This document shows positions 1-37,797 of a stretch of 37,797 nt of DNA, one piece after another (the stretch's first letter is position 1; each line of letters opens with the position of its first letter). Location of the stretch: NCBI GenBank assembly GCA_027484915.1, contig JAIXSA010000077.1, forward strand, positions 1-37,797, written 5' to 3'. The position numbers and the translations under genes were made by a program. This DNA comes from Paracoccaceae bacterium (lineage in GTDB: Bacteria > Pseudomonadota > Alphaproteobacteria > Rhodobacterales > Rhodobacteraceae). Under the pieces are notes generated by a model. That model was not told where the DNA came from. It did not search any database and saw only the letters and a program-made list of their open reading frames with translations.

Positions 1-756
1 CGACATCAGCAGACCCTTGAACCCGATCTCTTCACGGATCACCCGGATCATCGTCGCAGACTGCGTGGCAGGCCGTCCCGCATCCAGCGCGGCAAAGACC
101 AGATGCGCGGTCATCGCCATCGGCAGGTCGCGCAGGGCCCGGAAGGGCGCGAAGTCCACTGCCGTCAGCTCCTCGTGCGAGGCGTCCACTGTCGGCAGGT
201 CGTGATGCGTGTCGACGTGACTCAGCCCATGCCCCGGCATGTGCTTCATCACCGGCAGGACGCCGCCCGCAATCAAGCCCTCGGCCACAGCCCGCCCGAT
301 CCGGGCCACCACTTCTGGCGAACGCCCGTAACAGCGGTTCATCAGAAAGGGATGCGTCTCGGGCCGCACCACGTCCAGCGTCGGGATGCAATCCGCATCG
401 ATCCCCACCGCCGCAAGCTCTGCCGCGATCACCTGGGCGCGCAGCCGCATGGTCCGTTCCGCCGCCTCAAGCGAAGCCGCCCCGTCCACCGTGTCCAGCG
501 GAGGGCTCCACTCCCGCCAATGCGGAGCGCGCAGACGCTGCACCCGCCCCCCCTCCTGATCGACCAGGATCGGAGCTTCCCAACCCACAGCTTCCCGCAG
601 ATCGCCGGTCAGCCGCCGCACCTGCTCGGGCTCCACGACGTTGCGGGCAAACAGGATGAACCCGAAGGGATCGGCGTCGCGGTAGAAGGCCTTCTCCTCG
701 GCCAGCAGCTTCGGTCCGGCACAGCCAAAGATGACAGCAGCCTGGCCTACCGTCAT
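1..756 (-). CDS. nagZ: Beta-N-acetylhexosaminidase NagZ, C-terminus cut by window edge
   Basis: Glycoside hydrolase family 3 enzyme that removes N-acetylglucosamine from cytoplasmic muropeptides during peptidoglycan recycling. The 252 visible codons run in frame to base 1. DQEGGR lies at residues 66-71, the family signature KHMPGHG at 171-177, and the Asp-x-His of the general acid/base loop at D182/H184. The protein is cut just after GFKGLLMS, so the nucleophile Asp, expected in the next few residues, lies outside the window. The start ATG overlaps the stop of the upstream SPOR gene as ATGA, which implies translational coupling. The family assignment is secure; completeness cannot be judged. 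Confidence 0.93.
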   Translation of the reverse strand, partial: MTVGQAAVIFGCAGPKLLAEEKAFYRDADPFGFILFARNVVEPEQVRRLTGDLREAVGWEAPILVDQEGGRVQRLRAPHWREWSPPLDTVDGAASLEAAERTMRLRAQVIAAELAAVGIDADCIPTLDVVRPETHPFLMNRCYGRSPEVVARIGRAVAEGLIAGGVLPVMKHMPGHGLSHVDTHHDLPTVDASHEELTAVDFAPFRALRDLPMAMTAHLVFAALDAGRPATQSATMIRVIREEIGFKGLLMS

Positions 757-1742
757 TTGTGCGGCACCGGAATGCAGACGGCGTTCTCGCTGACGAAGGC
801 CGAGCAGAACCGCCGCGCGTCGTCCTCTCCCTCGAACCCATGCGCGCGAAGGCGATAGAAGGTGCGCCCCCCGCTTTCGGCAGGCTGGACCACCATCGCC
901 TTCTCGGCCATCAACTCGCCAAAGCGGCCCTGCAGGCGGACCCATTCGGCACGCGCCTCCTCGGCCGACTCGAAAGTCCCAAACTGAACCAGCCGGGTGC
1001 CGGGGGTTATCGTCGAAGGGTCAACTTCGGGAATGGAGCCCATCGCCACGGCATCTGTGGCCGGTGCCACAACCGCGCTTTCCGCGTCGCGCGACCCAGG
1101 ACGCGCCTTTGGCCGGATCGAGACGGTGATCGCCCCGTCCGGTGCCGATTCCAGTAACGGATCGACAACAGTCGAGTCGACCACAGGCTCCTCCGCCGTG
1201 GTTTCGCCCAGCGCCTCAGCCAGGGCCGCATCCACGGCAACCTCGGTCGGCGTCGCACTTTCCATTGGCGGGGCCGCAGCAAGGGCGATTTCCGCGTCTG
1301 CCGTCAGCGCCGCCGCAGGGGCGGAAGCCTCCGCAAGCCCAGGAATCGGCTCGCCGCCAAGTCCCGCCGTATCCTCGGGCGCAAGCTCGACCGGGCGTGG
1401 GGCCAGCACCAGCTTTTCCGGCGGAGGCGCGGCAATGCCGACCGCTGCGACCGCATTCACCGCCAACCCCTGATAATCGGCGATCTCGCCGCCAGGGTCT
1501 TCCGGCGCAATACGCATGGGACCGTCCAGCGCCTGGATCACGGGGACACCCCGGACATCCCGCACTGCAAGCTTGTAGCCCCAGATGCCCAGCCCGACGA
1601 CCAGTGCAAGCGAGGTTGCGGCCCCTGCGATGTTGATTGCGCGCTGAACCTTCCGGGCGGCAAGCATATCCTGCGCACCCAGACGCGAAGGCTCCTCCCG
1701 ATGCGAGTAGCCGCCGCCGAAGTCATAATCCGCGTCCGCCAT
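753..1742 (-). CDS. SPOR-domain membrane protein
   Basis: A 329-residue protein that probably binds denuded peptidoglycan glycan strands at the division site through its SPOR domain. It has a short cytoplasmic N-terminus, one transmembrane segment at about residues 35-57, a long Ala/Pro/Glu-rich linker, and a C-terminal SPOR domain at about 250-329 beginning TRLVQFGTFES and ending near the C-terminus. The start chosen is the ATG that reads MADADYDFGG; the frame stays open upstream, but that extension would overlap argS. It lies 71 bp after argS and overlaps nagZ by 4 bp. The argS-SPOR-nagZ order links it to cell-wall work. Its specific partner is unknown. Confidence 0.88.
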   Translation of the reverse strand: MADADYDFGGGYSHREEPSRLGAQDMLAARKVQRAINIAGAATSLALVVGLGIWGYKLAVRDVRGVPVIQALDGPMRIAPEDPGGEIADYQGLAVNAVAAVGIAAPPPEKLVLAPRPVELAPEDTAGLGGEPIPGLAEASAPAAALTADAEIALAAAPPMESATPTEVAVDAALAEALGETTAEEPVVDSTVVDPLLESAPDGAITVSIRPKARPGSRDAESAVVAPATDAVAMGSIPEVDPSTITPGTRLVQFGTFESAEEARAEWVRLQGRFGELMAEKAMVVQPAESGGRTFYRLRAHGFEGEDDARRFCSAFVSENAVCIPVPHK

Positions 1743-1813
1743 CTGCTGCCCCTGCCTGCGGGACGGTTGATCCGCCCCTGCAACACGCCTCTGCTCCGGC
1801 GGGGCGCAGTTGT

Positions 1814-3556
1814 TCAGCGCATTTCCTCGACCGGAGTTACACCAAGGATACCAAGGCCTGCGCAAATGACAACGCCCACGGCCCGGACCAGAGCGATTTT
1901 CGCCGCAGAAATTGCGGTATCCCCCTGGATGAACCGCAAGCTGTCGTCATCGTTGCCCTTGTTCCACAATCCGTGGAAGTCCGAAGCAAGCTCGTACAGG
2001 TAGAAGGCCACCCGGTGCGGCTCGTGCCCCTTGGCCGCGATTTCCACCAGCCTGGGCCATTCACCCAGCTTGCGGATGACTTCAAGTTCCGCCTCATGCC
2101 CCAGATGGGCGAGATGCGCCTGGGAAAGCGAGGCATCGCTCACGTCCAGGCCCGCATCGCGCGCCTTTCGCAGGATGCTGTTGATCCGGGCATTGGCGTA
2201 TTGCACGTAGAAGACCGGGTTGTCCTTCGACTGCTCGGTCACCTTGTCGAAGTCGAAGTCCAGCGCCACGTCGTTCTTCCGTGTCAGCATCACGAAACGC
2301 ACGACATCCGGCCCGACCTCCTCGATCAGGTCACGCAGCGTGACGAAGGTCCCCGCCCGCTTGGACATCTTGACGATCTGGCCGCCCTTCAGCAGCTTGA
2401 CCAGCTGGATCAGCTTGATGTCCAGCGTGACCCGGTTTTCCGACAGCGCGCTGACCACGGCCTTCAGGCGTTTGACATAGCCCGAATGGTCGGCGCCGAA
2501 GATGTTGATCAGCTCGTCAAACCCGCGCTGCACCTTGTTGTAGTGGTAGGCGATGTCGGGCGCGAAATAGGTCCAGGCCCCGTCCGATTTCTGCACCGGG
2601 CGGTCCTGATCATCCCCGAATGCGGTCGACCGGAACAGCGTCTGCTCGCGCGGTTCCCAGTCTTCGGGGGCCTTGCCCTTCGGCGGCTCCAGCACGCCCT
2701 GGTAGATCAGATCCAGTTTCCGCAGCCGCTCGAGCGCGGCCTCGATCTGCCCCGTGCCATACAGCGCTTTCTCCGACGAATAGACGTCCATCTCGACGCC
2801 CAGCGCCGCCAGATCCTCGCGGATCATCGCCATCATCATGTCGGTCGAGAACACCCGCACGTCGGCCAGCCAGACGCTTTCCGGCTGGTCCAGAAGGCTG
2901 GACCCATACTTGTCCTTCAAGGCCTGACCCACCGGGATCAGGTAGTCCCCTGGATACAACCCCTCGGCGATCTCCGGCGACAGCCCATGTGCCTCGCGGT
3001 ACCGCTCATACGCGGACCGGGCCAGCACAGCGACCTGCCCGCCCCCGTCGTTGATGTAATACTCCCGCGTGACCTGATAGCCCGCAAAGGCCAGCAGCGC
3101 CGCCAGAGCATCGCCCACCACGGCCCCACGCGCATGGGCCACATGCATCGGCCCCGTCGGGTTGGCGCTCACGAACTCGACGTTGACCTTGCGCCCCGCA
3201 CCCAGCTGGGACCGGCCAAAGGCCGTCCCCTGCTCCAAGACAGCGCGCACCAGCCCCTGCCAGGCCGCTGGCTCCAGCCGCAGGTTCAGGAACCCCGGCC
3301 CCGCCACATCGGCCCCGGCCACCCGCGGGTCCGCCATCAGCCGCGCCGCCAGCGCATCCGCAATCGCCCGGGGTTGCATCCCCGCCGGCTTGGCCAGCAC
3401 CATCGCCGCATTCGTCGCCATCTCGCCATGTCCAGCATCCCGCGGCGGCTCCACCGCAACGGCAGCAAGGTCCAGCCCCGCAGGCAACACGCCTGCAGCC
3501 ATCAGCCCCTGCAATTCGGCCACCACAAGCTCACGGATATCTGCGAACAGGTTCAT
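1814..3556 (-). CDS. argS: Arginyl-tRNA synthetase
   Basis: Class I aminoacyl-tRNA synthetase that charges tRNA-Arg in the cytoplasm. It is 580 residues long, normal for the family. The N-terminal tRNA-binding (Add-1) domain is followed by the HIGH-type motif HVAHARG at residues 138-144, preceded by SANPTGP. The KMSKS-type motif is KMSKR at 396-400, and an all-alpha anticodon-binding DALR domain ends the protein (NKGNDDD near the C-terminus). The start ATG at 3556 gives the normal [11 protein letters not shown] opening. It is followed on the same strand by the SPOR and nagZ genes, so one transcript is likely. Confidence 0.97.
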
Positions 3557-3626
3557 TTGATCACATCCTCTGATGCGCCTAGGCCATGCCAGAGGCCCGC
3601 CCAGAGGTCAAGGAGAGCGGCAGGGA

Positions 3627-4106
3627 TCACCCCCGCCGCCACTCCTCCAGCGCCGCATTCTCCTCCGGCACGGCCGCGCCACCCCCCGCCGCGAACGGCG
3701 ACACCACCGCCCGGTTGCGGAAGTAATGCGTCTCCCGCGCCCCGAAATAGAACGCGACAATCGCCCCCAAAAGCCACCACAAGGGCTCCGGCACCGCGTT
3801 CAGCCCCACCATACGCAGCGCAAAGGCCTGCGGGTCCACCATCGCATAGACGAAAAGCCCGATTGTCCCGAAGGCCAGGAACGGCCGTGGCAGCCGGTTC
3901 AGCCCGTTCACCATCCGGTCAAACCACGACAGCGCGGGATGCTGGTACTCCTCCCCCAACTGCCGCAAGGCCGCCATTTGCGCCTCAGCCGAATACTCAA
4001 TCCGCTTCGTGGCACTGGGCACAAAAACCTCCGCCACCCCCTGCGCCGCCTCACCCAGCGCTGTCACTGCGGCAGGAGAGCCGATCAGCTTGCCGATCAC
4101 CCCCAT
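3627..4106 (-). CDS. GTA-type holin (3TM holin family)
   Basis: A 159-residue protein that fits the holin family found in gene transfer agent lysis modules. It has two clear hydrophobic segments, about residues 74-90 and 106-122 (the second begins VPEPLWWLLGAIVAF), an amphipathic N-terminus and a soluble acidic tail. A holin would permeabilise the inner membrane so that the endolysin encoded just upstream reaches peptidoglycan. Its start overlaps the endolysin stop by 10 bp, so the two are co-translated. In Rhodobacter capsulatus the GTA lysis genes are a holin and endolysin pair away from the main capsid cluster. No phage structural gene is present here, so a GTA or relic role is inferred from family and pairing. 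Confidence 0.8.
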   Translation of the reverse strand: MGVIGKLIGSPAAVTALGEAAQGVAEVFVPSATKRIEYSAEAQMAALRQLGEEYQHPALSWFDRMVNGLNRLPRPFLAFGTIGLFVYAMVDPQAFALRMVGLNAVPEPLWWLLGAIVAFYFGARETHYFRNRAVVSPFAAGGGAAVPEENAALEEWRRG

Positions 4107-4708
4107 TTCGCCACCCGCGCCGCGTGCTGGGCGGCCGTCAGGTGATACTTCGGCGCGATGAACTCCTCGGCCCGCTTGATCCAGCCGCCCTTGCCGCCAT
4201 CCCGCGCGCGGGCAAACTTGCGGCTGGCGGGTCGGCTGTCGGCCAAGGCGTAGTAGTAGTTCCGCCGCGCGATCCCGTAGGCATCCGCAAGATGCGACGG
4301 CGCCGCCTCATAGGCCATTTGCGCCGCCCGGATCGTCTGCGGCCCGATGGCTCCGTCCGGGTCGCAAGGATAGCCCATGTCGGTCAGAAGCCGCTGAAGG
4401 ATCTTCACCGCATTGCCGCCCGCGTTGACATACATGTCGAACACGCTCGCCTGCAGCGCCTCGGGCAGCGCCGCAATCCCCGGAGCCTCATAGTAGTGCT
4501 TCAAGTAAATCTCGACCGCCTGCTTGCGCGTCAAAGCCTTGACATCGGCCACGTCGATCCGCGTATCGCGGTTCACGTCGATCCCCAGCCGCCGCAAGGT
4601 CCCGATGGTGACACCGTAATTCGTGGCCCCGCCCGGATCATCCGGGTCGTTCACGAAACCGCCCTCGCGGCCCACGATCTCTTCGGCAATCTGACGTACG
4701 TACGGCAT
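4097..4708 (-). CDS. GH108 N-acetylmuramidase endolysin, GTA-type
   Basis: A 203-residue peptidoglycan hydrolase. The N-terminal glycoside hydrolase 108 domain carries the EGGF motif at residues 15-18, with Glu15 the expected catalytic acid, followed by DPDDPGGATNYGVT. A C-terminal peptidoglycan-binding domain (PG_binding_3 type) covers about 100-190 and includes DGAIGPQTIRA. No signal peptide is seen, so export would depend on the adjacent holin, whose gene overlaps the 3' end. Order and size match the two-gene lysis module of Rhodobacter gene transfer agents. The setting between ccmE and argS, with no other phage genes, argues for a domesticated module rather than an active prophage. Confidence 0.88.
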   Translation of the reverse strand: MPYVRQIAEEIVGREGGFVNDPDDPGGATNYGVTIGTLRRLGIDVNRDTRIDVADVKALTRKQAVEIYLKHYYEAPGIAALPEALQASVFDMYVNAGGNAVKILQRLLTDMGYPCDPDGAIGPQTIRAAQMAYEAAPSHLADAYGIARRNYYYALADSRPASRKFARARDGGKGGWIKRAEEFIAPKYHLTAAQHAARVAKWG

Positions 4709-4777
4709 GAGGCACCCCCTTCGCTCGGGGGCAAGCCTCGCAATCCGGCGTTAACGGCTGCCTGCCGCAGCGAACGG

Positions 4778-5260
4778 TCAGCTTTCCGGCTTGGCGTTCG
4801 GGTCGACGTAGACGCCCTGTTCCTTCAGCGCGTCCACCACTTCCTTCGGCATGTAGGTTTCGTCATGCTTGGCAAGCACTTCGGTCGCCACAAACGTGTC
4901 GCCCTCCATCCGGCCCAACGCCACCATGCCCTGCCCTTCGGCAAAGAGGTCCGGCAGGATCCCGTTATACCGCACCGGGACGGTCGCATTGGTATCAGTC
5001 ACGGCAAAGGAAACTTCAGTCCCCTCACCCCGGACAATCGACCCCTCGACCACCAACCCGCCGATCCGGAAAGTCTCGCCCTCGCGCGGCGGCTCGGACA
5101 TCACCTGACTGGGTGAGCGGAAGAAGTTGATCCCGTCCCGCATTGCGTAGCCGACAAGTCCCGTCGCTCCGATCAGCGCCACGGCCGCCAGCGCGATGAT
5201 CTGCACGCGCCGCTGCTTTTTCAGCCCCTTCAGACCACGAAACTCTGTCTTCTCACCCAT
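4778..5260 (-). CDS. ccmE: Cytochrome c maturation heme chaperone CcmE
   Basis: Periplasmic, membrane-anchored heme chaperone that covalently holds heme and passes it to apocytochromes c. It is 160 residues long. A basic N-terminus is followed by one membrane anchor at about 18-40 and an OB-fold periplasmic domain. The heme-binding His132 and the conserved Tyr136 sit in KHDETYMP. A GTG lies directly before the chosen ATG and could also start translation, adding one residue. Other ccm genes are not in the window. It lies 69 bp upstream of the endolysin gene on the same strand and 71 bp after argC. Confidence 0.95.
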   Translation of the reverse strand: MGEKTEFRGLKGLKKQRRVQIIALAAVALIGATGLVGYAMRDGINFFRSPSQVMSEPPREGETFRIGGLVVEGSIVRGEGTEVSFAVTDTNATVPVRYNGILPDLFAEGQGMVALGRMEGDTFVATEVLAKHDETYMPKEVVDALKEQGVYVDPNAKPES

Positions 5261-5331
5261 CACCCGCGCCCCTTGCCGTCCTTCGGCCTATGCCACGCCC
5301 AAGGTGGGCACGCCTTGACCCGCGTCAAGCC

Positions 5332-6360
5332 TCACGGGAACACCGGAGCCAGCATCAACCCTTCCGTCTCGGGCAGCCCCAGCATCAGGTTCGCATTCTG
5401 GATCGCCTGACCCGAAGAGCCCTTGGTCAAGTTGTCCAGCACCGCCACCACGACCGCACGTCCGGCAATCCGGTCTCCAATCACGCCCAGATGACAGAAG
5501 TTCGACCCCGCGATATCGCGCGTCGACGGCAAGGACCCGAAGGGCAGGACCTGCAGGAAGGGCTCATTTTCATAAGCCTTCTCAAGGATCTGATGGACGG
5601 TCTTCGCATCGCCCTTCACATAGACCGTGGCCAGGATCCCCCGGTTCATCGGCAGAAGATGCGGCGTGAACTGCACCCGCACCGGCCGCCCGGCGATCTT
5701 GGAAAACTCCTGGTCGAACTCGCCCAGATGCCGGTGCTTGCCACCCGCCGAATAGGTATGCGTGCCCCCGGACAATTCCGCGTGAAGGAGGTTCTCTTTC
5801 AGCGACCGCCCCGCGCCCGAGACCCCGGCCTTGAGGTCGATCAGGATGTCGTCCAGGTCAATGCAGCCCGCCGCGATCAGGGGCCGCAGCGCGAATTGCC
5901 CCGTTGCCGCGTTGCAGCCCGTCCCTGCGACCAGCCGCGCCGCCTTGATCTCGTCGCGGTAGAACTCGGTGAGGCCATAGACCGCCTCCTTCTGGATCTC
6001 GACCGCGGCGTGGGGCTGACCATACCACTTCTCGTATTCCGCCGGGTCACGCAGCCGGAAGTCCGCCGACAGATCGACGATCCGCAACGTCTTCGGCAGC
6101 TTGGCGATCACCTCCTGCGTCGTTGCATGAGGAAGCGCGCAGAAGCACAGGTCCACATTGGCAAAATCGATCTCGTCGATCTTGACCAATTTCGGCAGGT
6201 CCAGATGCCGCAGGAAAGGAAACACCTCTGCCATAGCCATGCCCGCCTTGCGGTCCGCCGACAGCGCCACGATCCGCATCGACGGATGCGTGGCGATCAG
6301 GCGGACAAGCTCCGCCCCCGTATAGCCCGAGGCTCCAAGGATGGCGATGCGATGGGTCAT
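5332..6360 (-). CDS. argC: N-acetyl-gamma-glutamyl-phosphate reductase
   Basis: NADPH-dependent reductase of arginine biosynthesis that converts N-acetylglutamyl-phosphate to the semialdehyde. It is 342 residues long. The Rossmann motif GASGYTG is at residues 9-15 and the catalytic Cys149 lies in [10 protein letters not shown]. The ATG at 6360 was chosen because the family begins right before the Rossmann strand ([12 protein letters not shown]); the open frame upstream lacks similarity. It is the first coding gene after the repeat-rich gap and heads a same-strand run into ccmE. No arginine operator was recognised. Confidence 0.96.
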
Positions 6361-6454
6361 GGCGTGGCTCCCGTAAAGAAACGCGCCTTCTTTGCGCCCC
6401 AAGTGCCCCCAATGCAAGACCACCGAATGTCACCGGCACAATTCCCGCGAAAGC

Positions 6455-6502
6455 CCTTTCATCTTTGCCCAAGTATCCCCGCCGGAGGCATCCGCCGGTG
6501 CG
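6455..6502 (-). repeat. Rhodobacteraceae-type intergenic repeat, copy 1
   Basis: The minus strand reads GCCTCCGGCGGGGATACTTG followed by GGCAAAGATGAAAGG. The same block recurs at 6627-6674 and 6739-6786. A direct CCGGCGG doublet precedes the GGGATA core. Similar 'CTCCGGCGGGGATA' blocks are, to my recollection, scattered in rhodobacterial genomes. Function is not known. Confidence 0.8.
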
Positions 6503-6626
6503 ACCCCGGACCCGGGCAGCACACTCAACGACACCGAAGCCATGTCCTTCTCAATGGGAAAGGTCATGCGCAGTCCGGCCGAAGCGCCTTGATGCGGCCA
6601 GAGCCTTGCCGCCCCAGAAAACCCGC

Positions 6627-6674
6627 CCTTTCATGCTGGCCCAAATATCCCCGCCGGAGGCATTCGCCGGTGCG
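6627..6674 (-). repeat. Rhodobacteraceae-type intergenic repeat, copy 2
   Basis: Same element as at 6455-6502. The minus strand reads GCCTCCGGCGGGGATATTTG then GGCCAGCATGAAAGG, so the left part is nearly invariant and the right part varies at a few bases. It lies 172 bp from copy 1. Confidence 0.8.
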
Positions 6675-6738
6675 GCCAGCACGAGACCCGACAGACTTTT
6701 CGAAACGGCCTCTGCAGCTCCGACCTCGGGCAAACGCG

Positions 6739-6786
6739 CCTCTTCATCTTTGCCCAAGTATCCCCGCCGGAGGCTCCGCCGTCCGA
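6739..6786 (-). repeat. Rhodobacteraceae-type intergenic repeat, copy 3
   Basis: Third copy, with GCCTCCGGCGGGGATACTTG and GGCAAAGATGAAGAGG on the minus strand. The outer CCGGCGG half is shortened compared with copies 1 and 2. All three copies have the same orientation. Confidence 0.78.
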
Positions 6787-6943
6787 GCCGGGAACCTGCT
6801 TTCAGACCGGGGCAGGTATCCCCGGGGTTTGGGGCGCGAAACACCCCAACGCCCGAGGAGGAGGCGAAGCCCGACGACGAGACAAAAGGACTTCGCGCGC
6901 CAGCGCTCCATTCGAAAACCGCCCCACCAGCGCAATGGCCACA

Positions 6944-6990
6944 GGTTAAGAAACCCTGAACGCCCACAGCCAACCCATTGAAATCAAAAG
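6944..6990 (-). repeat. Dispersed element, copy A
   Basis: The minus strand has CTTTTGATTTCAAT, then GGGTTGGCTGTGGGCGTTCA, then GGGTTTCTTAACC. Closely related sequence is at 37401-37446 and a shorter version at 8748-8784, both on the plus strand. It sits just downstream of the epmA stop. Nature unknown. Confidence 0.6.
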
Positions 6991-7019
6991 ATCCGAAAAC
7001 CTGCCCACGCGTGGACAGC

Positions 7020-8060
7020 TCACGGCACCGGCGTCCACATCACATCCTCGATCCGCGGCACGCCCGTGCCCAGCATCACCACCCGGTCGAACCCCATCGC
7101 GATCCCCGCCGCCGGGGGCATGATCTCCAGCGCCGCCAGGAAGTCCTCGTCCAGGGGATAGCTCTCCCCATAGACCCGCGCCTTCTCCACCATCTCCGCC
7201 TCGAACCGCCGCCGCTGCTCGCCCGCGTCGGTCAGCTCCCCGAACCCGTTCGCCAGCTCCACCCCGCAGGCATAGACCTCGAACCGCTCCGCGACCCGTG
7301 CGTCCCCCGGGACCTTGCGGGCCAGCGCAGCCTCCGCCGCCGGGTACCGGTCCAGGATCGTCACCCTCCCCATCCCTAGCTTCGGCTCCACCTTCTCGGA
7401 CAGCACCCGGCTCAGCATGTCCGACCAGGTATCATCCGCCGCCCGCCTGACCCCGATCCGGTCCAGCTCCGCCCCAAGGACCACCGGATCCGTCGTCCCG
7501 TCCCGCCGGATTGAACCCATCAAGTCCACCCCCGCATGCACCTGGAAAGCCTCAGCCACCGATACACGCTCCGGCTCCAGAAAGGGATCACAGACCCGAT
7601 CCCGGAACCGCAGCACCTCCGCCCCCGCCTCCCGCGCGGCGGCGCGGAGGAAGGCCATCGTGTCCGCCATCAGGACCTCGTATCCCTCGCCCGCCCGGTA
7701 CCATTCCAGCATCGTGAACTCTGGGCTGTGGAGCGGCCCCCGCTCCCGGTTCCGCCAGACGTGCGAGAAGGCATGGATCCGGGTCTCGCCCGCTGCCAGC
7801 AGCTTCTTCATCGCGAACTCAGGCGAGGTGTGAAGATACATCCGCCGCCCCACCCCATCATTCCCGATCGCCTCGGTCGCGAAACCGTGTAGGTGCGCCT
7901 CATTTCCCGGGCTGATCGCCAGCGCGGCCGGGTCGACTTCGGTGAAGCCCTCCCCCGCCAGCCAGCCCCGGATCGCGGCCTGGATCCGGTTGCGGGTCAG
8001 GAGAAGCGGGCGGCGGTCGGCGTGGCGGGAGGGGCTCCACCAGGGAGATGCGGGATTCAT
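7020..8060 (-). CDS. epmA: EF-P lysyl-lysine ligase EpmA (GenX/PoxA)
   Basis: A 346-residue paralogue of the class II lysyl-tRNA synthetase catalytic core without a tRNA-binding domain. It attaches (R)-beta-lysine to a Lys of elongation factor P. Visible are the motif 2 region [20 protein letters not shown] and motif 3 [12 protein letters not shown] near the C-terminus. The ATG at 8060 begins [10 protein letters not shown]; the open frame continues far upstream but there runs antisense through efp and is not credible. It is divergent from efp, its substrate gene, with only 87 bp between the starts. EpmB, the aminomutase that supplies beta-lysine, is not adjacent. Confidence 0.94.
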
Positions 8061-8147
8061 CTGGAAATTCCGGTTCGGATCGGTTACGGGCGCGGGCAGA
8101 TGCCGGTCGCTGAAGGACCGGTCCCCGTTACAACAAGGACCCGACCT

Positions 8148-8714
8148 TTGAAAGTCATCGCCTCCTCGCTCCGCAAGGGCAACGTCGTCGAGATGGACGG
8201 CAGGCTCTACGTCGTGCTGACCGCCTCGAACTTCCACCCCGGCAAGGGCACGCCCACGACCAGCGTCGACATGCGCCGGATTTCGGACGGCACCAAGGTC
8301 AGTGAGCGCTGGAGAACGACCGAGATGGTCGAGAAGGCCACCGTCGACGAGCGGGAATATGACTTCCTCTATGAGGACGGCGAAGGCTTCCACTTCATGG
8401 ACCCGGTCAGCTACGATCAGGTCGTCGTCACCGAGGATATCCTGGGGGCCAACAAGGTCTACCTTCAGGAAGGGATGCGCTGCTATGTGAAGACCTTCGA
8501 CGGGGTTCCGATCGCGATGGAAGTCCCGCAGAAGATCACCGTCGAGATCCTGGAGACCGAGCCGGTCACCAAGGGGCAGACCGCCTCGTCGTCGTACAAG
8601 CCGGCGGTCGTGCAGAACGGGCTGCGGGTCATGGTGCCGCCGCATATCGGGCCGGGCGTCCGGATCGTGATCAACACGGACGATGACAGCTACGTGGAAC
8701 GCGCGAAGGATTGA
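8148..8714 (+). CDS. efp: Elongation factor P, TTG start
   Basis: Translation factor that relieves ribosome stalling at polyproline. It is 188 residues long with KOW/EF-P N-terminal, OB and C-terminal domains. The modified lysine is Lys33 in HPGKGTP, the expected target of EpmA encoded next door. The frame is open upstream, but no ATG fits. TTG at 8148 gives the family opening (M)[13 protein letters not shown] and is preceded by AAGGA at 8135-8139 with an 8-nt spacer, which decides the start. A strong terminator follows at 8797-8822. Confidence 0.94.
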
Positions 8715-8747
8715 AGCGCCGCGCGTGGGCACTTTTCCCAGGCCAAT

Positions 8748-8784
8748 CTTTTCAAGGGGTTGACCGCGGGCGTTAAGGATTCGG
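8748..8784 (+). repeat. Dispersed element, copy B (degenerate)
   Basis: It reads CTTTTCAAGGGGTTGACCGC then GGGCGTTAAGGATTC, which matches the central block of copies A (6944-6990) and C (37401-37446) but lacks several bases of the GATTTCA segment. It lies between the efp stop and its terminator. Confidence 0.45.
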
Positions 8785-8796
8785 AAAGCTTTGAGA

Positions 8797-8822
8797 GGCA
8801 CGCCGCGAGGCGTGCCTTTTTT
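8797..8822 (+). terminator. Rho-independent terminator of efp
   Basis: Perfect 8-bp stem GGCACGCC / GGCGTGCC with a GCGA tetraloop, followed directly by six T residues. Confidence 0.93.
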
Positions 8823-8872
8823 CTTTGCGGGGCGCGCCAAAGGACTATGCTGTGGGCAAAGCGGAGGCCACG

Positions 8873-9649
8873 ATGCCCGGGGATCATGACGCCTACAAGC
8901 CTGCCGAAATCGCAGCACTGATCGAGACGGCGGGCGTCGCCAAGGCCACCCTGCCGCTGCACCGGATGGCGACGCTGGCCATGCTGGCAGGGGCGTTCAT
9001 CGGGTTCGGCGCGGCCTTCTGGTGCGTGGCGATGGCGGGGGCCGACCCAACGTTCGGTCCGCAAAGAGTGCTGGGCGGCGTGGTCTTTGCGCTGGGGCTG
9101 ATCCTTGTCGTCGTGGGCGGGGCGGAGTTGTTCACCGGCAATGCATTGATGGTGATGGCGGCTGTGGACCGCCGGATCACCTTGGGCGCGCTTCTGCGGA
9201 ACTGGGGGATCGTCTGGCTGGGCAACCTTGTGGGCGCGGCGGGGCTGGCGGTGGCCTTCGGACTGTCGGGACTGCTGGACGGCCCAATGGGGGCGGTTGC
9301 GGCGAAGGCGGCCACGGCCAAGGCAGCGCTGGACCCGCTGGAGGCCTTTGTCCGGGGCGCCTTGTGCAATGCGCTGGTTTGTCTGGCTGTCTGGCTGAGC
9401 TTTGCGGCGCGGACGGCGACGGACAAGATTCTGGGCGTCCTTTGGCCGGTGGCGGCGTTCGTGACGCTCGGGCTGGAGCATTCGGTGGCCAACATGTTCC
9501 TGTTCCCGGCGGGGCTTTGGGCGGGGTCGGAAGCCTCGGCCGCGGGGGTTCTGGGGAACCTGCTTTGGGTCACGCTTGGCAACATCGTCGGCGGTGCGGG
9601 CGGCGTGGCGCTGGCCTACCGCTTTGCCTATGGCGCGATGCGGGGATGA
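8873..9649 (+). CDS. Formate/nitrite transporter (FNT) family channel
   Basis: A 258-residue six-helix membrane protein of the pentameric FNT family (FocA, NirC, HSC), which moves small monovalent anions such as formate, nitrite or hydrosulfide. The family signatures are ELFTGN in the first half-repeat, RGALCNALVCLAVW in the second, and the pore His in GLEHSVANMF. The ATG at 8873 has GGAGG at 8863-8867 upstream. No formate dehydrogenase or nitrite reductase gene is nearby, so the substrate cannot be assigned. It converges with the DUF1684 gene, with palindromic repeats between. Confidence 0.92.
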   Translation: MPGDHDAYKPAEIAALIETAGVAKATLPLHRMATLAMLAGAFIGFGAAFWCVAMAGADPTFGPQRVLGGVVFALGLILVVVGGAELFTGNALMVMAAVDRRITLGALLRNWGIVWLGNLVGAAGLAVAFGLSGLLDGPMGAVAAKAATAKAALDPLEAFVRGALCNALVCLAVWLSFAARTATDKILGVLWPVAAFVTLGLEHSVANMFLFPAGLWAGSEASAAGVLGNLLWVTLGNIVGGAGGVALAYRFAYGAMRG

Positions 9650-9654
9650 GGGGC

Positions 9655-9678
9655 GGTGGGCGGATCGCCCACCCTACG
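9655..9678. repeat. Palindromic repeat GGTGGGCG-GAT-CGCCCACC
   Basis: Perfect 8-bp inverted repeat followed by CTACG, starting 6 bases after the FNT gene stop. It is related to the elements at 9724-9746 and 33198-33227. It may act as a bidirectional transcript end but has no T-tract. Confidence 0.75.
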
Positions 9679-9723
9679 CCAGCGCCCGAGGTTCAGCGGT
9701 GCGCATGATGCTTGGCGGCGGAC

Positions 9724-9746
9724 GGTGCGCTGTAGCGCACCCTACG
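9724..9746. repeat. Palindromic repeat GGTGCGC-TGTA-GCGCACC
   Basis: Seven-base perfect arms followed by CTACG, as in the neighbouring copy at 9655. It ends 5 bases before the DUF1684 stop codon, between two convergent genes. Confidence 0.72.
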
Positions 9747-9750
9747 CAGG

Positions 9751-10491
9751 TTACGGGGCGAGCTCTCCAGCCTCGATCCGGAAGGGCAGGATGTTGCCGG
9801 GGGGCGGTAGCGGGCATATGGCGAAATCGGTGAAGGCGCAGGGCGGCGAGATGGCTCGGTTGAAGTCGAGGGTGATTTCACTGTCCGTCGGGTCCTCGCC
9901 GAAGAGGAAACGGCAGGCCGGGTAGGTCTCGCCCGCCGTGGTATCACGGAAGACGAACATCGGCTTGCCCGCCTTCCAGTGCGTCGGCGAGAGAGTGACG
10001 GTCTTGCCTTGATGCTGGAAGGTCGCGCGGTGTGTCAGTGTGACAGCGGACTTGGAGCCGTCTTTCATTTCGACTTCAGAGGCTTGCGGAGAGAAGCTCT
10101 CCCATTTCGCGCGGACCACCCATGCGGGGGCATCCGGGAACTGCCGGAGCGTGACAGCAGGTTGCAGGGTCAGGTCGCGGACCCGCAAGGCCGGGACGCC
10201 GTCGACCGTGTGGATTTCCAGCAGGAAGGGACCCACCCGCAGCTGGGGAAAGGCATCAGCTACGGGTTTGAAGGGCTGCGGTGCCTCACCCGGACGGGCG
10301 AAGGTGGCATCGCCATCGGTGATCTCCAGCATGCCGAGGAGGTCGGGGCCGGAGGGCAACTGCACCTCTTGGGCAGCTCCGACCGGGTGGCGGCCGGGGG
10401 TAAGGTCGATCCTGGCGACGAGGTTGAGCCAGCCATCCGGCGCGGTCAGGGCGGCAAGGCGGTTTGCGCGCCAGTCGGCAAGCGGCAGCAT
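9751..10491 (-). CDS. DUF1684 family protein
   Basis: A 246-residue soluble protein with no signal peptide. The C-terminal half carries the DUF1684 hallmarks: GETYPACRFLFGE, then NRAISPPCAF and CPLPPPGN. The biochemical role of the family is not established. The start ATG at 10491 shares a base with the murI stop (TGATG); a GTG one codon upstream gives a GTGA overlap and is equally possible. Coupling to murI suggests co-expression, but a link to glutamate racemisation is only positional. Confidence 0.87.
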   Translation of the reverse strand: MLPLADWRANRLAALTAPDGWLNLVARIDLTPGRHPVGAAQEVQLPSGPDLLGMLEITDGDATFARPGEAPQPFKPVADAFPQLRVGPFLLEIHTVDGVPALRVRDLTLQPAVTLRQFPDAPAWVVRAKWESFSPQASEVEMKDGSKSAVTLTHRATFQHQGKTVTLSPTHWKAGKPMFVFRDTTAGETYPACRFLFGEDPTDSEITLDFNRAISPPCAFTDFAICPLPPPGNILPFRIEAGELAP

Positions 10492-11303
10492 CACACGGCC
10501 TCGAACGTGATCTTCCGGCGCAGGAATTGCGTCGCCTTGTTCGAAACATAGGCCGGATCGCCGGTGGTCAGGAACTTCGACTGTGTGCCCAAGCCTGCGA
10601 ATTGCGGTCGGCGTTGCAGATAGTCGGCCAGGCTTTCGGCCACGAGGTTGGCCTGGGAATAGACCTTGACCCTTGCCCCCAGCGCGTCCTGGAAGACCTT
10701 TTCCATCAAAGGGTAATGGGTGCAGCCGAGGATCGCGGCCTCGGGCGTCGGCATCCGCCGTTTCAGGGCCTCGACGTGGGAGCGGACGAGCGCCTCGGCC
10801 AGAATTTCATCGCCCTGTTCGATGGCATCGACCACGCCGCCGCAGGGCTGCGCCTCGACGTCGACGCCGATGGCGCGGAAGGCAAGCTCGCGCTGAAAGG
10901 CGCGGGAGGCGACGGTGGCGGGGGTGGCAAAGAGGGCGACGTGTTTCACGGCCACTTCGCGGGGGGGGGAGTTGTCGCCCCACTGGCGTTCGGTCAGCGC
11001 CTCGATCAGCGGCACGAAGACGCCAAGGACGCGCTTGTCGGCTGGCACCCAGGTTTCCTGCATCCGCTTCAAGGCGGCGGCGGAGGCGGTGTTGCAGGCG
11101 AGGATCACCAGATCGCAACCCTCGGCCCAGAGGCGCTCGGTGGCGGCACAGGTCAGGTTGAAGATGTCATCGGCGGTGCGGACGCCGTAGGGGGCATGGG
11201 CATTGTCGCCGAAGTAGACGAAGGGAACGTCAGGAAGCCGCTTTGTCAACGCATCAAGAACGGTCAGCCCACCCAGGCCCGAATCGAAGACGCCAACTGC
11301 CAT
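10491..11303 (-). CDS. murI: Glutamate racemase
   Basis: Cofactor-independent racemase that supplies D-glutamate for peptidoglycan. It is 270 residues long. The N-terminal motif VFDSGLGG starts at residue 5. The catalytic cysteines are Cys70 in LACNTAS and Cys194 in LGCTHYPL. The ATG at 11303 is chosen because the family begins right at this glycine-rich strand; the upstream extension of the frame shows no similarity. It is translationally coupled to the DUF1684 gene downstream. Confidence 0.96.
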
Positions 11304-11460
11304 GAATGCCTCTTTCGCCTTGGCGCAATCCTTGCGCGGGATGCCTTGCGGGCGATCATAGGATGGACCCGAAGGGGGCGAAAGGCCCAAGCGACGCCCT
11401 ACCGGCGGGGGAAGCCGGGGTTTACATGCGATGGCGTCTCCCTATCTAGGGGCGGGCATG

Positions 11461-11476
11461 GTAGGGTGCCCCACGC
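11461..11476 (+). repeat. Half copy of the GTAGGGTG palindromic repeat
   Basis: GTAGGGTGCCCCACGC resembles the end of the palindrome at 33198-33227 (AGTAGGGTGGGCG) but lacks a matching second arm. It lies 18 bases before the LysR gene, in the murI-lysR divergent gap. Confidence 0.4.
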
Positions 11477-11494
11477 TTTTGGACGAGGGACAGG

Positions 11495-12400
11495 ATGGAC
11501 TGGGACAAGCTGAGGATCTTTCACGCCGTGGCGGAGAAGGGCAGCCTGACCCATGCGGGCGACGTCCTGCACCTGTCGCAATCGGCTGTCAGCCGCCAGA
11601 TCCGGGCGCTGGAGGAAAGCCTGAACGTCACGCTGTTCCATCGGCACGCCCGGGGGCTGATCCTGACCGAACAGGGCGAATTGCTGTTCGACGCGACGAC
11701 GCAGATGGTGCGGCGGCTGGACGCGACGGCGGCGCGGATCCGCGACAGCGAAGACGAGGTCTTTGGCGAGCTGCGGGTGACGACGACGACGGGGTTCGGC
11801 ACGCTGTGGCTGGCCCCTCGGCTGGCGCGGCTTTACGCGAAGTATCCAGCGCTGAAGATCGACCTGATGCTGGAAGAGCGCGTCCTGGACCTGCCGATGC
11901 GCGAGGCGGATGTGGCGATCCGGATGAAAGAGCCCAGCCAGGCCGACCTGATCCGCAAGCGGCTGATGCAGATCAAGATGCAGATGTTCGCGACGCCCGA
12001 GTATCTGGAGACGCATGGCACGCCGCAGTCGATGGATGATTTCAGCAGTCACCGGTTGATCAGCCAGCATGCGGGCACGCCGCAGGTCGCGGCGGGGGCG
12101 CTTCTGGTGGCGGAACTGATGACGCATGACATTCCGTCGACGCTGACGGTGAACAACTACTTCGGGGTGTTGCAGGCGGTGCTGAACCATCTGGGGATCG
12201 GGGTGCTGCCGGACTATCTGATCGAGGATTTCCCCAACCTTGTCCGGGTCCTGCCCGACGTGGAAAGTGCCGAGGTGCCGGTGTTCCTGGCCTATCCTGA
12301 GGAACTGCGCCATTCCAAGCGCGTGGCGGCGTTCCGCGACTTTGTGACCGAAGAGATCATGTCCTTCCGCCGCCGCCAGGCCGAGGACGCGGCGGCCTGA
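11495..12400 (+). CDS. LysR-family transcriptional regulator
   Basis: A 301-residue DNA-binding regulator. The N-terminal winged helix-turn-helix covers about residues 1-60 (WDKLRIFHAVAEKGSLTHAG, then LSQSAVSRQIRALEE), followed by a linker helix and a periplasmic-binding-like effector domain that includes NYFGVLQAVLNHLGIGVLP. It is divergent from murI across 190 bp. LysR regulators often act on divergent promoters, but murI is an unlikely sole target. It is followed by two hairpins and a candidate sRNA. Effector and regulon are unknown. Confidence 0.93.
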   Translation: MDWDKLRIFHAVAEKGSLTHAGDVLHLSQSAVSRQIRALEESLNVTLFHRHARGLILTEQGELLFDATTQMVRRLDATAARIRDSEDEVFGELRVTTTTGFGTLWLAPRLARLYAKYPALKIDLMLEERVLDLPMREADVAIRMKEPSQADLIRKRLMQIKMQMFATPEYLETHGTPQSMDDFSSHRLISQHAGTPQVAAGALLVAELMTHDIPSTLTVNNYFGVLQAVLNHLGIGVLPDYLIEDFPNLVRVLPDVESAEVPVFLAYPEELRHSKRVAAFRDFVTEEIMSFRRRQAEDAAA

Positions 12401-12451
12401 ATTGCTGCCATGCAGCAATTGCATAGCGGCAATGCCCAAACGTCGGGCATT
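12401..12451. repeat. Two consecutive inverted repeats after the LysR gene
   Basis: First arm pair ATTGCTGC-CAT-GCAGCAAT (12401-12419, perfect, starting right after the stop codon). Second pair AATGCCC-AAACGTC-GGGCATT (12431-12451, perfect). Neither has a T-tract, so they are not classic terminators. They could be protein-binding sites or RNA hairpins that protect the lysR mRNA 3' end. Confidence 0.7.
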
Positions 12452-12457
12452 CCAGAC

Positions 12458-12486
12458 TTGTTTGCGCAAGCATGGGGCACTAATTG
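12458..12486 (+). promoter_or_regulatory. Candidate sigma-70 promoter for the sRNA
   Basis: TTGTTT (-35, 12458-12463), a 17-base spacer, then TAATTG (-10, 12481-12486). This predicts a transcript start near 12493. There is no gene between here and the terminator at 12544-12572. Confidence 0.55.
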
Positions 12487-12492
12487 AACACT

Positions 12493-12572
12493 CGAAGCGG
12501 CGATGAGCGTTCTCTCGTCCCTTCGTACCTCCCTGTTGGACTTGGCCGAGCGTAATGCTCGGCCTTTTTTTT
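12493..12572 (+). ncRNA. Candidate small RNA of about 80 nt
   Basis: A short interval bounded by a promoter-like sequence upstream and a strong intrinsic terminator downstream, unlinked to any credible gene. It contains CCTCC at 12528-12532, which could pair with ribosome-binding sites, in the C/U-rich stretch TCCCTTCGTACCTCCCTG. A 37-codon frame starts at the ATG at 12513 but runs through the terminator, so coding is unlikely. I do not recognise a named sRNA family. Read-through processing of the lysR mRNA is the alternative source. Confidence 0.5.
12544..12572 (+). terminator. Strong intrinsic terminator
   Basis: Perfect 8-bp stem GGCCGAGC / GCTCGGCC with a GTAAT loop and eight T residues. 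It ends the candidate sRNA, or the lysR transcript. Confidence 0.95.
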
Positions 12573-12586
12573 GGCCGGTACCGAAA

Positions 12587-12612
12587 GGGCCCGGCAGTCG
12601 CCTGCCGGGCCC
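12587..12612 (-). terminator. Probable terminator of the PRC-barrel-like gene
   Basis: Perfect 11-bp stem GGGCCCGGCAG / CTGCCGGGCCC with a 4-nt loop, 20 bp after the stop codon. Only three U residues follow on the minus strand, so strength is uncertain. Confidence 0.6.
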
Positions 12613-12632
12613 CTGAAATGCTGCGCGACGGG

Positions 12633-13094
12633 TCAGCCGCCGGTGTCGGTGCTGTCGTCCGAACCTTTTCCGTCGGCGTCGTCGGCGCTGTCATTCGTAC
12701 CTTCCTGCGCGCCAGCCGTGGAATCGAGCGCGATCAGCAGCTCGGATTCGGTCCAGGCCAGGGTCAGCGCACCATCGGCGGCGCTGTCGGCGCCAAGCGG
12801 GACGGTGAAGGACTTCACGCTGGCCTTGGCACCGATGTCGGTGTTCAGCGTGACCAGCGCCACGGGGGCGCCGTCGGGACCTTCGTAGACGGCTTCGACA
12901 AGGCCGATCAGGACCTGGTCCTTGGTCCGGACCTCGTTGCCGACAAAGCCCGAGTCCTCCATCGTCTTGACCGTGGTCATGTCCTCGGGCGCGGCGCCGA
13001 GAGTGACATCGGTGGTCAGGTCGAGCGCGAAGGCCGGTGCGGCGACCAGTGCGGCCAGGGCCGCAGAGGCCAGCAGGGGTTTGGCGTTGAACAT
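12633..13094 (-). CDS. Secreted PRC-barrel-like protein with acidic tail
   Basis: A 153-residue predicted periplasmic protein. The signal peptide covers residues 1-23 and ends in PAFA. A central segment (GNEVRTKDQVLIGLVEAVYE, then DGAPVALVTL) has the spacing of a PRC-barrel beta domain, with a VPLG strand further on. The C-terminus is a low-complexity tail rich in Asp, Ser and Gly. The ATG at 13094 was chosen for its signal peptide and the GAGGAG-type site just upstream. It lies downstream of the sigma gene on the same strand but 102 bp away. The PRC assignment is inferred by eye. Confidence 0.7.
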   Translation of the reverse strand: MFNAKPLLASAALAALVAAPAFALDLTTDVTLGAAPEDMTTVKTMEDSGFVGNEVRTKDQVLIGLVEAVYEGPDGAPVALVTLNTDIGAKASVKSFTVPLGADSAADGALTLAWTESELLIALDSTAGAQEGTNDSADDADGKGSDDSTDTGG

Positions 13095-13196
13095 GTGTTT
13101 CTCCTCGTTGAGGCCGGAGGGTCCGGCATACGGGGGACAAACCGTCTGCGGGCGGGGTTGTTCCCGAACGAGGGGCGGCACAGGCGGGGGGCCGCC

Positions 13197-14396
13197 TTAT
13201 CCCAGAGCGTCGAGGCGCGCGGCCAGGAAACTGCGGTCCGCTTCGGACGGCGCAAGCGCGATGGCGGTGTCGTAGGCGGTCCTGGCCGCGTCGATGCGTC
13301 CGACGCGAACCAGAAGGTCGGCCAGCACGGCGTGAAACGGCTGATACCCCGCCAGCGCGTCGGACAGGGGTTCGACCTGCGCCAGGGCGCGATCGGGAAA
13401 CCCTGATTCCGCGACCGCGACCGCATGATTGAGCGCGACGACCGGCGTCGGCTCGTAAACCATCAGCCGGGCATAAAGGGCGGCAATCTGCGGCCAATCG
13501 GGGGTGCCCGGTCCCGAGTGCAGGGCGGCAATCGCGGCCTTGATCTGGAACGGGCCTGGCGCGCGTCAGGCGATGGCGCGGTCAAGAAGGTGCTGCCCCT
13601 CGTCCAGCTCTTCCTGACTCCAGAGGCTGCGGTCCTGCCGGGCGGGGGGCAGGGTCTGGCCGTTCACACCGGTCCGGGCCTTCCTGCGCGCATGGGTCAG
13701 AAGAAGCAGTGCAAGCGCGGCTTCGACCTCTGCTTCATCCGGGGCAAGCTGCACAAGCAGGCGGGCCAGGAAGATCGCTTCGGCGCACAGGTCGGTTCCG
13801 GCTTGCGGGCCCTGCGCATATCCAGCGGTGAAGATCAGGTAGACCGTCGTCAGAACCGAGTTCAGCCGGTCGGGCAGATCTTCAGGGCCGGGTACGGCGT
13901 AGGGGATGCGGGCAGCGGCGATCTTGGCCTTGGCGCGAGACAGGCGCTGGCCCATCGTCGGCGCGGCATCGAGGAAGACGGCGGCGACTTGTGGGGTCGT
14001 CAGGCCGCAAAGCGACCGCAGGGTCAGGGCGATGCGCGACTTTTCTTCCAGCGCCGGGTGGCAGCAGGTGAAGATCAGGCGCAGGCGGTCATCGGGGATG
14101 GTTTGTGGGTCGGGATCGGCGGCCTCTTCCTCGGCCAGCGCCGCGACAGCCTCGCGGTGGCGCGACAGGGTCGCATCGCGGCGGTAGCCGTCCTTGGCCT
14201 TGCGGAGGGCGGCGCGCAGGAGCCAGCCGGTCGGGCTTGCGGGCACCCCTGCCCTACCCCAATGCACCAGCGCCGAAGCGGCGGCTTCCTGAAGGGCGTC
14301 CTCAGCGCGCTGGAAGTCGCCCAGGCGCGAAATGAGGGCGGCCAGAAGCCGCCCCCGATCTTCCTGCATCACCCGGGTCAGGGTGGCCTTGGTCAT
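13197..14396 (-). pseudogene. ECF42-type sigma factor gene with an in-frame TGA
   Basis: A 400-codon gene for an extracytoplasmic-function sigma factor of the ECF42 type, interrupted by one stop. Codons 1-276 hold sigma region 2 and region 4 (LTLRSLCGLTTPQVAAVFL) and the start of the long C-terminal extension (DUF6596/TPR-like). A TGA at 13566-13568 follows DEGQHLLDRAIA. The same frame then continues with RAPGPFQIKAAIAALH to a TAA at 13197-13199, exactly as in intact relatives, so only one codon is changed and no frameshift is needed. The start overlaps the upstream DGPF gene as ATGA. The truncated product would lack most of the extension that ECF42 proteins need. A sequencing error is the main alternative. 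Confidence 0.85.
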
Positions 14397-14731
14397 CCGA
14401 AGACGACGAGCGGGCGCACCTCGACCGTGCCGTAGGTGGCCCCCGGGATCTGCGCGGCCCAGTGGAGCGCCTGGTCAAGGTCGGGGCAGTCGATGATGTA
14501 GTAGCCGCCCAGATGTTCGCGGGTTTCGGCGAAGGGGCCGTCCATCGTTTCGACCTTGTCGCCACGCTTGCGCAGCGAGGTTGCCGTGGCGGAGGGTTGC
14601 AGCGCATCCCCCGAGATCATCACGCCCGCCTCTTTCATCCGGCGGTTCAGGTCGAAGTAGGCCTGGTTCATGTTGATGCCCATCGGCGGCGTCGCGGATG
14701 GGTCAGTGTAGATCAGACACATGTATTTCAT
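14393..14731 (-). CDS. DGPF-domain (YCII-related) protein 1
   Basis: A 112-residue protein of the DGPF/YCII-related family, small ferredoxin-fold proteins encoded next to ECF42 sigma factors. It has the namesake motif in DGPFAETREHLGGYYIID and the typical opening MKYMCLIY. Biochemical function is not established for the group. It lies 1 bp after the second DGPF gene and overlaps the sigma gene by 4 bp, so all three are co-expressed. The paralogue upstream shares the motif FAETREHLGG exactly. Confidence 0.93.
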   Translation of the reverse strand: MKYMCLIYTDPSATPPMGINMNQAYFDLNRRMKEAGVMISGDALQPSATATSLRKRGDKVETMDGPFAETREHLGGYYIIDCPDLDQALHWAAQIPGATYGTVEVRPLVVFG

Positions 14732-14732
14732 G

Positions 14733-15080
14733 TCAGAACTCCATCACGGGCCGAACCTCGACCGACCCGTATCGGGCGGCGGGGACTTCGGCAGCAAAGC
14801 GGAGGGCGGCGTCCAGGTCGGCGGCCTCGATCAGGTAGAAGCCGCCCAGATGCTCGCGCGTTTCGGCGAAGGGGCCATCGATGGTTACCACCTTGCCTGC
14901 GCGCTTGCGCAGCGTCGTCGCGGTCGTCACCGGTTGCAGGCCCTCACCCGCGACGAAGGTGGCGGTGTCCTTCATCTTTTCCGTCAGGCCGAAGTATTCG
15001 CCCATCATCGCATCGAACTCCGGTGTGCCCGGGGCTGGCTCGGCTTCGGGGGCAGCATAGAGCGTCAGAAGGTATTTCAT
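14733..15080 (-). CDS. DGPF-domain (YCII-related) protein 2
   Basis: A 115-residue paralogue of the next gene, with IDGPFAETREHLGGFYLIEA and ending in EVRPVMEF. It is the first gene of the ECF42 operon. The ATG at 15080 was chosen because it gives MKYLLTLYAAPE, aligned with the paralogue's MKYMCLIY. An ECF42-like promoter lies at 15132-15158. The gene appears intact although the sigma factor of the same operon is interrupted. Confidence 0.92.
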   Translation of the reverse strand: MKYLLTLYAAPEAEPAPGTPEFDAMMGEYFGLTEKMKDTATFVAGEGLQPVTTATTLRKRAGKVVTIDGPFAETREHLGGFYLIEAADLDAALRFAAEVPAARYGSVEVRPVMEF

Positions 15081-15131
15081 CCTGTCTCCTGTCTGGTCGC
15101 GTGGCGGAATTGCGCGCGATCCTAAGCCAAG

Positions 15132-15158
15132 GACGGGCGAGGTGCAGCATTTTCGACA
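15132..15158 (-). promoter_or_regulatory. ECF42-type promoter of the DGPF-sigma operon
   Basis: On the minus strand TGTCGA (-35, 15158-15153) is followed by a 17-base spacer and CGTC (-10, 15135-15132). This fits the published ECF42 promoter pattern, TGTCGA with a CG[A/T]C -10 element. It lies about 50 bp upstream of the first DGPF start, so the operon was probably autoregulated. Confidence 0.7.
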
Positions 15159-15273
15159 TGGCGTGACGATGGGGCGCAAAATTCTTGAAAAAGTGCGGCG
15201 CGGCCGGATGCGGTGGTTTGCCTCTGCCCCTCCTTTCCCGTAAGAGGCGCGCAAACCTGCCAGAGGGGACGCC

Positions 15274-17427
15274 ATGCAAGAACCCGCCATCACGCCGGAA
15301 TTGGTTGCCAGCCACGGGATCAAGCCCGATGAGTGGGAGCGGCTGCTGGGGATCATGGGGCGGGAGCCGACGTTCACAGAACTGGGCATCTTCAGCGCGA
15401 TGTGGAACGAGCATTGTTCCTACAAGTCCTCGAAGATCCATCTGAAGAAGTTGCCGACGACGGGTCCTCAAGTGATCTGCGGGCCGGGTGAGAATGCGGG
15501 CGTTGTCGATATCGGCGATGGGCAGGCGGTGATCTTCAAGATGGAGAGCCACAACCACCCTTCCTACATCGAGCCGCATCAGGGCGCGGCGACCGGCGTG
15601 GGCGGCATCCTGCGCGACGTCTTCACCATGGGCGCGCGGCCGATTGCGGCGATGAATGCTTTGTCGTTCGGGCTGCCCTCGCATCCCAAGACCGCGCATC
15701 TGGTGAAGGGCGTGGTGGAGGGCGTCGGGTCCTACGGCAACGCGTTCGGCGTGCCGACAGTGGGCGGCGAGGTGCGCTTCCACCGCAGCTACAACGGCAA
15801 CTGCCTGGTGAACGCCTTTGCGGCGGGTCTCGCGGATACCGACAAGATTTTCTACTCGGCAGCGTCCGGCGTGGGGATGCCTGTGGTGTATCTTGGTGCC
15901 AAAACCGGACGAGACGGGGTTGGCGGCGCGACGATGGCCAGCGCAGAGTTCGACGACACGATCGAGGAGAAGCGCCCGACGGTGCAGGTGGGTGACCCCT
16001 TCACCGAGAAGCGCCTGCTGGAGGCTTGCCTGGAGCTGATGGCCTCGGGCGCGGTGATCTCCATCCAGGACATGGGGGCTGCGGGGCTGACCTGCTCGGC
16101 GGTCGAGATGGGCGACAAGGGCGGGCTTGGGATCAAGCTGCAGCTCGACGATGTGCCGCAGCGCGAGACGGGGATGACGGCCTACGAGATGATGCTGTCG
16201 GAAAGCCAGGAGCGGATGCTCATGGTGCTGAAGCCTGAAAAGGAGGCCGAGGCGCGGGCGATTTTCGTGAAGTGGGACCTCGACTTCGCCATCGTCGGCG
16301 AGACGATCCCCGAGGACCGCTTCCTGATCCTGCACGGCAACGAGGTCAAGGCGGATATTCCGCTGTCGAAGCTGTCGTCGTCCGCGCCGGAGTATGACCG
16401 GCCCTGGGTCGCGTCCCCTGCGCCGGCGCCGCTGCCTGCGGTCCCGGCGATCACACCCATCGCGGCGTTGAAGACGCTGATCGGGTCGCCCTCCTATGCT
16501 CACAAGGGTTGGGTCTACGAGCAGTACGACAGCCAAGTGGGTGCGGATACCGTGGTGCCGCCGGGTGTGGGTGCGGGTGTGGTGCGCGTGCACGGGACGG
16601 GGAAGCTGTTGGCGTTCACGTCCAACGTGACGCCGCGCTATGTGAAGGCGAACCCGGTCGAGGGTGGCAAGCAGGCGGTGGCCGAGGCGTATCGGAACCT
16701 TGTGGCCGTCGGCGCAAAGCCTTTGGCCACGACCGACAACCTGAACTTCGGCAACCCGGAAAAGCCCGAGATCATGGGGCAGTTCGTCGGCGCGCTGGAG
16801 GGGATCGGGGCAGCGGTGAAGGCCCTGGACATGCCGATCGTGTCGGGGAACGTGTCGCTGTACAACGAAACGGACGGGTCGGGCATCCTGCCGACGCCGA
16901 CCATCGGTGCGGTCGGGATCATGAAGACCGACGAGTTGATCGCGGGTCACCCGGCGGATGGCGACATCGTCGTCGTCATCGGCGAGACGCGGGGGCATCT
17001 GGGGCAGTCGGCCCTGCTGGCCGAGGCGTTCGGGATCGAGGCGGGGGAGCCGCCATTCGTCGATCTTGCGGCGGAAGCCTCGGCCGCAAAAGCGCTGCTT
17101 GCCAACCGCAAGCGCATCCGTGCGGCGCGGGACCTCGGCGATGGCGGCCTGGCGCTGGCGGCGTTCCGGATGGCGGAAGGCGCGGGCATCGGGCTTTCGC
17201 TGAAGACCGCAGACATCGGCCAGCTTTTCGGCGAGGACCAAGCGCGCTACGTGGTGGCGATCCGGCACGATGACCTTGCGGCGTTCATGGCGGCAGCGGG
17301 TGGGGTCAAGGTGACCCAGGTGGGCCGCTTTGGCGGCGACCGCGTGACCTTCGGTACCGAGAGTGCGCCGTTGGCGGAGCTGTCGCAGCTGTACCGCACC
17401 GCCTTCGCCGCGACCGTGGGCGTCTGA
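15274..17427 (+). CDS. purL: Phosphoribosylformylglycinamidine synthase II
   Basis: ATP-dependent synthetase subunit of purine biosynthesis that converts FGAR to FGAM with ammonia from PurQ, bridged by PurS. It is 717 residues long, the small PurL form, so separate purS and purQ genes must exist elsewhere. The N-terminal [11 protein letters not shown] segment, [10 protein letters not shown] and [12 protein letters not shown] of the first ATP domain, and the repeated second half are all present. It heads a plus-strand run of closely spaced genes through grxD. The stop shares a base with the start of the GNAT gene (TGATG). Confidence 0.97.
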
Positions 17428-17927
17428 TGCTGCGTCCAGCGACGGCGGCGGACTTCGCCTTCATCCGCGCGGTCGCTGGCAGCCCGGACCATGCCCCGTT
17501 CATCACCGATGAGGATGAGACCGCGCTGGCCGCCTATCTTGGCGATCCGGCAGCACGGCTTCTGATCTGGGAAGCCGAGGGACGGAAGGCGGGGTTCGCC
17601 CTCTTCTGCGAGATTGGCGAGCCTTCGGGCCGGGTGGAACTGCGACGTCTGGCGCTGGCCGAAGTCGGGGGAGGTCAGGGACAGGTCTTCATCCGGGCGC
17701 TGGTGGGTCACGGCTTCGCCAGGCTGAACGCGCGACGTCTGTGGCTTGATGCCTCCGGAGAGAACCCGCGTGCGCTGCGGACCTACGAACGCGCAGGCTT
17801 CCGGTTGGAGGGACGGCTCCGCCAGCACTGGTTCCGCCCCGCGCTTGGCAGGGTCGTGGATCTCGTGCTTTTCGGGATGCTGCGCGAGGAGTGGGAATCC
17901 CTTGAACCGCTTCCCACGCGGGCCTAG
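17427..17927 (+). CDS. GNAT-family N-acetyltransferase
   Basis: A 166-residue acetyl-CoA-dependent acetyltransferase of the RimJ/RimL-like group. The opening [16 protein letters not shown] is typical. The acetyl-CoA loop is degenerate (VGGGQGQVFIRALV), and NPRALRTYERAGF is the usual C-terminal motif. The acceptor is unknown. Translation is coupled to purL through TGATG, and it lies 25 bp before bolA. Confidence 0.88.
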   Translation: MLRPATAADFAFIRAVAGSPDHAPFITDEDETALAAYLGDPAARLLIWEAEGRKAGFALFCEIGEPSGRVELRRLALAEVGGGQGQVFIRALVGHGFARLNARRLWLDASGENPRALRTYERAGFRLEGRLRQHWFRPALGRVVDLVLFGMLREEWESLEPLPTRA

Positions 17928-17952
17928 GTTTGCAGGGAAGAAGGAGACGCCC

Positions 17953-18189
17953 ATGCCCATCGAAGCCCGCGACATCGAAGCCCTGATCCGGGAGGCTTTC
18001 CCGAACGCCAAGATCAGCGTGCAGGGCGACGACGGCGCGCACTTTGCGGCCGAGGTGATCGACGAGTCGTTCCGGGGGCTGAACCGTGTCCAGCAGCAGC
18101 GGGCGGTCTACGCAGCCCTCAAGGGCAGGATGGACGGCCCGAACGGCGCCCTTCATGCGCTGGCGCTGACGACCAAGGCTCCGGACTGA
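17953..18189 (+). CDS. bolA: BolA/IbaG-family protein
   Basis: A 78-residue protein of the BolA family, which pairs with CGFS monothiol glutaredoxins to bind 2Fe-2S clusters in iron sensing or Fe-S trafficking. The BolA pattern is seen in HFAAEVIDESFRGLNRVQQQ and AVYAAL. It has the short form typical of IbaG-like members. AAGGAG lies 7-8 nt before the ATG. Its expected partner, a CGFS glutaredoxin, is encoded 470 bp downstream, separated by two small genes. Confidence 0.93.
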   Translation: MPIEARDIEALIREAFPNAKISVQGDDGAHFAAEVIDESFRGLNRVQQQRAVYAALKGRMDGPNGALHALALTTKAPD

Positions 18190-18268
18190 GTGCTACACTT
18201 ACCCGTGCCTTGTGGCGCGGGGCCGAGAGGCCTAGAATTGGCTGCAAGGCAAAGGGAAAGGCGAAGCG

Positions 18269-18466
18269 ATGGCTACGGGTGCAGGATATGGCGTGATCTC
18301 GGCGATACTGCCGCTGGTCGGGCTGATGACGATTGTCAAGAACCGCAAGCGGCGGAAGAAGGATGCGCCCCAGCCGGTTGACGAGGCGTTCGAGGCCCGC
18401 CAGGCAGCGACGCGGGAAAGTGAACGCCGGATGGCCGCCTACCTCGCAAGCCGGGATCATCGGTAA
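18269..18466 (+). CDS. Small single-span membrane protein
   Basis: A 65-residue hypothetical protein. Residues about 5-22 (AGYGVISAILPLVGLMTIV) form one hydrophobic segment, followed by a strongly basic KNRKRRKK stretch and a charged helix. An AAAGG-type ribosome site precedes the ATG. It sits inside the bolA-grxD interval in the same direction, 3 bp ahead of another small membrane protein gene. Function is unknown; the basic patch after the helix predicts the C-terminus in the cytoplasm. Confidence 0.7.
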   Translation: MATGAGYGVISAILPLVGLMTIVKNRKRRKKDAPQPVDEAFEARQAATRESERRMAAYLASRDHR

Positions 18467-18469
18467 GCA

Positions 18470-18661
18470 GTGGACGCCGGCTTCGGGGCCTGGCTGATTG
18501 ACAAGGCGCCTTGGACTGCGCCTTGGATCGTGGGGCTTCTTGTGGCTTATGCGGTCATCTCGGTTGCAAGCAACTGGCCGCTGCTTAAGTATGGGACAAG
18601 ACACTGGCGGGTCACCCGGAAATGGGAGATCCGCAAATGGAGAAGGAAGAACGGACGATGA
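18470..18661 (+). CDS. Small single-span membrane protein, GTG start
   Basis: A 63-residue hypothetical protein with one hydrophobic span (about residues 14-34, [20 protein letters not shown]) and a very basic tail ([16 protein letters not shown]). It starts at GTG 3 bp after the previous stop, and its TGA overlaps the grxD ATG as ATGA, which supports real translation. The ribosome site is weak, so it may depend on re-initiation. Function unknown. Confidence 0.65.
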
Positions 18662-19017
18662 GCGCCGAGGCGACAATCCGCGAGACGATCGAAAAGAACG
18701 ATGTGGTGCTGTTCATGAAGGGCACCAAGATGATGCCGCAGTGCGGGTTTTCCTCGCGCGTGGCCGGCGTGCTGAACTTCATGGGCGTTGAGTTCGCCGA
18801 TGTGAACGTTCTGGCGGATGCCGAGATCCGGCAGGGCATCAAGGACTTCAGCGACTGGCCGACGATCCCGCAGCTTTACGTCAAGGGTGAATTCGTCGGT
18901 GGCTGCGACATCGTCACCGAGATGACCCTGTCGGGCGAGCTTGACCAGCTTCTGGAATCGAAGGGCGTGGCCTTCGACAAGGCGGCAGCGGACAAGATCC
19001 GCGAAGCGAACGCCTGA
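18658..19017 (+). CDS. grxD: Monothiol glutaredoxin (CGFS type)
   Basis: A 119-residue Grx4-type protein that binds glutathione and a bridging 2Fe-2S cluster with BolA. The active site CGFS starts at Cys29 ([10 protein letters not shown]). The [20 protein letters not shown] segment carries the cis-Pro and the glycine pair that contact glutathione. The ATG at 18658 was preferred over an earlier in-frame ATG because it matches the usual N-terminus and overlaps the preceding stop. It is last in the purL-grxD run; a hairpin follows. Confidence 0.96.
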
Positions 19018-19033
19018 TCGACCTTGCGACCGG

Positions 19034-19055
19034 AAGGCCCGCTTCGGCGGGCCTT
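19034..19055 (+). terminator. Hairpin between convergent grxD and mliC-like gene
   Basis: Perfect 9-bp stem AAGGCCCGC / GCGGGCCTT with a TTCG loop, 16 bp after grxD. There is little T-tract. It overlaps the stop codon of the opposite gene and could serve both transcripts. Confidence 0.6.
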
Positions 19056-19374
19056 ATGACGATTGCGCCGCGCAGGTCAGCAACGGCGCCTCGCCTTCGG
19101 GCGTCTTCCAGTACAAGGTCGCCTCGTCGCCCTTGGTCCACCAGACATAGTTCGATCCGTCCGACGGCCAGCCGTAACGCGCGCCCGAGGCTGAGGGTTC
19201 GTTCAGAAGGGTGATCTGGCGCCCCTCGACATGGATGACCACCAGGCTTTGGTCCGGCCCGTTCACGTAGGTTGCAGGCACTTCGACGCCACGGTCGCAG
19301 CTGTAGGTCTGCGTGGTGAACTCCTGCGCGGTGGCGGCGGTTGGCAGAACTGCAAGCAGGACGAGGCGGATCAT
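19054..19374 (-). CDS. MliC-like C-type lysozyme inhibitor
   Basis: A 106-residue predicted secreted protein with a signal peptide (MIRLVLLAVLPTAATA) and an MliC fold. It has YSCDRG near the mature N-terminus, SASGARYGW, and WWTKGDEATLYW near the C-terminus, where MliC proteins have their lysozyme-binding loops. No lipobox is seen, so it is more likely free periplasmic than a lipoprotein. The start overlaps the zapA stop by 4 bp. Its role is probably protection against lysozyme. Confidence 0.85.
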   Translation of the reverse strand: MIRLVLLAVLPTAATAQEFTTQTYSCDRGVEVPATYVNGPDQSLVVIHVEGRQITLLNEPSASGARYGWPSDGSNYVWWTKGDEATLYWKTPEGEAPLLTCAAQSS

Positions 19375-19736
19375 GCCCGCAGCTGCTCTTCCACGCGGGC
19401 GGCCATCGCTTCGGCGCGGGCGGCAATCTCGGCCAAGGTTTCATTCACCTGCGGCGGGATCACCGCCACATCGCGGGTCGCCACGGGGCGGGCCTCCAGT
19501 TCGGCCACGCGGGCGCGAAGGGTGCGAAGCTCATCCTCGACTGCGGCGGTCTTGTCGGCCAGCAGGAGACCGGCCATCAGCAGCATCTTCGCCTCGGGCA
19601 GACGGCCCATCTGGGCGATGATCGGCGAGGCTTCGGCATCCAGCATCCCGGCGGCAGCGCGGAGGAAATGTTCCTCGCCCGGCTGGCAGGAGACCTGGAA
19701 CGGGCGGCCGCCGATGGTGACTTCAAGTTCAGGCAT
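19371..19736 (-). CDS. zapA: Cell division protein ZapA
   Basis: A 121-residue FtsZ-ring associated protein. The N-terminal ZapA globular part contains MPELEVTIGGRPFQVSCQPG and is followed by a long helix with coiled-coil character (AEIAARAEAMAARVEEQL). It promotes FtsZ bundling. Its start overlaps the stop of the upstream coiled-coil gene by 8 bp and its stop overlaps the lysozyme-inhibitor gene by 4 bp. Confidence 0.9.
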   Translation of the reverse strand: MPELEVTIGGRPFQVSCQPGEEHFLRAAAGMLDAEASPIIAQMGRLPEAKMLLMAGLLLADKTAAVEDELRTLRARVAELEARPVATRDVAVIPPQVNETLAEIAARAEAMAARVEEQLRA

Positions 19737-20223
19737 TGCCGGCCTCCGTCAGGTGGGGTTCGAGGGCCGCGAGGATTTCGTCCATCTCGGCGATCTCGGT
19801 CAGGCGGGTGGCGCGCATGGCCTCAAGCTCGGTCGCCATCGCCTTGTTGATCAGGCCCGGTTCGGTGACCCCCGCGGCGGCGGCGGTGCGCAGCGCCTCG
19901 AGCTGTTCGCGCAGGCTGGCGTTCACGCGGCGCATCCGTTGCAGTTCCAGGCCCTTGACGTCCAGTTCCTGCGTCAGACGGTCGAGCTTTTCCTGCAGGT
20001 CGCCCTTCGCCTCACGCGCGCTGGCGGCGCGGAGCCGGGCTTGCAGCTGGGCGGTGAGGGATTTCTCCTCCTCCAGCTGGGCGCGGAGGTTGCCGTCGGT
20101 CTGCGGCGCGGCGGCAGGGGCCGCAGCAGCGGGGCGAGGCTGCACGGCAAGGCGATCGACCCCCTTGCCGATCCGTTCCAGCGCGGCGGTGATCCGCTTT
20201 TCCAGTTCGGTTATGTCCTGCAT
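19729..20223 (-). CDS. Coiled-coil protein upstream of zapA
   Basis: A 164-residue soluble protein that is mostly alpha-helical. A Pro/Ala-rich linker at about 45-60 is followed by two coiled-coil stretches (LRAQLEEEKSLTAQLQARLR, then LQEKLDRLTQELDVKGLELQ). The ATG at 20223 begins MQDITELEKRITAAL; the longer open frame upstream is less likely. Overlap with zapA suggests a partner in division, but no function can be named. It is divergent from tkt. Confidence 0.75.
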   Translation of the reverse strand: MQDITELEKRITAALERIGKGVDRLAVQPRPAAAAPAAAPQTDGNLRAQLEEEKSLTAQLQARLRAASAREAKGDLQEKLDRLTQELDVKGLELQRMRRVNASLREQLEALRTAAAAGVTEPGLINKAMATELEAMRATRLTEIAEMDEILAALEPHLTEAGNA

Positions 20224-20422
20224 CCGGTATCCCTTGTACTTCGGTCCAACCGATACCGATCCTGACACGACGAATCGCCCTGGGACCGGCCTTGGCCGAT
20301 CTTAGCCTGAAACCCCGCAAAGAGGACCGGCCTTTCTTCCCAAGGCCTTGGGGAGCAAGCTTGATCTTGCCGGTCGCGGTGGGTAGAGCCTTCGCAACCC
20401 ATTCAGCCGAAGGAATGCCGCC

Positions 20423-22438
20423 TTGGACATCCAGACCCTCCGCCAGACGAACCCCGACCACTGGATGCGGGCGACCGCGATCCGCGCGCTGACGCTGGAC
20501 GCAGTGGCGGCGGCGAATTCGGGGCATTCGGGGATGCCGATGGGCATGGCCGATGTGGCGACGGTCCTTTTCGAGAAGCACCTGAAGTTCGACCCCAAGG
20601 CGCCGCGCTGGCCGGACCGCGACCGGTTCATCCTGTCGGCGGGGCATGGGTCGATGCTGATCTACAGTCTGCTCTACCTCACCGGCTACGCCGACATGAC
20701 GCTGGACCAGATCAAGGCCTTCCGCCAGTGGGGCGCCATCACGGCGGGTCACCCGGAATACGGCCATGTCGCGGGGGTCGAGACGACGACGGGGCCGCTG
20801 GGTCAGGGGATCGCCAACGCCGTGGGCTTCGCGATGGCAGAGGAATCGCTCCGGGCGCGCTGGGGGGCGAAGGTCCAGGATCACTACACCTGGGTCATCG
20901 CGGGCGACGGCTGCCTGATGGAGGGCGTTTCGCAGGAAGCCATCGGTCTGGCGGGCAAGCAGCAGCTTTCGCGCCTGATCGTGCTGTGGGACAACAACGG
21001 GATCACCATCGACGGCAAGGTATCCATCGCCGACGTCACCGACCAGAAGGCGCGCTTCGCGGCAAGCGGGTGGGACGTGTTCGAATGCGACGGGCATGAT
21101 CCCAAGGACATCGACCGCGCGCTGACGGCGGCCAAGGCCAGCTCCCGCCCGGCGATGGTCGCCTGCAAGACGCACATCGCCATCGGCCACGCGGCGCAGG
21201 ATACGTCCAAGGGTCACGGTGCCCTGACCGACAAGGCGCAGTTGCAGGCGGCGAAGGACGCCTATGGCTGGAAAGGCGGGCCGTTCGAAGTGCCTGCAGA
21301 CATCAAGACATGGTGGGAATCGCTGGGCGCGCGCGGCGGCAAGGCCCGGGCCGAGTGGGAGGCGCGGATCGCAGCCCTGTCGCCGGCCAAGCAGGCCGAG
21401 TTTGCCCGCATTTTCGCTTTGGAGGCTCCGGCGAAGCTGGCCTCGGCCATTCGCGGGGTGAAGAAGCAGGCGGTGGCCGATCTGCCGAAGCTGGCCACCC
21501 GGGCCTCGTCAGAGAAGGTCCTGCAGGCAGTGAACCCGGTGCTGCAGGAAACCATCGGCGGCTCGGCCGACCTGACCGGGTCGAACAACACCAACTCCGC
21601 CGACCTGGGCGTCTTCACACCCGAGGATCGCAGGGGCCGCTACGTGTATTTCGGGATCCGCGAGCATGGCATGGCCGCCGCGATGAACGGGATGGCGCTG
21701 CATGGCGGGGTGCGGCCCTATGGCGGGACCTTCATGTGCTTCACCGACTATGCGCGCCCCTCGATGCGCCTGTCGGCGCTGATGGGGATCCCGGTCGTCT
21801 ACGTGATGACGCATGACAGCATCGGTCTGGGCGAGGACGGCCCGACACACCAGCCGGTGGAGCACCTGGCGATCAGCCGGGCGACGCCGAACACGCTGGT
21901 GATCCGCCCGGCCGATTTGGTGGAAGTCGCGGAAGCTTGGGAGATTGCCCTGACCGAGAAGACCCGGCCCACGGTTCTGGCCCTGTCGCGCCAGAACCTG
22001 CCTGCCGTCCGCAAGACCCACACCAACACCAACATGGTAGCCAAGGGCGCCTATGTGCTGGCCGAGGCGACGGGCAAGCGTCAGGTGATCCTGATGGCCA
22101 CCGGGTCGGAAGTGGAAATCGCGCTGAAGGCTCGCGACGCGCTGGAAGCCGAAGGCATTGGCACCCGCGTTGTGTCCATGCCATCGATGGAGCTGTTCGC
22201 GGCACAGGACGAAGCCTACCGCCGCAAGGTCCTGCCGCCCGGCCCGGTGCGCGTGGCTGTAGAGGCGGGTGTACGCATGGGCTGGGACCGCTGGCTGCTT
22301 GGCGAGCGGGGCCGTGAGGCCAAGGCCGGGTTCGTCGGGATGTCGACCTTCGGTGCCTCGGCCCCGATGGAGCGGCTTTACGCCGAGTTCGGCATAACTG
22401 CAGAAGCCACAGCCGCGGCGGCCAAGGCGCTGCTCTGA
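20423..22438 (+). CDS. tkt: Transketolase, TTG start
   Basis: Thiamine-diphosphate enzyme that exchanges two-carbon units in the pentose phosphate and Calvin cycles. It is 671 residues long. It has [15 protein letters not shown] in the cofactor domain, the ThDP motif [13 protein letters not shown] running to [10 protein letters not shown], and [18 protein letters not shown] in the second domain. The start is TTG at 20423 with AGGA at 20411-20414; the first in-frame ATG would remove 14 conserved residues. A terminator follows. The gap genes 3.6 kb downstream belong to the same metabolism. Confidence 0.96.
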
Positions 22439-22465
22439 ACCTATGGTTTAGGGAAAGACGGTAAG

Positions 22466-22494
22466 CGGCGGCTTAGGGCCGCCGTTTGCTTTTT
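22466..22494 (+). terminator. Rho-independent terminator of tkt
   Basis: Perfect 7-bp stem CGGCGGC / GCCGCCG with a TTAGG loop and a T-rich tail (TTTGCTTTTT). Confidence 0.85.
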
Positions 22495-22549
22495 GGCTGA
22501 CCTGGACGAGGCGGCTGGCTAGTGTCCGGTCGGACAGGAGGACCCCGCG

Positions 22550-23128
22550 ATGCGTTTTCTGAAGACCGTGCATGGCTGGCTGGGCGTGATTGTCCTGCCT
22601 TGGGTGATCCTGATCGGGCTGACGGGCCTGTTTCTGAACCACGAGCGGCTGGTGATGGGCTGGCTGGAAGCGGAACCCTATGACGAGGCGCAGTTCGACG
22701 CCTGGCCCGGCGCGACAGCCCTGACGGTCGAGGAAGCACGCAAGCTGGCCGGGCGGCTTTTTCCCGGCGCGGAGGTGTCGCAGGAGAAGGAAAAGGCCTA
22801 TCACGGGCGCTCCGCTGCGATCTTCGCGGCAGGCGACACCCAAGTCATCGTGGCGCTGCAGACCGGGCACTACTGGGTGAAGACCGACCTGCACCGGGTG
22901 ACTTATGCCCCCGATGGCACGGTGCTGGAGGAGCTGACCTATTGTGAAGCGATCTTCAAGCGGCTGCATGAACGGGGCTGGCTGACCCGGACCTTCGGAT
23001 CCTGGCTGGCCGACATCACTGCGGCCGCGATGGTTGTCTTCGGCCTTAGCGGGATTGTCCTCTTCCTCGTCCCCCGGCTGCGGCGGCGGCAGAACCGCAG
23101 GCGGATGCGGGCGACCACGACGCTCTGA
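22550..23128 (+). CDS. PepSY-associated TM protein
   Basis: A 192-residue inner-membrane protein. The N-terminal helix (VHGWLGVIVLPWVILIGLTG) carries the His and Gly pattern of PepSY_TM proteins. A periplasmic PepSY-like domain follows at about 55-140, and a C-terminal helix (WLADITAAAMVVFGLSGIVL) is followed by a basic tail. Relatives occur in ferric-reductase and flavocytochrome-like systems, but no redox cofactor site or partner gene is visible. It lies between tkt and an HPP protein. Its role is unknown. Confidence 0.8.
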   Translation: MRFLKTVHGWLGVIVLPWVILIGLTGLFLNHERLVMGWLEAEPYDEAQFDAWPGATALTVEEARKLAGRLFPGAEVSQEKEKAYHGRSAAIFAAGDTQVIVALQTGHYWVKTDLHRVTYAPDGTVLEELTYCEAIFKRLHERGWLTRTFGSWLADITAAAMVVFGLSGIVLFLVPRLRRRQNRRRMRATTTL

Positions 23129-23184
23129 CGGGCTTTCCATTTGCGCGGCTGCAGGTCAGGGTCCCCCTAGAATGGGGGATCGCG

Positions 23185-24303
23185 ATGATGGACTGGCGCG
23201 GATTCGGCCCGGCGATGGGCAGCCCGAAAGCCGTGGACCTCGCGCGCGCGGGACTGGGTGCGGCGCTTGGCCTGCTGCTGACCGGGCTGATGCTGCGGGG
23301 GACCGGGCTAGGTTGGCTGATCGCGCCCTTCGGTGCCACCGCAGTGCTGGCCTATGCGGTGCCGAGCAGCCCCCTGGCACAGCCCTGGTCGGTCATCGCG
23401 GGCAATACGCTTTCAGCGCTGGTGGCGCTGGCGGTGCTGACCGCCCTGCCCCAGACTTCCGTTGCGGTGCCACTGGCAGTTGGCCTGGCTATTGCCGCGA
23501 TGCTTGCGGCGCGCGCCCTGCATCCGCCGGGCGGGGCCGTGGCGCTTCTGGTGTCGCTGGGCAGTCCGGGAGATTGGCCGACGACCCTGGGCACGGTTGC
23601 GGTCGGTTCGGCTTTGCTGGTGGCCATCGCCATCCTGTGGAACGGCGCCATGGGCCGGGTCTACCCGTTCCGCCAGCCCGCCCAGCCCGGCCCGCACGGG
23701 ACCCAGGACCCCAGGCCCGAGGCGCGGATCGGGCTGGACCCGGCAGAGCTTGCCGCAATCCTGGAGGAGTATCGGCAATCGGCCAACCTTGGCGTCGCCG
23801 ATCTGGCGCGTCTGGTCGGCGCGGCAGAGCAGGCGGCAGCGGCACGGCGGATGGAGGGGTTCACCGCCGCCGACATCATGTCGCGCGACCTTGTCACCGT
23901 GGGGCCCGGTGCGCCCCTTGGCACGGTGGCGGACCTTTTCCGCACCCGTGGCTTCACCTCGCTGCCGGTCGTCGATGGCGGGCGGCTGAGGGGGGTGATC
24001 TTTCAGATCGACCTCATCCGCCGCGCCCGCGAGGACGCCTTCCGGCAGCACTCCAGCCTGCTTGCCGCCCTGGCCAAGCTGATCGACACGCACCGCAAGA
24101 GCCCGCCAAAGGCTGGCGAGATCATGAAGACGGGCGTTCCACAAGTCACACCATCAACGCCGGTCGGGGCGCTGCTGCCGCTTCTGGCGGATGGCGGGGC
24201 GGAAGCTATTCCTGTCGTCGAGGGGTCGGCCATTGTCGGGATCGTGACGCGGACGGACCTTGTCTCGGCGCTGGCGCAAAGGTTGGCGCTGGTGCAGGTC
24301 TAG
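23185..24303 (+). CDS. HPP-family membrane protein fused to a CBS pair
   Basis: A 372-residue protein. The N-terminal four-helix membrane part (about 20-155) has the namesake ALHPPGGA, with His113-Pro114-Pro115. A cytoplasmic linker leads to two CBS domains, about 232-290 (DIMSRDLVTVGPGAPLGTV) and 305-370 (EIMKTGVPQVTPSTPVGALL). CBS pairs usually bind adenosine nucleotides and gate an attached domain. Some HPP proteins have been linked to nitrite transport, but the substrate here is unknown. Two ATGs start the frame in tandem; the first was used. Confidence 0.9.
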   Translation: MMDWRGFGPAMGSPKAVDLARAGLGAALGLLLTGLMLRGTGLGWLIAPFGATAVLAYAVPSSPLAQPWSVIAGNTLSALVALAVLTALPQTSVAVPLAVGLAIAAMLAARALHPPGGAVALLVSLGSPGDWPTTLGTVAVGSALLVAIAILWNGAMGRVYPFRQPAQPGPHGTQDPRPEARIGLDPAELAAILEEYRQSANLGVADLARLVGAAEQAAAARRMEGFTAADIMSRDLVTVGPGAPLGTVADLFRTRGFTSLPVVDGGRLRGVIFQIDLIRRAREDAFRQHSSLLAALAKLIDTHRKSPPKAGEIMKTGVPQVTPSTPVGALLPLLADGGAEAIPVVEGSAIVGIVTRTDLVSALAQRLALVQV

Positions 24304-24313
24304 CGGGCGGGAT

Positions 24314-24847
24314 TCAGCGCGGGGGGGCGCTGTCCTCATACTCGTCGCCGGGAGGCATCTCGCCGTCGACCTTGTCGTCCAGGTTCTTGGGGTCGGGCAT
24401 CCCGTCGTCGTTGAGATCGGGGTTCTCTGGACCGTCATCGGCATTGACCGCGCTTGAGGTCACGTCGCCCTCGGCTTCGGACACCCCGGACAGATCGTCT
24501 TCCGGTTCCTCGTCCAGCGGAAGCACGCCTCCCTCGTCGGAGGCATCGCCGTCGGAAAGGCGCGGGCCATCGTCGTACTTGCTGTGGGGATAGGTCTGCT
24601 CTTCGCCTTGGTCGGTGAGGGTCGGGAATTCGCCAAGGTTGCCCTGGATCGACGCCTCTTCGATCACCGGCTCGGCTGCCTCTTCCGGGTCAAGGGTCGG
24701 AAGTGCGACCTCGCGCAGCGCCAGAAGCTCGCGCGCTGCGTCGAGGTAGCGGTCGCGCCCGCCTTCGGGGCGACCTGCCTCTTCCCACAACGCGTCGGCA
24801 CGGTCGCGGATGCGGGATTCCCAGGCGTCGAAATCTTGGCGGTTCAT
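24314..24847 (-). CDS. DUF2934 protein with acidic, calcium-motif-like tail
   Basis: A 177-residue soluble protein. The first 40 residues match DUF2934 (WESRIRDRADALWEEAGRPE). The remainder is highly acidic and low in complexity, with DLNDDGMPD near the C-terminus, which has the DxNxDGxxD layout of calcium-binding repeats. The ATG at 24847 was chosen because the DUF2934 domain starts there. It faces the HPP gene, with only 10 bp between stop codons. Function unknown. Confidence 0.75.
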   Translation of the reverse strand: MNRQDFDAWESRIRDRADALWEEAGRPEGGRDRYLDAARELLALREVALPTLDPEEAAEPVIEEASIQGNLGEFPTLTDQGEEQTYPHSKYDDGPRLSDGDASDEGGVLPLDEEPEDDLSGVSEAEGDVTSSAVNADDGPENPDLNDDGMPDPKNLDDKVDGEMPPGDEYEDSAPPR

Positions 24848-24898
24848 TGCGGTCCTCCGGTGTTGCGAGGACAACGCCGGGACGCCTGGGGGGTTCCG

Positions 24899-25873
24899 TC
24901 AGGGCGCGGCTGCCCTCTTGCCGGTCAGGGAGGCCCAGACCGGACCGATGATGCGGGTGGCGACGGGAATCAGGAGGAGGCCCAGGATCAGGCCGAAGAC
25001 CCCGTCCAGCGCGGCGGTCACCAGCCATTCGACGAAGCCTTGCGCGAAGGGCACGGCATGGGCGACACCTTCGGCGATGTGGTGGATCGTCTGGTAGGGC
25101 CATTCCCAGACATGGGTGACCTCAAGCCCGTGGATCACGATGTTGCCCCCGACCCACAGCATTGCGGCGGTGCCCACGGTGGACAGGAGCGCCATCAGCT
25201 TCGGCATGGCCAGCACCAGCCCCCGACCAAGCGCCCTGCCCCCGGAGGTCCGCCCCGTGGCGGCGAGGTGAAGACCCACGTCGTCCATCTTCACGATCAG
25301 CGCCACCGCGCCATAGACGGCCAAGGTGATGAAGGTCCCGACCACCGCGAGGGTGATCGCCTGCATCCAAAAGTTGGGGCTTTCGATGGTCGCCAGCGCG
25401 ATGGTCATGATCTCGGCCGACAGGATGAAGTCGGTCTTGATGGCACCAGCAACCTTTTCCTCTTCCAGGTGGGTCGGGTCTTGGGTGTCGAAATCCTTTT
25501 CGACCTCGTGGTCGGCATGAGGCGCGAACATGTGCACCAGTTTCTCGGCCCCCTCGAAGCAGAGATAGGCCCCGCCCAGCATCAGCAAGGGCGTGATGAC
25601 CCAGGGCGCGAAGTGGTCAAGCGCCAGAAGACCAGGGAGAAGGACGATCAGCTTGTTGCGCAGGGATCCCAGCGCGATGCGCCAGATGATCGGTAGCTCG
25701 CGGTCGGCGGAAAAGCCGTGAACGTACTTCGGCGTCACGGCGGCATCGTCGATCACGACGCCCGCGGCTTTGGTGCCGGCCTTTGCGGCGGCGGCGGCGA
25801 TGTCGTCGACTGAAGAGGCCGCCACCTTGGCAATCGCTGCCACGTCGTCGAGAAGGGCGAGAAGTCCGCTCAT
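24899..25873 (-). CDS. DUF808 family membrane protein (YedI-like)
   Basis: A 324-residue inner-membrane protein. The N-terminus MSGLLALLDDVAAIAKVAAS and the downstream DDIAAAAAKAGTKAAGVVID are the DUF808 hallmark. Several hydrophobic helices follow, with EKVAGAIKTDFILSAEIM between them. The physiological role of the family is not established. It is divergent from the first gap gene across 185 bp. Confidence 0.9.
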   Translation of the reverse strand: MSGLLALLDDVAAIAKVAASSVDDIAAAAAKAGTKAAGVVIDDAAVTPKYVHGFSADRELPIIWRIALGSLRNKLIVLLPGLLALDHFAPWVITPLLMLGGAYLCFEGAEKLVHMFAPHADHEVEKDFDTQDPTHLEEEKVAGAIKTDFILSAEIMTIALATIESPNFWMQAITLAVVGTFITLAVYGAVALIVKMDDVGLHLAATGRTSGGRALGRGLVLAMPKLMALLSTVGTAAMLWVGGNIVIHGLEVTHVWEWPYQTIHHIAEGVAHAVPFAQGFVEWLVTAALDGVFGLILGLLLIPVATRIIGPVWASLTGKRAAAP

Positions 25874-25942
25874 GCGATGATCCTTGTACGCTCAACCTTG
25901 GATGTAGCGGGAAACGCAGGATTCGGCAAAGCGCTGCCCACG

Positions 25943-25956
25943 GGTTAGCGCAAACA
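25943..25956. promoter_or_regulatory. LacI-type operator candidate upstream of gap copy 1
   Basis: GGTTAGCGCAAACA is a near-palindrome centred on GC. Its GTTAGCGC core is identical to the one at 27275-27288 ahead of the second gap gene. A weaker relative, TGTTATCGCAATCT on the minus strand, lies about 20 bp further toward the gene. CceR of Rhodobacter sphaeroides, a LacI-family regulator of central carbon genes, is a reasonable guess. Confidence 0.45.
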
Positions 25957-26058
25957 GACGAAGATTGCGATAACATCATGAAAAGGCGTCGTTTTCTGCC
26001 TTGTATGCCTGTCGAGAGCCGGTAAAGCGGACCGAAGGCATTTTGCAGGGAGCTTCCT

Positions 26059-27060
26059 ATGACCGTGACAGTGGGCATCAATGGCTTCGGCCGGATCGGG
26101 CGCTGCACACTGGCGCATATCGCGGAATCGAACCGCAACGACGTGCAGGTGGTGGCGATCAACGCCACGGGGCCGGTGGAGACGAATGCGCATCTTCTGC
26201 GCTATGACAGCGTGCATGGCCGCTTCCCGGGCGTTGTGAAGGTGACGGACGACGGGCTGGATCTGGGCCGTGGACCAATCCGGATGATGTCAACCTATGA
26301 CCCATCGGAGCTGGACTGGCAGGGCGTGGACGTCGTGTTGGAATGCACCGGCAAGTTCAACGACCGCGACAAGGCGGCTGTGCATCTGGGGCGCGGTGCG
26401 AAGCGGGTGCTGGTTTCGGCCCCGGCCAAGCGGGCGGACCTGACGGTGGTCTATGGCGTGAACCACAGAAGCCTTCTGCCCGAACACAAGGTTGTCTCGA
26501 ACGCGTCCTGCACCACGAACTGCCTAGCGCCGCTGGCCAAGGTGCTGAATGAGGCAATCGGGATCGAGTCGGGCATCATGACGACGATCCATTCCTACAC
26601 CGGCGACCAGCCAACGCTCGACCGGAGGCACAAGGACCTGTACCGCGCCCGCAGTGCGGCGATGGCGATGATCCCGACCTCGACCGGGGCGGGCAAGGCG
26701 ATTGGCGAGGTGCTGCCGGACCTGGCAGGAAAGCTGGAAGGCTCGGCGATCCGGGTGCCGACGCCCAATGTCAGTGCGGTGGACCTGACCTTCATCGCGG
26801 AAGAGTCGGTGACGGTCGCCAATGTCAACGAAATCGTAAGGGAGGCCTGTGCAGGCTACATGGGCATGGTCATGGCCTATGATCCCGAACCGAAGGTGTC
26901 CATCGACTTCAACCACACACCGCAATCGTCGATCTTCGCGCCCGACCAGACCAAGGTCGCGGGGCGTTCCGTCCGGGTGCTGGCGTGGTATGACAACGAA
27001 TGGGGCTTCTCCTGCCGGATGGCCGACGTGGCCAGCGTCATGGGGCGGCTCGCGCAGTAG
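26059..27060 (+). CDS. gap: Glyceraldehyde-3-phosphate dehydrogenase, copy 1 (NADP-type residues)
   Basis: Type I phosphorylating GAPDH of 333 residues. The Rossmann motif INGFGRIG is at residues 7-14, the catalytic Cys151 in SNASCTTNC and His178 in TTIHSY. The residue that binds the adenine ribose, Asp in NAD enzymes, is Ala36 here (VVAINATG). The L-P pair ahead of HKDL is replaced by Arg189-Arg190. Both changes favour NADP(H) or dual use, as in GapB enzymes. The next gene but one is a second GAPDH with Asp36. Position near tkt fits the Calvin cycle or gluconeogenesis. Coenzyme preference is inferred. Confidence 0.93.
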   Translation: MTVTVGINGFGRIGRCTLAHIAESNRNDVQVVAINATGPVETNAHLLRYDSVHGRFPGVVKVTDDGLDLGRGPIRMMSTYDPSELDWQGVDVVLECTGKFNDRDKAAVHLGRGAKRVLVSAPAKRADLTVVYGVNHRSLLPEHKVVSNASCTTNCLAPLAKVLNEAIGIESGIMTTIHSYTGDQPTLDRRHKDLYRARSAAMAMIPTSTGAGKAIGEVLPDLAGKLEGSAIRVPTPNVSAVDLTFIAEESVTVANVNEIVREACAGYMGMVMAYDPEPKVSIDFNHTPQSSIFAPDQTKVAGRSVRVLAWYDNEWGFSCRMADVASVMGRLAQ

Positions 27061-27090
27061 CCGGGGCAGGATGGCCCCGTGGGGGCCGTC

Positions 27091-27234
27091 TTGACCAATA
27101 CCATCGCGCTCTGGCTGGGACTTCTCATCGTAGCCGGGATCATCGCCGACCTTGCCCTAAACGGCGGCTCGGCGCTCATGTTTCTGGCGCGGAAGTTCCT
27201 TGACCTCATCGAATGGGTGGATTTCTGGAACTGA
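27091..27234 (+). CDS. 47-residue membrane protein between the gap genes
   Basis: A small frame with one hydrophobic helix (MTNTIALWLGLLIVAGIIAD) and a conserved-looking end (LARKFLDLIEWVDFWN). The start is TTG at 27091 preceded by GGGGG; a GTG at 27079 is in frame and is an alternative. It reads in the same direction as both gap genes, 30 bp after the first stop. Small proteins of this composition appear beside gap in other rhodobacterial genomes as I recall. Function unknown. Confidence 0.65.
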   Translation: MTNTIALWLGLLIVAGIIADLALNGGSALMFLARKFLDLIEWVDFWN

Positions 27235-27274
27235 CACCGTCAAACTGCGGTTGCATTTCCCACCGATATGGCAT

Positions 27275-27288
27275 TGTTAGCGCTATCG
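27275..27288. promoter_or_regulatory. LacI-type operator candidate upstream of gap copy 2
   Basis: TGTTAGCGCTATCG is a palindrome with two mismatched pairs centred on GC, 28 bp before the ATG. It shares GTTAGCGC with the site upstream of the first gap gene. Its place close to the start would suit a repressor. Confidence 0.5.
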
Positions 27289-27316
27289 GGATACCCCCAG
27301 CTTCGGAGGACTAGTC

Positions 27317-28318
27317 ATGGCCGTCAAGGTTGCCATCAACGGATTTGGACGCATCGGGCGCAACGTGCTGCGGTCGATCATCGAGTCGGGGCGCACCGAC
27401 ATCGAGGTCGTAGCGATCAACGATCTGGGCCCGGTCGAGACAAACGCCCACCTCCTGCGCTATGATTCGGTGCATGGGAAGTTCCCGGCAACGGTCACGA
27501 CGGGCACCGACACCATCGACGTCGGCCGCGGCCCGATGCGGGTGACCGCGCTGAAGAACCCGGCGGAACTGCCCTGGGGCGACGTCGACATCGTGATGGA
27601 ATGCACCGGCATCTTCACCTCGAAAGAAAAGTGCCAGGCGCATCTTGAGAACGGCTCGAAGCGCGTCCTGATCTCGGCCCCCGGCGACGGCGCGGACAAG
27701 ACCATCGTCTACGGCGTGAACCACAACACGCTGACCAAGGATGACATCGTCGTCTCGAACGCGTCCTGCACCACCAACTGCCTGTCGCCCGTCGCGTTCG
27801 TGCTGAACAACGCCATCGGGATCGAGAAGGGCATGATGACCACGATCCACAGCTACACCGGCGACCAGCCGACGCTGGACACGATGCACAAGGACCTGTA
27901 CCGCGCCCGCGCGGCGGCCCTGTCGATGATCCCCACCTCCACCGGTGCCGCAAAGGCCGTGGGGTTGGTCCTGCCCGAGTTGAAGGGCAAGCTGGACGGC
28001 TTTGCCATGCGGGTGCCGACGCCGAACGTGTCCGTCGTGGACCTGAAGTTCATCGCCAAGCGGGCCACCTCGGTCGAAGAGATCAACGAAGCGATCAAGG
28101 CTGCCGCCGATGGCCCGCTGAAGGGGATCCTGGGCTATACTTTTGAGAAGCTGGTCAGTTCGGACTTCAACCACGACCCCCATTCCAGCGTCTTCCACAT
28201 GGACCAGACCAAGGTGATGGACGGGACCTTCGTGTCGATCCTGAGCTGGTATGACAACGAGTGGGGCTTCTCGAACCGCATGGCTGATACGGCCGTGGCG
28301 ATGGGCAAGCTGATCTGA
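27317..28318 (+). CDS. gap: Glyceraldehyde-3-phosphate dehydrogenase, copy 2 (NAD-type)
   Basis: A 333-residue type I GAPDH that aligns with copy 1 without gaps over the first 200 residues. Catalytic Cys151 and His178 are present. It has Asp36 in VVAINDLG, the usual NAD determinant, and Thr189-Met190 before HKDL. It is therefore the likely glycolytic NAD enzyme. The ATG at 27317 is preceded by GGAGG. It has its own operator-like site upstream and a strong terminator downstream, so it can be controlled apart from copy 1. Confidence 0.96.
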
Positions 28319-28337
28319 ACCCGTTGAATTCGTGACG

Positions 28338-28363
28338 AAAGGGCGCCTTCGGGCGCCCTTTTT
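28338..28363 (+). terminator. Rho-independent terminator of gap copy 2
   Basis: A stem of at least seven GC pairs, GGGCGCC / GGCGCCC, with a TTCG loop, flanked by AAA and five T residues. Confidence 0.93.
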
Positions 28364-28375
28364 CTTGGCGAAAGC

Positions 28376-28398
28376 CATGCAATGCACGCATAGCCGCA
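28376..28398 (+). promoter_or_regulatory. CATGCA-N6-GCATAGC element upstream of the DUF1127 gene
   Basis: CATGCAATGCAC then GCATAGCCGCA. The same outer bases occur at 12409-12431 upstream of the candidate sRNA promoter. A possible promoter, TTGTTG-N16-TATGTT, lies 15 bases downstream (28414-28441). Function unknown. Confidence 0.35.
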
Positions 28399-28491
28399 CC
28401 GCAGCATTGGTCGTTGTTGGCGCTCCCAGAACGCATATGTTCCGGCCATGCGAGAGGGAAAACCGCTCTCGCCAAGAAAAGGATGAAGACG

Positions 28492-28662
28492 ATGACCTCT
28501 GTGTTTGAAATGCTGAAAACTGCGGCTGCCAACTATGCGCTGTACCGCCAGACCCGCAACGAGATTGCCAACCTGCCTGCCGACGTGGCGCTGGATATCG
28601 GGATCTACCCCGGCGACGCGGACCGGATCGCGCGCGAAGCAGTCTATGGCAAGGCGGCCTGA
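28492..28662 (+). CDS. DUF1127 small protein
   Basis: A 56-residue protein of the DUF1127 family, small Arg-rich or helical proteins common in Alphaproteobacteria; some have been tied to RNA degradation and phosphate or stress responses. It has MTSVFEMLKTAAANYALYRQ, then NEIANLPADVALDIGI, which corresponds to the family's LxDxxLxDIGI end. ATG at 28483 is an alternative start, but 28492 has the better-spaced AAGGA. It lies between two terminators, so it is monocistronic. Confidence 0.82.
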   Translation: MTSVFEMLKTAAANYALYRQTRNEIANLPADVALDIGIYPGDADRIAREAVYGKAA

Positions 28663-28685
28663 GCGCAGCCGAACCTGACGATGCG

Positions 28686-28705
28686 GGGGCCTTCGGGCCC
28701 CTTTT
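28686..28705 (+). terminator. Terminator of the DUF1127 gene
   Basis: Stem GGGGCC / GGCCCC with a TTCG loop and four T residues, ending 5 bp before the coaD stop on the other strand. Confidence 0.82.
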
Positions 28706-28710
28706 GCATT

Positions 28711-29202
28711 TCAGCGGTACTTGCGCCCCAAAGCCTGGGCCACCGGCGGGGTCACGAACTTGGAAACGTCGCCGCCAAGCCGGGCGATTTCCTTGACCAG
28801 CTTCGAGGCAATGGCCTGCCGCCGGGCGTCTGCCATCATGAACACCGTCTCGATGCTGGCATCCAGCGCGCGGTTCATGCCCACCATCTGGAATTCATAC
28901 TCGAAATCCGCCACCGCCCGCAGGCCGCGCACGATGATCCCGGCACCCACATCGCGGGCGCAGTCGATGAGCAGGTTCTCGAACGGGTGGACGACAATCT
29001 CGCCCCCAGTCTTGGCGATGATGGCCGCGCATTCCGCCTCGACCATTGCCACACGCTCTTCCAGGGTGAAAAGTGGCCCCTTGTCCCGATTGATCGCGAC
29101 ACCAATCACCAGCCGGTCAACCAGCGCCATCGCGCGCTGGATGATGTCGATATGCCCCAGCGTGATGGGGTCGAAGGTCCCCGGATAAAGCCCGATACGC
29201 AT
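28711..29202 (-). CDS. coaD: Phosphopantetheine adenylyltransferase
   Basis: A 163-residue enzyme that transfers AMP from ATP to 4'-phosphopantetheine in coenzyme A synthesis. The nucleotidyltransferase motif TLGH is at residues 14-17 (GTFDPITLGH), with RGLRAVADFEYE and a C-terminal ASKLVKEIA in place of the usual ISSxxVRE. Length is normal for bacterial CoaD. It is last in a minus-strand series after the CBS-pair gene. Confidence 0.96.
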   Translation of the reverse strand: MRIGLYPGTFDPITLGHIDIIQRAMALVDRLVIGVAINRDKGPLFTLEERVAMVEAECAAIIAKTGGEIVVHPFENLLIDCARDVGAGIIVRGLRAVADFEYEFQMVGMNRALDASIETVFMMADARRQAIASKLVKEIARLGGDVSKFVTPPVAQALGRKYR

Positions 29203-29273
29203 GAGGTCCTCCGGCGCAGCCTACCCGCGCACGCAACAATATTGCCTGCGCGGGTGCAAGCAGGAATCCGACG

Positions 29274-29708
29274 TCAGAAGCCCTTGATCATGCCTTCCAG
29301 GGCTTCCTTTTCCGCCGCCAGTTCCATCAGCCGGGCCTTCACCACGTCACCGATCGAGATCAGGCCGACCATCTGGCCGTCCTCGATCACCGGCATGTGG
29401 CGGAAGCGGCCGTCCGTCATCCGGCCCAGCACCGCGTCGGTGCCCTCGGTACGGGTGCAATGGACGATCTTGGCCGTCATCAGGCTTTCGACCGGATCCT
29501 TGAGGCAGGCTGATCCGCGCCGCCCCAGTTCGCGCACGATGTCGCGTTCCGAGACGATGCCTTTTGCGATCTTGCCGTCGGACGAGACGATCACCGCCCC
29601 GATCCGCTTTGATGACAACAGGTTCGCAACTTCTTGCACCGTGGTGCCGGGTTCGACCGTGATCACGCCAAGGTCGCCCTTGGAAGCGAGGATTTGCTGA
29701 ACGAGCAT
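29274..29708 (-). CDS. CBS-pair protein
   Basis: A 144-residue protein made of two CBS domains (about 1-65 and 75-135). GVITVEPGTTVQEVANLL opens the first and PVESLMTAKIVHC opens the second; RHMPVIEDGQMVGLISIGDV ends the second. Free-standing CBS pairs bind adenine nucleotides and usually regulate other proteins. The partner is not evident from the neighbours, coaD and a LysR gene. Confidence 0.92.
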   Translation of the reverse strand: MLVQQILASKGDLGVITVEPGTTVQEVANLLSSKRIGAVIVSSDGKIAKGIVSERDIVRELGRRGSACLKDPVESLMTAKIVHCTRTEGTDAVLGRMTDGRFRHMPVIEDGQMVGLISIGDVVKARLMELAAEKEALEGMIKGF

Positions 29709-29764
29709 GGGACGGCCCCTCCTCCTGACCGGAGGTCAAGGGTCCGTCCGTCAAGGGGATTCTG

Positions 29765-30664
29765 TCAAGCGCGGGTTTCGACCAGCGCATCAAGCCGCGC
29801 CATCTCGGCCCGGGCCTCGCGGGTCAGCTGGTCGGCAAAGCGGTTCAGCCGGTCAAGCCGCGCGTCGCTTTCGTGGCGGATCAGCCAGAAGCTGCGGGTG
29901 AGCGAGATGCGGTCGGTAAGGATGCGGGTCAGACCGGGGGCGGCTGGCAGCGCGAAGTCGTGGACGACGCCAACCCCTGCCCCGGTCCGCAGCCAGTTGA
30001 GCTGCACCGACACCGAGTTCGAGGTCAGCGTGGCCGGGCCGATCCCGATCTCGGCCAGGTAATCCAGCTCCTTGTCGAAGATCATGTCGGGGATGTAGCC
30101 GACGATCCTGTGGGCGCCAAGGTCCCGGGGCGAACGGATCGGTGCCGCACTCGCCAGATATTCCCGGCTGGCGGCCAGATGCAGGCGGTAATCGGTCAGC
30201 TTTTGCACAGTCAGCCGCCCGGCCTCGGGGCGGGAGACGGCGATGGCCATGTCGGCTTCGCGCTTGGACAGGTTGAACACGCGGGGCAGCGCCACGATCT
30301 GCACCTCGAGCCCGGGGTTGGCATCGCAGATCCGCGCCAGAACCTGCGGCAGAAGGTAGTTCGCGCAGCCGTCCGGGGCGCCAAGCCGGATCAGGCCGGT
30401 AAGGCCGCCGGGGCCGGAGAGGCTTTCCTCGGCCGCAAGCGTCGCGCGTTCCGCCTGTTCGGCATGCGGGATGAGCCGCGCGCCTTCCTCGGTCAGCGCA
30501 TAACCCTGCGGGGATTTGGTGAAGAGACGGGCCTTGGTGGCGTCTTCCAGCCGCGCGACACGGCGGCCAACTGTGGCCGGGTCGATCTTCAACCGCTTGC
30601 CAGCCGCCGACAGGCTTTCCGTCCGCGCCACGGCAAGGAACACGCGCAGGTCGTCCCAATCCAC
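29765..30664 (-). CDS. LysR-family regulator divergent from mmsA, GTG start
   Basis: A 299-residue DNA-binding protein. The N-terminal HTH begins WDDLRVFLAVARTESLSAAG and includes the atypical IDPATVGRRVARLE. An effector domain follows. The frame is open for 33 more codons upstream, but GTG at 30664 with GAGGAG six bases before it gives the usual LysR N-terminus and decides the start. Its divergence from mmsA suggests control of valine or propanoate catabolism; this is inference. Confidence 0.88.
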   Translation of the reverse strand: MDWDDLRVFLAVARTESLSAAGKRLKIDPATVGRRVARLEDATKARLFTKSPQGYALTEEGARLIPHAEQAERATLAAEESLSGPGGLTGLIRLGAPDGCANYLLPQVLARICDANPGLEVQIVALPRVFNLSKREADMAIAVSRPEAGRLTVQKLTDYRLHLAASREYLASAAPIRSPRDLGAHRIVGYIPDMIFDKELDYLAEIGIGPATLTSNSVSVQLNWLRTGAGVGVVHDFALPAAPGLTRILTDRISLTRSFWLIRHESDARLDRLNRFADQLTREARAEMARLDALVETRA

Positions 30665-30736
30665 GGAAAACTCCTCGTGCGCTGCGCTTTTCGTCGTAGG
30701 TCCCCCGGCGAGAAGCCGAAGGCACCCGGGGGGAAA

Positions 30737-30762
30737 TGCATTTCTGCAAAACCCTTTTGACA
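30737..30762 (+). promoter_or_regulatory. mmsA upstream region: TGCA repeat and -35-like element
   Basis: TGCA-TTTC-TGCA at 30737-30748 is a possible regulator half-site pair. TTGACA at 30757-30762 is a perfect -35, but no good -10 follows at 16-18 bases, as expected for an activator-dependent promoter. A strong AAGGAGG precedes the mmsA ATG. Confidence 0.4.
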
Positions 30763-30825
30763 CATTGCCGCTTTGTCTGGCGTTTGTGCAAGAGTAAAAG
30801 GCCCCAAACCATAAGGAGGGATTCC

Positions 30826-32325
30826 ATGCAAGAGATCGGTCACTGGATCAACGGAAAGCGCGTCGCGGGCACTTCGGGCCGCTTCGCCGATGTCATGAAC
30901 CCGGCCACCGGCGAGGTGCAGGCCAAGGTCGCGCTGGCAACACTGGGCGAGTTGGACCACGCCATCCAGGAAGCCGCCAAGGCCCAGGTCGCCTGGGCGG
31001 CAACCAACCCGCAGCGCCGGGCGCGGGTGATGATGGCCTTCGGGGCGCTGATCAACCGCGACATGGAGAAGTTGGCCGAGATGGTCGCCCGTGAGCATGG
31101 CAAGACCATCCCCGACGCCAAGGGCGACGTGCAGCGCGGCCTTGAGGTGATCGAGGTCTGCATGGGTGCACCAGCGATGCTGAAGGGCGAGGCGATGGAT
31201 TCGGCCGGTCCCGGAATCGACCTTTACGCCATGCGCCAACCCCTTGGCGTCGTCGCCGGAATCACGCCGTTCAACTTCCCGGCGATGATCCCGCTGTGGA
31301 AGATCGGTCCCGCGCTGTCGTCGGGCAACGCGATGATCCTGAAGCCGTCCGAGCGGGTTCCCTCGACCTCCCTCTACCTGGCCGAACTGCTGCAGGAGGC
31401 GGGTCTGCCCGACGGCGTGCTGCAGGTCGTGAATGGCGACAAGACCGTGGTGGACGGCATCCTGGACCACCCGGTGATCCAGGGCGTGGGCTTCGTCGGC
31501 TCGACCCCCATCGCGCAGTACATCTACGGTCGCGCGGCGTCGAACGGCAAACGCGCGCAGTGCTTCGGCGGCGCGAAGAACCATATGATCATCATGCCCG
31601 ACGCCGACCTCGACAAGGCCGCGGACGCGTTGGTCGGTGCTGGCTATGGTGCTGCAGGCGAACGCTGCATTGCGATTTCCGTCGCCGTTCCGGTGGGTCA
31701 AACGTCCGCCGATGCGCTGATCGAACGGCTGATCCCACGGATCGAGAAGTTGAAGGTCGGCCCATATACCGCTGGAAACGACATCGATTTCGGCCCGGTC
31801 ATCACCCAGGCCTCGAAGGACCGCATCCTGGGCCTCATCGATTCCGGCGTCGAGCAGGGCGCGAAGCTGGTGGTCGATGGCCGGGGCTTCAAGTTGCAGG
31901 GCTATGAGAACGGCTTCTTCGTCGGCCCGTCGCTGTTCGACAACGTCACCCCGGAGATGGAGATCTACAAGCAGGAGATCTTCGGGCCGGTCCTGTCGAC
32001 CGTCCGCGCCAAGTCCTATGACGACGCGCTGAAGCTGGTGATGGACAACGAATACGGCAACGGCACCGCGATCTTCACCGCGGACGGTGACACGGCGCGC
32101 GACTTTGCCAGCCGTGTCAACGTGGGCATGGTCGGGATCAACTTCCCGATCCCGGTGCCGCTCTCGTACTTCAGCTTCGGCGGCTGGAAGAAGTCGGCCT
32201 TCGGCGACCTGAACCAGTACGGCCCGGATGCCTTCCGCTTCTACACGAAGACCAAGACCGTCACCGCGCGCTGGTTCTCGGGGATCAAGGAAGGCGCAAG
32301 CCTGAACTTCAAGGCGCTGGACTAA
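30826..32325 (+). CDS. mmsA: Methylmalonate-semialdehyde dehydrogenase (CoA-acylating)
   Basis: A 499-residue ALDH-superfamily enzyme that converts methylmalonate or malonate semialdehyde, CoA and NAD to propanoyl-CoA or acetyl-CoA in valine, beta-alanine and inositol breakdown. It has ITPFNFPAMIPLW in the NAD domain. The nucleophile is Cys281 in GAAGERCIAIS. The general base Glu of ordinary ALDHs is absent from QCFGGAKNHMI, as in the CoA-dependent group. AAGGAGG precedes the ATG. A LysR gene is divergent. Confidence 0.96.
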   Translation: MQEIGHWINGKRVAGTSGRFADVMNPATGEVQAKVALATLGELDHAIQEAAKAQVAWAATNPQRRARVMMAFGALINRDMEKLAEMVAREHGKTIPDAKGDVQRGLEVIEVCMGAPAMLKGEAMDSAGPGIDLYAMRQPLGVVAGITPFNFPAMIPLWKIGPALSSGNAMILKPSERVPSTSLYLAELLQEAGLPDGVLQVVNGDKTVVDGILDHPVIQGVGFVGSTPIAQYIYGRAASNGKRAQCFGGAKNHMIIMPDADLDKAADALVGAGYGAAGERCIAISVAVPVGQTSADALIERLIPRIEKLKVGPYTAGNDIDFGPVITQASKDRILGLIDSGVEQGAKLVVDGRGFKLQGYENGFFVGPSLFDNVTPEMEIYKQEIFGPVLSTVRAKSYDDALKLVMDNEYGNGTAIFTADGDTARDFASRVNVGMVGINFPIPVPLSYFSFGGWKKSAFGDLNQYGPDAFRFYTKTKTVTARWFSGIKEGASLNFKALD

Positions 32326-32332
32326 AGCTTCC

Positions 32333-32362
32333 GGGCGCGGTTTCCGCAGGGGAACCGCGCCC
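32333..32362 (+). terminator. Hairpin after mmsA
   Basis: Stem GGGCGCGGTTTCC pairs with GGGAACCGCGCCC almost perfectly around a short loop, 7 bp after the stop. The following CTTCCCT is only weakly T-rich. Confidence 0.65.
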
Positions 32363-32405
32363 TTCCCTGTCGCGTTGCCTTGCCGACCCTGTGGCGAGGC
32401 CCGGA

Positions 32406-32750
32406 ATGCGACCCCTCATCCTTTCACTGATGCTTTGTGGTACAGGCCTGCCAGCCGTTGCGGCCGAGTGCGGCTCCATCGTCCCGTCAGTCTGCGTACT
32501 CACGCTCGGCGCGCGCGCGCCGACCCGCAAGGTGCTCACGGTGCAGCCGGTGGCAACGCCGTTTATCGTCGGCGACCGGTTTCCCGTCGAGGGCCATTCG
32601 CTGCTGATGGACCCGACGCGATACGGGCTGCAGCCGTCGGATGGCACATGGCGCTATTATGCGCTGCGCGGCGTCGTCTACCGGGTCGAGACCGGGTCCG
32701 ACATTGTGCTTGAGGCCATTCGCAGCCGCCGCACCGCGCATCTGCGCTGA
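32406..32750 (+). CDS. Small secreted protein of unknown function
   Basis: A 114-residue protein with a signal peptide (RPLILSLMLCGTGLPAVAA). The mature part has two Cys close to the N-terminus (ECGSIVPSVCVL) and a beta-rich C-terminus (WRYYALRGVVYRVETGSDIV). A GTG five codons upstream is in frame; the ATG was chosen for its signal peptide. The YRVETGSDIVLEAIR ending is reminiscent of RcnB-like small periplasmic proteins, one of which may be the next gene. Function unknown. Confidence 0.7.
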   Translation: MRPLILSLMLCGTGLPAVAAECGSIVPSVCVLTLGARAPTRKVLTVQPVATPFIVGDRFPVEGHSLLMDPTRYGLQPSDGTWRYYALRGVVYRVETGSDIVLEAIRSRRTAHLR

Positions 32751-32831
32751 AAGACGCCCAGTCAGGCTTCGGCCGGAACCCTGCTCCGTTTCACAGGTTG
32801 TCCCTGCGTGACTGAGCAGAAGGAGGCCAAC

Positions 32832-33188
32832 ATGCCCCGCATCCAGACATTTCTCGCCGCTGCGTTCGCTGCGGTTTCCCTGACTGGCGTCCCCGCGCTG
32901 GCCGAGATCGTCAAGGGCTGCCCCCCAGGGCTGGCCAAGAAGGACCCTGCCTGCGTTCCTCCCGGCCAGGTCGGCAAGTCCTGGACGCCAGACCACATCT
33001 ACGTCGAAGGTGACCGGATCCGCGGCGACTATCTGCTGATTTCGGAAGACCTGTGGGACGACATGCACCTGACGCCGATTGACGATGACACCGTCTATGT
33101 CGTGATCGACAACCAGATCGTCCGGGTCAAGGAAAGCAACCTTGTGGTGATCGAACCGATCCGCGTCCTGGAGAATGTGCTGAACTGA
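32832..33188 (+). CDS. Small secreted RcnB-like protein
   Basis: A 118-residue predicted periplasmic protein with a signal peptide ending PALA. The mature protein starts with GCPPGLAKKDPACVPPGQVG, a Cys/Pro-rich motif common in small rhodobacterial periplasmic proteins, followed by a beta-rich RcnB-like part (VYVVIDNQIVRVKES). In databases such proteins next to uvrA have, as I recall, been misnamed excinuclease subunit A; nothing here resembles UvrA. GGAGG precedes the ATG. It is followed by a palindrome shared with the uvrA 3' end. Confidence 0.8.
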   Translation: MPRIQTFLAAAFAAVSLTGVPALAEIVKGCPPGLAKKDPACVPPGQVGKSWTPDHIYVEGDRIRGDYLLISEDLWDDMHLTPIDDDTVYVVIDNQIVRVKESNLVVIEPIRVLENVLN

Positions 33189-33197
33189 CGCAATGTT

Positions 33198-33222
33198 AGT
33201 AGGGTGGGCGGTATCGCCCACC

Positions 33223-33227
<5 letters not shown>
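33198..33227. repeat. Palindromic repeat at the convergent RcnB-like/uvrA ends
   Basis: Perfect 13-bp arms, AGTAGGGTGGGCG and CGCCCACCCTACT, around GTAT. The uvrA stop codon TAG (33225-33223) lies inside the right arm. Related copies occur at 9655 and 9724, also between convergent genes. It is probably a bidirectional RNA hairpin and a member of a dispersed REP-like family. Confidence 0.85.
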
Positions 33228-36087
<2,860 letters not shown>

Positions 36088-36151
36088 GACAACCCCCGAG
36101 AGCGAGGCCAACAGATAGTGCGGCCAGGCCGAGTCTCCAACCAGAATTTGT

Positions 36152-36166
36152 GAACGAAATGGGAAC
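36152..36166 (-). promoter_or_regulatory. LexA (SOS) box of uvrA
   Basis: The minus strand reads GTTCCCATTTCGTTC, that is GTTC-N7-GTTC, the alphaproteobacterial LexA site described for Rhodobacter sphaeroides. It lies 65 bp upstream of the uvrA start and between that gene and the 3' end of the MFS gene, so uvrA is expected to be SOS-induced. Confidence 0.85.
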
Positions 36167-36171
36167 GAGCG

Positions 36172-37332
36172 TCAATCAGCCCGCTGCGCGCGCCGCCGTG
36201 CCTGCAGCTGATGCACCCCGATGCCAAGCCCGCACAACAGGACGGCGGCGGCGGCGAGGCCCGTGGGTCCGGCGCTGGCGAGGAGCGCGGCGAGGACCGG
36301 GGTGCCCGTGGTTGTGCCGAGGTTGCCCAGCTGGGCCACAGCCCCGGCCGCCCGGGCGCGGTTTTCGGGGGTGGCGTTCAGCTCGGGGATCGAGGCGAAG
36401 CTCGCGCCCTGAACGATGCCAAGGGCGGCGGAGAGGAGGAAGCCCCCGGCGACCATCCCGGCCCCCTGCCCCCAGAACGTCCAGAGGAGGAGGAAGCCGG
36501 GGATGGCGATCAGGTAGCCCAGCTGGACGATGCGGACGGCTGACATCCGTTTCAGAAGCTGCACGCCGAGGGTGAGGGAGACGGCGATGGAGACGAGGGG
36601 CATTCCGGCGGCGATGAGGGCGCGGTGGGTCTCCGGCGTTTCGGGCGGGAGGAGAGTCAGGACCGCGACATAGAGGAAGGTGTAGCAGCAGAACCCCATC
36701 GCGGGCGCGGCGAGGCGGGGGGAGGCGTAGATCGCGGCGTGTTGGGCGAGGAGGTTGGTCATCGGCAGGGCCTGGCCCTTGGGGTCGGGCGGCAGGGTCC
36801 GGGACAGGATCGCGGCGAGGGCGGCCATGTAGGCGGCGTGACCGAGGAAGAGGCCGGTGGGGGTGAGGTGCGGGCCGATCAGGGCGAGGATCGTGTAGGT
36901 CACGCCGAAGAAGGAGGACCAGAGCGTCATGGCAAGGGGGCGGCGGTGTTCGGGGGCGAGGGCGGCGATCATCGTGGGGCCGACGACGACGATGGCGAGG
37001 TGGGAGGCGCCCTCGATGACGCGGCTGGCCAGCATCAGGGGATAGGCGGGCATCAGGGACTGGAGGGCGGACATGGCGGCGCCGGCGGCGAGGGCCGTCA
37101 CAATGGCGCGGCGGGGGCCGATGCGGGCGACGAGGAGGCCGGCGGTCGTGCCGAAGATCAGGCCGACCATCCCGACGATGGAGACGACGAGGCCGAGGGC
37201 GACTTCGCCATGGCCTCCGTAGGTCGCGCGGAGGGGGTCGTAAAGGATCGAGATCTTCCCGAACTGGGCGGCGGCGCCGAGGCCGGCGGCCCAGAGGAGG
37301 AGGACGAGGAGCATGGGGGGAGCGGCGCGCAT
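36172..37332 (-). CDS. Major facilitator superfamily transporter
   Basis: A 386-residue membrane protein with about 12 hydrophobic helices in two halves. The RIGPRRAIVTALAAG segment after the second helix is the MFS A-type loop. SRVIEGASHLAIVVVGPTMI and ALGIVQGASFASIPELNATP are typical helix-end motifs. The substrate cannot be read from sequence. The ATG at 37332 begins MRAAPPMLLVLLLW; the frame remains open 27 codons more, so the start is uncertain. It is upstream of uvrA on the same strand, but the SOS box implies separate control. Confidence 0.88.
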   Translation of the reverse strand: MRAAPPMLLVLLLWAAGLGAAAQFGKISILYDPLRATYGGHGEVALGLVVSIVGMVGLIFGTTAGLLVARIGPRRAIVTALAAGAAMSALQSLMPAYPLMLASRVIEGASHLAIVVVGPTMIAALAPEHRRPLAMTLWSSFFGVTYTILALIGPHLTPTGLFLGHAAYMAALAAILSRTLPPDPKGQALPMTNLLAQHAAIYASPRLAAPAMGFCCYTFLYVAVLTLLPPETPETHRALIAAGMPLVSIAVSLTLGVQLLKRMSAVRIVQLGYLIAIPGFLLLWTFWGQGAGMVAGGFLLSAALGIVQGASFASIPELNATPENRARAAGAVAQLGNLGTTTGTPVLAALLASAGPTGLAAAAVLLCGLGIGVHQLQARRRAQRAD

Positions 37333-37400
37333 GGGGTCATTCGTAGCGGGGTTCGAGGCGGGATGCCAGAGGCTGCCCGCACGCGGCGCGTTTAGTGGGG

Positions 37401-37446
37401 CTTTTGATTTCAAGGGCTTGGCTGCGGGCGTTCAGGAAGTGTTAAC
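37401..37446 (+). repeat. Dispersed element, copy C
   Basis: CTTTTGATTTCAAGGGCTTG then GCTGCGGGCGTTCAGG and GTTAAC. It matches the reverse strand of 6944-6990 almost base for base across the first 36 positions, and matches 8748-8784 more weakly. Confidence 0.6.
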
Positions 37447-37511
37447 TCGCGTGGGTGGCTTCTGAGATAGCTTCAATGGGACTTCGTCTGATTGCTGGGG
37501 TCCGCACCGAA

Positions 37512-37670
37512 GGCTCGTCGTCGACTTCGTCGCTCCTCGCAAAGGGGGGCGTGGAGGCGTTGTCGACCTCGTCGGTTCTCGTGGGGCAGCGGTGGCTCGT
37601 TGTCGACTTCGTCGCTTGGCGCTGGGTGCGAGTGGAGGCTCGTCGGGGACCTTCGTTCCTCCTCGCGGGA
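37512..37670 (-). repeat. Degenerate four-unit tandem repeat
   Basis: Four units of roughly 30 bp spaced by 38-45 bp, each built on GGCTCGTCGTCGACTTCGTC or a variant (starting near 37512, 37556, 37594 and 37637). Three units contain GTCGAC, a site its own reverse complement. No protein family matches the translations on either strand. Confidence 0.65.
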
Positions 37671-37797
37671 CTTCACCGACTGAGCTACTCCCCAACTCTT
37701 GGACAGTTTTCCGGCTGATTTAAGCTACAGCCTGCACCTGCTGATCGGTTTGGTTTGCGGTTAAGTAGACCACGGCGGGCGGTTGACCGCCATGGGC

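Follow-up and report, generated by a model that had tools for sequence, protein, structure and literature searches.

A probable recent nonsense mutation in an ECF42 sigma factor gene, within a module that seems repeatedly lost from one chromosomal interval

Among the described ECF42 sigma factors with DGPF/YCII partners are Sven_0747 and others of Streptomyces venezuelae, ECF-10 of P. putida and RpoE10 of S. meliloti, as presented in the accessible parts of PMC8999054 and PMC6180224. The long C-terminal extension of these proteins is called 'completely essential' for activity in the available text of PMC8999054, where the YCII protein is regarded as likely to take part in the mechanism. According to the portion of PMC9023288 at hand, the part of the extension proximal to sigma4 is required, and a ligand on the TPR part may suppress activity. 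In S. meliloti a YCII gene lies upstream of RpoE10, and according to the accessible part of PMC6180224 RpoE10 does not activate its own operon.

The DNA analysed here, which we refer to as the window, is 37,797 nucleotides long and is one entire contig of a draft genome in 173 contigs (95.24% complete). It contains an ECF42 gene that resembles the known systems in having a sigma2-sigma4 core, a YCII gene directly upstream, an ECF42-type promoter and, by descent, a long TPR-like extension. Unlike them, it has a premature stop after DUF6596. The features of the locus are as follows, the two outermost genes being named by resemblance.

11495-12400 (+): LysR-type regulator, left edge of the interval
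13197-14396 (-): ECF42 sigma factor gene, made up of 276 codons, a single in-frame TGA, 122 more codons and the natural stop
13200-13565 (-): TPR-like C-terminal part past the stop, 122 codons
13566-13568 (-): premature TGA, a sense codon in 64/64 related sequences checked
13569-14396 (-): part still open (residues 1-276), carrying sigma regions 2 and 4 and DUF6596
14393-14731 (-): second DGPF/YCII protein, 112 aa (PF03795), under purifying selection and sharing 4 bases with the sigma start
14733-15080 (-): first DGPF/YCII protein, 115 aa (PF03795), under purifying selection
15132-15158 (-): ECF42-type promoter, TGTCGAAA-N15-CGTC, upstream of the DGPF-sigma operon
15274-17427 (+): purL, right edge of an interval that is conserved with or without the module

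The interrupted operon

The sigma frame began at an ATG (14394-14396), ran through 276 codons to the TGA and continued in the same frame to a natural stop at 13197-13199. The TGA was flanked by DRAIA on one side and RAPGPFQIKAAIAALH on the other, which agreed with the original prediction of a stop lying in frame between two conserved stretches; 122 conserved codons followed it, and the claim that it is the only lesion in the gene was upheld. Pfam matched the open part to PF04542 (region 2) and PF08281 (region 4), both above cut-off, and to DUF6596 at residues 177-274; sigma region 3 was absent among the Pfam matches listed for the gene. This combination of regions 2 and 4 without region 3 is that of ECF42, and together with the DGPF neighbours the domains supported the proposed identity of 13197-14396. 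The part past the stop matched TPR_21 above cut-off and showed 66-71% identity to the same region of the relatives L003-L006, so we regard it as genuine coding sequence. The extension of about 200 residues that ECF42 proteins carry (DUF6596 followed by the TPR-like part) was not complete in the product, and since the TPR part lies past the stop the gene is ECF42 by descent and its predicted product an incomplete member. DUF6596 was matched only once in the draft genome (95.24% complete), in this gene.

The neighbouring genes had the arrangement expected for ECF42, with two PF03795 genes directly upstream of the sigma gene. On the window branch these showed omega values of 0.062 and 0.120, similar to their backgrounds (star trees, five relatives each), and each is under purifying selection; the claim that both DGPF partners are intact was supported. 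The promoter, with its TGTCG...CGTC pattern upstream of the operon, was also found intact at the predicted position. The exact pattern had one copy in this genome and stood upstream of the operon at 16/17 of the genus orthologue loci examined (L012 was left out), L009 being the locus where it was missing. Searches for the exact pattern in six carrier genomes gave one or two copies per genome, always including that of the operon, a count in which weaker sites would be missed. Across ten genomes there were 9 matches against 7 for a reversed control; as the pattern is about as common as its control, it is position alone that makes the promoter match telling. We take it to be the ECF42 motif because it is conserved here and resembles the S. 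meliloti promoters listed in the available part of PMC6180224.

When intact, the module is a small operon in which the promoter is followed by one or two DGPF/YCII genes and then by the gene for the ECF42 sigma factor, which probably recognises the promoter of its own operon. Autoregulation of the window operon is nevertheless uncertain, because RpoE10 was inactive on its own operon (PMC6180224, in the part available). The nonsense mutation in the ECF42 gene of this Tabrizicola-like genome would end translation after DUF6596, with the loss of seven predicted C-terminal helices. Truncation would be expected to leave the module switched off or misregulated, the loss of activity being presumed, while the promoter and the DGPF genes appear undecayed as yet.

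The stop codon in relatives and selection on the gene

Relatives ending at this codon, which would have spoken against the original prediction, were not seen: a stop occurred here in 0/64 related sequences. All 18 genus orthologues encoded arginine here, and 17/18 had the identical codon; among 46 further related sequences, arginine was found in 35 and another residue in 11. Surveys of wider samples, in which at most four candidates were scored per genome, gave the same picture. In the family survey (394 genomes), 94 matches passed 1e-40 and TGA occurred in the window copy alone; the one other stop-bearing match had TAG at the conserved region 2 tryptophan (L055 in G234). The class survey (385 genomes) yielded 82 passing matches, of which only the window copy had any stop. 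A natural C-terminus at this codon was rejected, as none of the relatives surveyed at family, class or genus level terminated here (with at most four candidates per genome scored in the first two). As is asked of a pseudogene, the lesion was missing from relatives in the family, class and 64-sequence checks; that it disables the gene is what we infer.

The genus survey returned 29 ECF42 matches past 1e-10 in 21/32 genomes. Besides the window copy, those plainly broken were a scrap in G008 and a second paralogue in G007, listed in two rows. In the G007 paralogue (L056, 1996-2771) the reading frame shifted after sigma region 4 and before DUF6596. One match, from G025, was partial (residues 79-347). 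The ECF42 gene of G014 (L009) looked chimeric by eye, with approximately residues 1-200 like the L012/L013 group and the remainder like L004.

Selection was estimated by a joint fit of a custom codon model to eight sequences, with a tree shape fixed by hand from a weakly supported tree; synonymous change was near saturation and the estimates are hence rough. The joint fit gave an omega of 0.105 for the sigma gene on the window branch against 0.114 for the background, with an approximate 95% upper limit of 0.16 on the window branch, and omega = 1 was rejected (2dlnL 75). Residues 1-276 alone gave 0.096 on the window branch and 0.099 on the background. A simple mixture of two omega values allowed a neutral share of the window branch of roughly 5% at most. 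For residues 1-276, single intact branches also departed from the background (L003 0.063, L004 0.053, L006 0.125), so small differences in omega mean little. When the codon model was applied to the part past the stop alone, it returned implausible branch lengths for several foreground branches, for which reason we rely on the joint fit.

Relaxed selection was not detected on the window sigma branch, an outcome to be expected if the lesion is recent and equally if there is none. The sigma gene and both DGPF partners showed ordinary purifying selection, from which it follows that the lesion is either recent or not real. Where 95% of the other sequences agreed at a site, the window copy was unchanged, as were 23 others (60 aligned). 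The window copy had a lysine in region 2 at a position occupied by I, L or V in 59/59 others. This hints at relaxed constraint and is not decisive; E. coli RpoE carries lysine at that position. The undecayed state of the sigma part is also consistent with a gene that still works.

Readings of the stop

We consider it probable that the stop is a recent nonsense mutation, making a pseudogene of the sole ECF42 gene found in the genome, and that it belongs to a recurrent loss of the module. Relatives with a sense codon and purifying selection until recently both supported the fresh pseudogene, one of the options put forward with the original prediction, as the leading one. As relatives have either intact copies or no gene, the window copy is most likely a commonplace gene in the course of being lost. 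Taken alone, the window copy is one disrupted member of a known sigma factor family, with an ordinary explanation.

It may also be that the stop is an artefact, or that it is a strain variant and not fixed. If the TGA came from faulty base calling or assembly, or from a minority variant in a mixed population, the gene of the species would be intact, as might be suspected from a draft of 173 contigs and from the undecayed rest of the operon. This is unlikely, however, given the codon itself: the TGA is two bases away from the codon of 17/18 genus orthologues, and among the arginine codons of 20 window genes or parts only 17/449 (3.8%) are one change away from TGA, so a single miscall is a strained explanation. 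Nor was a second damaged gene apparent. The window was scanned for stops against the ORFs of ten stretches from eight relatives over approximately 1-33.5 kb, the final 4 kb lying outside. Among the best matches listed, no conserved gene in this range was broken by a stop other than the sigma TGA; read against the ORF list, the remaining stops preceded the starts of genes, lay in intergenic DNA or belonged to spurious frames.

If the stop is real, the question is what the gene still produces. Some full-length sigma factor would be made if the UGA were read through, whether as a leaky UGA-C, by a suppressor tRNA or as selenocysteine. Both parts of the gene are conserved and the base after the UGA is C, a weak termination context at which ordinary leakiness is conceivable, yet we consider read-through very improbable. 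No SelB match exceeded the cut-off (the best, which is probably EF-Tu, scored 190 bits against 242), and the sole tRNA-Sec match above threshold was a tRNA-Ser according to ARAGORN. There was no unusual fold 3′ of the TGA when compared with shuffles (z 0.5). TGA served as an ordinary stop in 16/19 of the window genes counted with a stop, which leaves a wholesale recoding of UGA unsupported; selenocysteine was rejected, having no SelB, tRNA-Sec or hairpin support. The 276-residue protein could instead be a working sigma factor that lacks the TPR part and is regulated differently, for example always on. A structure model of the read-through protein (11 sequences, mean pLDDT 87.3, pTM 0.83) placed residue 277 in a loop that joins helices 261-274 and 282-293, with seven helices after it. 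The stop thus falls just past DUF6596 (177-274) and between predicted helices. The short product would keep the portion of the extension next to sigma4, and it could be partly active, as the stop is at a domain boundary. The open part is also under purifying selection on the window branch, and the accessible text of PMC9023288 states that the proximal part is required and that a ligand on the TPR part may suppress activity. Set against this, no match at any of the three survey levels terminated here, the available portion of PMC8999054 treats the extension as completely essential, and the part past the stop was as conserved as among intact relatives, which indicates that it was in use until recently. 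A working short sigma factor is on this evidence very improbable, and the more specific proposal of an active TPR-less ECF42 (sigma2-sigma4-DUF6596), freed from control by the DGPF partner or by some other ligand of the TPR part, is a long shot. If true, nature would here have split the proximal piece of the extension, which activates, from the piece that senses. The listed option of a truncated sigma domain with a new role gained no support, as no survey match ended near the codon in the samples examined (at most four candidates per genome scored in family and class). With the literature on the extension in mind (PMC8999054 and PMC9023288, each as far as its text was available), the 276-residue product is predicted, as likely, to be inactive.

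Searches for structural relatives were also made. By sequence, no PDB relative was found at 1e-5, and the 50 Foldseek matches listed were mostly TPR proteins by title, with low TM-scores.

Presence and absence of the module beside purL

Across the genus, the operon has the LysR-type gene on one side and purL on the other, and purL was matched in 30/32 genomes. A stop-free orthologue was present in 17 of the 30 purL-positive genomes, one of which (G018) had its copy on a different contig from purL; an 18th orthologue was found in G012, a genome without a purL match. Rhodobacter sp. SY28-1 (L032), for example, shares with the window the purL-side interval, the DGPF pair and the promoter position, and differs in having an intact sigma gene. 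The module was undetected in 11/30 purL-positive genomes, a remnant was present in one (G008) and the nonsense copy is that of the window. Both flanking genes were kept in 11/11 of the module-less genomes. In these 11, neither ECF42 nor DGPF was detected at E 0.01 in the stretch upstream of purL, and ECF42 was not detected genome-wide at 1e-10.

The module-less genome G015 (L151) had an exact ECF42-type promoter 118 bases from purL, compared with 115 in the window. In the other ten module-less genomes and in G008 the pattern was mismatched at at least 3 of 12 promoter positions. The G015 promoter, standing without a module, is likely a fossil. Candidate ECF42 scraps in G015 were rejected: the best body match scored 24.3 bits against a maximum of 24.6 from 50 simple shuffles, and as this is within the shuffle range we claim only the promoter there. 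Stronger G015 matches were to the tail of L008; these were also the best in five other intervals and represent a conserved intergenic stretch, not ECF42.

The G008 locus (L160) occupies the same interval as that of the window, bounded by the LysR-type gene and purL. Unlike the window, it was reduced to a DGPF scrap and an ECF42 scrap (4218-4487) near purL. The gene flanking these scraps on the side away from purL is, we assume, PRC-like.

The absences and the intermediates all fall at one interval, and the module therefore seems to have been lost repeatedly, although gain is possible too; we infer that the absences are mostly losses. The single-gene tree, built from a purL fragment, had weak support, so no number of losses is claimed. 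The window copy would be one step in this recurrent loss of the module from a single chromosomal interval. For the genus, this amounts to a promoter-DGPF-sigma module that is either in, or missing from, one fixed interval, with a nonsense copy, scraps and a lone promoter as intermediates. Such a pattern of presence and absence is what a small and dispensable unit would show, and comparing carriers with natural losers could be a way to study its function.

Two further observations were made. L043, a contig reached by a different route, encoded an ECF42 gene without its middle part (approximately 3001-3621) that adjoins purL; no DGPF match was found in L043 at 1e-6, and a DGPF-like tail was seen by eye. 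In the window, a small RNA of the SorX/SorY kind was found at 12495-12572 (+), just downstream of the LysR-type gene, where SorX (RF02784) scored above its gathering score at 12517-12570 and SorY fell below its own. Sequence resembling this SorX/SorY region was also seen, by eye, as intergenic sequence in several genus genomes.
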